Shown one piece after another: positions 1 through 51,309 of a DNA stretch of 51,309 nucleotides. The stretch spans positions 8,544 to 59,852 of the forward strand of contig NZ_JAQVZX010000005.1 in NCBI RefSeq assembly GCF_028707975.1, given 5' to 3'. The stretch is from Syntrophomonas sp. GTDB taxonomy: Bacteria; Bacillota; Syntrophomonadia; Syntrophomonadales; Syntrophomonadaceae. Numbering within the stretch: position 1 is the first letter of the stretch; every line of letters starts with the position of its first letter. The notes beneath the pieces are model-generated. The model saw only the letters and a program-made list of their open reading frames with translations, was not told the DNA's origin and ran no database searches. The position numbers and the translations under genes are program-made.

Positions 1-20
1 TAATTAACGCTGAGTGCCGG

Positions 21-37
21 GGAGCACCAGGAGTACC
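21..37 (-). repeat. Short dispersed-repeat cassette near the window edge
   Basis: Read on the minus strand this is GGTACTCCTGGTGCTCC, nearly identical to a stretch at 48654-48670 and similar to parts of 39205-39220 and 47000-47015. It belongs to the GC-rich cassettes found inside the CACTGCAAAAA-ended elements. The match is short, so it may be the edge of a larger copy lying outside the window. Confidence 0.4.
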
Positions 38-60
38 TACCTCACTCCGTACTTTTCAAA

Positions 61-891
61 TTACCTCAAAGTAATTTCTGATAAGGACAGAATAAAAAAT
101 ATTCCAGTTACCGCCAGCGTTAGCAGAAGCAAAATACAGCCTCCCTGTTCACTGAATTGATACAAGCGCCCGGCATTACCAATACCAAAGAAGAACAATG
201 CTACTGCCAGGACCAGTAATAGAATTATAGACGGGGGTGCACCTGAGCCGGGGAAGAAGATGGCCAGGTAGGCCGCAAAGAGTAAAAGAAAAAATAGGTT
301 AAGGTTAAACAATATCTTATAAAACCGATCATCTTGAATATTCTTCCCCTTAATTTCCTCCGATATCTCATCCATATCTACCACTTGCACTTCTTTGTTG
401 GCCTTGTCGGCTATGGCCTTTATCATTTCCTTATCAGCCGGGGTTATGCCGTAAAATCCGCAAGCAGTCTTTAAGTAAATAAAACCTTTTTGGGGAGTAG
501 TAGCAAACATTCTTGCCAGGCCCAAGCCCTTTACTGAATAAAGTCCCACCATATATCCAGGCCAACTGGCTCCGAGCATTGAGAATATGTTACCCCTGCC
601 TTGCACCTGAAAAAGCTCATCGATTTCGGTCCAAGGTAGGGTAACAGAGTACAACCCCCACTTAATAGTAAGGCCCGATTCCTCAATTCGATAGCCCATA
701 TTAATAAGCCCAACTATTAAGAACAGATAAAATGCCAAAAAAAGGTAGGCAGGAATATACAGCATTATTTTCAGGGTACGATCATCAGCCCCAAGGGAGA
801 AGTCGATTCCCCAGAAGGTAAATCCAAATATAAGCACTCCCATCAATAAGCCAAAGAATAGTCCTAAAGCGTTCTCGGTCTTGTAAGCCAT
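61..891 (-). CDS. Membrane protein with a PH-like domain, function unknown
   Basis: A 276-residue protein with two hydrophobic segments near the N-terminus (about residues 10-32 and 42-65), a soluble stretch of about 120 residues, and two or three more hydrophobic segments from about 195 to the end. The part following the second segment (YRIEESGLTIKWGLYSVTLP and then PWTEIDE) resembles bacterial PH domains that sit next to membrane spans. That is family resemblance by eye only. The ATG is preceded by GGAGGAG. It lies 116 bp downstream of hbd on the same strand with no obvious terminator between. No specific role can be given. Confidence 0.7.
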   Translation of the reverse strand: MAYKTENALGLFFGLLMGVLIFGFTFWGIDFSLGADDRTLKIMLYIPAYLFLAFYLFLIVGLINMGYRIEESGLTIKWGLYSVTLPWTEIDELFQVQGRGNIFSMLGASWPGYMVGLYSVKGLGLARMFATTPQKGFIYLKTACGFYGITPADKEMIKAIADKANKEVQVVDMDEISEEIKGKNIQDDRFYKILFNLNLFFLLLFAAYLAIFFPGSGAPPSIILLLVLAVALFFFGIGNAGRLYQFSEQGGCILLLLTLAVTGIFFILSLSEITLR

Positions 892-1007
892 AATAAAACT
901 CCTCCTCTACTATACAATATCTTTATGTATTATTGTGCTATATTATTGACCTGCCAAGTTGAGAAATATTTAGTATAATGCCCTCACTTTTTGATAAAGC
1001 GGATTAT

Positions 1008-1859
1008 TTAATCACGATAATTATAAAAGCCCCGTCCACTTTTTTTACCCCAATAGCCTGCCCGAACCAAGGTAGATAAAAGAATGTGCGGCCGGTATTT
1101 GGAGTCTCTGAATTCCTCATAAAAAACCTGAAGGCTGTCAAATAATAAATCCAAGCCAATTGAGTCTGCCAGTTCCAGGGGACCACGGGGCATACCCGCC
1201 CCTAACTTCATAGCCAGGTCTATTTCCTCTTTCTCTGCTATTCCCTCCCCGTATACCCATATAGCTTCATTTAAATAAGGAATCAGGATGCGGTTGACAA
1301 CAAAGCCGGGGCTCTCCATATTTACAAGCACCGGATGCTTCCCCAGGTTCTGGACAAAATCCCGCGCTATTTCCAATGTTTCTGGAGAGGTGTCGATTCC
1401 TTTTATTACTTCCACTAATTTTACCATCGGAACCGGATTGAAAAAGTGCAGGCCCACTATTCTGTCCCGTCTGCGGGTAGAGGATGCTATTTCCGCTATG
1501 GAAAGAGACGAGGTATTGGTAGCCAATATGGTATGGTATGAACACAAGTTGTCCAGTTCGGCGAAGATTTGTTTCTTTATGGCCATGTTTTCTACTACAG
1601 CCTCAATCACCAGGTCAACATCGTGCAGATCGGCCAAATCAGTGGAACCATGAATCCGACTCATTATTATTTTCTTTTGCTCTTTAAGTAAAATTCCTTT
1701 CGCTATTCCTTTCTCAAGGTTCTTTTCTATGGTCTGAAGTCCATCCTTGACCAGGGTCATCTGTAAGTCCCGCATGATTACGGTGTGTCCTCCCTGAGCG
1801 AGGACCTGGGCAATACCAGCGCCCATTATCCCAGCACCCAATACGGCAATTTTTTTCAT
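1008..1859 (-). CDS. hbd: 3-hydroxybutyryl-CoA dehydrogenase
   Basis: A 283-residue protein of the usual length for this family. It starts with the NAD-binding Rossmann signature GAGIMGAGIA, followed by the conserved NTSSLSI and HFFNPVPMVKLVEVI segments that carry the catalytic His and Asn region. The C-terminal domain has GFVVNRIL and PRGPLELAD. It oxidises L-3-hydroxybutyryl-CoA to acetoacetyl-CoA with NAD (or the reverse), a step in butyrate oxidation or PHB turnover. The ATG follows GGAGGAG. It sits 56 bp after pfkA on the same strand and is not beside crotonase or acyl-CoA dehydrogenase genes, so it may be one of several paralogues. Confidence 0.95.
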   Translation of the reverse strand: MKKIAVLGAGIMGAGIAQVLAQGGHTVIMRDLQMTLVKDGLQTIEKNLEKGIAKGILLKEQKKIIMSRIHGSTDLADLHDVDLVIEAVVENMAIKKQIFAELDNLCSYHTILATNTSSLSIAEIASSTRRRDRIVGLHFFNPVPMVKLVEVIKGIDTSPETLEIARDFVQNLGKHPVLVNMESPGFVVNRILIPYLNEAIWVYGEGIAEKEEIDLAMKLGAGMPRGPLELADSIGLDLLFDSLQVFYEEFRDSKYRPHILLSTLVRAGYWGKKSGRGFYNYRD

Positions 1860-1915
1860 CCCAAACTAACTCCTCCCATCCTGACCCACTTCTACACAAT
1901 TTTTTATATAAAAGC

Positions 1916-3013
1916 CTAATATAGATCCCCAAAGTTTATACCTACAGCCCGGGCTGCCCTTACCATCTCGCTTTCCGGTTGTACTTTTCGTATTTCCTTT
2001 ATGGCCTCCTTAATCGGTACAGCAGCTATCATATCCCCCCGCAGGCTAACCATGGTACCAAATTGTCCCGCCATAAAAGCATCCATGGCGGCTACACCGT
2101 AACGAGTGGAAAGTATCCGGTCATAGGGAATAGGAGAACCTCCTCGCTGTAAATGGCCCAGAACCGTCACCCTTACTTCAATATTATTCAAGTGATTACC
2201 AATATCTTCAGCCACTTTCTGGCCTATTCCCCCTAATCTAATGGGATCATGGCTGGTAGCCACCAGATTTCTGATAACTATTTCTCCATGTTCGGGAAGC
2301 GCTCCTTCAGCCACCACAATAATGCTGAAATTCTTCCCCTGGCGGTAACGCTGCGTTATTTTGCTTATTACAGCATCCATATTATAGGGTATCTCTGGAA
2401 TCAATATAACATCAGCCCCACCGGAGATACCTGCATGAAGTGCAATCCATCCGGCATAGCGTCCCATAACTTCCAGAACCATCACCCGGTGATGCGATTC
2501 GGCTGTGGTGTGGAGCCTATCCAAAGCTTCTGAAGCAGTATTTACCGCAGTATTAAAGCCAAAGGTAACATCGGTTGCCGATAAATCGTTATCAATTGTT
2601 TTGGGTACACCTACAATTGCTACTCCTTTTTCCGAAAAACGATCGGCTATATTCAGGCTTCCATCACCCCCTATTACCACTAATCCATCCAGTCCCAAAT
2701 GCTCCATGTTGGCAATGGCCCGATCAGATTCATCGCTGTGCTGGGGGGCTCCATCACTTATAGTAAAAAATTGAAAGGGGTTATCCCGATTGCTGGTACC
2801 AAGAATAGTACCACCAGTGTGACTAATTCCCGAGACCGTGCGCAAGTCCAGTTGCATATAACGATTCTCCACCAGTCCCTTAAAACCGTCTATAAAGCCA
2901 ATTACCTCTACCCCGTAGTTGATAGCTGTTTTGGAAATAGCGCGTATTACCGCGTTCAATCCCGGGCAATCGCCTCCACCAGTTAGTATTCCTATTTGAC
3001 GAATTTCTTTCAT
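1916..3013 (-). CDS. pfkA: 6-phosphofructokinase
   Basis: A 365-residue enzyme phosphorylating fructose 6-phosphate in glycolysis. The phosphate-donor motif GGDCPGLNAVIR is at the N-terminus, GGDGS about 100 residues in, then PKTIDND with the catalytic Asp, and MGRYAGWIA. The pair Gly (GGDG) and Lys (PKTID) is the combination reported for ATP-using long PFKs of the actinobacterial group. Classical short bacterial PFKs have Gly/Gly and PPi enzymes have Asp/Lys. It is longer than the roughly 320-residue E. coli type, which fits that group. AAGGAGG precedes the ATG. It is probably transcribed together with hbd. Confidence 0.93.
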   Translation of the reverse strand: MKEIRQIGILTGGGDCPGLNAVIRAISKTAINYGVEVIGFIDGFKGLVENRYMQLDLRTVSGISHTGGTILGTSNRDNPFQFFTISDGAPQHSDESDRAIANMEHLGLDGLVVIGGDGSLNIADRFSEKGVAIVGVPKTIDNDLSATDVTFGFNTAVNTASEALDRLHTTAESHHRVMVLEVMGRYAGWIALHAGISGGADVILIPEIPYNMDAVISKITQRYRQGKNFSIIVVAEGALPEHGEIVIRNLVATSHDPIRLGGIGQKVAEDIGNHLNNIEVRVTVLGHLQRGGSPIPYDRILSTRYGVAAMDAFMAGQFGTMVSLRGDMIAAVPIKEAIKEIRKVQPESEMVRAARAVGINFGDLY

Positions 3014-3144
3014 TGTGATGCCTCCTTACCCTAGAAATCTGCGAACAGCTTTATTCCCCGAGTTGCGAAAAAGTATAAGTTGCTGAGAGTCGATCCTTTA
3101 AAGTTATTGAAAAAAATCTCCTGTGCCTTGTACGAAAACAAGAA

Positions 3145-3163
3145 GGTGGGATCTCAGCCCACC
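3145..3163 (-). terminator. Hairpin after htrA, possible terminator
   Basis: GGTGGG and CCCACC arms are separated by 7 nt. On the minus strand a T-rich stretch (CTTCTTGTTTTCG) follows, so it could end htrA transcription. The T run is interrupted, which makes the call moderate. The rest of the 198-bp gap between htrA and pfkA should hold the pfkA promoter, but no clear -35/-10 pair was found. Confidence 0.45.
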
Positions 3164-3211
3164 TGAACCTGGCTTATATAATCTTATTCTCCGCCGGTAT
3201 GCTTTATCCTG

Positions 3212-4375
3212 TTAGTTTGCTGGCTTTTCAGCCAGGTTAACCGTTACCAGCAGGGGTTTTTGATTCCTGATAATCTCTAGCAGGGCTTTATCACCCACCC
3301 GTTTGCTTTTCAATATCTCCTGCAGTTCATCATAGTTGCTGATTTTTTTCTTATCTACCTTAAGAATTACATCATACTTCTGTAAACCAGCTTGAGCTGC
3401 GGGACCACCTGCCACTACATTGGCTACTACCATACCTTCAGCTTGCTTGACTCCAAGATAAGCAGCCAGCTTCTCATCTACCGGCTGCAGCCATACTCCA
3501 ATGTATGGTCTAATCACCTTACCCTTACTAATTAGCTCGTCCAATACCTCCTTGGCGGTATTTATGGAAATGGCAAAACCAATACCCTGTGCCTGCGCAT
3601 CAACCGCTGTATTAATACCGATTACTTCACCTTTAGTACTTAGAAGGGGTCCGCCGCTATTTCCCGGGTTTATGGCGGCATCGGTCTGAATCAAATTCTT
3701 GTATGGCCGGTTTTCAATTTGAATGGGGCGACCTTTGGCACTGACTACTCCAGCAGTTACAGTATGATCTAATCCGTAAGGATTGCCGATGGCCACTACC
3801 CATTCTCCCACCCGCATGGCATCAGAATTACCCATCTTCAAAGTGGCCAATTTCTCTTTGGCATCTATCTTTAGAACCGCCAAGTCCAATTCATAGTCCT
3901 GCCCTACTACCCGGGCCTGGTACTTTTTATTGCCGTTGAAGTTGACGGTTATTTCGCTGGCCCCGTCTATTACATGCTGGTTGGTTACCACATAACCCTC
4001 TTCATTTATAATAAAGCCGGTTCCGATACCATGCTGTTCATTCTGCCGGGGAATCACCATCTCATTACCGAAAAACTGTCTGAAGAAGGGATCGTTGAAA
4101 AATTCATTGCCTCCAAAACTTTTTCCTATTACGGTGGTTTCAATGTTCACTACTGCCGGACTGGCTTTTTCTACCATATCCGCAACGCTGGCAGGACCCA
4201 GCACCACAGTATTGGCTGTTTGGTTGGTGGTGGCCTGCGCCTGGATTTTACTTTCATCACCTGCGTAGTAATTGCAAAATACCAGGTAGGCGCCTCCAAT
4301 AACTACTGCCAACACAATTACCAGCAACTTAAGTGTCTTTGATGATCCAGTTCTCGTTTCCATTCGCCTTTCCAC
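3212..4375 (-). CDS. htrA: HtrA/DegP-type membrane-anchored serine protease
   Basis: A 387-residue surface protease for quality control of exported proteins. One transmembrane anchor (about residues 16-36) is followed by a trypsin-like domain with the catalytic triad visible: His134 in TNQHVID, Asp164 in ELDLAVLKID, Ser240 in NPGNSGGPLL. A single PDZ domain lies at about residues 290-380 (YIGVWLQPV, GLQKYDVILKVD). The layout matches Gram-positive HtrA/YkdA/YyxA proteins. The start could be the GTG at 4375 or the ATG at 4363. AAAGGA lies just upstream of both. A full copy of the dispersed element starts 22 bp upstream of the GTG. Confidence 0.92.
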   Translation of the reverse strand: MERRMETRTGSSKTLKLLVIVLAVVIGGAYLVFCNYYAGDESKIQAQATTNQTANTVVLGPASVADMVEKASPAVVNIETTVIGKSFGGNEFFNDPFFRQFFGNEMVIPRQNEQHGIGTGFIINEEGYVVTNQHVIDGASEITVNFNGNKKYQARVVGQDYELDLAVLKIDAKEKLATLKMGNSDAMRVGEWVVAIGNPYGLDHTVTAGVVSAKGRPIQIENRPYKNLIQTDAAINPGNSGGPLLSTKGEVIGINTAVDAQAQGIGFAISINTAKEVLDELISKGKVIRPYIGVWLQPVDEKLAAYLGVKQAEGMVVANVVAGGPAAQAGLQKYDVILKVDKKKISNYDELQEILKSKRVGDKALLEIIRNQKPLLVTVNLAEKPAN

Positions 4376-4397
4376 TTCCTTTCACAACTAATTATCT

Positions 4398-4640
4398 TGA
4401 TGTCACTGCAAAAAAACCTTTTTGTTGCATAAGGGTTGCATGAATATACAAAACGAGCGTTGGTGAAGGTGAAAGCGGGCGGTCGAAGACCGCCCCTACA
4501 ATGCCTTGCGGTCGCTAGTTGTTGCGCTTGATTCGGAACGACACGGGGGTCGTTCCCTACACCCTGCGGTCGCTATTATGGGTGCTGAGCGGTATATTTA
4601 TGCACACTAATGCATATTTATTACTTTTTGCAGTGGAGTC
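4398..4640 (+). mobile_element. MITE-like element, full copy 1 (243 bp)
   Basis: The left end reads TGATGTCACTGCAAAAA, and the right end is its imperfect inverse (TTTTTGCAGTGGAGTC). The direct repeat ATTATCT occurs at 4391-4397 and 4641-4647, consistent with a target duplication. Two perfect hairpins lie inside: GGGCGGTC/GACCGCCC (4477-4495) and GGAACGAC/GTCGTTCC (4535-4556). There is no credible coding sequence. It occupies the gap between htrA and the YheC/YheD-like pair, and the following ~100 bp up to 4751 shows nothing recognisable. Confidence 0.8.
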
Positions 4641-4751
4641 ATTATCTATTATTATATAACAATTGCGGTTACAGTTCATATCCCTCAAGTTGTTTTATTG
4701 GCGTATATGGGGCAGCAAGATGGAAAATGCCCTCACCCCTCACTTTCCTTA

Positions 4752-6089
4752 TCAAAAGCCCGCTAGATAAGTGCTGTATTCCAAGGGCCGGCGAAAGGTG
4801 TTTTTTACGATTACCTGTGAAACTTCACTTTCCGTAGTTTTACGGGGCTTGGAATTGACTTCTATAAGCCAGGGTGCGCCATTTTTATCCAAACCGATGT
4901 CCAGGCCCAATTCTCCATAATTGGCCTGGCTAATTTTCTCCAGGGCTTCAGCTACCTGCTGGCAGAGCAGTTTTATTTGCTGGTTCTTTTCTTCAACCAG
5001 TGAACTTTTCTTATACAGATACTTGAGTACATGTTTGGTTTTTTCCACTCTGCCACCGCTGGCCAGGTTGGAAACGCTGCTTCCACGGGCAGCCACTCGT
5101 ACAAAACTCTTACTGATCTGCCAGACTCCCTGGGCGTTCTTTTGATAGACAATACGCAGATCAAAGGGTAAACCCTTATAGCTGGCCAGGAATATCCCCT
5201 GCTGAGCTATATAAGCCCTTTTGCCCCGATAAATTTTGGTCTTTTTCATTAAATCCGCAACACTGTCGGCCGAACTCCTAATTTTCCTTCTGCCGTTGGT
5301 AACAAAGTGCAAGGAGCCTTTTTCATCGCGCTTTACTTTTATTATTCCCTTCCCCAGGCTGCCATTCGCTGGTTTCAGGTAAAGCAATTCGTACTTGCTC
5401 AGCAAATCCTTAAGATTCTCTGCTGTCAGCACCCGGGTTTCGGGTATATAAGGATGCAAACGGGGATCATTAATCAGGATTTGATATACTCTCCACTTAT
5501 TTAAAAAAGATGGATTGAAGTATTTTAAATGGGGTAGTTGGCATAGTTTGTTTTTGGTATTCCTAATCAATGATCGTGCTTCACTGCTACGGCTTGGAAT
5601 GCGGTCATATACAACATCAGGCAAAGGATAAATATGGGGTATCCAGAACCCCCGTTCCGGAGATATTTGCTTGTAAACATAGCCCCTGACAGTGTTATTT
5701 GACCAGTTTATGGATCCTGGGGTAAAGACATATACCTGACCAGCCAGGGTCTTGCTGATATTGCTGAGAAATATTAGTTCAGCCTGCATACTCAATGGGT
5801 CATGTTCTCCCCGGTTGGGTAAAAAGGTGGAAAGTATGCCTATGGTCGGTCCCAGGTGAATAATATTTTCCCGCTGATCATAACGCAATTTCATGCGCTT
5901 TCGTTTTTTTATATAAAGGGCTCGAGCCAGAGATGGGGAAAGCATATATGATTTTTTCTTAAGATCCTGTATTATCAATTCACTGTTAACCAGCAGACTA
6001 CCAACCCTGACTTTTATTTCACTTTGAGCCGGCAAAGCAATTTTCTTCATCAAAACCTTGGAAATATAGATTCTCCCAACAGTATTCAT
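4752..6089 (-). CDS. ATP-grasp protein of the YheC/YheD spore-coat family (second of pair)
   Basis: A 445-residue protein. The N-terminal ~170 residues form the YheC/YheD-specific domain (GPTIGILSTF, WSNNTVRGYVY, FWIPHIYPLPDVVYDR). The C-terminal half is ATP-grasp: LYLKPANGSLGKGIIKV, then GELGLDIGLDKNGAPW and LIEVNSKPRK, which supplies metal-binding Glu and Asn. In Bacillus, YheC and YheD are associated with the spore coat. The substrate ligated is not known. AGAGGAG precedes the ATG, 31 bp after its paralogue, so the two are probably one transcript. The downstream side is free of genes for ~110 bp. Confidence 0.88.
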   Translation of the reverse strand: MNTVGRIYISKVLMKKIALPAQSEIKVRVGSLLVNSELIIQDLKKKSYMLSPSLARALYIKKRKRMKLRYDQRENIIHLGPTIGILSTFLPNRGEHDPLSMQAELIFLSNISKTLAGQVYVFTPGSINWSNNTVRGYVYKQISPERGFWIPHIYPLPDVVYDRIPSRSSEARSLIRNTKNKLCQLPHLKYFNPSFLNKWRVYQILINDPRLHPYIPETRVLTAENLKDLLSKYELLYLKPANGSLGKGIIKVKRDEKGSLHFVTNGRRKIRSSADSVADLMKKTKIYRGKRAYIAQQGIFLASYKGLPFDLRIVYQKNAQGVWQISKSFVRVAARGSSVSNLASGGRVEKTKHVLKYLYKKSSLVEEKNQQIKLLCQQVAEALEKISQANYGELGLDIGLDKNGAPWLIEVNSKPRKTTESEVSQVIVKNTFRRPLEYSTYLAGF

Positions 6090-6120
6090 AAAAAAACTCC
6101 TCTAAAGTAATAAACTAAAA

Positions 6121-7473
6121 CTAGAATCCGGCCAGGTAGCGGCAATATAACATAGGCCTCTTGACTGAAAGCAGGCGGGTATTCTTTTCCCCAATCAAAG
6201 TAAATACCTGCCGGGCGGGTCTTAAATTAGCTTCAATGAACCAGACCTTTCCTCCTTTATCAATACCTATATCCACCCCCATCTCTCCACAGGGTCCTAT
6301 GGTCCCTTCCAGAGTACGGCAGGCTTCCACTGCTACGAAGCGCAATCTCTCAATTATTTCCTGTTGTTTTTCCTTATCGGGAAACTTTTCTTTCAAGGTA
6401 GTCTCCAACTTCCGCCCACTTCCCCCCGCTGATATATTACTGGTAATGGAACCGGGTCTGCCCACGCGACAAGCCATACCAGTAACATCCCAATTCCCGC
6501 TATGATCCTTTTGGACCAGAATCCTGACATCAATAATATTACCCGCCGACTGCAGGAGATTTATCTGTTTCTGCGCTATATAAGTACGATTTCCCATTAC
6601 CGGTTTCAGACAACTCCGTAATTGGGCCAGGCTGGAGGCGCTTCCCTTGATTAAGCGCCCATTTAATTGGTACTGATACTGGTAGGAAGTATCATTTTTC
6701 TTTTTTACCACCCGAACGATATTTCTTCCCTGGGAGCCTGCTATCGGTTTGAGATAAACCGCATTGTATTTTTTTATCATTCTATCCACCTGGCTGAAAC
6801 TATTTACCAGACGGGTATCTGGAATATAGGGAACCAGACTGGGATTCTGGGTAATTACCCGGTAGGTCTGCCATTTACCAACAAGTGCGGGATTTAAGAA
6901 TCTTACGCCCATATTCTCCAATTTCTTTCTGATGTTCAGCTTCACCGGGGAATAAGCTTTTTCTCGCGGGTAGATAACATCAGGAAGGGGAAAGTGCCCT
7001 TGAATCCAACCATTTTCCCCCCAGCTATAGCCATGAATGCTCTTGCTTTTCCAGTCAATACTAAAAGGACTAAAGGCAAAACATATTTGTCCCAGGGCCT
7101 GGCCACTTTGGAGAAGCTGCTTAATAAAGAAACTCTGACCTCCAAACGGCTTTTTGGAAATTCGGGAGGTCTCAGCCATGATTCCCACCACCGGCCCAAT
7201 CTGAATTATCGTACCCCGGCCACTAACCGCATATTTGCGGTTGGGATAAATATGCAGCTTCCGCGCCAGGTTTGCATTAATTATGATGGTGTTGCGGCTT
7301 TTTTCCGCCGCATTTACTTTTAAATCCATATTCATATGGGTCTGGCCCACCTGTAATTTTATGTTCTGCTCCTCTCCCATACCCAGGTGGGCAACCAGAT
7401 CACTGCTCATTATTAATTGCTTTTCATCCTGCTTAGATCTGTATTTAACAACTGGCATTATAAAATCTTTCAT
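6121..7473 (-). CDS. ATP-grasp protein of the YheC/YheD spore-coat family (first of pair)
   Basis: A 450-residue paralogue of the next gene with the same two-part layout. The N-terminal domain has GPVVGIMAETSR, IDWKSKSIHGYSW and HFPLPDVIYPR. The ATP-grasp part has VYLKPIAGSQGRNIVRV, GEMGVDIGIDKGGKVWFIEA and ANLRPARQ. The Asn and Glu expected to hold the nucleotide metal are present, so both copies look catalytically competent. Start choice is uncertain: the ATG at 7473 lacks a strong ribosome site, and an ATG five codons later is an alternative. Expression during sporulation is expected from the family, but no sporulation promoter could be identified. Confidence 0.87.
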   Translation of the reverse strand: MKDFIMPVVKYRSKQDEKQLIMSSDLVAHLGMGEEQNIKLQVGQTHMNMDLKVNAAEKSRNTIIINANLARKLHIYPNRKYAVSGRGTIIQIGPVVGIMAETSRISKKPFGGQSFFIKQLLQSGQALGQICFAFSPFSIDWKSKSIHGYSWGENGWIQGHFPLPDVIYPREKAYSPVKLNIRKKLENMGVRFLNPALVGKWQTYRVITQNPSLVPYIPDTRLVNSFSQVDRMIKKYNAVYLKPIAGSQGRNIVRVVKKKNDTSYQYQYQLNGRLIKGSASSLAQLRSCLKPVMGNRTYIAQKQINLLQSAGNIIDVRILVQKDHSGNWDVTGMACRVGRPGSITSNISAGGSGRKLETTLKEKFPDKEKQQEIIERLRFVAVEACRTLEGTIGPCGEMGVDIGIDKGGKVWFIEANLRPARQVFTLIGEKNTRLLSVKRPMLYCRYLAGF

Positions 7474-7652
7474 ATTTACTTAACCCCACAGTGTTTGTTT
7501 TGTATCATATAATATGAAAGCAATATCTCCTTTGCTAATAATGAGTAAACATCTTTCATAAAAAAGGACTGTTTTGCTGAAATTAAAGAGTGAGGAACAG
7601 AGCTTAAGGGGAAAGCTTACTTTATCGGAGATTGTGGCCTCAGGGCATGAGA

Positions 7653-7682
7653 GGTTGTGCCCCCTGGCCATGGGGAGTTAAC
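7653..7682 (+). repeat. Second dispersed repeat (GGTTGTGCCC type), copy 1
   Basis: The stretch GGTTGTGCCCCCTGGCCATG followed by GGGAGTTAAC matches the copies at 39284-39311 (plus strand) and 18134-18163 (minus strand), with a few substitutions. It lies in the 240-bp divergent gap between the YheC/YheD-like genes and the DUF523 gene. Nothing else was recognised in that gap. Confidence 0.5.
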
Positions 7683-7713
7683 TAGATTAGACTTTTAGGA
7701 GAGAATTATTTAT

Positions 7714-8166
7714 ATGAAGCTTATCAGTGCATGTCTCTGCGGAATTAACTGCAAATACAACGGGGGTAATAATTTTGATCCCTATTTTTTTGATTTGTGG
7801 AAAAACAAGCAGCTTATTCCCGTTTGCCCGGAGGAATTGGGAGGCTTGTCAACTCCCCGCTGCCCGGCGGAAATAATAGGCGGAAGCGGAGAAGATGTAC
7901 TCCGGAATCAGGCCCGGGTAATAGATGCAACCGGTAATGACCTGAGCCCATATTTTGTACAGGGAGCCTATAGAGCTCTGGAGCTCGCTCGTTTGGGCGG
8001 AGTCCGTTCGGCCATCCTTAAAAGCCGCAGTCCTTCCTGCGGAGCAGGAAGCATCTATGATGGCAGCTTTAATTCACGACTACGCTCCGGTGATGGAGTA
8101 AGCACCGCTCTATTGAAACAAAATGGTATAAAGGTTATAAGCGATGAAGATTTTGATAAAGTTTAG
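7714..8166 (+). CDS. DUF523 protein, TudS-like iron-sulfur desulfidase candidate
   Basis: A 150-residue protein covering a complete DUF523 domain. Conserved cysteines are in SACLCGINCKYNG near the N-terminus, in TPRCPAE, and in the SRSPSCGAG segment toward the C-terminus. In characterised members (TudS, and RudS with an extra domain) cysteines of this domain hold a [4Fe-4S] cluster that removes sulfur from thiouracil or tRNA thiouridine. That activity for this protein is an inference from the family. AGGAGAG precedes the ATG. It lies 15 bp from the PP-loop gene, so the two are almost certainly co-transcribed. Confidence 0.85.
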   Translation: MKLISACLCGINCKYNGGNNFDPYFFDLWKNKQLIPVCPEELGGLSTPRCPAEIIGGSGEDVLRNQARVIDATGNDLSPYFVQGAYRALELARLGGVRSAILKSRSPSCGAGSIYDGSFNSRLRSGDGVSTALLKQNGIKVISDEDFDKV

Positions 8167-8181
8167 GAAAGGAAGAGTATA

Positions 8182-9168
8182 TTGAAAGCAGTATGTCTTT
8201 TTTCCGGTGGCTTGGATTCTCAATTGGCCGCCGCTTTGGTTAAAAATCAGGGTGTGACTGTCATCGGGGTTAATTTCTCCAGCCCCTTTTTCGGAGCGAA
8301 CCGCGCCACTCACCTGGCTGCCAAAGCACTGGGAATTCAATTATTTGTCCTGGATACCGGACAGGAATACATAGAAGAGGTACTAAAAACCCCGGTTTAT
8401 GGTTATGGTAAAAATTTAAATCCCTGTATTGACTGCCATGGTTTTATGCTTAGAAAAGCCGGAGAATTTATGCAAAAGCTTGAAGCCAGTTTCCTGATTA
8501 GCGGTGAGGTTTTGGGACAAAGGCCTATGAGTCAGAATCGCTCCGCTCTTAATGCGGTAGACAAACTATCAGGCTTTCGGAGTCTGATACTCAGGCCTCT
8601 TTCGGCTCGGCTGCTGCCAGCGACTATCCCGGAAATAGAAGGCTGGGTTGACCGTGAGCAACTGATGGACATAAGCGGTCGTGGTAGAACCCGGCAGATT
8701 GAATTAGCTGAAAAACTAGGGATTTTTGACTACCCCACGCCTGCCGGGGGCTGTTTGTTGACAGAAGCCAATTTTAGCCGCCGTCTGAAGAAAATGTTGG
8801 AAGTGAAACCGGAGCTGGAACCAGGGGAAATGGAAATCCTAAAACTGGGACGCCATTTTTATCTGGGGGAAAGAACCTTGCTGGCTGTAGGTAGGAATCA
8901 CTCGGAAAATGAAAGCATTCAAAAAATCTCCCGGGGAGACGATTATCTTTTCAAAGTTCTGGATCGTCCCGGACCTCTGGGCCTCTTACGGGGATTTGCT
9001 GGTCTAAAAGCAGATGAAATCAACCAGGCCGCCGCCATAGTAGCCAGGTACAGTGATGCCAGGAAAGAAAATACGGCCCAGGTTAAATTTTTTAAGCCAG
9101 GGAGCGAGGCTTTTGAGACCATAAGTGTAACGCCGTTACCCCCAGCTGATGTTCCCGCCAGCATCTGA
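8182..9168 (+). CDS. PP-loop ATPase of ThiI/MnmA type with a C-terminal RNA-binding-like domain
   Basis: A 328-residue protein. The PP-loop motif SGGLDSQ is at residues ~8-14, used to adenylate a nucleobase before sulfur insertion. NPCIDCHGFM gives a CxxC typical of thiolation enzymes, followed by ISGEVLGQRPMSQ and PTPAGGCLLT. The last ~110 residues (KLGRHFYLGERTLLAVGRN) resemble the NFACT-R-type RNA-binding module known to be fused to ThiI-like proteins in some bacteria. It starts at TTG (8182) after AGGAAAGGAAGAG. It is shorter than ThiI and lacks the THUMP domain. A role in tRNA 2- or 4-thiouridine formation is likely, but the target base is unknown. Confidence 0.82.
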   Translation: MKAVCLFSGGLDSQLAAALVKNQGVTVIGVNFSSPFFGANRATHLAAKALGIQLFVLDTGQEYIEEVLKTPVYGYGKNLNPCIDCHGFMLRKAGEFMQKLEASFLISGEVLGQRPMSQNRSALNAVDKLSGFRSLILRPLSARLLPATIPEIEGWVDREQLMDISGRGRTRQIELAEKLGIFDYPTPAGGCLLTEANFSRRLKKMLEVKPELEPGEMEILKLGRHFYLGERTLLAVGRNHSENESIQKISRGDDYLFKVLDRPGPLGLLRGFAGLKADEINQAAAIVARYSDARKENTAQVKFFKPGSEAFETISVTPLPPADVPASI

Positions 9169-9194
9169 GAGGTGGGAAGTTGGAAGTGGGGATG

Positions 9195-9746
9195 TCAATC
9201 GCTAAATATTTTGGGATCGATTTGGGCAAACATGGCCTGGTAACCAGCCCGGCTGGGATGTCCCCCATCGGCCAGCAGCAAATCGCTCCTGACCCGCCCT
9301 TTGTCATCATAAAAAGGGCGGGAAAAATCAATAATCTGCAGACCCTTTTGCGTAGCCAAATCCCTCATCCAGGCGCGCAACCGAACCAAAAGTTTTTCCC
9401 CGTACGGTTCATCCACTGCAGTGGGTATCCCTAGCACCACTTTAATCTTTTCCTTCTCGGCCCGCTCCACCATCTCACGCATGTTCCAGGTGATGCGATC
9501 GAATGACTCTCCACAAATAATATCGTTAGTCCCGCCCATAAGAATGAGATGGCTGGGATTATACTTCAAGACAGCCCTTTCGAAGCGCGCCAGCATGTTC
9601 GAAGTGGTATTACCGTTTATTCCCTGGTTAATCACTTCTCCCTCCAGGACCTCATCCAGCATAGTCACCCATGAGGCCTGCGGTCCCCAGGGGAAACCAT
9701 AGGTAATACTATCCCCCAGGCAGACTATCCGCAAACTATGATTCAT
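9195..9746 (-). CDS. SGNH/GDSL-family hydrolase
   Basis: A 183-residue single-domain esterase/lipase-like protein. Block I is IVCLGDSITYG with the nucleophilic Ser, block II has the oxyanion Gly (NQGINGNTT), block III is GGTNDI with the Asn, and block V is DGGHPSRAGY with the Asp-x-x-His pair. All four catalytic positions are present. There is no signal peptide, so it acts in the cytoplasm or on acylated small molecules. An in-frame start exists at 9779, but the ATG at 9746 follows GGAGGTTTGG and begins right at the domain. It converges on the PP-loop gene. Confidence 0.9.
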   Translation of the reverse strand: MNHSLRIVCLGDSITYGFPWGPQASWVTMLDEVLEGEVINQGINGNTTSNMLARFERAVLKYNPSHLILMGGTNDIICGESFDRITWNMREMVERAEKEKIKVVLGIPTAVDEPYGEKLLVRLRAWMRDLATQKGLQIIDFSRPFYDDKGRVRSDLLLADGGHPSRAGYQAMFAQIDPKIFSD

Positions 9747-9831
9747 CCAAACCTCCATTTCGCTACTACCGCTGTCCACACAAATAATTTATGAAAAATG
9801 TCATTTTTCACATTATACTTTTCCCTGGTCT

Positions 9832-12579
9832 TTATGGTTTTACTGTTTCCTCCAGGCGGCTGATGGTTTCATTTAGCTTCTTGATATTCTCCCCATAGCC
9901 GGCCCAATCTCCATCCCGCAAGAGCTGGTTGGCCCGGTCGTAGTATTCCCGGGCTGACTTGGCCAGTTCAGCTACAGTGGCCACGGGAAGATCTCCCTGG
10001 CTAACCACCACTCCTGGTTGCTGGCTTTCTACGCGCTGGTCTTCACCAAATAATTTAAGCAAAGCCAGCTCAAGCGATGGCTCCATTACCACCTTGTTTT
10101 CGAAAGCGGCAATCACCCGTTTTAATTCCGGCAAGCGGTTATTTTCCGCCTGGAGGTAAAGGGGTTCCACATATAATACGGAATTGCCCATAGGAATAAT
10201 CAGCAGATTACCACGGTATACCCGGGAACCTCTCTGATCCCAGAGACTTAGCTGCTGAGCTATATCTGTATTTTGATTGATTCGGGATTCGATTTGCTCC
10301 GGCCCATATATGGTTTCCTGTTTGGGGAAATTATAGACCAGCATCTTGCCATAATTCTCCCCATCCATGCGCGCGCACATCCAACCCACCATATTAGCCC
10401 GGCTCTTGGGAGTAAAAGGCATCATCAAAATATATTCTGGCTTTTCCGCTTCAGGCAAGCGCATAACCAGGTAATATGGCTCCATCTTCACCTGCTTATC
10501 CTCAACCGTCTCATTGGGTATCAACCAGGGGTCTTCCTTGTTGTAAAACACGGACGGATCAGTCATATGGAAGGTTCGGTACATCTGCGCCTGAACAGAA
10601 AACATATCCACCGGGTAGCGCAAATGGCTGCGCAAGCTCTCGGGCATAGTGCTCAGAGGCTGGTAAACCTTAGGAAATATCCGGCTATAGGTTTTTATAA
10701 TGGGATCCGATTCATCAGCAATATAAAAGTTCATCTTTCCGGTATAAGCATCACATACTACCTTTACTGAATTGCGCAGGTAATTGTGATGCTGCTTGTC
10801 AAAAGGTTCCGAGTACGGATATTTGTCAGAAATGGTATAAGCATCTAAAATCCAGTAAAGCTTGCCATCCTTGTTTATCACAATATAGGGGTCGCCATCA
10901 TAGCTCAGGTAAGGTGCTATTTTTTGCACTCTATCCAGAATATTGCGGTTTATTAAGACCTGGCTCTCATTGGTAATATCCGAGGATAACAGCATTTTAT
11001 AATCTTTTAAGACCCAGCCGAAAAGAAGACGGCGGGCAAAAGACTTGATCTTTATCCCATCCTCTCCCTCATATCGGCTATAAACATTCTTTTCCCCTGC
11101 CGGGTAATCAAATTCTTTTTGCTTGGTGTTTACTATTACATAATTGTCGGTTTTCTCTCCAAAATATATTTCCGGCCGTTCTATTCTCAAATCGGTGCTA
11201 AAGCGCGGTGGTATATCTTTTACATAAAATTCGGGAAAACCCTCCTCGGCCACTTCGGTGACCGGGCTAACCACCAGGCCATAACCGTGAGTGTACATTA
11301 AGCGCTGGTTTATCCAGGTCTTGGCCTGCTGGGGCAGTTCCTCCTGGTCTATCTCCCGCACCGAAAGCATGAGTTGCCGGTACTTACCATCTACCGTATA
11401 GCGATCGACATCAACATCATCAAAAACATAATAACTCCTGAGCTGCTGCAAGTTCTTGTAAGTGGTTCGCAGAGGCTGCCAATCCCAGAGGCGAATATTA
11501 TCTATGGTGCTCTGATGGCTGGAGTCGGAAATATCCAGATTATAGTTAATCTTGAACTTCCGGTTTTCTGCCCGATCCAGGCCGTAGGCCTGGCGGGTAT
11601 ATTTAATAGCGTTTTCAATATAGGGTTTTTCTTTGTTAAACTCATTAGGCTGTACCACTAATTTTTGCATCATTGAAGGATATACACTTCCCATCAGAAA
11701 GGCCACCAGTACCCAGGCACCCAGACTTATCAAAATCCAATTAAATTTCTTGACAAAAATGTTGGCCAGAATAATCACCGCAATGATTAGCGATAACACC
11801 AGGAGAATGCGGTAGCTGAGCAGACGGGCAAAAATGTCACTATAGGTAGCTCCATAGACAACGCCGGTCGAGGAAAAAAGTATATCATAGGCAGCCAGCT
11901 TGTAACCCCAGGCTTTCAGTAAAAATATCACTGCCAGCAGAGTAGCCAGGTGACCTTTGGCAAAGCTAAACTGTCTCCAGTTGCCAAACAGAAGATCCGT
12001 GGAAGCATTTATAAGATAGATTGCTCCCAAGGTTATTAACAATAATATCAGGGCCATAATCAAGGTACCGTAGGCAAACTTGTAGAAAGTCAGGTTGAAG
12101 AAATAGAAGCCTAAATCCTTATTAAAAATAGGATCAGTGGTTCCAAAAGGCACTCGGTTAATATACTGTTGAACTACTATCCAGTTATCAGCAACTACCG
12201 AGCTGACCAAATAAGCAGCAAAAAGGCTAATACCCAGGTAGAGCCAGCGGGAGGATTTTCCCCGCAAAAACTCCTTCCAGGGAGACTTTGCCTCATCGTC
12301 AAGATAGATAACCCGCCCCTCTTCGTCTTCGAAGGCAGGTTCTTCGATAGGTCCCAGGTGACTTCTGGTCAAACGCAGGTTGAAAGCAAAAAGCAAAGCT
12401 GTGGCCAGGAAAATAAATAGATACAAACCTATCTTGTTAAGCAATATGATAGAAAAGACACTCGAGAAGTTAACCGATTGAAACCATAACCAGTCCACAT
12501 ATAGGCTGGCCAGAAAAGATAGTAGCCCCACAACCACAAGAAAAATTACCAGTTTGGTAGTGCTCGATGTTTTTTGCAT
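9832..12579 (-). CDS. UPF0182 family membrane protein
   Basis: A 915-residue protein of the UPF0182 (COG1615) family, close to the usual length. Roughly seven hydrophobic segments fill the first ~310 residues, followed by a long extracytoplasmic domain with family hallmarks such as [19 protein letters not shown] and PKVYQPL. The C-terminal ~60 residues are helical and charged. The biochemical function of the family is unknown. GGAGGAGG lies six bases before the ATG at 12579, preferred over the TTG two codons upstream. It stands apart from the mqn genes behind a long hairpin. Confidence 0.9.
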
Positions 12580-12660
12580 ATCCAACCTCCTCCAAAATTC
12601 CTATCTAGCAGGGTGTGTCACAGGTGCATTCCAAGCTGTCAGGGGGACAGCCTTTTGATA

Positions 12661-12689
12661 GGTATACAGCAACGAAGCTGCTGTATACC
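12661..12689. terminator. Perfect 11-bp hairpin between the mqn cluster and the UPF0182 gene
   Basis: GGTATACAGCA and TGCTGTATACC flank a 7-nt loop. It ends three bases from the stop codon of the phosphorylase-like gene and is suited to end that transcript or protect its 3' end, but no T run follows on the minus strand. A second, shorter hairpin (GCTGTC/GACAGC at about 12636-12652) follows, with CTTTT on the plus side. Confidence 0.5.
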
Positions 12690-12691
12690 CC

Positions 12692-13594
12692 TTATTTATA
12701 TACTTCTTTCAAGAGAGTCTCCTTACGCAGGTCAGCACAATTGCATCTTTGATTATGGGGCAAGGTTCTAAAGAAATCAAAGACCGTTCTAGCCAGGACA
12801 TAGCTTTCGTTAAAAAATATATCGGTAAGTTCTTCATGCTCCCACGGGCTAACAATTCCTTCGGCATAGTTTACCACCAGGTACAACCCCGCGTAACAAG
12901 CCCCAATCTCCCGCGCCAGGTATACTTCAGGGCAAATACTCTGCCCCACTATGTCACCCCCGGCCATTTTGAAAAACGCCACTTCTGATGGACTCTCAAA
13001 ATGTCGACCATCGGTATTAACATATATTCCCCGGTCGAAGACCCGATGCTTCCAACTTTTCTCCAGCAAGGCCACCAGGTGTTCCCTCATATCTCCACAA
13101 AGAGCCTTACGCATTATTAAAAGGTAGCGTTCATCTAATCCTACATCTTTCCGCATGGAAAAGTCCATATAATCATGGGGTATAACTAGATCCCGAGGTT
13201 TGAGCAGGTGATTTACTGCACCTACCCCGCCTTCAGCCAGTACTCTTTTAACCCCTGCTTGCCGCAATACCCAAAAAACCTGACGCGAAGCATCGGCCCT
13301 GCTGATCCCGCTTCGCCAGCCATGCATCCGGCAGCTTAAGACTCTCCGGTCTTCTTCCGCTCCTTTAATATTAATCAGCTTGAACTCGGGGCTCAGACCA
13401 TATGGAGTAGAAAAAATCAGCCCTTTTTCCAGAACCTGAACATAATCCAAGCTCAGACTTTCTGGAACCTCAATACTTAAACTGCTGGATCCGCCGATAA
13501 AGGCCAGCTCACTGCAAGGAACTTCCACCTGCCTATCTAACTCCTCTCTGACATTACATATTGATAATATTATATTAATCCCCATACCCAGCAC
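12692..13594 (-). CDS. Nucleoside phosphorylase of the MTAP/PNP family, mqn-associated
   Basis: A 300-residue protein resembling methylthioadenosine/purine nucleoside phosphorylases. It has a glycine-rich start (AFIGGSSS), SCRMHGWRSG at the place of the family's HGRxH phosphate-binding segment, and a VLAEGGVGAVNHLLKPRDLV stretch, plus MAGGDIVGQS and CPEVYLAREIGACYAGL near the end. The sequence is divergent at the expected phosphate-site residues. It is the last gene of a menaquinone futalosine cluster, so it may be the enzyme that cleaves futalosine or aminofutalosine (the MqnB step). That is an inference from position. The N-terminal ~22 residues do not look like family sequence, and a GTG at 13528 is a possible true start. 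Confidence 0.72.
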   Translation of the reverse strand: MLGMGINIILSICNVREELDRQVEVPCSELAFIGGSSSLSIEVPESLSLDYVQVLEKGLIFSTPYGLSPEFKLINIKGAEEDRRVLSCRMHGWRSGISRADASRQVFWVLRQAGVKRVLAEGGVGAVNHLLKPRDLVIPHDYMDFSMRKDVGLDERYLLIMRKALCGDMREHLVALLEKSWKHRVFDRGIYVNTDGRHFESPSEVAFFKMAGGDIVGQSICPEVYLAREIGACYAGLYLVVNYAEGIVSPWEHEELTDIFFNESYVLARTVFDFFRTLPHNQRCNCADLRKETLLKEVYK

Positions 13595-13630
13595 TAGTGC
13601 TGATGATAAACGTTAAAGCAGGAAGGATAG

Positions 13631-14701
13631 TTAAAACACCTCTAAAATCCGATATTCAGTATCCCGTAGAGCAGGAATTCTACCTGCTCCGCTTATAAGA
13701 TCAATCATTTCTTCTTTCTTCATTTTGTATTCCAGACCTGCCGAACGAACCACATTTTCTTCTATCATAATACTGCCCAGGTCATCAGCGCCAAAAAACA
13801 ATGAAACCTGCCCGACTCGATCCCCCTGGGTAACCCAGGAGCCCTGGATGTGAACAAAATTATCCAGGTAGAGCCGGGACAAAGCCAGAAATTTCAGGTA
13901 CTGCACCGGATACATTTTGCGCCCCATCAGTTCATTATTACCCGGTTGATAAGTCCAGGGGATAAATGCTCTGAACCCTCCAGTTTCGTCCTGCAAATCT
14001 CTTATCATCCGCAGGTGAGCAACCCGGTGTTCAAGCTGGTCGACACTCCCCATCATCATGGTAGCGGTCGTCTCCATACCGATTTCATGGGCGATTTTCA
14101 TTACTTCCAGCCATTGCCGGCTGCTAATCTTATTGGGACTAATCTCTTTACGCACCTCATCATGCAAAACCTCGGCCCCGCCGCCAGGAAGTGAATCCAG
14201 ACCGGCCGCTTTTAGGCGCAAGAGTGTTTCTCTTATATTTAGCCCGGAAATTCGAGCAATAAAAGCAATCTCTGGAGCGGTCAAAGAATGAATACAAATA
14301 TCATAACGGGCTTTGATACTGCTAAACATTTCTTCAAAATACCTTATATCCAGATCTTCGTTAAGCCCACCCTGAATCATAAGCTGGGTAGCTCCCAGCT
14401 TTATGGCTTCATCAATCTTGGCAAAAAGGCTTTCCTGGCTTATCACATAAGCATCTGCATCCTCCTTGTCCCGGTAAAAGGCACAAAAGCGGCATTTACA
14501 TGAACAAATATTGCTGTAGTTGATATTCCGGTCAATAATAAAAGTGGCCTGGTTATTGCCAAACCTTTCTTCCCTTTTCAGGTTAGCGGCCTGTCCTATC
14601 TCCAGAAGCTCTCCTTGCTCATACAATAGCAGGAAATCTTTATCGCTCATGCGCCGCCCATCCATAATCCCCTTTATTCGCTGCTTAATAGTCACTGACA
14701 C
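13631..14701 (-). CDS. mqnC: Cyclic dehypoxanthinyl futalosine synthase
   Basis: A 356-residue radical SAM enzyme closing the second ring of the menaquinone precursor in the futalosine pathway. The cluster-binding cysteines are in CSCKCRFCAFYR (CxxxCxxC). Other conserved blocks are MIQGGLNEDL, DSLPGGGAEVL, TTATMMMG and the C-terminal GADDLGSIMIEENVV, which distinguishes MqnC from its relatives. Length is normal. It lies 24 bp after mqnA and 36 bp before the phosphorylase-like gene. Confidence 0.92.
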   Translation of the reverse strand: MSVTIKQRIKGIMDGRRMSDKDFLLLYEQGELLEIGQAANLKREERFGNNQATFIIDRNINYSNICSCKCRFCAFYRDKEDADAYVISQESLFAKIDEAIKLGATQLMIQGGLNEDLDIRYFEEMFSSIKARYDICIHSLTAPEIAFIARISGLNIRETLLRLKAAGLDSLPGGGAEVLHDEVRKEISPNKISSRQWLEVMKIAHEIGMETTATMMMGSVDQLEHRVAHLRMIRDLQDETGGFRAFIPWTYQPGNNELMGRKMYPVQYLKFLALSRLYLDNFVHIQGSWVTQGDRVGQVSLFFGADDLGSIMIEENVVRSAGLEYKMKKEEMIDLISGAGRIPALRDTEYRILEVF

Positions 14702-14725
14702 CTCTCTCCGCCTTCCGTCCTCCGC

Positions 14726-15553
14726 TCAAATATCCAGTATTTCCAGTGGCGGCACCTCATCTAAAAGACCCTGATTTTTCGCCTGGCGATAGTATTCCAG
14801 TAAACCTTCCTGTTTGCTGAAATCAAAGTCAAAGCGTAAACAGCGAAAATAGTCTACCAAATAATCGGCGCCAAAATCTTCCCATTGTGAGGCTTTTTCT
14901 GCCACATCCCGAACATTTTCCAGGCTAAATTTTATCGATTCGGTAAAGGTCTGCTTAATAATTTTTAACTGCTCTCGGTTCTTGCCGGCAAAGTCCTTTC
15001 GAATCGCCCAGAGCGCAAATACCATAGGCAAGCCAGTAAACTTCTTCCATTCCTCACCCAGGTCATAAATGTACAGGCGATCCTGGTTCTTGTAACGAGC
15101 TCTCAGAGCATCATCCCCAATCAGTAGTGCTGCATCAGCTTCCAAAAGCATGGCTCCCAGTTCTGGAGCAGAGGAAAAGTACTCCGGTTGAATATTGTAG
15201 TAGCGGGCTAGAATCACACGCAGCAGGGCCTGCGAAGTAGCAGAAGTATTGGTAAGGGCCACTTTCTTATGATGCAGTTCATTTATGGGTACTTTGGAAA
15301 AAAAGTAAATGCTCTTCACTTCTCCGTCACAACTTATCGATATGTCGGGCATAAGCACATAATCCTGGTAATTCCGGGCATACGCTATGGAAGGTATAGG
15401 GGCCAAATCCAGGAGATTTTCCTGGAGCATCCGGTTAAGATCAGAAGGATTACCTTTAATTAAATCAATCTCCAATAGAAATTTTTTCTCTATCAAACCA
15501 TAAAACAAAGGAAAACAATTAATAAATTGTATATGGCCAACTCTCGGTCGCAT
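14726..15553 (-). CDS. mqnA: Chorismate dehydratase
   Basis: A 275-residue MqnA-family protein that dehydrates chorismate to 3-enolpyruvylbenzoate at the start of the futalosine route to menaquinone. The N-terminal block RVGHIQFINCFPLFYGL, the SIAYAR segment and LTNTSATSQALLRVIL are typical of the periplasmic-binding-protein-like fold. The reading frame is open 31 codons further upstream. The ATG at 15553 after AAGGGAG gives the family's normal length and N-terminus. It sits between mqnE and mqnC. Confidence 0.92.
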   Translation of the reverse strand: MRPRVGHIQFINCFPLFYGLIEKKFLLEIDLIKGNPSDLNRMLQENLLDLAPIPSIAYARNYQDYVLMPDISISCDGEVKSIYFFSKVPINELHHKKVALTNTSATSQALLRVILARYYNIQPEYFSSAPELGAMLLEADAALLIGDDALRARYKNQDRLYIYDLGEEWKKFTGLPMVFALWAIRKDFAGKNREQLKIIKQTFTESIKFSLENVRDVAEKASQWEDFGADYLVDYFRCLRFDFDFSKQEGLLEYYRQAKNQGLLDEVPPLEILDI

Positions 15554-15682
15554 AAGCTTAGACTCCCTTCTGAAAAACTGTAATAACGGCGGGGGTCTGT
15601 TCCTGCCGTTCCAGGTATAAGGCATTTGCGTTCGCAATTGCTTCATAAAACCCTTTTTGTTAAAAAGTGCTGCAATAAAACC

Positions 15683-16780
15683 CTAAAACTCACGGATAAT
15701 GTTATATAAGGTATCTCTCTCCGTTGGGATACATCCAGCCTCTCTGATTATGTGTACCAGATCTTCTTTGCTGATCCCCTTCTCTGTACTGGCTCCAGCA
15801 GCATGCATTATCCTTTCCTCCACGACAGTCCCGTCAATATCATCGGCTCCAAATTCCAAAGCAATCTGAGCCACGGGTAGCCCTAGCATAATCCAAAAGG
15901 CTTTTATATGCTCTATATTGTCCAACAGGAGACGTGAAATGGCAATGGTCTTCAAATCATCAACCGCTCCGGTTCTCTTTAGGTGGCTGATTTTGGTATT
16001 TTCCGGAAGGAAGGGTAAAGGGATAAATGCCTGAAAACCAGGGGCCTCATCCTGCAAATCACGCAGGCGAATCAGGTGGTCAACCCTATCTTCAATCTTT
16101 TCAATGTGACCATAGAGCATGGTACAATTGGTCTTTATTTCCATCCGGTGTGCAATTCGGTGAACATCTAACCATTCATCACTGCTAGCTTTGCGCGGGC
16201 ACAGTTCCTGGCGTATATTATCATTGAGGATTTCAGCGCCTCCACCTGGAATTGAACCGAGTCCTGCATCCTTCAAATGTTGAAGTACCTCACGCACCGA
16301 TAGCCCACTGATTTTGGAGAAATGAAAAATCTCCACCGCGGTAAATGCCTGAATGTGAATATCAGGGAAGGCCTGATGCAGGCGGGAAATCACCTCAAGA
16401 TAGTAATCAAGTCCCATATGGGGGTGCATAGCACTTACTACATGGAATTCCGTAATTCCATGGTCAACTGCTTCAGCCCCGTAGGCAAAAGCCTCTTCCG
16501 GGCTCATTAAGTAAGGGCCTGCACTGCCATTTTCGTCTACTCCAAAAGCACAGAATTGACAGCGCGATACGCAGATATTGGTAAGGTTTATGTGCCGGTT
16601 TACATTGAAATAGACCCGGGGACCTGATATTAAATGTTTTTTGGAGCGGGCCATTTCCCCGATAGCCAATAAATCTTTACTTTGGTATAAGTAAATTCCG
16701 TCTTCCCGCGATAGCCTTTCCCGGTGATTAATCTTATTCCTTATTTCTTCTAATTTATTATTCATGATTTTATTATTCAT
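15683..16780 (-). CDS. mqnE: Aminodeoxyfutalosine synthase
   Basis: A ~365-residue radical SAM enzyme joining the MqnA product to SAM-derived adenosine. It has CVSRCQFCAFG (CxxxCxxC), FHVVSAMHPHMGLDYY, GSIPGGGAEIL, TNCTMLYGH and the C-terminal GADDIDGTVVEERIMHAAGA that marks MqnE. The start is ambiguous. The ATG at 16780 is chosen, but an ATG four codons upstream hugs the AAAGGA site and another lies five codons downstream. The two near-identical ATGAATAATAAA copies (16754-16780) look like a small tandem duplication at the start. It is the first gene of the mqn run. Confidence 0.9.
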   Translation of the reverse strand: MNNKIMNNKLEEIRNKINHRERLSREDGIYLYQSKDLLAIGEMARSKKHLISGPRVYFNVNRHINLTNICVSRCQFCAFGVDENGSAGPYLMSPEEAFAYGAEAVDHGITEFHVVSAMHPHMGLDYYLEVISRLHQAFPDIHIQAFTAVEIFHFSKISGLSVREVLQHLKDAGLGSIPGGGAEILNDNIRQELCPRKASSDEWLDVHRIAHRMEIKTNCTMLYGHIEKIEDRVDHLIRLRDLQDEAPGFQAFIPLPFLPENTKISHLKRTGAVDDLKTIAISRLLLDNIEHIKAFWIMLGLPVAQIALEFGADDIDGTVVEERIMHAAGASTEKGISKEDLVHIIREAGCIPTERDTLYNIIREF

Positions 16781-16927
16781 GATTATATCCATTCCTTTCG
16801 CTTCGCTCAGGCACAAAACGTAATGAAAGAATTTCTTTCAGACTTCATCTCCCTGTTACTGCTTAGGACAATTATAACAGAAACTTAACTTCAAGGAAGC
16901 TTATCCGCCCTTTCTATATTTGATTAG

Positions 16928-16979
16928 TGATGGCACTGCAAAAAGTTTTTAATATACAGTCGTTTGCATAAAATATACC
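16928..16979 (+). repeat. Solo end of the CACTGCAAAAA element
   Basis: TGATGGCACTGCAAAAAG followed by AATATACAGTCGTTTGC and a TATAC stretch matches the 'A' ends of the copies at 39923 and 44550. No partner end is found nearby, so this is a decayed or one-ended copy. It lies in the 336-bp gap between mqnE and ddl. The rest of the gap is AT-rich with no other feature seen. Confidence 0.65.
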
Positions 16980-17116
16980 CTTCACCCCCCTACTTTCTTT
17001 TGTAAAATAAAATATATTATGTTAACTATATTTGCCCAAAACAAAGCTGGTCATGACTTGCATCAAGACCAGCTTATATCTTCAGCCAGTTTGCGATTTT
17101 ACTCCTAAAGAAAACT

Positions 17117-18046
17117 TTAATTCTCCAAAGCCATTTTAACAAAAAGCTCAAGTAATTCTGGAAAACTGATACCTGCTGCCCTGGCTGCATCAGGAACCAG
17201 GCTGGTGCCAGTCATTCCTGGAAGCGTATTAATTTCTAATATATATGGATTACCTTCCCGGTCAAGTATCAAATCAACCCTTGCATAACCTCTGCACCCC
17301 ACCGCCTCATAGGCTTTACGGCTTATTTCCTCCACCTTTTCTCTTTCCTGTTCACTGATTCTGGCGGGTATTATATGATCCGACATTCCCGGCATATACT
17401 TGGATTCATAATCGTAGTATTCGTTCCTGGGTACTATCTCAATTACTGGCAATACGTTAAGACGCTCTTTACCCAATACCGTTACAGTAAGCTCAGCCCC
17501 GGCAATGAATTTTTCCACCAGGATTTCTTCATCCAGGGAAAAAGCCATTTCTAAAGCCAGCAAAATATCATTGGCCTCCCTAACAATCGATGTACCCACG
17601 CTAGAACCCTGAGTAACCGGTTTAACTACCAGAGGTAGACCAAAGTTTTCCACTAGCAAGGCAGGGTCAAATAAATCCTTTTTGAACTGTCTCTTTTTCA
17701 TAACCAGAAAATCAGCATTGGGCAAACCTTCAAAGCCCAAGAGTTTCTTGGTCATTACTTTGTTCATACAAACAGCACTGGCCAAAACCCCAGACCCCGT
17801 GTAAGGTATTCCCAGAAGTTCAAGGTAACCTTGAACGGTACCATCTTCCCCATTTCTACCGTGCAGAGTTATAAAAACCACATCTGGAGAAATTTCCTTT
17901 ATCCGATGCATAGTCTCAGGGGTAAAGTCTAAAGCTTCCACTTCATATCCCGCTTCTCTTAGACCCTCATAAACAGCTTTTCCGCTTCTTAAGGAAACCT
18001 CCCGTTCCTCAGAAGTACCTCCCATCAGCACCAGTACTCTTTTCAC
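17117..18046 (-). CDS. ddl: D-alanine--D-alanine ligase
   Basis: A 309-residue ATP-grasp ligase making the D-Ala-D-Ala dipeptide for peptidoglycan. It shows [14 protein letters not shown] at the N-terminus, [50 protein letters not shown] and the C-terminal [12 protein letters not shown] with metal-binding Glu and Asn. The frame is open to 18178, but the extra N-terminus is encoded by two repeat fragments. The GTG at 18046, preceded by AAGGGGTG, gives the family's length and N-terminal [10 protein letters not shown]. This trimmed start is clearly better. Confidence 0.94.
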
Positions 18047-18078
18047 TCTTTCACCCCTTAATATTTTAAAGGTTATTG

Positions 18079-18112
18079 TTGTCGCTGCAACTGCAAAAAA
18101 ATCATAAATATT
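18079..18112 (+). repeat. Degenerate end of the CACTGCAAAAA element
   Basis: TTGTCGCTGCAACTGCAAAA followed by AAATCATAAATATTA looks like a damaged 'A' end, with an extra CTGCAA inserted. It lies directly upstream of the ddl start, where it would form part of the 5' leader. Confidence 0.45.
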
Positions 18113-18133
18113 ATTTTGCTTGTATAAGTATTC

Positions 18134-18175
18134 TAACCCCCCATGCCCTGAGGACACAAGCACCGAAAATGGGGG
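18134..18175 (-). repeat. Second dispersed repeat (GGTTGTGCCC type), copy 2
   Basis: On the minus strand it reads CCCCCATTTTC then GGTGCTTGTGTCCTCAGGGC and ATGGGGGGTTA. This aligns almost end to end with 39267-39311 apart from a 3-base gap and a few substitutions. It lies upstream of ddl, and translation through it produces the false N-terminal extension of the ddl frame. Confidence 0.6.
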
Positions 18176-18401
18176 CATTGAAGACTAATATTATTCTATG
18201 CAGAAATCCAATAAGTTTACAACTAAAGTGTCTGGCAGCGTTCTATTATTAAGCTATTATATTATAGACATACGCTGTTCAGAATAAAAGACTTGCACAA
18301 GTAGCAAAAACCAAAATTTTGTGTCAAGGGGATGGGGGTAAAACAGAATTAAATAACAAAATGAGACCACAAAAAGGATGTTCCGAATATCTTCAGAGCT
18401 A

Positions 18402-18430
18402 TTGAATCGTTTCGTAGTTTGTGGTAAAAT
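18402..18430 (+). promoter_or_regulatory. SigA-type promoter of tRNA-Trp
   Basis: TTGAAT (18402-18407) and TAAAAT (18425-18430) are separated by exactly 17 bp, and the tRNA begins 25 bp after the -10 box. The spacing and distance fit a housekeeping promoter reading into the tRNA gene. Confidence 0.75.
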
Positions 18431-18454
18431 AATTTTGCTAAAGAAACAGTATAC

Positions 18455-18530
18455 AGGGGAGTAGCTCAATTGGCAGAGCATCGGTCTCCAAAACCGAGGG
18501 CTGGGGGTTCGATTCCTCTCTCCCCTGCCA
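18455..18530 (+). tRNA. tRNA-Trp (anticodon CCA)
   Basis: A 76-nt cloverleaf. The AGGGGAG/CTCCCCT acceptor stem pairs completely, the D-arm has AGCTCAATTGGCAGAGC, the anticodon stem TCGGT/ACCGA encloses CTCCAAA with CCA as anticodon, the T-loop is GGTTCGATTCC, the discriminator base is G and CCA is encoded. It is followed by a terminator, so it is a single-gene unit. Confidence 0.97.
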
Positions 18531-18544
18531 TAAAGAATATTGAT

Positions 18545-18574
18545 ACCGCGTAGCTTTACGCGGTTTCTGTTTTT
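18545..18574 (+). terminator. Terminator of tRNA-Trp
   Basis: ACCGCGTA and TACGCGGT form a perfect 8-bp stem with a 4-nt loop, followed by TTCTGTTTTT. It lies 15 bp after the tRNA. Confidence 0.8.
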
Positions 18575-18704
18575 CTGGCTGCCCCTATGAAAAGCTTTTA
18601 GGATACACACCTCTATTAACCCTGTTCTCTTTCTTATCGCCGATATACTAGTGATCTTTTGCATTAGTTTCATCAGTAGACTTATATTAACAATTCCCTA
18701 GATA

Positions 18705-19826
18705 CTATGACTTAATGTTTCCTGCATCTGCAAAATAAAGGCTACGGCTGGGGAAGGAGATTTCCACCCCCTCCTCCTCTAAAATTCCTATTATCCTTAA
18801 GTTAATATCCTGTCTTATTGTCAGGTGCTCAGCCCAGTCGGTGGTATTGGTAAAGAAGTATATCATAATATCAAAACTACTTTCAGCAAAAAATTCGAAA
18901 TTCACTAATATAGTTTCGGAATGGACACCCGAGTGTTCAATAAGCATTTGTTTAATGTGTGCGATAGTGCTTTCTATGGCGTCTTTAGGTGTTTTGCGGT
19001 TCATGTTTAAATAAAAGCTTATCCTACGTTTACCCCTGCGGCTATAGTTGGTAATAGCTTGAGCAGCCAGGGTGGAGTTGGGAACAGTTACCAGGGATTG
19101 ATCAAATTTTCTAATTTTGGTACTACGAAAAGATATATCCTCAACTGTCCCTTCGACCCCTGGGGTTTCAATCCAATCATCAATGAGGAATGGTTTTTCC
19201 ATAACTATAACCATACCCGCAAAAAAATTAGCCAACATATCTTTGGCCGCCAAAGCCAGGGCCAGACCCCCCAGCCCTAAACCAGCAATAAAACCGTTGA
19301 CATCAAAACCCAATTCCCCAGCAATGATAATTATGACCAGGGCAATAATAAGAAAATGCAAGGTCTTGGATATTAATGGTATTAGAATGCTGTCAATATT
19401 CCATCTTTCCTGGGCTTTTTGAGAAAAGAGAGTCGTGCTGGCGGATAGGCGGTAAAAAGCCCAACCAACAATGGCAACCAGGCTGGAACGAAAAAGCTTT
19501 AAGAGTAATTGCTCTTGAGAAATGTTGGTAGATAGAATATCCAGTGCCATATAGAGTCCAAAAACAATTATTAGAAGCTGCAATGGTTTCCCCAAAGCAA
19601 TAATGATTATTTCATCCCAGTTGCTCTGGCTTTTATAGCACAAGCGAAGGATCCAGGAGAGAACTTTTCGGTAAAATAATTTTCCTAGAAGCCAGAAAAA
19701 AATAAACACAAAAATTGCTATTAATATTTGTTTTATTACTGGTTGTGAAATCAAAGGAAGCAATGGGCTCATTAATCCATTAATCAAGTTCGACATAATC
19801 TCACTTAGAACCGTTTTAATAAGCAT
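18705..19826 (-). CDS. MscS-family mechanosensitive channel
   Basis: A 373-residue channel protein. About five hydrophobic segments lie in the first ~200 residues. The last is the glycine/alanine-rich pore helix (FIAGLGLGGLALALAAKDML), then the beta domain with GTVEDISFRSTKIR and VPNSTLAAQAITNYSRR, and a C-terminal alpha/beta domain. It opens on membrane tension to release solutes during osmotic down-shock. It is longer than E. coli MscS and has the extra N-terminal helices of the YnaI/YkuT-like group. It is divergent from the next gene. Confidence 0.9.
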   Translation of the reverse strand: MLIKTVLSEIMSNLINGLMSPLLPLISQPVIKQILIAIFVFIFFWLLGKLFYRKVLSWILRLCYKSQSNWDEIIIIALGKPLQLLIIVFGLYMALDILSTNISQEQLLLKLFRSSLVAIVGWAFYRLSASTTLFSQKAQERWNIDSILIPLISKTLHFLIIALVIIIIAGELGFDVNGFIAGLGLGGLALALAAKDMLANFFAGMVIVMEKPFLIDDWIETPGVEGTVEDISFRSTKIRKFDQSLVTVPNSTLAAQAITNYSRRGKRRISFYLNMNRKTPKDAIESTIAHIKQMLIEHSGVHSETILVNFEFFAESSFDIMIYFFTNTTDWAEHLTIRQDINLRIIGILEEEGVEISFPSRSLYFADAGNIKS

Positions 19827-19918
19827 TTTCCCGGAAAACGGTTCAAATCTACTCCTTTCATGTATTAAGCTGCTCCGATTAGTAAATAATCCAAGAAAGA
19901 AAACTGGAGGCAGAAGCT

Positions 19919-20191
19919 TTGAATGAACATAAAATATTTTTCAGCTTGTTACTGCTGGCTTGCATTATTCTGCACTTTTCATTTTGGGCTCTCTTTATAA
20001 GTCATAATACATTCTATTTTGCAGCTATTTTCCTGGCTCTGGCTGCAGTTATTTTTATTGTCTATATTTTATATGAAATGCACCAAAAACAAAAGCCCGC
20101 CTGCTCCAAAGACTATTATTTCTATTTCATAGACCGGCAAAACTATCTTGACGAAAGCTTACTTTTCCCCTTTAGGGTAAAGCAACGCTAA
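19919..20191 (+). CDS. Small two-span membrane protein, unknown
   Basis: A 90-residue protein with two hydrophobic helices (about residues 7-29 and 32-53) and a short hydrophilic tail with several aromatic residues. The start is TTG at 19919 after GGAGG. It is divergent from the MscS gene with 92 bp between. No family recognised. Coding is supported by the ribosome site and the clear membrane topology. Confidence 0.55.
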   Translation: MNEHKIFFSLLLLACIILHFSFWALFISHNTFYFAAIFLALAAVIFIVYILYEMHQKQKPACSKDYYFYFIDRQNYLDESLLFPFRVKQR

Positions 20192-20198
20192 GGGACGC

Positions 20199-20310
20199 AT
20201 GGATTCAACACCCGTTTAAGGCTAGCATAGCAGGCGAAAGGGAGGCGGGCAATAAGAATTCGCGTGAGCAGCTTCATCCTTACCCTGCGGACACTACTGA
20301 GGTAGCCGAG
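20199..20310 (+). repeat. Free-standing interior cassettes of the dispersed element
   Basis: The sequence from GCATGGATTCAACACCCG through GCAGGCGAAAGGGAGGCG to CTTCATCCTTACCCTGCGG follows, in the same order and with substitutions, the interior of the element at 46869-47192 (about 46937-47032). The CACTGCAAAAA ends are absent. It is either a decayed element or cassettes that moved on their own. Confidence 0.6.
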
Positions 20311-20341
20311 TGAGTATATTTACTTTTTTAAGGTATATAGA

Positions 20342-20370
20342 AAACAGGGGACCTTTAAGGTCCCCTGTTT
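20342..20370 (-). terminator. Terminator after the EF-G-2 gene
   Basis: AAACAGGGGACC and GGTCCCCTGTTT form a perfect 12-bp stem with a 5-nt loop. On the minus strand the stem ends in TTTTC. It lies 10 bp after the stop of the elongation-factor paralogue and may also stop plus-strand transcripts. Confidence 0.75.
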
Positions 20371-20379
20371 GAATAGCTG

Positions 20380-22428
20380 CTATTTTTCCTTTTCTTCTTT
20401 TTCCTGTTTGGCTTTTTCTATAATTTTTTCAGCGTTTTGGCCTGGCACTTCTTCGTAGTTGGAAAACTCCATTTTAAACTTGCCGCGCCCCTGGGTCATA
20501 GACTTCAAATCAATAGTATAACGCGCCATTTCTGCCAGGGGAACCTGAGCCTTAATAAGCTGTTTCTTCCCTGCCGGTTCCATTCCCTGTACTCTTCCCC
20601 GCCGGCTGTTTAAATCCCCAATTATATCACCCATATATGCTTCGGGAACCTCTATCTGCACATTCATAATCGGCTCCAGCAAAACCGGTTTGGCAGATTC
20701 TATACCTTTTCTAAATGCTAATCGAGCTGCCATTTTAAAGGCCATTTCGGAAGAGTCCACAGAGTGATAGGAACCATCAAATAAGGTAGCCTTGATATTG
20801 GTTACCGGATAGCCTGCCAGCACCCCTTCTTCCAAGGCTTCAATCAGTCCTTTTTCCACCGCTGGAAAATACTGGCGCGGTACCGAACCTCCAAAAACAT
20901 TCTCGGCAAACTCAAAATCTCCCTCGTAATGGGGTTCGAATTTTACGAATACATGACCGTATTGCCCATGCCCACCACTCTGTTTTTTATGTTTACCTTC
21001 AGCCTCTACCGTAGCCTTAATGGTTTCCCGATAGGGAATCCTCATTTCCCGGCTGATAACATCCACACCAAATTTGCGAGACAACTTGTCCAAAACAATA
21101 TCCACATGAGTATCACCCATGGCCCTCAAAATTGTTTGCCGGGTTTCAACATTCTTTTCTACTCGGATAGTGGGATCTTCCTCAAGAAGCCTCTGCAAAG
21201 CTCCGCTCAACTTATCCTCATCGCCTTTGCTCCGAGGCTCAATGGCCATACCCAGCGTAGGCTCGGGAAACTCAATAGGATCCATAATTACTGCTTGGGC
21301 TTTGACCGTGAGCGTGTCTCCAGTTGAAGTAACCGAGAGTTTGGCCACCGCTGCGATATCACCAGCATGTATCTCCGGAACCGAAGCCTGTTCTTTGCCG
21401 GTCATTATCAATAGCTGGGTAATTTTTTCGTCCTTTTCCTTGTTGGCATTATATACTACGGAATCAGCTTTTAAATGGCCGGTAAACAAACGAAACATGG
21501 TCAGCCTTCCTATATAGGGATCAGCAATAGTCTTAAACACTTGAGCCACGATGGCTTCATTTTCCACATCTTTACCAGCTACCAGAGGATTGCTCTCCGG
21601 AGCAGGTCCACAGTTCACTATAAAATCCATCAAGGGGCTGATACCAATATTGTTTAATGCTGATCCACAGAAGACAAAAACCGACAAGCCGTTGACTGCT
21701 GCTTCTTTAATCCCTTCCATAATCTCCTCGTCATTAAGCTCTTCTCCCTCCAGATACTTGCTCAGCAAGTCATCATTGGCCTCAGCAGCAGCTTCAATCA
21801 GGGCTTCTTTAAAGCTCTCTGCCTCATCCATCATATCAGCGGGAATTTCTTCTTCGCTGATTTTCCCGTTCCCAGATTCAAATACTAGAGCCTTCATTTT
21901 TAAAAGGTCAATTATCCCTTTGAAGTTCTCCGCAGTTCCAATAGGTATTTGTACCGGAACAATATTATCAGCAAATCTGTTTTTCATATCATCCAGCACT
22001 TTGTAGAAATCAGCATTTTCACGATCCATTTTATTTATGAAGGCGATCTTGGGAACCGCAGGATAGTCTTCCCAAACGACTTCTGTTTGCACTTCCACAC
22101 CGGCAGTGGCAGAGAGTAGTACCAGCATGGAATCTGCTACCCGCATAGTACCGGTCACTTCAAAGTAGAAGTCACTGTAACCGGGAGTATCCAGAATATT
22201 TATTTTATGATCCCTGTATTCACAAGGCACCAAAGCTGTGCTAATGGTTATTTTCTTTTTAATTTCCTCGGGATAAAAATCCGCTACAGTGTTGCCGTCA
22301 TCAACCTTGCCCAGTCTCTTGGTAGCCCCTGTATTATAAATCATTGCTTCTGCCAGCGAAGTTTTTCCGGTTCCTCCGTGACCTACTAAAGCAATATTGC
22401 GGATTTTACTACTAGGGTAAACCTTCAT
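20380..22428 (-). CDS. EF-G-like translational GTPase (EF-G-2 group)
   Basis: A 682-residue five-domain translational GTPase. The P-loop is GHGGTGKTSL, switch II is DTPGYSDF, and NKMD and GSA are present. The C-terminal half has SGGHGQYGHVFV and GRVQGMEP. The P-loop and the Tyr at the switch II His position differ from the housekeeping factor (GHIDAGKTT, DTPGHVDF) and match the EF-G-2 paralogues of Thermus and mycobacteria. These are GTPases with unclear cellular roles. GAGGAGG precedes the ATG at 22428, chosen over a start ten codons upstream. It ends in a Lys/Glu-rich tail. It should not be taken as the main fusA. Confidence 0.9.
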   Translation of the reverse strand: MKVYPSSKIRNIALVGHGGTGKTSLAEAMIYNTGATKRLGKVDDGNTVADFYPEEIKKKITISTALVPCEYRDHKINILDTPGYSDFYFEVTGTMRVADSMLVLLSATAGVEVQTEVVWEDYPAVPKIAFINKMDRENADFYKVLDDMKNRFADNIVPVQIPIGTAENFKGIIDLLKMKALVFESGNGKISEEEIPADMMDEAESFKEALIEAAAEANDDLLSKYLEGEELNDEEIMEGIKEAAVNGLSVFVFCGSALNNIGISPLMDFIVNCGPAPESNPLVAGKDVENEAIVAQVFKTIADPYIGRLTMFRLFTGHLKADSVVYNANKEKDEKITQLLIMTGKEQASVPEIHAGDIAAVAKLSVTSTGDTLTVKAQAVIMDPIEFPEPTLGMAIEPRSKGDEDKLSGALQRLLEEDPTIRVEKNVETRQTILRAMGDTHVDIVLDKLSRKFGVDVISREMRIPYRETIKATVEAEGKHKKQSGGHGQYGHVFVKFEPHYEGDFEFAENVFGGSVPRQYFPAVEKGLIEALEEGVLAGYPVTNIKATLFDGSYHSVDSSEMAFKMAARLAFRKGIESAKPVLLEPIMNVQIEVPEAYMGDIIGDLNSRRGRVQGMEPAGKKQLIKAQVPLAEMARYTIDLKSMTQGRGKFKMEFSNYEEVPGQNAEKIIEKAKQEKEEKEK

Positions 22429-22512
22429 CAAACAACCTCCTCGTTTATTAAAAGTCAACTGTAAAAATGGTACTATACTTTAATAAAACTATCAAAGCTT
22501 TTTACTAAAATA

Positions 22513-22770
22513 CTAGCTTTTCTTAAGCACATAGAAAATCCAATACAGGAGCAGAGCGGCCAGCAAAAAAATAAGTAGCTGATAAAGCATAAATCCCTTG
22601 AAAACATCCACTATAAGAGTAAATACCACTCCTAAGGCCAATGGGAAGAGAATTAGTTGGCTCACGGGTTTATCAGGATAAGCTGGGTTTTCCCTCTTCT
22701 TTTTAATATAAGAAAGGTTAAGTGCTATAAAGAATATGGCCGTGTTCAAAATTAAACTAAAGAATATCAT
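22513..22770 (-). CDS. Small membrane protein downstream of surE, unknown
   Basis: An ~85-residue protein with three hydrophobic segments (MIFFSLILNTAIFFIALNL, then SQLILFPLALGVVFTLIVD, then a final LLIFLLAALLLYWIFYVL). The ATG at 22770 follows GGGAGA, and the frame overlaps the end of surE by 14 bp, so translation may be coupled. An upstream in-frame start would extend a hydrophilic N-terminus inside surE and is less likely. No family recognised. Confidence 0.65.
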   Translation of the reverse strand: MIFFSLILNTAIFFIALNLSYIKKKRENPAYPDKPVSQLILFPLALGVVFTLIVDVFKGFMLYQLLIFLLAALLLYWIFYVLKKS

Positions 22771-23551
22771 TTGCTTCTCCCAGTAAATGCGAGAACTGGC
22801 TGAATGATTTCCTGTACTGCTCAACCAAGCGGTAATCAGTCAAATCAAAATGTATGGGAGTTATACTTATATAGGACTGTTGTACTGCATTTACATCGCT
22901 GTCCTCTTCCTGCGGTTCCTCCAGCACCCCTCCACCCATCCAGAAATAGGTGTTGCCTCGCGGATCCCGCCTTTCTTCAAAGAGGTTTTCATAATTTCTC
23001 ACCCCCAGACGGGTGATCCTGATACCTTTAATTTCCTTGGGACATAGCGCTGGAATATTTATATTCAACAAGGTCTTTTTCTCCATGCCATTTTTAAAAA
23101 GAATTTGAATCACCTTGCGGGTAAAATTGGCCGCAAAAGAAAAATCCATATCTGCTGCAAAGGAATTCAAAGATATAGCAATTGAAGGTGAGCCCATGAT
23201 TACTCCTTCAACGGCAGCAGACACCGTCCCCGAATACAATACATCAGTTCCCAGGTTGGGTCCATGATTAATTCCGGAGACGACCAGATCAATCTTATCC
23301 CCTACTAACTTGCTGCTGGCCAGTTTGACGCAATCAACCGGAGTACCGCCGATTACCCAACTGGCCTTTACTCCTGCCAGCTTGGCCTTAACTACTTTAA
23401 TCGGTTCAAAGACGGTAATGGAATGCCCGGTTCCACTTCTTTCGCGGTCAGGAGCAGCAACAAAGATTTCCGCTATGGAACCCAGCTCTCCAATCAAAGC
23501 CTGAATTCCCCGAGCATGAACTCCATCATCATTGGTTAGTAGAATCCTCAT
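22757..23551 (-). CDS. surE: 5'/3'-nucleotidase SurE
   Basis: A 264-residue phosphatase acting on nucleoside monophosphates in the cytoplasm. The metal site is visible: TNDDG at residues 6-10, Ser in RSGTGHSIT, and Asn in SGINHGPNLGTDVLYSGTV. The fold-specific GSPSIAISL is present. Its ATG overlaps the stop of the signal peptidase gene by four bases (ATGA), so the genes are translationally coupled. Length is normal. Confidence 0.95.
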   Translation of the reverse strand: MRILLTNDDGVHARGIQALIGELGSIAEIFVAAPDRERSGTGHSITVFEPIKVVKAKLAGVKASWVIGGTPVDCVKLASSKLVGDKIDLVVSGINHGPNLGTDVLYSGTVSAAVEGVIMGSPSIAISLNSFAADMDFSFAANFTRKVIQILFKNGMEKKTLLNINIPALCPKEIKGIRITRLGVRNYENLFEERRDPRGNTYFWMGGGVLEEPQEEDSDVNAVQQSYISITPIHFDLTDYRLVEQYRKSFSQFSHLLGEANDIL

Positions 23552-24093
23552 TCAAAAGAAACCTCCCGTTCCAGGAGTGTAAAATGATTCAAAGGCCAGT
23601 AGATCATAAAAGCCTTGCCCTTAATCCGATCTCGGGTTAACCAGGTGTTCCACATATGGCTGTCAAAGCTATAATTACGATTATCACCCAGAACCAGCAG
23701 ACTATCCTCGGGAACCACCACCGGCCCAAATTGATAGTTTATTTCCTCGGCCAGGTAGGGCTCAGACAGAGGTTTATCATTAACAAACACTCGGCCTTCT
23801 TTCATCTGTACCTTATCCCCGGGCAGTCCAATTACCCGCTTGATAAAATACTTGCTGGAATTCAATTCTTCGGGGGGATCAAAAATTACTATGTCCCCTC
23901 TTACCGGTTCCTTAAAATGATAAATGAACTTGTTGACCATGACCCGGTCATCAACCTGCAGGGTTTGCAGCATGGAACCAGAGGGTATTTCTCTTCCTTC
24001 TATAATGAAAGCCCTGAGGATCAAAGATAAAATAAAAGCGATAACTATAATACTTATGGTTTCCTTAATAAAGTCACGTAGTTCTTTACTCAA
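23548..24093 (-). CDS. lepB: Signal peptidase I
   Basis: A 181-residue membrane protease cleaving Sec signal peptides. One N-terminal transmembrane segment (ISIIVIAFILSLILRAF) is followed by SGSMLQTL with the nucleophilic Ser, YFIKRVIGLPGDKV with the general-base Lys, and GDNRNYSFDSH. This is the small Gram-positive SipS type. The start is TTG at 24093 after GAGGTG. It lies 18 bp after the short ypmA-like gene. Confidence 0.94.
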   Translation of the reverse strand: MSKELRDFIKETISIIVIAFILSLILRAFIIEGREIPSGSMLQTLQVDDRVMVNKFIYHFKEPVRGDIVIFDPPEELNSSKYFIKRVIGLPGDKVQMKEGRVFVNDKPLSEPYLAEEINYQFGPVVVPEDSLLVLGDNRNYSFDSHMWNTWLTRDRIKGKAFMIYWPLNHFTLLEREVSFE

Positions 24094-24111
24094 TTACAAT
24101 TCACCTCAAAG

Positions 24112-24291
24112 CTATTCAAATTCATAAATACTGATGGTCATCTGCTCTTTTTCCTTGTCTTTGCTTAAACCAAACATTATTTTTTTGCCTTTAAGGCTTT
24201 TGTTTAGAAAATCTACAATCCGAACCATTTCGAGGTTGCTTGAAAAAGCTTTAGAGGCAATGAGGTCAAGTTTACCGTTATCCTGCTGCAA
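24112..24291 (-). CDS. YpmA-like (DUF4264) small protein
   Basis: A 59-codon frame starting at TTG (24291), eight bases after GGAG. The translation contains IVDFLNKSLKGKKIMFGLSK and ends in MTISIYEFE. The order 'DFLNKsLK...mFGLsKd...isIYE' is what I recognise for the short YpmA family of Firmicutes, whose function is unknown. The match is by eye. It is co-oriented with lepB with an 18-bp gap, so it is probably the first gene of the lepB-surE run. Confidence 0.72.
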   Translation of the reverse strand: MQQDNGKLDLIASKAFSSNLEMVRIVDFLNKSLKGKKIMFGLSKDKEKEQMTISIYEFE

Positions 24292-24652
24292 AAGCCCATC
24301 TCCTTCCCTGTATATTGTATTTTAGTCTTTTTATATATGCAAGTTATATATGCAAGCTTCCCTTTTCGCCTGCATCTATTAATTTCTGATAAATAGGCCC
24401 ATGATGTTATTGTCTTTTAAGAGTATCAGTTCCCCTAATGTACTGATAAATCCTCTTTCCTCTTTTCTCTTTCCTTCTCACCGCCGAAGTTATTCAAGTA
24501 AATCAGAATTCTCAAGGATAATTTTTTTCCTTTTGGGAATTGTTGTGATATAATTCACTCCATATTAGTAAGTTTTTTAAAGGACTTTTAAGCATTATGG
24601 CGAATTCTTTTCCCAAAATGATTATTCATTGTCCACTTCAGTAGACCTTTAT
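24292..24652. other. Gene-free stretch upstream of the ypmA-like gene
   Basis: About 360 bp of AT-rich sequence before the second full element. It must hold the promoter of the ypmA-lepB-surE run on the minus strand, but no convincing -35/-10 pair or hairpin stood out. Confidence 0.5.
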
Positions 24653-24658
24653 AGTATT

Positions 24659-24950
24659 GACTCCACTGCAAAAACCTTTTTTGTTGCATAAGGGCTGCAT
24701 GAATATACAAAACGCTGGCGAAGGTGAAAGCGGGAGCTCGAAGACCGCCCTTACAATGCTTTGCAGTCGCTATTAAGGTTGTTGCGCCTGATTCGGAACG
24801 ACCCGGGGGCCGTTCCCTACATACCCTGCGGTCGCTATTATGGGTGCACCCTGTCGCGCACTTCTGATGCTCCCTTCGGTCGCTATTATGGGTGCTGAGC
24901 GGTATATTTATGCACACTAATGCATATTTATTACTTTTTGCAGTGACATC
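24659..24950 (+). mobile_element. MITE-like element, full copy 2 (about 292 bp)
   Basis: The left end is GACTCCACTGCAAAAACC and the right end is TTTTTGCAGTGACATC. The direct repeat AGTATT occurs at 24653-24658 and 24951-24956. The first ~180 bp track copy 1 closely, with damage to the first hairpin (CGGGAGCTCGAAGACCGCCC). An additional CCCTTCGGTCGCTATTATGG cassette is inserted before the right end. The orientation is the same as copy 1. It has no real coding content. Confidence 0.8.
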
Positions 24951-25106
24951 AGTATTTAAATAAATTCTGAATTTATTGACTTTTCAATTAGCTAATAGCA
25001 TGGCATAATTAATAGTATGTTACTAAACACAGTGTTTTACAAGCATTCGAGAATTCTCCTACATCCAAACTCTCTTCAGGATCTTTTACTTCAATATCTT
25101 GCAAGT

Positions 25107-25124
25107 ACTTATAAAGGAGGTGGT
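25107..25124 (+). promoter_or_regulatory. Orphan perfect Shine-Dalgarno in the CoA-transferase leader
   Basis: TATAAAGGAGGTGGTACC contains AAAGGAGGTG, fully complementary to the 16S rRNA 3' end, 100 bp before the annotated start. No ATG, GTG or TTG follows at the right distance with a frame of any length. The overlapping GTG would give only an 11-codon peptide ending in TAG. It could be a leader peptide, a ribosome standby site or a relic. Confidence 0.35.
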
Positions 25125-25227
25125 ACCAACTATATTCTTTTTCCAAGTTGAATAGTGGAATAATCTAAAGTTGCTTGGATACTTAAAAAGAGAAATTTAA
25201 AAAGAGAAAATTAAGGGGGTTTTTTTA

Positions 25228-26580
25228 GTGGGAAAGACATATACAGATCTGTATAAAGAGAAACTGCGTACTGCGGATGAAGCAGTCAAGGTCGTAAAAT
25301 CAGGCGATTGGGTGGAATACGGTGAGTTCATGATGCAGGCCAAGGATTTAGACGCAGCCCTGGCCCGGCGCAAAGATGAGCTCAAAGATGTAAAAGTCAG
25401 AGTAGTAACTGCAACCTTTATGCCCGAAATAGTAAAATGTGACCCGGAAAGAGATCATTTCATTTATAATGACTGGCACTTTTCCGGTGGTTCCCGTCAG
25501 CTGGCTATGAAGGATCTCTGTAACTACATTCCCCTGACCTATCATGAAGCCGGCAAATTTGTGGAAGATTTTGCCGATATTGATGTGGCCTTTATTCCGG
25601 TAGCTCCCATGGACAAACATGGCTTTTTTAACCTGGGTACCTCTAATTCCATATCTTCTTATGTTATTAATAAAGCTAAAATAAAAATTGCCGAAGTAAA
25701 CACCTCCATCCCAGTATGCTATGGTGGACTTAGAGAAGCAGTTCATATTTCTGACATCGACTATATAGTCGAAAGCCAGACCAACCCCAAGCTTTTGAGC
25801 CTGCCCGAACTGCCGGTCACCGATGTAGACCGCAAAATCGCCTCTCTGGTTATGGAAGAGATGGAGGACGGTTCCTGCATACAACTGGGGATCGGGGCTA
25901 TGCCCAATACCGTTGGAGCGATGATCGCCCAGTCCGATTTGAAGGATCTGGGAGTGCACACCGAGATGCTGGTGGACGCCTATGTTGACATGTATGATGC
26001 CGGCAGAGTAAACAACAAACGCAAGAGCATTGACAAGGGGAAAATGGTCTACACCTTTGCCATGGGCAGCGAAAAGCTTTATAACTTTATGGATCGCAAC
26101 ACTGCCTGTGCCAGCTACCCGGTAGGATATACCAATAACCCTTGGGTAATCGGGCAAAACGATAAGGTAGTGGGAATAAACAACGCCCTGGAAGTAGATC
26201 TCTTTGGCCAGGTAGCCTCTGAATCCGCAGGTTGGAGACACATTTCCGGTACTGGCGGACAATTCGATTTCATTCTTGGTTCTTACAAATCAAATGGGGG
26301 CAAAGGCTTTATCTGCTTGAGCTCAACCGCCACCCTTAAGGACGGCAGTCGGGTTTCCCGCATCAGACCTACCCTGAGTCCTGGGACTATAGTCACTGTT
26401 CCCCGTTCCTGTGTCTACCTGGTAACCACCGAGTATGGCACCGTTAACCTGAAAGCAAGAAGCACCTGGGAAAGGGCGGAAGCTCTAATAAACATTGCCC
26501 ATCCCGACTTCAGGGATGAACTGGTGAAGGAAGCCCAGATGATGCGTATCTGGACCAAGACCTGCAAGATCGGCCAGTAA
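25228..26580 (+). CDS. Butyryl-CoA:acetate / 4-hydroxybutyrate CoA-transferase family
   Basis: A 450-residue member of the acetyl-CoA hydrolase/transferase family. It has the CoA-site motif GIGAMPNTVG at 221-230 and HTEM at 244-247, whose Glu246 corresponds to the glutamate that forms the acyl-CoA adduct in characterised 4-hydroxybutyrate CoA-transferases. Also present are SGTGGQFDF and NGGKGFICLSSTA. Such enzymes move CoA between short acyl-CoAs and acetate, which would let a fatty-acid oxidiser activate butyrate or release acetate. The exact substrate cannot be told from sequence. The start is GTG at 25228 with AAGGGGG nine bases before. It is monocistronic with its own terminator. Confidence 0.88.
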   Translation: MGKTYTDLYKEKLRTADEAVKVVKSGDWVEYGEFMMQAKDLDAALARRKDELKDVKVRVVTATFMPEIVKCDPERDHFIYNDWHFSGGSRQLAMKDLCNYIPLTYHEAGKFVEDFADIDVAFIPVAPMDKHGFFNLGTSNSISSYVINKAKIKIAEVNTSIPVCYGGLREAVHISDIDYIVESQTNPKLLSLPELPVTDVDRKIASLVMEEMEDGSCIQLGIGAMPNTVGAMIAQSDLKDLGVHTEMLVDAYVDMYDAGRVNNKRKSIDKGKMVYTFAMGSEKLYNFMDRNTACASYPVGYTNNPWVIGQNDKVVGINNALEVDLFGQVASESAGWRHISGTGGQFDFILGSYKSNGGKGFICLSSTATLKDGSRVSRIRPTLSPGTIVTVPRSCVYLVTTEYGTVNLKARSTWERAEALINIAHPDFRDELVKEAQMMRIWTKTCKIGQ

Positions 26581-26613
26581 TATAGCTTTTATCATATAGC
26601 TTTTATCAATTTT

Positions 26614-26648
26614 AAAAGCAGGTGTCCTTGGCGACACCTGCTTTTTTT
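26614..26648 (+). terminator. Terminator of the CoA-transferase gene
   Basis: AAAAGCAGGTGTC and GACACCTGCTTTT form a 13-bp stem with a 6-nt loop, followed by TTT. Just before it, ATATAGCTTTTATC occurs twice in tandem (26580-26607). Confidence 0.9.
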
Positions 26649-26764
26649 GTCTTCCTTATAAAAAAATCGAATAATGTACCCCCATAAAGCCCGGCGGGTA
26701 TCCTAAAACATAAGGGCTACAAAAAAGTATAAGCAGCAGCTTGGCCAGAATGGATCGACCTGGT

Positions 26765-29700
26765 CTAGATTCTAATTTCGCGATCCAGGTCAAAAAAGTA
26801 GATATAGGACTCCTTAACCCTGCTGCCGGTGATTCTCTCCAGGGCTTTCTTGTATAACTCGATTTGAAGCCGATAAGGGTCCAGCATTTCATCCTTACTT
26901 TTATGGTGAACAATATCGGTTTTAAAATCGAGGAGGACAATATCTTCTCCTTCATAAAAATAAAGATCAATAATTCCTTGAATCAGGAGTTTTTCCTGGC
27001 AGATTTCCGCAGAAGTAAAAATATCGTTGGCTGGAGCCAACAGATTAAAAGGAGCTTCGCGAAAAAAGCGATTTGATTTCAACAACCTTTGCCCCAGACT
27101 TGATTGGAAGAACTGCCATATTTTCTTCACTTCCAACAGCGTCAGCTGGGACGGAGTCAGGAGTTCCCTTTCCACCATCTCCCCAAGCTGCTCTTCAAGG
27201 TTGACCGGCAGCTCAACTCTTCCATAATCAAGATTCTGCATTACCAGATGAACAATGCTGCCTTTCTCCGCCGCGCTAAACCGTTGTTCCGGTCCCTCTC
27301 TCCGGCTTAGAAAAACAGGAGCCCGGGTTAGAAAAGTAGCTGCTGCTGTTTCCTCCAAAACGCCGGCACTAATTTGGCTAATCTGGCTTACTGATAGTTT
27401 GGCAGGGATCTTTTCTGCCTCCCGATAAGGATATTTCCAGTTCAACCTATTTCTAATTTCTTCATTTTCTGCCGTAGGGTGTGGATATCCCCCTTGTTCT
27501 AATAAACTCTCCCATTCATGCTTTACTTCCTCTTTCCTTACTTCCTCAGCTGTTAACTGCAGAGGATTAATCAGCTTTACTCTCCACCGGGATTCATCAG
27601 CCCAAAGGATTTCTCTGTCCCAGTCCCCTCCTGCAGACTCACGCAGATATTGCCCTTCTTCCTCGTGACGCATAATTATGGGGATAAGCCAATCCAGAAA
27701 AGTCCTGGCGCGGGATTGGTTAAAGCTGTTTACCTCCTGACTCCATCTTCGCCATGCACTCTCCAACTTGCGGGTAGTCCCTACCATTATTAACTTTTCT
27801 TGGGGGCGGGTACAAGCCACATAGAGTATCCTCATTTCTTCAGCCAGATTTTCCAACTTTATCCTATTCTTAATGGCCAGCCTGGCAATGCTATCGCGAT
27901 AGGTTCTAAGATGGGCATTGACATAGCGGGGACCTATTCCCAACTCCCGGTGCAACAAAACATTTTCGTTGCTATCCCTAATATTAAAAGCTCTTCCTAA
28001 CCCGCCCAGAATAACCACCGGAAACTCCAATCCCTTGCTCTTGTGGATACTCATAAGGCGAACAACATTGTCGTTCTCCCCAATAATGCAGGCATTCCCC
28101 ATATCACTCCCACTTGACTTGATCTTTTCTATATACTTTATGAAGCTGAACAGGCCTTTAAAAGAGCTTTTTTGAAACTCTCGCGCTCGGTGTAGCAGAA
28201 TCCTGAGGTTGGCCTGGCGTTGCACCCCCCCGGGCATCGCCCCGGCATAGTAATAATAACCGGTATCCATAAAGAGCTTCCAGATAAATTCGTCCAGTGC
28301 CATGATACGGGACTCTAATTGCCACTCCCTTATCTGTTGTAAAAATAAGCTTAATCTATCCTTTAAACCATCATTATGCTCTGCCATATAACTTTCCATG
28401 GCTTCATAAAAAGAAAAGGATTGGTTTTTCCCCCGGGGAAAGCAGCTGGTTCTAATTTTTATAAAATCCCCAATACTAAATCCACCTATAGGAGAGCGCA
28501 TCACACTCAGAAGAGCTATATCCTGTCTTTTGTTATCGATCAAGCGTAAAAGGTTTATAAACAAGTTCAACTCCAGAGTGTCAAAATACCCGGAACTGGC
28601 ATCGGCATAAACCGGAATACCTTCTGCACTCAATTGTTCCATATATATCCCGGCAGAATTCCGGGTAGCTCGAAGTAATATTACAATATCCCGATATTCT
28701 GTTTTTCTAATAGCATCCAGTTGAGGGTCATAAATATCTTCCTCCAGAAGATGCCTAATCTTTTGTGCAATTAACAGGGCTTCCATTTCTGTATTATCCA
28801 TTTCGATTATTCGCTCAATAAACTCATTTTCTGCTTCACCCGGGATTTGCAGCTCATCGGTCTCATTCTCCTCCAACTTCATAATAAGCTCCGGATTGTT
28901 TTCCAGGATATAGAGCTCCACTCTTTTAGATGAATCCTCTTCCTGCTTTTCCTCCTTGCGGGAGAGATCTATTACTTCGCATTTTAGCTCTTCTTGCTTA
29001 AACCCAGGGTAAAGATAGGATTTTTCATCGTAATCAATTTCCCCCAGTTCCCTGGACATTAGGTGGCGGAAAATGTAATTGATGGCGTTTAGTATTTCAG
29101 GATGACTACGAAAATTTTTGTTAAGATCTACCCTTCTGTTGACACTGCCTTCCTGCAGCGGGTAAGAATTCTGTTTCTCCAAAAACAATGAGGGATCGGC
29201 CAGTCGAAAGCGATAGATGCTTTGTTTGACATCCCCCACCATAAATAGATTATCCTCTCTTTTAAAATAATTAAGGATAGTCTCCTGTACCAGATTGCTA
29301 TCCTGATATTCATCAACAAATATATAGCTGTAATACTCCCGGTATTCTCGCGCTACTGTTTCGTTGCTAAGTATCTGCAAAGCCAGATGCTCCAGGTCAT
29401 TGAAATCAACTACGCCTTTCTCCCTTTTCTTTTCCCGGTAAATTCCCCCAAATGCTTCCAGTATCTCTCCCAGGTAGTTCATAATAGGGTGGACTTCGTT
29501 TAGATCCTGAAGGTATTCAGCGGGATCGCGCCCAAGTAAACTATGTATACCGGTAATTATTTTTTTGCCTTCTTCCCGGAGAGTTTTGACTTGACTCTTC
29601 AGGTTTTCATCCGCATCTCGGGAAACCCTCCCCAGTCGCTTAAAAGTATGCTGCTGCTGGCATGAATATAAGGCAGGCAGTCCCTGATCCAACGCCTCTA

Positions 29701-30472
29701 GCATAAGTTCCACCCATTGTTGGTCATTCTCAATGGCTTCCCCATATCCTTGAGGTCCACTGGCTTTTCCGCAAAGGTAGAGTGCGCGCTTCAGTATATC
29801 CTGAGCGGCATATAATTCTATCTTTATTTGCTGACTTAACTCTCTGGCCCATGGATTTTCAGCCCAGTTATCTTCACCCAGAGCCAGGTTGGCTATTTTC
29901 TCCCGCAACCATCTTAGCGGTTCGGGATGGCTCTGAATAAAGCTGTATAAGCGTAATATCAAGGCTTCAAGCGGCTTATCGTCTTTACTGCCGCCAAACG
30001 CTTCCACCAGCTCCAGAAAAGCATTATCTCCCTTTTCGTACTCCTGATCCAACAGCTCTTCCAGGGCTTCCATCTTAATCAATTCAGCCTCAGTGCTATC
30101 GGCTATTCTAAAATGTGGGTCAACATTAACCAGGTGAAAATGCTGGCGTACTACATCAGTGCAGAAGGCGTGAAGGGTACTGATTGATGAGCGATTAAGC
30201 AAATATAGTTGCCTCCTGAGATGCTCGTCTTCTCTTCCCTTCTCCATTTCCTTAAAAAGGGCAGCATTAATCCTTTCCCGCATCTCTCCGGCTGCTGCCT
30301 GGGTAAAAGTCACTATGAGCATGCGGTCGATATCAATTCGATCATTGATGACAAGTTGAATTATTCGCTCAACCAGAACCGTAGTTTTTCCCGAACCGGC
30401 TGCTGCCGCCACCAGGAGGTTACTGTTCCTGGCATCGATAGCTTCTTCCTGTTCTTTGGTCCAATTGGCCAT
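26765..30472 (-). CDS. addA: ATP-dependent helicase/nuclease subunit A
   Basis: A 1235-residue UvrD-like helicase with a C-terminal RecB-type nuclease domain, the AddA half of the AddAB double-strand-break processing enzyme. Walker A is AAAAGSGKTTVLVERI, Walker B is FVDEYQDSN, followed by MVGDVKQSIYRFR, MSIHKSKGLEFPVV and MRILYVACTRPQEKL. The nuclease residues are in GIIDLYFYEGEDIVLLDFKT with QIELYKKAL after. Length is standard. Its start lies 10 bp after the PhaC-like gene. The partner addB is 4.6 kb upstream with three unrelated genes between. Confidence 0.96.
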   Translation of the reverse strand: MANWTKEQEEAIDARNSNLLVAAAAGSGKTTVLVERIIQLVINDRIDIDRMLIVTFTQAAAGEMRERINAALFKEMEKGREDEHLRRQLYLLNRSSISTLHAFCTDVVRQHFHLVNVDPHFRIADSTEAELIKMEALEELLDQEYEKGDNAFLELVEAFGGSKDDKPLEALILRLYSFIQSHPEPLRWLREKIANLALGEDNWAENPWARELSQQIKIELYAAQDILKRALYLCGKASGPQGYGEAIENDQQWVELMLEALDQGLPALYSCQQQHTFKRLGRVSRDADENLKSQVKTLREEGKKIITGIHSLLGRDPAEYLQDLNEVHPIMNYLGEILEAFGGIYREKKREKGVVDFNDLEHLALQILSNETVAREYREYYSYIFVDEYQDSNLVQETILNYFKREDNLFMVGDVKQSIYRFRLADPSLFLEKQNSYPLQEGSVNRRVDLNKNFRSHPEILNAINYIFRHLMSRELGEIDYDEKSYLYPGFKQEELKCEVIDLSRKEEKQEEDSSKRVELYILENNPELIMKLEENETDELQIPGEAENEFIERIIEMDNTEMEALLIAQKIRHLLEEDIYDPQLDAIRKTEYRDIVILLRATRNSAGIYMEQLSAEGIPVYADASSGYFDTLELNLFINLLRLIDNKRQDIALLSVMRSPIGGFSIGDFIKIRTSCFPRGKNQSFSFYEAMESYMAEHNDGLKDRLSLFLQQIREWQLESRIMALDEFIWKLFMDTGYYYYAGAMPGGVQRQANLRILLHRAREFQKSSFKGLFSFIKYIEKIKSSGSDMGNACIIGENDNVVRLMSIHKSKGLEFPVVILGGLGRAFNIRDSNENVLLHRELGIGPRYVNAHLRTYRDSIARLAIKNRIKLENLAEEMRILYVACTRPQEKLIMVGTTRKLESAWRRWSQEVNSFNQSRARTFLDWLIPIIMRHEEEGQYLRESAGGDWDREILWADESRWRVKLINPLQLTAEEVRKEEVKHEWESLLEQGGYPHPTAENEEIRNRLNWKYPYREAEKIPAKLSVSQISQISAGVLEETAAATFLTRAPVFLSRREGPEQRFSAAEKGSIVHLVMQNLDYGRVELPVNLEEQLGEMVERELLTPSQLTLLEVKKIWQFFQSSLGQRLLKSNRFFREAPFNLLAPANDIFTSAEICQEKLLIQGIIDLYFYEGEDIVLLDFKTDIVHHKSKDEMLDPYRLQIELYKKALERITGSRVKESYIYFFDLDREIRI

Positions 30473-30482
30473 ATTCTCACCC

Positions 30483-31610
30483 CTAAATGGCCAGCTTAAG
30501 CACTTCGTTTACTGCGGTCCAGTCTTCCCGCAAAGATTCGGTACCCATCAAAGTCCCGATATGCCCTCCCTCAGTTAATATCTCAATTACATCTGCAGCC
30601 GGGGTAGAGATATAGTTCTTAAGAGCGAAGGCCTGCTCCGGAGGCGTAATATGGTCCCTTTTACCGGCCATTATGATTACCGGGCAGCTTATATTTCTTA
30701 AATTCACCAGGCAGCCATTGAGCTGGAAACTATCTGGTTTGGTAAGATTATTCTTTTTAAATATATTTTTCACTATTTCCAGGTAGAAACGCCCAGGGAG
30801 GTTTTGGGTATATTGATACCAGTTTTCAAAGTGGATAAAACGTTTAATTCCCTCTTCATTACCTTCTTTGATCATCTGCCAGAGACGGAAATACTTGCGC
30901 ACATAATGTTCTTCGGGCTGCATGCTCTTAAATCCCTGTAAAATATATTTACCCTGCATTACTCCGCTGCCAGATTTAACCATAAAGCGGAAAACATCGA
31001 TGGGCATCTTTTGGGCATAATCCACTATTGGTGAGGGTGTGGCATTAACATCTATCGGAGCTGCCGCTGATACCAACGTGGAAATCTTATCCGGAAAAAG
31101 AGAAGTATAAATACTGGCCTGCCACCCCCCCTGACATTGCCCCACCAGGTGAATCTTGTAAACCCCGGTTCTTTTTCTAACTTCTTCCACCGCTTCATCG
31201 GTCAACCTTATATAATCCTCTATTCCCAAGTCCTTGTACTCAGGAGTAGCAGATAGCCACTGGGTAACATAGACATCGTAGCCATAACGATGAAATACCC
31301 GAACCAGACTCTGGGCTGGGGAATAATCAGCCAGGTTGGAATGGTGCCCGGCTTGAGGCGGCAGAATTAAAACCGGCCTTTTAGCCGATCTCTCATGCTT
31401 GTTGGGGAAATGCCGCAAGCACAAGGTTTCATGTACTAGTATGATATTGTTGGGAGTAGACCAGGTAGTAAAAGGCTGTTCCAAATCTATAAGGATATCC
31501 ATATATCTTTTAAGCTTGGGGTCAAATATAGAGACATATTCATTGCTCTGAAGAATTTTTAGGAAAACATTATAACGGCTGTAACTACCCGATTCATTCA
31601 TCCAGTTCAT
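30483..31610 (-). CDS. PHA-synthase-like (PhaC) alpha/beta hydrolase
   Basis: A 375-residue protein with a cysteine-type lipase box GQCQGG (Cys159), Asp319 in AGKRDHITPP and His350 in TEGGHIG. This is the triad of polyhydroxyalkanoate synthases, at positions close to those of class III PhaC, whose length (~355) it also matches. The N-terminal LILPPQAGHHSNLADY and YDVYVTQW also fit. It would polymerise 3-hydroxyacyl-CoA into PHA granules. Class III enzymes need a PhaE partner, and none is seen here. An acyl-transferase or depolymerase role remains possible. AGGAGGG precedes the ATG. Confidence 0.75.
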   Translation of the reverse strand: MNWMNESGSYSRYNVFLKILQSNEYVSIFDPKLKRYMDILIDLEQPFTTWSTPNNIILVHETLCLRHFPNKHERSAKRPVLILPPQAGHHSNLADYSPAQSLVRVFHRYGYDVYVTQWLSATPEYKDLGIEDYIRLTDEAVEEVRKRTGVYKIHLVGQCQGGWQASIYTSLFPDKISTLVSAAAPIDVNATPSPIVDYAQKMPIDVFRFMVKSGSGVMQGKYILQGFKSMQPEEHYVRKYFRLWQMIKEGNEEGIKRFIHFENWYQYTQNLPGRFYLEIVKNIFKKNNLTKPDSFQLNGCLVNLRNISCPVIIMAGKRDHITPPEQAFALKNYISTPAADVIEILTEGGHIGTLMGTESLREDWTAVNEVLKLAI

Positions 31611-31632
31611 TTTTTCCCTCCTGTTACAAATA

Positions 31633-31800
31633 TTATGTCACTGCAAAATGTCATAAATATTAAGCATAATAGCTCCTCGGCACTCATCTTAACATGTCTA
31701 CAAAAATTTAGCATACTATTTCAATGAGTCCCAGGGAGCATCAGTTGTTCCCCATAGCACTGCTAATAGGCAACAGCTGTTGGTTCGTCTAAAGCAGGAT
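31633..31800 (+). repeat. Degenerate element end plus a decayed cassette
   Basis: TTATGTCACTGCAAAATGTC resembles the 'A' end. Further on, GGGAGCATCAGTTGTTCCCC and GCAACAGCTGTTGGTTCGTC are worn versions of the cassettes at 40001-40060. It fills the 226-bp gap between the acyl-CoA synthetase-like and PhaC-like genes inside the addB-addA interval. Confidence 0.5.
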
Positions 31801-31836
31801 ATAGATAGATATCCGTTGCCTGTTTGTCCCAGTAGC

Positions 31837-33609
31837 TTACAAACGAATCTTGCCGTTCATAATATCCTGATATTTTTGCAGGGTTAAGGGAAGATAGGCC
31901 TTTCGTTCCAGATCGAAATAATATAGAGGGTCTTTGACCACAGCTGGGTCGAAACCTTCTTCCTGGAGTTGCCGCCTTTTTTTCCTAAATAAATTTGCAT
32001 CCACGAAGTCGCAAATCCGGATAAATACAGGGCGGGCATGGTCAGGCATTCTCCTATTGATATGATCCACCAGGCTTTTCCAATCCAAAGCTACATCTTC
32101 CATTAACTGCAGGGCGGCCATACCACAATTTCCCTCCATTCCCGGAATCTTCACCCCATAAACAAAGGCTTCTTCTATCCCGCCAAAAAACTTATTTAAA
32201 ACATCCCCCACTTGATGAGCGGAAACCGTTTTACTCTTCCAACGGTAAGTATCACCCAGACGATCAGCAAAGGAAATATAACTGCCTTCATGAAGCTTAA
32301 CCAAATCACCAGTGTTAAAATATTCGTCCCCTTTTCGCAAGACATCGCGAATAATTTTGGCTTCTCTCATCTCACTATCATTAACATAACCCAAAAACGG
32401 GTTGTTTTCATTTATTTCCGACAGGACAAGCCCAATCTCACCAGGCTTACAGATTACAGCCAGTCCTTTATCGTCCCGGATTATGCTTTCACTATCAAAA
32501 TCATACTGTACCACTTCTCCCTGCCGCATACCCCTCAAGTCAAGATTGCCGCACATACCGGGGATTTCTTCCTCATTGATGAAGGTTCCTACTCCTTCGG
32601 AAGTACCATAGGCCTCGACAATCTTTTTAATCCCAAAACGCTGGTGCAGTCGATCCAAGAGATCACCACGGGTATTGACACCTACAATATATTCCAAGGG
32701 GTTATCCAAATCACCTGCTTTTTCAGGCTGATTGCAAATGAAGCGCAACATTTCCCCCACCGCCATAAAGTGCGTAACCTTATAACGGCAAATATCGGGC
32801 CAGAAATTGCTCAAGGAGAAGCGCGGTTTAATTACCATACTCGCTCCAGATGCCAGCATACTGGAAAAGCATATATTAAATCCCATATTGTAATAGAACG
32901 GAATTACTAAATAAATAATAGAGTCCTGATTCATATTGGTGAGCAGAGCAAACTGCTGTCCCATAAGCAGCCATCTTTTTTGTGCCAGTATCACTGCTTT
33001 GCGCAGTCCGCTGCTCCCGGCAGTTTCCATGTAGATTAGAAGATCTTCGCTGCTCGATCTTGCAGTGCTTTCAGGATTATGGGTAGGACAGTCGGATAGG
33101 AGTTGATTCAAATCCTCGACAGCAGGTGTCAGTGCAATATTTTGCTCCCCAGTTTCCACCAGGATGCGCCCTGGAGTTCTCAGCCGGATCATATTGGACA
33201 CCGATTGATAGAGTTCCATGAATTCATGTCCAATGATAAGCGCTCGTGACTCACTGATATTGATGGCATGGGCCAGGCGTCCCCCGCGTATAACTGAATT
33301 TACCAGGTTTACCACCACACCCAATTTATTTAAACCACTGGCCGCCATCAAATATTCAGGTCGGTTATCCATCAGTAATGAAACCACATCACCCTTTTTA
33401 AATCCCTCTTGCTGAAAGAAATGGGCATAACGATTGGCCATCTGGTTAAACTGTTCGTAGCTGATATAGCGGTCAGCATATATCAAAGCGGTTTTTTCTC
33501 CTTGTCGGGTAGCCCAATTCTCTAATTGCAGGCCCAACGATAAAGTCTGGGGCTGTTTCAGGCTCTCGATTAATTTTAAATGCATAGCCTCAAAATTATC
33601 CATGTTCAA
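31837..33609 (-). CDS. Acyl-CoA synthetase (FATP-like) with altered core motifs
   Basis: A 590-residue AMP-binding-family protein resembling fatty-acid-transport/very-long-chain acyl-CoA synthetases: AYGTSEGVGTF (about 333-343), EYFNTGDL, DRLGDTYRWK and the C-terminal EEGFDP. The ATP-binding loop, normally YTSGTTGxPK, reads METAGSSGLRK (194-204). The family's usual GTFK near the C-terminus reads NLFRKK. The conserved Lys of the first loop is kept. Activity may be reduced or the substrate changed. It starts at TTG (33609) after GGAAGGAG. It lies between the unknown gene and the PhaC-like gene, all co-oriented. Confidence 0.8.
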   Translation of the reverse strand: MNMDNFEAMHLKLIESLKQPQTLSLGLQLENWATRQGEKTALIYADRYISYEQFNQMANRYAHFFQQEGFKKGDVVSLLMDNRPEYLMAASGLNKLGVVVNLVNSVIRGGRLAHAINISESRALIIGHEFMELYQSVSNMIRLRTPGRILVETGEQNIALTPAVEDLNQLLSDCPTHNPESTARSSSEDLLIYMETAGSSGLRKAVILAQKRWLLMGQQFALLTNMNQDSIIYLVIPFYYNMGFNICFSSMLASGASMVIKPRFSLSNFWPDICRYKVTHFMAVGEMLRFICNQPEKAGDLDNPLEYIVGVNTRGDLLDRLHQRFGIKKIVEAYGTSEGVGTFINEEEIPGMCGNLDLRGMRQGEVVQYDFDSESIIRDDKGLAVICKPGEIGLVLSEINENNPFLGYVNDSEMREAKIIRDVLRKGDEYFNTGDLVKLHEGSYISFADRLGDTYRWKSKTVSAHQVGDVLNKFFGGIEEAFVYGVKIPGMEGNCGMAALQLMEDVALDWKSLVDHINRRMPDHARPVFIRICDFVDANLFRKKRRQLQEEGFDPAVVKDPLYYFDLERKAYLPLTLQKYQDIMNGKIRL

Positions 33610-33693
33610 TTATTATACTCCTTCCGTAAATAATCTATAATCAATCTCTAATTGCTACTCCCAGCATTTATGACCCAAAGCCCCAAGTTTCAA

Positions 33694-34995
33694 TCAACTT
33701 TCTTTGAAAGCATTAATCTGGCTTTCCTTAATGGTCTGGTAGTAGTAAGTGAAGTTATCTTCATTTTTCCAATAATTTGCCATCATAAAATAGCTTAACA
33801 GGGCCAGATCCTTCTCTGTAGGGATATCGGGTTTAAAAAATGTGTAGAAATGATTTATGCATTCTTGCCAGGTACAATCCCCTTCCAAAAAATGAGGAAA
33901 TTGGCGGCAAAACACTTCGCGATAGCACTCCAAGGAACTGGCCTTCAGCAGCTTCCAAACAGCTAGCAAGGCTACTTCATTTTTCATATCCGGCTTCTGT
34001 ACCAGCAATTTATAAAACGGAAGGAAGGAATCTTCAAAAAATGTCTTAACTTCGGGAGACAGCTCGATATCTTCCTCATACGGGGCCAATATATTTACAT
34101 AAGCGTTACTTCTTTTCTTCTCCATCAAATAATCCAAATCCCAATAGGTATCGGGGTTAAGCAAAACTGCATCCCCTTTTTCTTCTACAAATTTGCCGGC
34201 TAGCTTCTTCGCTTCCGGATCGCTTTTCAGAGCCTGGTATTGTTCTTCAATCCGTTGGTTAAAATCCTGCCAGAGTTGCTGTACTAATTTCATCTTGTTC
34301 TCCAGGTATTGGGCGTAATGTTCCGCAAAAAGCTTTTCTACCTGACCCGCCTGTACCTCATTACTCATGAAAGTGACAATTTCCAGGGAATCTCTCTTCA
34401 AGTCCGATACCCGGTGCACAGAAATCCAGCGTGAATAACCCAGAATATCCGTGGGTAAAACTACTGTGTGATAATAGTAGCCACTATCAAGTTCATCCAG
34501 ATGCAGAATAAAATTCTTACCATTGTAGGAAATGAAATTCATTTCTTTCTGAGCCAAAATCAAAGTCCCATAATTATAGTTTCGGACATCTTTATTCCTG
34601 GTAAATTCAATCAGAGCCACATTTTTCAGTTCAGTCATCTCTTCGAATTCAGTTTTCCTCTTCCTTAATTCATTGGCCCCATCCTTGAAAAATTTGTACC
34701 TTATCAATACCCGGTAAGCATCCTCCCGGCTGATAATAACTGTCTCCGTTTGCTCGCCATCCGGAAAAGCAATATTGATATCCAGAATATCCTGATGCCC
34801 TTTTTCTCTCCGATCCAGCCGGAGCATAGTCAAATTTTCAAACTTATAGCTTATACCATCAAGTTTCGCTGCGGGTGCTCTAAGATATAGTTCATCAGTA
34901 AACAAATCAATAGAGACCTTGAACCCCTTAAATTTGTTATTAGAAATACCATTAAAACTTACTATTTTATCATGTTTTGCTGATTTCATCTCCAT
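33694..34995 (-). CDS. Unknown 433-residue protein between addB and the acyl-CoA synthetase
   Basis: Not recognised. It is soluble, with no signal peptide or membrane span. The N-terminal ~120 residues look beta-rich and end in a charged stretch (ELRKRKTEFEEMTELK). A central part contains alternating basic and acidic helices (about residues 230-280), and the C-terminal ~150 residues are helix- and aromatic-rich (INHFYTFFKPDIPTEKD). The start ATG follows GGGGGA. It is 89 bp from addB and 84 bp from the acyl-CoA synthetase-like gene, so it probably shares their transcript. A link to PHA granules or lipid activation is a guess from position only. Confidence 0.75.
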   Translation of the reverse strand: MEMKSAKHDKIVSFNGISNNKFKGFKVSIDLFTDELYLRAPAAKLDGISYKFENLTMLRLDRREKGHQDILDINIAFPDGEQTETVIISREDAYRVLIRYKFFKDGANELRKRKTEFEEMTELKNVALIEFTRNKDVRNYNYGTLILAQKEMNFISYNGKNFILHLDELDSGYYYHTVVLPTDILGYSRWISVHRVSDLKRDSLEIVTFMSNEVQAGQVEKLFAEHYAQYLENKMKLVQQLWQDFNQRIEEQYQALKSDPEAKKLAGKFVEEKGDAVLLNPDTYWDLDYLMEKKRSNAYVNILAPYEEDIELSPEVKTFFEDSFLPFYKLLVQKPDMKNEVALLAVWKLLKASSLECYREVFCRQFPHFLEGDCTWQECINHFYTFFKPDIPTEKDLALLSYFMMANYWKNEDNFTYYYQTIKESQINAFKES

Positions 34996-35084
34996 TCCCC
35001 CATCGAAAGATTAATAGCAAGATATTTCCACATCTAATATAAAACATTCTAACATAAGTGGTTTTCCTTGCCCATCTGCCACTC

Positions 35085-38000
35085 TTAATTGTCTTCCTTA
35101 AGCCGGGTCAATACTTCTTCCCGCGTCAAAGGCTTCAAGTATCTCCAGTTGTTGTCCGAAAAAAGCCGGTCAAACTGGCAGATAGATGGATAGGGACAAT
35201 AGGCACAAGCCAACCTCCCCCGGGTATAAACCGGTTCTATCCTTAATTGCCCACTAATAATCTCCTGTCCAATCTTTTTCAGTAACTGCTCTACATGACG
35301 CATCATAGCAAAAAAGTCCTGACTGGGAAGCACCGAGGAGAAACGGTAAAACTCATCCTTTTGGTTTAATCCCAGCGGTAAGATCGTGGAGTAACCATTC
35401 ACTTCCCGATCCATCTGACGGACAATTTTCGCATCAGCTATAACCAATCCTTTCATTTTTAGTTTTTTCGCAATCTCCTTTTCCACTACCTCCACAATTT
35501 TTTCTTCGCTGTTAATCATAGGGTCATCTATCTTAAAGTAGAAAACCCCGGCTGGGATGACTTGCTTCGATCCCACTTGCTCCTGGGCTGCCAGCACCGC
35601 CTTTAAATATAGCATTAATTGTAAGGTCAGCCCATGAAATACCTCCGATAGATGGAAATCCTGTTGACCTGACTTGTAGTCTAGGATTCTAACATAACAA
35701 CTCTCATCTAATTCTAACAAATCTACGCGGTCTATTCTTCCTTCCAAAAATAATTTTTCTCCGTTTTCTAAGTCTATTTCAACAGCAGGAAGTACTCCTC
35801 CCCGGCCAAAGCTAATCTCATAATCCAAAGGCTTGAATTCACCTTGCTGTAAATGTTCTGTCAAGGTCCATACCGCGCGCCGGCTTATTCTCTTTAGTCG
35901 CTTAAGCAAATGCCGGTAGCGGGGATGACTGCTAAATATCCCATTGCCAAAGGATAATGCTATTTCATCCACTACGGTATCAATCAGAGAACAGCAATCC
36001 TCTTTTTGCAGTTCCAGCCAGGACTTATTGTCTTCGCGCAATTTATGGCTAAATGATAAAAGGCTGTCATGAAATAAAAGCCCCAGATCAGGACTCCTGA
36101 GTTCATAAGTCTTTCGTTCCTGGGGCTGCAGACCGTAGCGAACGAAATGGGCAAAGGGACAGCTTACAAATTGCTCCAACCTGGAAACACTGGAACGAAG
36201 GGGTGACCCAAAAAGACACCGGGATACTTCAGGTTGGATGGGTTCAGGTTGATTATTATGGAAGAGGCCCTGGATCAGTAGTTCTCTTGCTCCCTGCCAG
36301 CTTTCCTGCTCATAATACCATCTGTAAGCATCCCACCAGAACCCTTCTAGTTCTTTACCGTCCAAAGCTAAACGCAACTTTTCCACCAGATGTTTAAAGC
36401 TACTCTCCGGTGTAGCAATCATCTGCAACTGCCATTGCTGATTCTCGATTAAATTAGTCTTTAAGGATACGGAGGGGAAGAGTTTTCTGACCTGATCGAT
36501 CAAGAGCGAAGGACGCAGTGCTTTCCCCTCTTCATCAGCCAGAGCATAGCTCAAGCGGATTCTCTCTGCTGGTTTAGCCAGAGCGCTGTAAATCAAAAAG
36601 CGCTCCTCTTCCCAGTTCATTTCTCGCTCATAGCCCAGATCCAATCCCTTTTCTTGCAGTGCTTCCTTTTCTGCTTCACTTAAAATTCCTTCTTCCCGCC
36701 CTAAAGAAGGCAGTATTCCGTCATTAACACCAATTACAAAAAGACATTTAATATCATGGCTCTTGGAACGTTGTATATCACCAAGCAGAACTTGATCCAC
36801 AGTAGTGGGGATTATCTTAATTTCGAAAGACAAAAAGCCGGCCTCCAGTGTCCTTTTGAAATCTTTAAGATTTGCTTTTTGCTCGCCCATTATCTCCACC
36901 ATTTGGTTTAATACTTCCATAGTGGCATTCCATAGCTGTGAGCTCTCACTTGCTTCTTCAAGAAAACCCCTTACCCTTAAATCATCAGTCCATTTTTCCA
37001 ATTTATAGTATGTATTGGTATTTTCCAAGAACTCATAGACTGCCTGAGACAATTCCTTTATTGCTTTATTTCCCTTAACCTTCATAGCAAGGTCTTCCAG
37101 CGGTTTAATAAATAGGAGACGTTTCTGATTCAATTCCACAAGGTCCTCTGCTTCAGCGTGCTGGAACTCTTCCCTCCATTTTTCTCCTTTGATACCAAAC
37201 TCCAAAGCATATTTTTCTAATAATTCCACTCCATCTTCATCCAAATCACTAAAACCGGTTTTCAGATAGGTAAAAACATCTTCATAGCGGTAACCCCGGC
37301 TGATTATTTCCAGTGCAGCCATAATCAACTCAATAATCGGGTGACTCATGATATCCCGTTTTCTGTCCATGAAACAGGGTATGCCATAATCGCGAAAAGT
37401 CCTTTTTATCAAGCTTCCATAGCGGTCCATATCATGACAGACCACAGCCATCTCTTTCCAACGATAGCCCTTACGCGCTAAAAGCAACAGTTCCGCTGCC
37501 AGGGCTTCCACTTCACTATCTATGCTGGAAGCTGCGAATATTTCCAGATTATGCAGCTTTTTATCGAAAATCTTTCCCGGGTATGCAAAAAGCTCTGCTT
37601 CCATGTGGTTGATTTCCGGACTTTTCAGGGTCTCAGCCTGCTGAGGATCAACGCAAATCAATTCTTCCTTCAAGCCATACTTTCGAGCCATTTCGCGGAT
37701 TTGCCCATAGCTCTGCCCTGGCAGTCGGAATAAATCCAAGTCGGCTTTATCTCTATCCGGATCAAGAGTAAAGCAAATAGTGGTATCATGGGCCATTAGC
37801 ATAATCTTTTCTATAATTCTGAGCGTCTGGGGGGCAAAGGTAGTAAAACCATCAATCCACACTCTTGCATTTTCAAGTAAGCTGTAGGCTTCCAATTTTT
37901 CTATTAGAAGATCCATATAGTCCTCACTATCAATATAGCGCCCTTCCATATACTGACTAAAGCGCTGATATATTAAGGCTATATCTTTTAGCTTTTTCTT

Positions 38001-38459
38001 AATAATTTGATCCATAGTTTCATCTAAACTAATATCCAACTGCAAATTCTCGGGACGGATATCGCGTTGTTTAAAGTCAGCCAATAGCTGGCTGAACTGC
38101 TGGACAAAACCCTCCTGACGAACTACTTTTTTATACAACCCCAGCTCCGGACTGCTTTCATCAATTATTCGTCTAAGCACCATAATTTTTCCCGGTTCAT
38201 TGAGAAAAACCCGGGTTAAGCCTCCCACGCGGCTAAAGACATTCTGAGCCAGGCGAGTGAAGCTTAAAACCTCCAGACGCATAATACCTGGCAAGTTGAG
38301 TTGACTAATCACATCCCGTTCCGCTTGCAATGTATATTGGTCAGGAACCAGTAAAATCAAGGCCTGGTCTTTGTTTTTACACAAGGCCATCTCGATTTCC
38401 TGGTAAACTAAATGGCTTTTCCCTTTTCCTGCTCTCCCCAGTATGTATCTTACGGCCAT
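35085..38459 (-). CDS. addB: ATP-dependent helicase/nuclease subunit B
   Basis: A 1124-residue partner of AddA. The N-terminal Walker A is GRAGKGKSHLVYQEI, with VPDQYTLQAERD next. The helicase part is degenerate, as usual for AddB. The C-terminal nuclease has EGRIDRVDLLELDE and RILDYKSGQQDF. Four cysteines that bind an iron-sulfur cluster in this family are visible: one in SCPFAHFVRYG and three in CAYCPYPSICQF. Length is standard. GAGGTG precedes the ATG. It is the first gene of a minus-strand run that ends with addA. Confidence 0.95.
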   Translation of the reverse strand: MAVRYILGRAGKGKSHLVYQEIEMALCKNKDQALILLVPDQYTLQAERDVISQLNLPGIMRLEVLSFTRLAQNVFSRVGGLTRVFLNEPGKIMVLRRIIDESSPELGLYKKVVRQEGFVQQFSQLLADFKQRDIRPENLQLDISLDETMDQIIKKKLKDIALIYQRFSQYMEGRYIDSEDYMDLLIEKLEAYSLLENARVWIDGFTTFAPQTLRIIEKIMLMAHDTTICFTLDPDRDKADLDLFRLPGQSYGQIREMARKYGLKEELICVDPQQAETLKSPEINHMEAELFAYPGKIFDKKLHNLEIFAASSIDSEVEALAAELLLLARKGYRWKEMAVVCHDMDRYGSLIKRTFRDYGIPCFMDRKRDIMSHPIIELIMAALEIISRGYRYEDVFTYLKTGFSDLDEDGVELLEKYALEFGIKGEKWREEFQHAEAEDLVELNQKRLLFIKPLEDLAMKVKGNKAIKELSQAVYEFLENTNTYYKLEKWTDDLRVRGFLEEASESSQLWNATMEVLNQMVEIMGEQKANLKDFKRTLEAGFLSFEIKIIPTTVDQVLLGDIQRSKSHDIKCLFVIGVNDGILPSLGREEGILSEAEKEALQEKGLDLGYEREMNWEEERFLIYSALAKPAERIRLSYALADEEGKALRPSLLIDQVRKLFPSVSLKTNLIENQQWQLQMIATPESSFKHLVEKLRLALDGKELEGFWWDAYRWYYEQESWQGARELLIQGLFHNNQPEPIQPEVSRCLFGSPLRSSVSRLEQFVSCPFAHFVRYGLQPQERKTYELRSPDLGLLFHDSLLSFSHKLREDNKSWLELQKEDCCSLIDTVVDEIALSFGNGIFSSHPRYRHLLKRLKRISRRAVWTLTEHLQQGEFKPLDYEISFGRGGVLPAVEIDLENGEKLFLEGRIDRVDLLELDESCYVRILDYKSGQQDFHLSEVFHGLTLQLMLYLKAVLAAQEQVGSKQVIPAGVFYFKIDDPMINSEEKIVEVVEKEIAKKLKMKGLVIADAKIVRQMDREVNGYSTILPLGLNQKDEFYRFSSVLPSQDFFAMMRHVEQLLKKIGQEIISGQLRIEPVYTRGRLACAYCPYPSICQFDRLFSDNNWRYLKPLTREEVLTRLKEDN

Positions 38460-38656
38460 CTACACACCTCTTTACTAAATCTCATATCTGGTGCTCCCCC
38501 GCAAAAGTAGTATTTGGGCACTAGCAAAAAGCAATTTGATAGATTAATCTGTGAAATCTCTGATAGTTATAATACCGTGCAATGAAGAAAAACGTAGAAA
38601 TTTCTTTTATGAGAAACTTCCACGCTTTTAACATAAATCCTCTTTAATTAAGTCCA

Positions 38657-38683
38657 TGATGTCACTGCAAAAAGTCATAAATA
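38657..38683 (+). repeat. Solo end of the CACTGCAAAAA element
   Basis: TGATGTCACTGCAAAAAGTC and the following ATAAATA match the 'A' end, with no partner end nearby. It lies in the 390-bp gap between addB and the next plus-strand gene. The gap also has an imperfect inverted repeat, GAAATTTCT/AGAAACTTC, near 38608-38631. The addB promoter must lie here but was not pinned down. Confidence 0.55.
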
Positions 38684-38852
38684 CATACCAGCTGGGTATT
38701 TATCTGAATACCGGGTCGCAATTAAGGTGGTGGGGATGGGAGTTAAAAAAAGCAGGGATTATAGACTATAATAGGTTTAGCTTATTTATACAAATTAGAA
38801 ATTCCCAAGAGATAAAATAATAATAGACAGCCTGTAAGCGGGGGGTGTTTTG

Positions 38853-39095
38853 GTGAATCCAGGGTTGTTGCTGCTACTCAGTGGTTTACTGTTAGTAGCG
38901 TTGGCTTATATTTCTTACAAGAGAGCTGAAAGCAGTCTGCTAAGCTTAAAGAGGGAGGATCTGGTCAGCTATTATCTGGAGCTGGCTCTTCGCCTTTTGC
39001 CGCTTCCTCTCTGGACTCTCCTGCTAGGTATTCTGCTAATACTGGCTGGAGTAGTAGTGCTATTGGTCAATCTCCCAAGGGGTCTTTTGTCTTAA
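38853..39095 (+). CDS. Small two-span membrane protein, unknown
   Basis: An ~80-residue protein with two strongly hydrophobic leucine-rich helices (LLLLLSGLLLVALAYI and LPLWTLLLGILLILAGVVVL) joined by a charged loop. The start is GTG at 38853 or TTG one codon earlier, both after GGGGGTG. No family recognised. It stands alone. Confidence 0.5.
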   Translation: MNPGLLLLLSGLLLVALAYISYKRAESSLLSLKREDLVSYYLELALRLLPLPLWTLLLGILLILAGVVVLLVNLPRGLLS

Positions 39096-39189
39096 TACGA
39101 AAATAGATTATTTTAGACGCTGAAAGACGCTGGCTCTTCGGGCGCAGATAACGCTGAGATCAATCTGCGTAAATCAGCGTAAAGCCCCC

Positions 39190-39248
39190 TTCACCCTGCG
39201 GGCACTCCTGATGCTCCACCCTGCGGGTGTCACTGTTAATGTTGCAAT
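39190..39248 (+). repeat. Free-standing CACCCTGCGGG cassettes
   Basis: Contains TTCACCCTGCGGGCACTCC, TGATGCTCCACCCTGCGGGT and GTCACTGTTAATGTTGC. This is the same order of cassettes as inside the element at 46869-47192 and at 48654-48705. CACCCTGCGGGTG is itself a short palindrome. No element ends are seen on either side. Confidence 0.6.
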
Positions 39249-39266
39249 CAAGAGTTTCCTGTCATA

Positions 39267-39311
39267 CCTCCATTTTCATCGGTGGTTGTGCCCTCCGGAC
39301 ATGGGGGGTTA
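39267..39311 (+). repeat. Second dispersed repeat (GGTTGTGCCC type), copy 3
   Basis: CCTCCATTTTCATCGGTGG, then TTGTGCCCTCCGGACATGGG and GGGTTA. It aligns with 18134-18175 (inverted) over its full length and with 7653-7682 over the 3' part. It sits next to the CACCCTGCGGG cassettes and just before the stop of the DMT-family gene. Confidence 0.6.
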
Positions 39312-39320
39312 ATATGGATT

Positions 39321-39764
39321 TTACTCCATAAGTAGTATCCTGGCTCCGGCCGCCAGTAAAGCAACGCCGAGAAGATCGAGGTAATGAAATTCATATTTCT
39401 TCATACCGAAAGCACCCAGGTTATCTATACACACTGCAGTTAATACCTGGGTTATTATTATGGCTGTCGTGGCATTACCTACCCCAATTTGGGGGATAGC
39501 TCGCACTAGAGTATAGATTATCAAAACATTAAGAAAACCACCCAGGAAAGCATACCAGGGAACGCTGTTTAGCTTGGCCAAATTGCTAAAACCGGTACTT
39601 AAGCCCAACATTATTAACAGAACGGTCAAGGTTCCTACCAGGTGTACTACCAGTGTTGATTCCCAGATGCCTACCACTTTGCCCAGAGCAGCATTAAAAG
39701 TTCCTTGCAGGGCCATGGCAGCTCCGGAAAGAGCCGCCAACGAAAGATAAAACCACTTTGCCAA
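39321..39764 (-). CDS. DMT-superfamily transporter of the YdcZ/DUF606 type
   Basis: A 147-residue protein with about five hydrophobic helices and the family's start LAALSGAAMALQGTFNAALG, plus WYAFLGGFLNVLIIY and IGVGNATTAIIITQVLTAV. The half-size unit acts as a dimer in related exporters. Substrate unknown. The start is TTG at 39764 after AAAGGAG. Confidence 0.85.
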   Translation of the reverse strand: MAKWFYLSLAALSGAAMALQGTFNAALGKVVGIWESTLVVHLVGTLTVLLIMLGLSTGFSNLAKLNSVPWYAFLGGFLNVLIIYTLVRAIPQIGVGNATTAIIITQVLTAVCIDNLGAFGMKKYEFHYLDLLGVALLAAGARILLME

Positions 39765-39857
39765 TTTCTTTATACTCCTTTGCTTTTCCCCTTATTATCC
39801 TTATGCATAGCTGTTTTTATTCTTGTATGGAGCAAGGAGCCGTTATATGAGTATCTT

Positions 39858-39894
39858 TGACTTCACTGCAAAAGACCCTTTTGCAGTAGAGTCA
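39858..39894. repeat. Minimal palindromic derivative of the element
   Basis: TGACTTCACTGCAAAAG, then ACC, then CTTTTGCAGTAGAGTCA: both terminal repeats brought together with only three bases between. It looks like an element that has lost its entire interior. The RNA would fold as a 17-bp hairpin with one mismatch. Confidence 0.65.
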
Positions 39895-39922
39895 GTTATT
39901 ACTTTTTGCAATAACATAATCT

Positions 39923-40066
39923 TGATGTCACTGCAAAAAGTTATTAATATGCATTCGTTTGCATAAAATATACCGCTCCAGCGTCCTTAATAGCGACCGA
40001 AGGGAGCATCAGTTGTGCCCGACAGGGCACTACGCATGGGCAACACCTACGGCTTGTCTTGCTCCC
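39923..40066 (+). repeat. Partial element with one end and three cassettes
   Basis: Starts with TGATGTCACTGCAAAAAG and the full 'A' end (ATGCATTCGTTTGCATAAA, TATACCGCTC). Cassettes follow: GCGACCGAAGGGAGCATCAG, TGCCCGACAGGGCA and GCATGGGCAACACCTACGGC with TTGTC. The last is the inverse of a piece at about 47099-47123. No closing 'B' end is found. It stops within a few bases of the ZIP transporter stop codon. Confidence 0.65.
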
Positions 40067-40072
40067 TTCTAT

Positions 40073-40783
40073 TTAGAGAAAAGTAGCAGCAGCAATAATC
40101 AGCAAGCCGAGGAGAAAACCCTGGGCGCGGCTCTTTTTATCCTTGCTCCCGGCCTGCGGCCAGAGGTAAAAAAAGACGAGGAAAATCATTACACCCGAAG
40201 CAAAGCCTAACAACAAAGCCAGCACCTCTGGAATAATTTGTACTATAACCTGAGCTGCTAGTGTTCCCAAAGGTGTAATCAGAGAAATGAGAAAAACGCA
40301 CAGAAATATTTTTACTCGCTTCATTCCCCCCATAAGCAAAGGAGCGGCTATGGCCATACCCTCTGGAATATTGTGTATCCCTATAGCTAAAGCTATTACC
40401 ATTCCAGTTCTGACCTTCATTTCGTTTCCCAAAGCAATGGCCATTCCTTCAGGAAGATCATGCAGCGCAATACCCAACATTATTAAGTAGCCCAGCCTTA
40501 AGAGGCCTTCATTCTCTGCCTGCCTGGAAAAAAACACTAAATGCACAAGAACCAGAGCCGCCAGGCCAATAACGAAACCCAGGCCAGCTTCCGGAGCGTT
40601 AGCTACCAAAGCAGATGGCAGCATATCCAGAATTACAACCGCAATCATAACTCCTGCAGCCAGGCCAAGAAAAAGCCCCAGACTGCGATTGCTCCACTTT
40701 CTTTTGGCAAACAAAGCCATGGAGCCGACCAGAGTGCAGCCCCCGGCCAAAATACTCATTAAATAAACAGCTATGACTATCAC
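40073..40783 (-). CDS. ZIP-family metal transporter
   Basis: A 236-residue membrane protein with about eight hydrophobic helices. The metal-binding pair is clear: HDLPEGMAIALG in helix 4 and HNIPEGMAIAAPL in helix 5. Such proteins import zinc or other divalent metals. The annotated GTG at 40783 lies directly on the GGAGG, too close to use it. The ATG at 40759 is an alternative, so the exact start is unsure. Confidence 0.92.
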   Translation of the reverse strand: MIVIAVYLMSILAGGCTLVGSMALFAKRKWSNRSLGLFLGLAAGVMIAVVILDMLPSALVANAPEAGLGFVIGLAALVLVHLVFFSRQAENEGLLRLGYLIMLGIALHDLPEGMAIALGNEMKVRTGMVIALAIGIHNIPEGMAIAAPLLMGGMKRVKIFLCVFLISLITPLGTLAAQVIVQIIPEVLALLLGFASGVMIFLVFFYLWPQAGSKDKKSRAQGFLLGLLIIAAATFL

Positions 40784-40910
40784 CCTCCAACAAGCCGTAT
40801 TTGCTAATGTTTATGAGAGGCTGCAGAGTGTTTAGAAGCGGTAAGGAAGTTTTTCTAGTCATAAATTCTTTCCTTCTTACATATTTTTCTAGCAAAGGAG
40901 GTGTTGTACT

Positions 40911-41282
40911 ATGAATAGAATCCTGTCGGTTGAATTAAAGGCTATTACAAGAGCTGTTCTCTTTTCCCTCGCGCTTGGGCTTGTATCCGCCATTGTAATT
41001 TATTTCAGCAGTTTGAGTGAAGAATTGCTTCCCGCACTGGGCAAAAGCATACTCATTTTGAGTGTTTTTTTGGCTGCCTGCCAGGTGAGCAAGCATTATG
41101 GCAGTAAGGGTCTTATCCGCGGCTTAAGCATGGGAATGGTTTTCTTCATTATTATGCTCATTGCCACCCTGCTTTTTAACCCATCCCTGATAGTTTTTAA
41201 AACCTTTGTTTACACCCTCTTGCTTTGTTTACTAGCTGGAGGTTTGGGTGGAATACTGGGTATAGGACTTAATGGCAATTAA
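40911..41282 (+). CDS. TIGR04086-type (YrzE-like) membrane protein
   Basis: A 123-residue protein with four hydrophobic helices and the glycine-rich end GGLGGILGIGLNGN typical of this Firmicutes family. The function is unknown. AAAGGAGGTG precedes the ATG. It is divergent from the ZIP transporter and ended by its own terminator. Confidence 0.75.
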   Translation: MNRILSVELKAITRAVLFSLALGLVSAIVIYFSSLSEELLPALGKSILILSVFLAACQVSKHYGSKGLIRGLSMGMVFFIIMLIATLLFNPSLIVFKTFVYTLLLCLLAGGLGGILGIGLNGN

Positions 41283-41288
41283 GCAATC

Positions 41289-41328
41289 AAAAAGCCTTCC
41301 CCAAAAATGCAAAGGGAAGGCTTTTTTT
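41289..41328 (+). terminator. Terminator of the TIGR04086-type gene
   Basis: AAGCCTTCCC and GGGAAGGCTT form a 10-bp stem with a 12-nt loop, flanked by an A run and TTTTT. It would work in either direction, but there is no minus-strand gene to end here. Confidence 0.9.
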
Positions 41329-41588
41329 CCCAGGACAGGACCTCGTTTCTATAATCCCTTCATAATATGATACTCAAAAATTGGTTCAGGAACTGCAGCC
41401 GGTAATAACCGGTAGAATGTAAAGGAGTAGAATAAACCTACCCCTTTTCTTATTTTATTACCTTCTTTAATAGATTGCGTAGAAAAATGGGAATTCGGAA
41501 GTAATAAACCCGCATTAAAATCACCCCTTACCTGAAGAATAGATTTCGCTATATTCTATGAAGAATGAAGAAAAATGTTACTTTACAA
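41329..41588. other. 260-bp gap downstream of the dinG-like gene
   Basis: Holds an imperfect inverted repeat, AAAGGAGTAG/CTACCCCTTT (41440-41466), with TTTTCTTATTTT after it on the plus side. It may be a weak terminator for transcripts from either side. Nothing else stands out. Confidence 0.4.
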
Positions 41589-43634
41589 CTAAACCCATTT
41601 TCCCAACTTCTGTATGAGCTGCGTTCTGTTCAACACGCAGGGATTTTTAAAAGGCAGGCTATTTAAGAATATTTTACTGTAACTGCTCTTTCCCAACCTT
41701 GAATCCAGTACAACTATAGCTCCCCGGTCACTCTCGCTGCGTATTAGCCTGCCTGCTCCCTGTTTTAAGCGAATAACGGCATCAGGAAGTAAAAAACGGC
41801 TGAAGCCACTCTGATTCAATTGTTGATAATACTTGTCCCAGGCCTGGCAAAATGGTTCATCAGGTGAACGAAAGGGTAATTTGACAATCACCAGACACTT
41901 CAGGAGATCCCCTTTCAAGTCAATACCTTCCCAAAAGGTATCCAGACCCATAATAACGCTTCTTGAATGGTTGGTGTATTGTTCTTTGAGAGTCTCGAAT
42001 CCCCCATCTTCGTTCTGTGCCAATAATTTAACCTGGTTTTGTTCGCAATAAGGTCTTATAATGCCAGCAATGTCCTTGAGCTGATGTCTGGAGGTGAATA
42101 GAATCAGAGTTCGGCCTCCAGTCATATCAATTATTTGGCTCAGTATTCCTGCCAGTTTTTCCTGGTAATCCGGTTCATAATGTGCGGGCATGTCATCCAC
42201 TAAAAAATAGCCTGCTTGCTTTTCATAATCAAAAGGTGATTTTTCCAGAAGGGTTTTTAGGCGCTCTTCTTCCATCAGCTGGGTCAAACCAAACTTATTA
42301 AGAAAATAGTCGAAGCGCTCCTCCACCGCGAGAGTGGCAGAAACCATTACCAGGCTTTCCAGTTTAGGGTAGAGACGACTCTGCAGTTCGCTGGCTATGC
42401 AAACCGGGGATGATGAAATAGTCCTTACCTTTCCTTTTTCACCATCAAGCCAAACCAGCATATCGCTCTGATAGCAATGCTCCTCAGTGATCTGAAAAGC
42501 ATAGTCGGCTTCCTCCTCTAGAGAAAGAATCGTGCGGGACAGCTCTTCGCTATCTTCTACCCCCCTCATCTCTTCTTCGAGCTTCTTTAAGCCTTTTATG
42601 AGCAGGTTAATGCTATCCTGCCAATCCTGGTGAATTTCCAGTGCTTCGAGAAACCAGGCTTTTTCCAGATCAGCTGTCTTAATCACCAGTGTTGGTCCAT
42701 AGTCATTTCTGGAGGAAAGAGGACGATTCAAGGCAGAAAAATACCCCTGCAATAGCTTTACCGCTATGCTGATATGGGTCAGACATTCATTTGTCAGTTC
42801 GGAACCAGCAGGATATAGGCCTTTAATATGGGGCAGTTGGGCTTTTTGCAGGTATTCCAAGAGTTCCATCGTATCTCGAAAAGAAAAACGCAAAGATAGT
42901 TTGTCAAAAGCCTCCCTATCCAGGCTGTGCGCTTCATCAACCACCAGGTAGTGGTATTCTGGTAATATACGATTATCGACCTGTACATCGGAGAGTAGAA
43001 GCGCATGATTGCTTATTATTATTTGGGATTTCTCCAATCTTTTTATCATTTTCAAGCGGAAGCATTTTTCGTGATAAAGGCATTTTTCTTGGCGACAGCT
43101 CTTGCGATCAGCCGCCAATATACCCCAGTGCTTCATCAAGGCACTGCTGAGCCGGAGTTCTTTTTTGTCTCCTGTTGGGCTTTGCTCCGCCCAAGGCAAA
43201 ACTGCCTGTAGAAATTCAATTTCCCCTTCCAGCAAGCTTTTCTTCCCAGCCAGAATATTAATATACTTATTCCAGCAAAGAAAGTTCTCCCGCCCCTTGG
43301 CTTCGGCATAAGTAAAATCAGCATTTATCACACGCTTTACATCGGGCAGGTCTCGCTCGATTAACTGCTGCTGCAAGGCTTTGGTCCTGGTAGCTATTAC
43401 CACCTTCTCGTTTTCCTGCAGTGACCATAGAACAGCTGGAAGCAGATAAGCCATAGTTTTTCCCACACCGGTCCCAGCCTCGGCCAATAAAAACTCCTGG
43501 TCAGATAAAGCCGCACTAACAGCAACTGCCAGATTGACTTGCTCCTGGCGAAACCTGAAATCTGGCAGCAACTGCTCCATCGGTCCCCCAGGCTCAAAAT
43601 AATTTTTAATCTCGTCAAGTGGATAAACCGGCAT
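41589..43634 (-). CDS. dinG: DinG/XPD-type helicase
   Basis: A 681-residue superfamily 2 DNA helicase. Walker A is EAGTGVGKTMAYLLPAV and the DEAH box is LVVDEAHSLDRE, followed by SATL and the C-terminal GLDTFWEGIDLKGD and QGAGRLIRSESDRG. Between motifs I and II lie four cysteines (FLCWNKY and KSCRQEKCLYHEKCF) that hold an iron-sulfur cluster in the XPD/DinG family. No N-terminal exonuclease domain is present. It probably unwinds damaged DNA or R-loops. AGGATAGG precedes the ATG. A terminator separates it from DUF3343 upstream. Confidence 0.93.
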   Translation of the reverse strand: MPVYPLDEIKNYFEPGGPMEQLLPDFRFRQEQVNLAVAVSAALSDQEFLLAEAGTGVGKTMAYLLPAVLWSLQENEKVVIATRTKALQQQLIERDLPDVKRVINADFTYAEAKGRENFLCWNKYINILAGKKSLLEGEIEFLQAVLPWAEQSPTGDKKELRLSSALMKHWGILAADRKSCRQEKCLYHEKCFRLKMIKRLEKSQIIISNHALLLSDVQVDNRILPEYHYLVVDEAHSLDREAFDKLSLRFSFRDTMELLEYLQKAQLPHIKGLYPAGSELTNECLTHISIAVKLLQGYFSALNRPLSSRNDYGPTLVIKTADLEKAWFLEALEIHQDWQDSINLLIKGLKKLEEEMRGVEDSEELSRTILSLEEEADYAFQITEEHCYQSDMLVWLDGEKGKVRTISSSPVCIASELQSRLYPKLESLVMVSATLAVEERFDYFLNKFGLTQLMEEERLKTLLEKSPFDYEKQAGYFLVDDMPAHYEPDYQEKLAGILSQIIDMTGGRTLILFTSRHQLKDIAGIIRPYCEQNQVKLLAQNEDGGFETLKEQYTNHSRSVIMGLDTFWEGIDLKGDLLKCLVIVKLPFRSPDEPFCQAWDKYYQQLNQSGFSRFLLPDAVIRLKQGAGRLIRSESDRGAIVVLDSRLGKSSYSKIFLNSLPFKNPCVLNRTQLIQKLGKWV

Positions 43635-43656
43635 AGTTTTGCATCCTATCCTTCCA

Positions 43657-43687
43657 GAAAAAACCGTTTCAGCGGTGCTGAAACGGC
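43657..43687 (-). terminator. Terminator between the DUF3343 gene and dinG
   Basis: CCGTTTCAGC and GCTGAAACGG form a perfect 10-bp stem with a 3-nt loop. On the minus strand TTTTTT follows directly. It starts at the DUF3343 stop and lies in front of dinG, so dinG likely has its own promoter or depends on read-through. Confidence 0.9.
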
Positions 43688-43688
43688 C

Positions 43689-43991
43689 TTAGCTTTCTTC
43701 TTGCTTGTGAATCTGAATTTGCTCCACCCGGTTTTTTTTGCCCTCTTTTACCACCTGGTATGTTCCCTCAATATGTATCTTGTTGCCACTCAGGTAATTA
43801 TAATAATCGAGCAAATTGACCGGGGCAATTTTTATGGATAACCCACAACTGGTGGAAATCTCGCGCAAAGTTGGAATTACCAGAAAATCCGCCTGCCGGG
43901 ACTTTAAAAGTTTTTCCGCCTTTAAGGCATGGGAAGTAGCAGCAAAGGTTAGCAATGCATAATTATTGCTCCTTAAAAGCTCATTGCTCAA
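43689..43991 (-). CDS. DUF3343 protein
   Basis: A 100-residue protein with the DUF3343 core SHALKAEKLLKS and PTLREISTSCGLSIKI, which carries the single conserved Cys. Members have been described as possible selenium/sulfur carriers, but this is unproven. The start is TTG at 43991 after AGGAG. It lies 27 bp after the thioesterase and ends in a strong terminator, so the two probably form one transcript. Confidence 0.8.
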   Translation of the reverse strand: MSNELLRSNNYALLTFAATSHALKAEKLLKSRQADFLVIPTLREISTSCGLSIKIAPVNLLDYYNYLSGNKIHIEGTYQVVKEGKKNRVEQIQIHKQEES

Positions 43992-44018
43992 AAATCTCAG
44001 CTCCTGACTGTAGTGCTA

Positions 44019-44450
44019 TTAGTTATTCAAATCCATTTCACCGGTCTTAAAATAGCTGGCCTTGCTATTGGATAGAAGTCGATTGCCGGCGCGTACTTCC
44101 GCCTGAGCAAAAAGCATGTTTTTCCCCGCCCTTAACACTTCTCCACGAGCTATTACCGTTTCCCCCTGCTGGGCTGAGGAAATAAAACCCGTGGAACAAT
44201 CTACGGTTACGGCTTTGATACCCAGGCTCCTGATAGCATTGCCCATGGCTGCATCCGCCAAAGACATCATTAAGCCCCCATGCGTAACTCCCAAAGGGTT
44301 GGTATGCTTGAGGTCAACCGTTACCGACAATTCCGCTAAACCTGGGCCAATGTTGCCGACCTGGATGCCCAGCAGTTTGTAATAGGGGGTATCACCAATT
44401 GAATCTGCAATATAGCGAAACAACCTCTCATCAATACCCTGGTTTTGCAT
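44019..44450 (-). CDS. PaaI-type hotdog thioesterase
   Basis: A 143-residue hotdog protein with the family's HTNPLGVTHGGLMMSLADAA segment, where the His-Gly-Gly and Asp/Ser positions shape the active site. It also has DCSTGFISSAQQGETV. It hydrolyses acyl-CoA thioesters. The substrate is unknown. AGGAG precedes the ATG. It is the first gene of a two-gene unit with DUF3343. Confidence 0.88.
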   Translation of the reverse strand: MQNQGIDERLFRYIADSIGDTPYYKLLGIQVGNIGPGLAELSVTVDLKHTNPLGVTHGGLMMSLADAAMGNAIRSLGIKAVTVDCSTGFISSAQQGETVIARGEVLRAGKNMLFAQAEVRAGNRLLSNSKASYFKTGEMDLNN

Positions 44451-44550
44451 TTAAAATCATTCTCCTTCAAGGTAATTTCTTGCCATTATAGCATAAACTT
44501 GGCCTATCATTATCATTATATATAATTCCAATGAAATAAAATGCAATCGT

Positions 44551-44730
44551 GATGTCACTGCAAAAAGTTATAAATATGCATTAGCGTGCATAAATATACC
44601 GCTCAGCTACATTAAAAGCGACCGAAGGGTGTGTAGGGAACGACCCCCGTGTCGTTCCGAATCAGGATTCGCCAGCGCTTTGTATATTTATGCAACCCTT
44701 CTGCATCAAAAGGGGTTTTTGCAGTGGAGA
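44551..44730 (-). mobile_element. MITE-like element, full copy 3 (180 bp, inverted)
   Basis: Starts GATGTCACTGCAAAAAG and ends TTTTTGCAGTGGAGA. The direct repeat CAATCGT occurs at 44544-44550 and 44731-44737. The orientation is opposite to copies 1 and 2. The interior carries GGAACGAC/GTCGTTCC in inverse and GCGACCGAAGGGTGTG. It is the shortest of the full copies and lies between the thioesterase and the 3D-domain gene. Confidence 0.82.
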
Positions 44731-44871
44731 CAATCGTCTACTCCCCGATTTATTAATAAATCCCCTACAACAGCTAAAAATCTGGGTAAATTGAGCAAAT
44801 ATTCTTACATCCTCCATAAATATTATTTCTCAGGCTGATACAAATTAATTAAAATGGAGGGAGGCAAGATT

Positions 44872-45414
44872 ATGCTTGATAATAATAAGAAAATGCTCAT
44901 AATTACTGCTATATTAATATTTATTATTATGACCATAATTATCGGTTACGCTAATATTAACGGAAACAAGAGTTCGTCACCAAAGCCACAAAATAAAACA
45001 CCAATTCATCAAAAAGATAATTCCCCAGCAGAAAAGTGGTATGTACAATTTACCGCCAAACAACAGCCGACCACCGCTTACACCGAAGAAATCAATGCAC
45101 CGAGACCGGCTAACGGACAGCACTACTTCACTGGTGGTATTGCGGTACATCCTCGTTACCCTGGTTATGACCCCCGGGTACCTATAATTCCTTTTGGAAC
45201 AGTTGTTTATCCCTCACCTCCCCTTGAAATTAACGGAAACAAGTATCATTCGCTGGTAGTCATGGATACGGGCGACATCAATTATGGTTTATGGGGAGAC
45301 CATCCTTACTGGTTTGATGTCTATTTTGGCAACACTGAATATTTCAATATTAAAAATGCCCAAAAGTATGGAGCCAAAAAGCATGACTACTACTGGTATG
45401 AAGAATGGAAGTAG
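44872..45414 (+). CDS. Membrane-anchored 3D-domain-like protein
   Basis: A 180-residue protein with an N-terminal transmembrane anchor (MLIITAILIFIIMTIIIGYA), a Pro/Lys/Gln-rich linker to about residue 55, and an exported domain. GIAVHPRYP, VPIIPFGTVVYP, VVMDTGDI and YWFDVYFG follow the pattern of the 3D domain (three Asp; double-psi barrel), which in relatives cuts or binds peptidoglycan. It is short for that family and lacks LysM or SH3 repeats. The ATG at 44872 follows GGAGGGAGG. An upstream in-frame ATG lies inside that site and is rejected. Confidence 0.75.
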   Translation: MLDNNKKMLIITAILIFIIMTIIIGYANINGNKSSSPKPQNKTPIHQKDNSPAEKWYVQFTAKQQPTTAYTEEINAPRPANGQHYFTGGIAVHPRYPGYDPRVPIIPFGTVVYPSPPLEINGNKYHSLVVMDTGDINYGLWGDHPYWFDVYFGNTEYFNIKNAQKYGAKKHDYYWYEEWK

Positions 45415-45538
45415 CCGCTTCATCTTTTGTCCTTTCCTATAGCAGGCATTTTGTTTATAATATGGATGTCTCCTGCTTTAGCCTTTAGAAATAATCTCTA
45501 TTGCGAGAATTTTAATCAAATATAATAGGAGGTCCAAA

Positions 45539-46801
45539 ATGAATGCCAGCAGACTTTCCATTATTAAAGACCGCTCCCTGGCCCCTGATGGTTTTAAAAA
45601 ATTAGAATGGGTTAGTAATAATATGCCTGTTCTTAATAAATTGAGAGCGGAATTTGCCGAGAAAAAACCCCTGGCCGGAAAAACCATAGCTTGTTGCCTA
45701 CATCTAGAGGCTAAGACCGGCTATCTGCTGCAGACTTTGCAGGTAGCTGGAGCCCGGGTTATAGCTTGTGCCAGCAACCCCCTTTCCACCCAGGATGATG
45801 TAGTAGCCGCACTGGTAGAGTCCGGTATCACCGTTTTCGCAGTTCATGGCGAGAACCCGGAAGAATACCAGCGTTACCTGGAAATGACTCTGGATACCCG
45901 ACCCGATGCTATAATTGATGACGGGGCTGATATGGTCACAACCTTGATTAAACAACGACCCGAACAGGCACGAAACCTCATAGGTGGCTGTGAGGAGACC
46001 ACTACCGGCATAATTCGCTTGAAATCCATGGAGAAAGATCAGGCCCTGCCTTTTCCGGTGATGGCAGTAAACGATGCCAATATGAAATATCTTTTTGACA
46101 ATCGTTATGGTACCGGCCAGTCAGTCTGGGACGGAATCAACCGTAGCACCAACCTGGTGGTAGCCGGAAAAAATGTCGTGGTAGCTGGTTACGGCTGGTG
46201 TGGCAAAGGTGTATCCATGCGAGCTCTGGGTATGGGAGCCCGGATAATTATTACCGAAATCGACCCGATTAAAGCCAATGAAGCTATTATGGATGGCTTT
46301 GAAGTAATGCCCATGTCAACCGCCGCTACCCTGGGGGATATCTTCATTACTGTTACCGGAAATATAAATGTGATTCGAAAAGAACACATGGCAATAATGA
46401 AAGATAAAGCCATAATGGCCAATGCGGGACATTTCGATGTGGAAATCAATAAGAATGATTTGGCTGCTTTAGCCGTAAGCCGAAGAATAGTTAGAAATAA
46501 CATTGAAGAGTTCCGCCTGGCAGATGATCGCAGACTCTATCTACTGGCTGAAGGTCGTCTGGTTAACCTGGCCGCTGGCGATGGTCATCCGGCTGAAGTA
46601 ATGGACTTGAGTTTTTCCCTGCAAGCCTTGTCTCTGCTATATGTAATTGAAAACAGATCTCGATTGGAAAACAAGGTATATAATGTCCCCGAAAGAATAG
46701 ACCAAAGGGTAGCCCGCTTAAGATTGGAGGCAGAAGGTATAAGAATTGACGAGCTAAGCTCCGAGCAAGAGAAATACCTGGCTAGCTGGGACCCTTATTA
46801 A
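45539..46801 (+). CDS. ahcY: Adenosylhomocysteinase
   Basis: A 420-residue enzyme hydrolysing S-adenosylhomocysteine to adenosine and homocysteine, removing the product inhibitor of methyltransferases. The NAD-binding motif [16 protein letters not shown] is clear, along with [21 protein letters not shown]-equivalent ITVTGNINV and NAGHFDVEI. The C-terminus ends LASWDPY, where the family usually ends in KPDHYRY. Length is normal for the bacterial form. AGGAGG precedes the ATG. It appears to be monocistronic. No SAH or SAM riboswitch was seen in its short leader. Confidence 0.95.
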
Positions 46802-46868
46802 GCCAAAAAAGAATTTTTGAAACTTCACATAGGCCAGACGCTTTTTTCACATAATACTAACAAAGATT

Positions 46869-47192
46869 GACTCTACTGCAAAAACCCCTTTTGTTGCATA
46901 AGGGTTGCATAAATATACAAAGCGAGCGTTGGCGAAGCATGGATGCAACACCCGGCGAAGGCGAGCAGGCGAAAGGGGGCGAGCGACAGGACGTCGCGAG
47001 AGTGCTTCACCCTGCGGGTACGCCTGGTGTTCCACCCTGCGGGTGTCACTATTAAGGTTGCCTCCCACGGACGGGAGATTAGCGCGGTACCCCTTGAGCC
47101 GTGAGACAAGCCGTAGGGTTACCCATGCGAAGACTGCGAGCGGTATATTTATACAAGCCAATGAATATTAATAACTTTTTGCAGTAGAATCA
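46869..47192 (+). mobile_element. MITE-like element, full copy 4 (about 325 bp)
   Basis: The left end is TGACTCTACTGCAAAAACC (its first two bases overlap the flanking repeat) and the right end is TTTTTGCAGTAGAATCA. The direct repeat AACAAAGATTG occurs at 46859-46869 and 47193-47203. It is the longest copy. Its interior holds GCATGGATGCAACACCCGG, GGCGAAAGGGGGCGAGCG, two CACCCTGCGGG cassettes and GACAAGCCGTAGGGTTACCC. Most of these recur elsewhere in the window. It lies between ahcY and spoIIP and may carry or affect the spoIIP promoter. Confidence 0.85.
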
Positions 47193-47221
47193 AACAAAGA
47201 TTGTGAAAAGGCGGTTTTTAC

Positions 47222-48175
47222 ATGGATACTATCACCAAAAGATATATCTGGCTTTTTTTTGCTGTACTTATGGCACTGATGGTAGGAGCCTACGTAATAA
47301 ACACCACCTACTCTCCACAACGCAAACCCCAACCCAGCAATGACCTTAATTCTCATAGGGCCAGCTATGTTACCATTCGCGATACGGAAGGAAAAGTTAT
47401 CCTGGAAACTGGGATACCGGTCTACGAGCAGGACGAATATATCAGCGAAAATAACCTGCATTATGTCATTATTAGTATTAGCGGCAGCAATGCCGTGGCC
47501 AGGAAAAAGGATATGGAAAAGTCAGAGCTTAATCCTGTCAGCCAAAAACTGAGTGCTGCCTCTATCTCCTATCCCCATACTGTAGAGGCTCAGGCCCTCT
47601 TGAATCCTCATCATGTGGTAATATATCATACTCATACTGATGAATCCTATGTACCTGATTCAAGCCGCCCGGATAAACCAGGAGACGGCGATATTTTTCA
47701 GGTGGGAGCGGCTCTGGCAGACTCCCTGTCCAAGGCCGGTATTAGTGTTCATCATAGCTACAACCCCCATGACCCCCATGATATTAATGCCTATCACCGA
47801 TCCAGGCGCACCCTTACCCAATTACTGCAGGAAAGACCGGATGCAGCCTTTGACATACATCGAGATTCAGCGCCACTGGGCTCTTATTCTACTACTGTAA
47901 ACGGTGTTGATACCGCCCGGGTAATGATAGTTATCGGACGCTCCAACCCCAACATGAGCCCTAATCTTAACTTTGCCCGGATCATAAAGGACGCTGCAGA
48001 TGATCTGCATCCAGGTCTAATGCGTGGTATTTATATGGGGCGCGGGGATTATAATCAAGATCTCTACCCTACTTCGCTCATCTTTGAAGTGGGAACCGAA
48101 AGTAATTCCCTGGATGCCGCTCAAAAAGCAGTTCGCTGCCTCGCCGACGCCATTATTGCGGTGGTAGGCACCTAG
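47222..48175 (+). CDS. spoIIP: Stage II sporulation protein P
   Basis: A 317-residue membrane-anchored amidase that with SpoIID degrades septal peptidoglycan during engulfment. It has an N-terminal transmembrane segment (about residues 9-27). The catalytic domain has IYHTHTDESYVPD (metal-binding His, Glu), FDIHRDSAP and SLIFEVGTESNSLD. Length is usual. A sporulation promoter is expected upstream, where the fourth element ends 29 bp before the start. The C-terminus overlaps the 3' end of the next, convergent gene by 23 bp. Confidence 0.93.
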   Translation: MDTITKRYIWLFFAVLMALMVGAYVINTTYSPQRKPQPSNDLNSHRASYVTIRDTEGKVILETGIPVYEQDEYISENNLHYVIISISGSNAVARKKDMEKSELNPVSQKLSAASISYPHTVEAQALLNPHHVVIYHTHTDESYVPDSSRPDKPGDGDIFQVGAALADSLSKAGISVHHSYNPHDPHDINAYHRSRRTLTQLLQERPDAAFDIHRDSAPLGSYSTTVNGVDTARVMIVIGRSNPNMSPNLNFARIIKDAADDLHPGLMRGIYMGRGDYNQDLYPTSLIFEVGTESNSLDAAQKAVRCLADAIIAVVGT

Positions 48176-48482
48176 TTTTGCCATTTTCTGCTTTTCTTTT
48201 AATTTTTACTTCTTCTGTTATTTTAAATAAATCATGAATAAAATTGGCTCCCCGGGAAATTATTATACCGGTAAGAATCAAGCCAAGATAGGGAACATTA
48301 ATAGGCAACCCAACGGTGGCAAACAAATCTATTCCGGTTCCCAAAGCTATGGTAATCCCCAGGACAAGAGCGCCCGCCCTATCAATGCTCAACTTCTTCT
48401 TTTCCCATATCAGCTTCAAACTTTCCCAAAGTTTTTCTGTCAAAACAGCCGCTAATGCCAGTTGGGTAAAAGTCATAGCCAT
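48153..48482 (-). CDS. Small membrane protein, unknown, convergent with spoIIP
   Basis: A 109-residue protein with two or three hydrophobic stretches (MTFTQLALAAVLTEKLWE, LVLGITIALGTGIDLFAT, YLGLILTGIIIS) and a basic C-terminal tail. The layout recalls small phage-type holins or stress membrane proteins, but no family is recognised. GGAGGAG precedes the ATG. Its 3' end lies inside spoIIP, so it could be silenced by, or act on, the spoIIP transcript. Confidence 0.6.
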   Translation of the reverse strand: MAMTFTQLALAAVLTEKLWESLKLIWEKKKLSIDRAGALVLGITIALGTGIDLFATVGLPINVPYLGLILTGIIISRGANFIHDLFKITEEVKIKRKAENGKTRCLPPQ

Positions 48483-48653
48483 CCACTCCTCCTCTTTTCA
48501 GAATGCTAAAATCAAAGCTACGCCCTTTGTTAAAAATGGCAAGTTCAGCAGTATTGGAGTACATTCATCTTATTCTAAAAGCTGCTAACTGGTGATTTTC
48601 TGGCGGGGAAACTGTTATAATGAGCACAATTGTTCAGTATACTCCAATTAAGG

Positions 48654-48713
48654 GGTACTCCTGGTGTTCCATCCTGCGGATGTCACTATTAAGGTTGCAG
48701 CGGCGAAGGCAAA
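48654..48713 (+). repeat. Free-standing cassettes upstream of the MFS gene
   Basis: GGTACTCCTGGTGTTCCATC, CTGCGGATGTCACTATTAAG and GTTGCAGCGGCGAAGGC follow the order of cassettes in the element at 46869-47192 (about 46998-47064). No element ends are present. They lie 37 bp before the MFS start and would be part of its leader. Confidence 0.6.
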
Positions 48714-48749
48714 ATAAAATTTATGACTGTTTACCCGGAAAGGAAAGCA

Positions 48750-50132
48750 ATGAAGCTAGAAGAAAAATGGCGTGTGCTAATAATTATTTGCATCGGCATA
48801 TTTATGTCCACGGTCGATGGTAGTATTTTAAATATCGCCAATCCGACTATTGCCCGGGAGCTTTCGGTCAGTATGCGGGAGATTCAATGGGTGGTAACCG
48901 CTTATATGCTTGTAATCACCACTTCCCTGCTTTTCTTTGGCAAGCTGGGAGATATGCTGGGTAGTAGTAAAATATACTCTTACGGTTTCCTTATTTTCAC
49001 CATAGGTTCCCTATTATGTAGCCTCTCCCCTTCCCTGGCTTATTTAGTAGCCGCTCGGGTTATACAGGCCATAGGAGCCAGTATGATGATGGCAACTGGA
49101 ATCGGGATAGTCTCCAATACCTTTCCCCCCGGAGAGCGGGGTAAAGCCCTGGGCATTACCGGCAGCATAGTAGGTGTAGGGAATATGACCGGCCCCAGTT
49201 TAGGGGGAATTCTAATAGCCAACTTTAAGTGGCCGGTGATATTTCTCATCAATGTTCCCATCGGAATCCTCGCCTTTTACCTGGGCATGAGATATTTGCC
49301 CCAACAAGCAAAAAGCCTTGCCCAGAAGAAGCACGACCTGGGGGGACTGCTGCTATTTGCCCTGTCAACTATCATCTTGCTTCTTTCCTTCTCCGGAAGC
49401 CATGGTGTTGAATGGAAACTATTCAGCCTGGGGCTGTTAATAATGCTTTTATTCTACCTTTATGAAAAAAGAATATCAGAAGCCATATTGGATTTAGAGC
49501 TATTTAAAATAAAAAACTTTACTCATGGCAACCTTATGGCCTTCGCCGCTTACAGTGCCCAGACTTCAGTTTTTTTCCTTATGCCGTTTTTTCTGGAAAA
49601 CCTCTTGCATTACCCCCCGGCCTTTTCCGGTTTGATTATGACCATACCCCCGGTAACCATGGCCATAACCGCTCCCCTCGCCGGGGCTCTTTCCGATCGC
49701 ATCGGCAATAGAAGGATTACCCCGCTATCTTTTCTCTTTATGACCTCTGCCTACCTGCTATTGTCTACTTTGGAGCAAGAGAGTGGTCTGTTAATAATTG
49801 CCGGCAGTCTGCTGTTGATGGGAGTTGGTATGGGGTCCTTTGGTTCCCCCAACAGCAGCTCCATACTGGGCTCCATTCCGCGTGAAAAAGCTGGCTATGC
49901 TGGCGGATTCATGGCTACAGTCAGAAACTTTTCCTTCTCCCTGGGTGTTGCCGGTTCGGTCAGTGCTTTTGCTTACTTCCTCAGCCTTTACCAGCAGAAA
50001 AGCAGTTATATTGCCGCCTATGCCGGAGCGGCTCATGCTGTTTACAGAATAGCTGCGATAATTAGCATCCTGGCTTTTTTACTTTCCCTGCTGGAACGCG
50101 AACCGGCAAGAAGTGCGAAATCCCCGGAGTAG
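48750..50132 (+). CDS. MFS exporter of the 14-span DHA2 (EmrB/QacA-like) family
   Basis: A 460-residue drug:H+ antiporter. Motif D1 is STVDGSILNIANPTIA, motif A is GKLGDMLGSSKI, and motif C, diagnostic for antiporters, is GVGNMTGPSLGG. There are about 14 hydrophobic helices. It exports hydrophobic compounds, and the substrate is unknown. The ATG at 48750 follows AAAGGA and is preferred over one nine codons upstream. No regulator gene is adjacent. Confidence 0.92.
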   Translation: MKLEEKWRVLIIICIGIFMSTVDGSILNIANPTIARELSVSMREIQWVVTAYMLVITTSLLFFGKLGDMLGSSKIYSYGFLIFTIGSLLCSLSPSLAYLVAARVIQAIGASMMMATGIGIVSNTFPPGERGKALGITGSIVGVGNMTGPSLGGILIANFKWPVIFLINVPIGILAFYLGMRYLPQQAKSLAQKKHDLGGLLLFALSTIILLLSFSGSHGVEWKLFSLGLLIMLLFYLYEKRISEAILDLELFKIKNFTHGNLMAFAAYSAQTSVFFLMPFFLENLLHYPPAFSGLIMTIPPVTMAITAPLAGALSDRIGNRRITPLSFLFMTSAYLLLSTLEQESGLLIIAGSLLLMGVGMGSFGSPNSSSILGSIPREKAGYAGGFMATVRNFSFSLGVAGSVSAFAYFLSLYQQKSSYIAAYAGAAHAVYRIAAIISILAFLLSLLEREPARSAKSPE

Positions 50133-50204
50133 TTTCCGGCTACCGGCATTGACAGGAACTACATCCTTATTTCAAGGCAACTGACAAATCCCTGGAGGTA
50201 GTTT

Positions 50205-50233
50205 TTGACCTGCCGATAATATTCTGCTATAAT
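50205..50233 (+). promoter_or_regulatory. SigA-type promoter of tRNA-Arg
   Basis: TTGACC (50205-50210) and a consensus TATAAT (50228-50233) are separated by exactly 17 bp, and the tRNA starts 18 bp later. Confidence 0.85.
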
Positions 50234-50250
50234 TGCTATGCAATAATTAT

Positions 50251-50325
50251 GCGCCCGTAGCTCAGTGGATAGAGCACCGGCCTCCGGAGCCGGGTGCGGA
50301 GGTTCGATTCCTCTCGGGCGTACCA
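50251..50325 (+). tRNA. tRNA-Arg (anticodon CCG)
   Basis: A 75-nt cloverleaf. The GCGCCCG/CGGGCGT acceptor has a G-U closing pair, the D-arm is AGCTCAGTGGATAGAGC, the anticodon stem CCGGC/GCCGG encloses CTCCGGA with CCG as anticodon, the T-loop is GGTTCGATTCC, the discriminator is A and CCA is encoded. An integrase fragment lies just downstream, so its 3' end was probably an attachment site. Confidence 0.97.
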
Positions 50326-50337
50326 TTAGGAAAATCG

Positions 50338-50371
50338 GCACTTTCAAGATACTTGGAAGTGCTTTTTTTTT
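50338..50371 (+). terminator. Terminator of tRNA-Arg
   Basis: GCACTTTC and GGAAGTGC (one G-T pair) enclose a 9-nt loop, followed by nine T. Next to it a 12-bp unit TTTTGACAGAAG is repeated in tandem (50376-50398). Confidence 0.9.
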
Positions 50372-50405
50372 GTATTTGACAGAAGTTTTGACAGAAGTTA
50401 TTGTA

Positions 50406-50655
50406 TCACGATCTCATAATCTGTCTTTCTTGTGACCTGCTCTCGCGAATGACTTTGCCATTGTTAGCCACCAACCTCAATCTAGGAATTTCCCCTGGTG
50501 GTTCAATTAAAACAGGTTCTTTAGCACTTTGCCCTTTAGAATCTGGTCCTAGAGATTGTGGCAGAACCCCAGCTATTATGCTTTCCATTTTTGCTGCGCT
50601 GGCTGCTTTCATCTTTTGGGTTATATGGGCATAGGTGTTTAATGTTGTACCAATA
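50406..50655 (-). pseudogene. C-terminal fragment of a tyrosine recombinase (integrase)
   Basis: On the minus strand the frame reads DIGTTLNTYAHITQKM and then KAASAAKMESIIAGVLPQ. TLNTYAHIT is the end of the phage-integrase catalytic domain with the nucleophilic Tyr. The usual upstream part with Arg, His-x-x-Arg and the core-binding domain is missing. The frame is cut by TAA right before this piece, where the nucleotidyltransferase gene begins. The ~45-residue tail after the domain is polar and unlike known integrases. Position beside tRNA-Arg fits an element that once integrated there. Confidence 0.75.
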
Positions 50656-50964
50656 TCTTACCAGGCATTGACCGTAGCCAAGAAGCGTCTGTTGGATAGC
50701 TATCCTATCCGGGAACTGATCCTGTTTGGTTCTGTTGCCCGTAGCCAGGCAGGGCCGGATTCAGATATTGATCTGTTAATTGTAACCGAACGTCTATCGA
50801 CTGATGCGGAATATGATGCTATCTGCGGTGAGATTTATGAGACGAATCTTTTATATGATACCCAGATTACTCCAGTAATCGTGGATGCAGACTCATGGTA
50901 TCAGGGGATCCTTACTTTAACACCACTTCACTCAGATGTAATGAGAGGTGGAGTGCCTGTATGA
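50635..50964 (+). CDS. MNT-type minimal nucleotidyltransferase
   Basis: A 109-residue protein with the nucleotidyltransferase signature LFGSVARSQAGPDSDIDLLI, carrying the Gly-Ser and the Asp-x-Asp metal pair. This is the MntA-type partner that AMPylates and silences a HEPN toxin in MNT/HEPN toxin-antitoxin pairs. The start is uncertain (GTG-type codon near 50635). Its stop overlaps the next ATG by four bases, the usual arrangement with HEPN, but that partner is broken. It overlaps the integrase fragment end. Confidence 0.82.
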   Translation: MFNVVPISYQALTVAKKRLLDSYPIRELILFGSVARSQAGPDSDIDLLIVTERLSTDAEYDAICGEIYETNLLYDTQITPVIVDADSWYQGILTLTPLHSDVMRGGVPV

Positions 50965-51044
50965 CAAATCGTACGGTTTTGGTTAACTACTGGCTGGATA
51001 AGGCCGATGACTTGCTTAGATGTATCCTCTTAATAAGACAATGA
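50961..51044 (+). pseudogene. Truncated HEPN-domain gene
   Basis: A 27-codon frame reading NYWLDKADDLLRCILLIRQ before a stop. 'NYW-x-x-KA-x-x-x-L' is the usual start of HEPN proteins paired with MNT antitoxins. The remaining ~100 residues, including the RNase R-x4-6-H motif, are gone. The toxin is thus lost while the antitoxin-like gene remains. The next ~140 bp hold nothing recognised. Confidence 0.65.
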
Positions 51045-51184
51045 CTTTTAAACTACTTACCACCGAATATCCCTTTAGATGAATGACTACGGTAAAAGCA
51101 CTTAAGGAAATTCCTGTTATCTCGGCCGCACTATAGCTTAATTGTTTAATAAGCAGCGGTTTCTGCTCTTCGGGCACCTTATCC

Positions 51185-51309
51185 TTACTGAATATACTTT
51201 TTTACTTCTTCCAGGCTATCATAATCCAAGACTTCATCAAGCATTGTGTCAATTTTATCGGTGTCGGTTTCTTCGATTTTCTTCTTTAATTCTGCAGGCA
51301 ATGCGCCAA
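51185..51309 (-). CDS. Partial C-terminus of an unknown protein (runs off the window)
   Basis: A 40-codon open frame ending at TAA (51185-51187), reading ALPAELKKKIEETDTDK and MLDEVLDYDSLEEVKKYIQ. It is charged and helical. Such ends are common in Rpn-type PD-(D/E)XK nuclease/transposase proteins, but the piece is too short to assign. Confidence 0.5.
   Translation of the reverse strand, partial: GALPAELKKKIEETDTDKIDTMLDEVLDYDSLEEVKKYIQ

Follow-up and report, generated by a model that had tools for sequence, protein, structure and literature searches.

A candidate desulfidase gene and a candidate tRNA thiolase gene lie side by side in the window, the whole stretch of 51,309 nucleotides analysed here, which comes from a draft genome of Syntrophomonas sp. 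(2.36 Mb, 177 contigs, 88% complete). The first gene (7714..8166, plus strand, ATG start) is tudS-like and, as judged from PF04463 and the TudS structure 6z92, encodes a stand-alone DUF523/TudS desulfidase of 150 aa. The second (8182..9168, plus strand, TTG start) encodes a protein of 328 aa that joins a PP-loop domain to an NFACT-R domain and that is proposed, from its motifs, Pfam matches and fold, to be a [4Fe-4S]-type tRNA 4-thiouridine (s4U) synthase. Between the two is an intergenic gap of 15 bp (8167..8181, plus strand), the spacing already given in an earlier note on this DNA, with a purine-rich, ribosome-binding-site-like stretch before the TTG. Directly upstream of the pair, and divergent from it, are two tandem YheC/D-type ATP-grasp genes (4752-7473, minus strand; PF14398, 274 and 271 bits). 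Downstream of the PP-loop/NFACT-R gene, also on the minus strand, are a GDSL hydrolase gene and a gene for a 917-aa protein, presumably UPF0182-like. Because the flanking genes on either side are on the minus strand and the pair itself is on the plus strand, the layout suggests a two-gene transcription unit whose members would be co-transcribed.

The 150-aa protein matches PF04463 (2-thiour_desulf) over residues 3-146 with 141.7 bits (cut-off 34.7; E 2.1e-41). PF04463 stands alone in it, as no other Pfam family was found at E up to 1; the protein shares the TudS domain with RudS, the TudS-DUF1722 protein of tRNA s4U de-modification, but has no DUF1722 fused to it. By sequence, its nearest solved structure is TudS 6z92 (E 6.3e-22). 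The cluster ligands of TudS_A are Cys10, Cys43 and Cys104, and its catalytic residues are Glu45, Ser101 and Ser103, according to PMC10611767. In the 6z92 alignment these correspond to the putative ligands Cys7, Cys38 and Cys109 and the putative catalytic residues Glu40, Ser106 and Ser108 of the window protein, which bears out the earlier description of a stand-alone DUF523 protein with its cysteines intact. With a domain that spans its whole length and with ligand and catalytic residues present, the protein can be placed, by alignment, among the stand-alone TudS enzymes. The three ligand cysteines and the positions of Glu45 and Ser101 are kept in 51/51 aligned TudS rows of the lineage, and that of Ser103 in 50/51 (52 rows were aligned, one being gapped at those columns). 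One difference from TudS concerns Arg17, the proposed phosphate contact, which is Lys in the window protein; the lineage has 44 K, 5 T and 2 R at this position (n=51). Another is the operon with a thiolase, none being mentioned for known TudS in the literature consulted.

The second protein carries three short motifs that are conserved across an alignment of 51 family members (A2) from many phyla, with 44-63% identity to the window protein. These are the PP-loop ATP pyrophosphatase motif SGGLDSQ (residues 8-14; 8203..8223, plus strand), with S8, G9, G10, L11 and D12 invariant; NPCIDCH (residues 80-86; 8419..8439, plus strand), with the putative ligands Cys82 and Cys85 and with N80, P81, C82, D84 and C85 invariant; and GGCLLT (residues 189-194; 8746..8763, plus strand), with Cys191 as the third putative ligand and G189, G190, C191, L193 and T194 invariant. 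The GEV...RP.SQ positions are likewise invariant in the alignment. Among the best 80 of at least 566 related loci, the NPC.DC motif occurs in 79/80 and the GGC motif in 80/80. Conserved as they are, the three cysteines Cys82, Cys85 and Cys191 could ligate a cluster, as in the [4Fe-4S] tRNA thiolases of the TtuI, NcsA, TtuA and TtcA kind. The C-terminus is an NFACT-R_2 RNA-binding domain (PF18297, residues 223-324; 8848..9153, plus strand) at 71.5 bits against a cut-off of 26.9. Both halves of the previous description, a PP-loop/CxxC protein (SGGLDS plus CIDC at residues 82-85) and a putative RNA-binding C-terminus, are confirmed here. PF18297 matches 51/51 members of the alignment, the ThiI domain PF02568 matches 50/51 and the MnmA domain PF03054 matches 49/51.

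The protein falls below the model cut-offs of ThiI, MnmA and LarE. It scores 33.8 bits with the ThiI model TIGR00342 (cut-off 264.5), 38.4 bits with the MnmA model TIGR00420 (cut-off 236.95) and 13.6 bits with the LarE equivalog (cut-off 150), and none of six family proteins reaches the cut-off of any NCBIfam model. Its Pfam score is slightly higher for the MnmA domain (37.3 bits) than for ThiI (34.1 bits). Neither THUMP, characteristic of ThiI, nor the MnmA middle and C-terminal domains PF20258/PF20259 were found in it at Pfam E up to 1. A profile of the 51 members run against PDB sequences had ThiI 2c5s as its best match (E 1.1e-11), followed by MnmA 9hln (2e-8). With MnmA, the protein shares the PP-loop and MnmA-type cysteine sites, its NPC..C site aligning to 9hln; the other site presumably has an MnmA counterpart as well. 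The closest named relative among the best 80 of at least 566 loci is from Syntrophomonas wolfei subsp. methylbutyratica (L032; 90% identity), and a single scan of viral contigs with the window protein found no relative. Three genomes (G120, G274 and G333) of the phylum of a Desulfuromonas metagenome-assembled genome (MAG) have two separate PP-loop/NFACT-R matches each, and four more (G067, G071, G089 and G091) probably have two copies, to judge from two similar ThiI-model matches in each. Since some genomes hold two separate matches, the family may have split functions. In 26 genomes from the same phylum as a Nautiliaceae MAG (e.g. G365 and G391), the family match is interrupted at model position ~130, in frames of 350-406 aa; by sequence, the extra segment would be an insertion within the PP-loop domain that is specific to this lineage.

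The AlphaFold2 model of the 328-aa protein is of high confidence (mean pLDDT 95.3, pTM 0.89), and in VIA-align comparisons its residues 1-221 match PP-loop folds and residues 221-328 match NFACT-R. The top match is ThiI 4kr6 (Z 17.2, rmsd 2.1 A, 160 residues, 28% identity), and the next two are also ThiI (4kr7, Z 16.4; 2c5s, Z 16.3). The leading matches to other proteins are LarE (Z 15.6), which trails the second and third ThiI matches by less than 1 Z unit, [4Fe-4S] LarE (14.8) and MnmA 2hma (13.4). The predicted PP-loop domain would therefore have a ThiI fold by VIA-align, although Foldseek, ranked by E-value, puts MnmA 2hma first and ThiI 2c5s 27th. The predicted C-terminal domain resembles FbpS 5h3w (Z 14.8) and RqcH 8s1u (Z 14.5). 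RqcH, a ribosome quality-control factor, is ~600 aa long, unlike the 328-aa window protein; its NFACT-R is poorly resolved and lies near the A-site finger, as reported in PMC8012679. In the draft genome, another frame, of 607 aa (G000:C17), gives a weak NFACT-R_2 match (25.5 bits) and is taken as RqcH by its length. The genome also has a separate, full MnmA gene (335 bits), and no ThiI was found in it over the TIGR00342 cut-off.

The extent of the pairing was assessed in 46 genomes of the order Syntrophomonadales, the source genome included, which cover three families. Short NFACT-R_2 proteins were present in 43/46 (matches in frames of ~500-720 aa being excluded as RqcH-type, by length alone), PF04463 was present in 44/46, and both were present in 42. 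In all 41 genomes with both genes on one contig, these were adjacent, on the same strand and with TudS first, an adjacency far beyond chance in the order. In the 42nd (G002), the genes are at two contig ends. Of the other genomes, in G016 TudS precedes a PP-loop start that is truncated where the contig ends, the contigs of G009 and G022 stop at the gene, and neither gene is present in G021, which is 67% complete. Across 63 measured loci, with some genomes represented twice, the TudS stop is separated from the start that follows by -14 to +106 nt, apart from a single value of 309, and in many of these loci the two frames overlap. There is exactly one PF04463 copy in 41/46 genomes of the order, with two in three genomes and none in two, so that one desulfidase and one s4U-synthase candidate share one operon as a rule.

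Beyond the order sample, a contig scan for PP-loop relatives supplied loci from many lineages, the best 80 of at least 566 being used. Among these, TudS is upstream in 36/38 Syntrophomonadaceae-like loci (L032-L069); the remaining two loci begin at a contig end. None of the distant loci (0/42), whose flanks extend up to 6 kb and are in several cases much shorter, was matched by an HMM made from TudS sequences of the order. These loci comprise deltaproteobacterial, Nautiliaceae and other campylobacterial, Cloacimonadota, Omnitrophota, Nitrospinota, actinobacterial and Desulfurobacteriaceae loci, along with one Bathyarchaeota record, and no conserved functional neighbours beyond local synteny were found in them. 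Adjacency to TudS is a trait of one lineage and was seen only there. The conserved neighbourhood that the earlier note made a condition of its proposal exists within the order (41/41, three families) but does not extend to the 42 distant loci. The survey for fusions, which the note had also suggested, yielded no convincing case. In a Syntrophomonas palmitatica draft (L049, 5482-6945), TudS and the PP-loop protein share one 488-aa frame, the only single-frame case; since the frames join inside a T run at the junction, this is probably a sequencing (homopolymer) frameshift and not a fusion. Outside the order, there are two MAGs in which the PP-loop/NFACT-R gene immediately follows a full-length MnmA gene in the same orientation (L088, 4813-6972; L093, 4840-6972).

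The distribution of the family is nearly complementary to that of canonical ThiI, defined as TIGR00342 over its cut-off and compared by Fisher tests that ignore kinship. Among 61 relatives, ThiI was present in 3/43 genomes with the PP-loop/NFACT-R protein (G006, G019 and G040) versus 10/18 without it (p 9e-5); G016, G021 and G022 were counted as lacking the family, and G016 has a truncated copy, which weakens the contrast. In a relative represented by a single contig (G001, 98% complete), the family is present and no ThiI passes the cut-off. A larger sample came from the phylum of the Desulfuromonas MAG (G098), presumably Desulfobacterota, where the family was present in 222 of 247 genomes and ThiI in 16. 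There, 219 genomes have the family only, 13 have ThiI only, three have both and 12 have neither, i.e. ThiI in 3/222 with the family versus 13/25 without it (p 1.7e-12), five genomes (G312, G330, G332, G335 and G346) being taken as family-lacking from gaps in the numbering. Likewise, in the phylum of the Nautiliaceae MAG (G069), presumably Campylobacterota, the family was present in 109 of 121 genomes, ThiI in eight, both in none and neither in four, so that ThiI occurs in 0/109 genomes with the family versus 8/12 without it (p 5.5e-10). Among the 42 genomes of the distant loci (L070-L111), at least four of which are also in the phylum samples, ThiI was present in one (G082). Seven genomes have both proteins (G006, G019, G040, G082, G140, G156 and G254). 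In a tree of 38 ThiI proteins, the eight from the G069 phylum fall into a single clade, and those from the 13 family-lacking members of the G098 phylum fall into at least two groups by well-supported branches, or three changes by parsimony; the recurrent exclusion therefore rests on few independent events. In sum, the PP-loop/NFACT-R family shows a near-exclusion with ThiI that recurs in three phyla and reflects few independent replacements.

A further link to s4U comes from RudS, which removes s4U from tRNA according to PMC11417400. Its DUF1722 domain was counted in the G098 phylum at E up to 1e-5, with some matches partial and whether or not fused to TudS, and was found in 122/247 genomes. 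Of these, 115 have the family without ThiI, six have ThiI and one has neither; put the other way, DUF1722 occurs in 115/219 family-only genomes, 6/16 ThiI genomes and 1/12 genomes with neither. It accompanies a candidate synthase of any kind in 121/235 genomes, versus 1/12 without one (p 0.005). The authors of PMC11417400 describe two groups of RudS-bearing organisms without an E. coli-type ThiI; they had no explanation for RudS in such organisms and suggest either differently built ThiI homologues or no s4U. The PP-loop/NFACT-R family fits the suggestion of ThiI homologues with a different architecture. Additionally, the s4U pathway is said in a review (PMC9957541) not to be known in some archaea.

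The locus is probably a two-gene s4U operon, in which the PP-loop/NFACT-R protein would be an s4U synthase that replaces ThiI and TudS would salvage 4-thio-UMP. The PP-loop would adenylate a tRNA uridine, most likely U8, with NFACT-R binding the tRNA in place of the THUMP of ThiI. Sulfur from sulfide would be held on a putative [4Fe-4S] cluster (Cys82, Cys85 and Cys191) and passed to the tRNA. The protein may take the place of ThiI both in the Syntrophomonadales and in other phyla. Stand-alone TudS, in turn, could desulfurate 4-thio-UMP from degraded tRNA to UMP and sulfide. The synthase half of this scheme has precedents. As outlined in PMC10067955, [4Fe-4S] thiolases with three ligands probably attach sulfur to the free iron and then hand it to the adenylated base, using sulfide or a sulfur donor. 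The archaeal [4Fe-4S] U8-tRNA sulfurase (TtuI; the ThiI of M. maripaludis and P. furiosus) is a cluster-type s4U synthase, as the window protein putatively is, and the M. maripaludis enzyme makes s4U with sulfide as donor; unlike the window protein with its NFACT-R, however, TtuI is counted among the THUMP proteins (both points as given in PMC9957541). ThiI itself is the top VIA-align match of the PP-loop domain and has a near-complementary distribution, and the window protein differs from it in having a C-terminal NFACT-R and a CxxC plus Cys motif and in lacking THUMP. Since the need for and role of a cluster are disputed even for MnmA, as indicated in PMC11784392, a persulfide mechanism is also possible for the PP-loop/NFACT-R protein.

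The assignment to s4U, rather than to the MnmA product, is preferred because the genome has its own MnmA. The earlier suggestion of a ThiI/MnmA-type partner therefore holds for the tRNA-thiolase type of the PP-loop protein but narrows to a ThiI stand-in, and replacement of MnmA was ruled out by the full MnmA gene. As for TudS, it prefers 4-thio-UMP as substrate and works in the opposite direction via a [4Fe-5S] state, and its deletion from P. putida, where it is stand-alone, left tRNA s4U unchanged, all as reported in PMC10611767; overexpression of a stand-alone TudS in E. coli had no significant effect on tRNA s4U, as described in PMC11417400. Because of these data, the operon most likely makes tRNA s4U and recovers a uracil nucleotide, along with sulfide, from the product of its degradation. 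Of the two roles that the earlier note had offered, a reversible switch or a salvage loop, salvage of 4-thio-UMP is the better one, and a tRNA switch is not favoured. Against the s4U operon stand the slight Pfam edge and Foldseek rank of MnmA, the closeness of LarE to ThiI in Z, the genomes with neither gene (12/247 and 4/121) or with both (seven), and the restriction of the adjacency to one lineage.

Several other explanations have been weighed against this one. It is possible, but rather doubtful, that the PP-loop/NFACT-R protein thiolates another base or position of RNA (s2U or s2C) and that the exclusion of ThiI is a coincidence of lineage. Its sequence is about as similar to MnmA as to ThiI, Foldseek ranks MnmA first, the gene directly follows a true MnmA in the two MAGs noted above, and independent replacements of ThiI are few. 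However, the source genome has its separate MnmA, VIA-align places ThiI on top, the exclusion recurs in three phyla, and the desulfidases point to s4U, TudS by its preference for 4-thio-UMP (as stated in PMC10611767) and RudS by its action on s4U (as stated in PMC11417400). A role on a substrate other than RNA, such as a LarE-like reaction on a nucleotide cofactor with TudS adjacent by accident, is highly improbable; the structural scores of LarE and [4Fe-4S] LarE speak for it, but NFACT-R is present in every one of the 51 members scanned, the LarE equivalog score is far below its cut-off, and the near-exclusion with ThiI counts against it as well.

The switch, whereby TudS would strip s4U from intact tRNA thiolated by the PP-loop enzyme and the operon would set the level of thiolation, is unlikely. 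The tight spacing and frequent overlap of the frames agree with it, as does the activity of the related RudS on tRNA s4U (reported in PMC11417400), and with a single PF04463 copy in 41/46 genomes of the order there is no second desulfidase at hand. Yet the window TudS lacks DUF1722, the domain that distinguishes RudS, and stand-alone TudS was without effect on tRNA s4U in both of the published experiments cited above (P. putida in PMC10611767, E. coli in PMC11417400). There is also little to recommend the notion that the adjacency is mere conservation of gene order within one order, implying no shared function. The flanks are indeed fairly conserved too, with the UPF0182-like gene in 23/28 and the GDSL gene in 20/28 loci that have 4.5 kb of downstream sequence and the YheC/D gene in 20/31 loci that have 4.5 kb of upstream sequence, and the 42 loci outside the lineage (among the best 80 of at least 566) show no adjacency. 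TudS, however, is kept in 31/31 of the same upstream set, and the pair is therefore kept more strictly than its surroundings. Moreover, the spacing is near zero, the chemistry of the two proteins matches, and, where a neighbouring gene was picked, it is on the opposite strand in 30/35 loci upstream and 25/33 downstream.

If the s4U operon is the correct explanation, a function would be gained for a gene present in 222/247 and 109/121 genomes of two large phylum samples, and one operon would pair the making and the recycling of one tRNA base. The family is a concrete candidate for a missing s4U enzyme, on which the evidence from distribution, fold and operon agrees. A broader and more speculative extension is that the PP-loop/NFACT-R family amounts to an additional class of s4U synthase, one that fills the place of ThiI in three or more bacterial phyla and perhaps also in archaea that lack ThiI. 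The TudS of the Syntrophomonadales would then either return the sulfide that it frees, via [4Fe-5S], to the cluster of the synthase or also edit s4U in tRNA. Were this so, thiolation would be balanced inside one operon and the cycle closed. A literature search of titles and the starts of abstracts, with most subscription journals outside its range, found no paper that assigns the PP-loop/NFACT-R family to s4U and none on NFACT-R together with ThiI. In a 2014 paper on NFACT domains, Burroughs and Aravind reportedly described NFACT-R joined to ThiI-like domains and predicted that it serves RNA thiolation, which makes it likely that the architecture was already known. To this the present analysis adds that the family and ThiI nearly exclude each other in three phyla, that its distribution matches that of RudS, and that it forms a probable operon with TudS.

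Two other parts of the window deserve mention. On the minus strand at 12695-16816, there is a menaquinone gene cluster, presumably of the futalosine type, that encodes a PNP/UDP phosphorylase, a PF02621 protein and two radical SAM proteins of the CofH/MqnC type. Further along, also on the minus strand, 20383-22458 encodes an elongation-factor-G-like protein of 692 aa, whose GTPase match extends over 267 residues for 185 profile positions, which suggests an insertion within that domain match.
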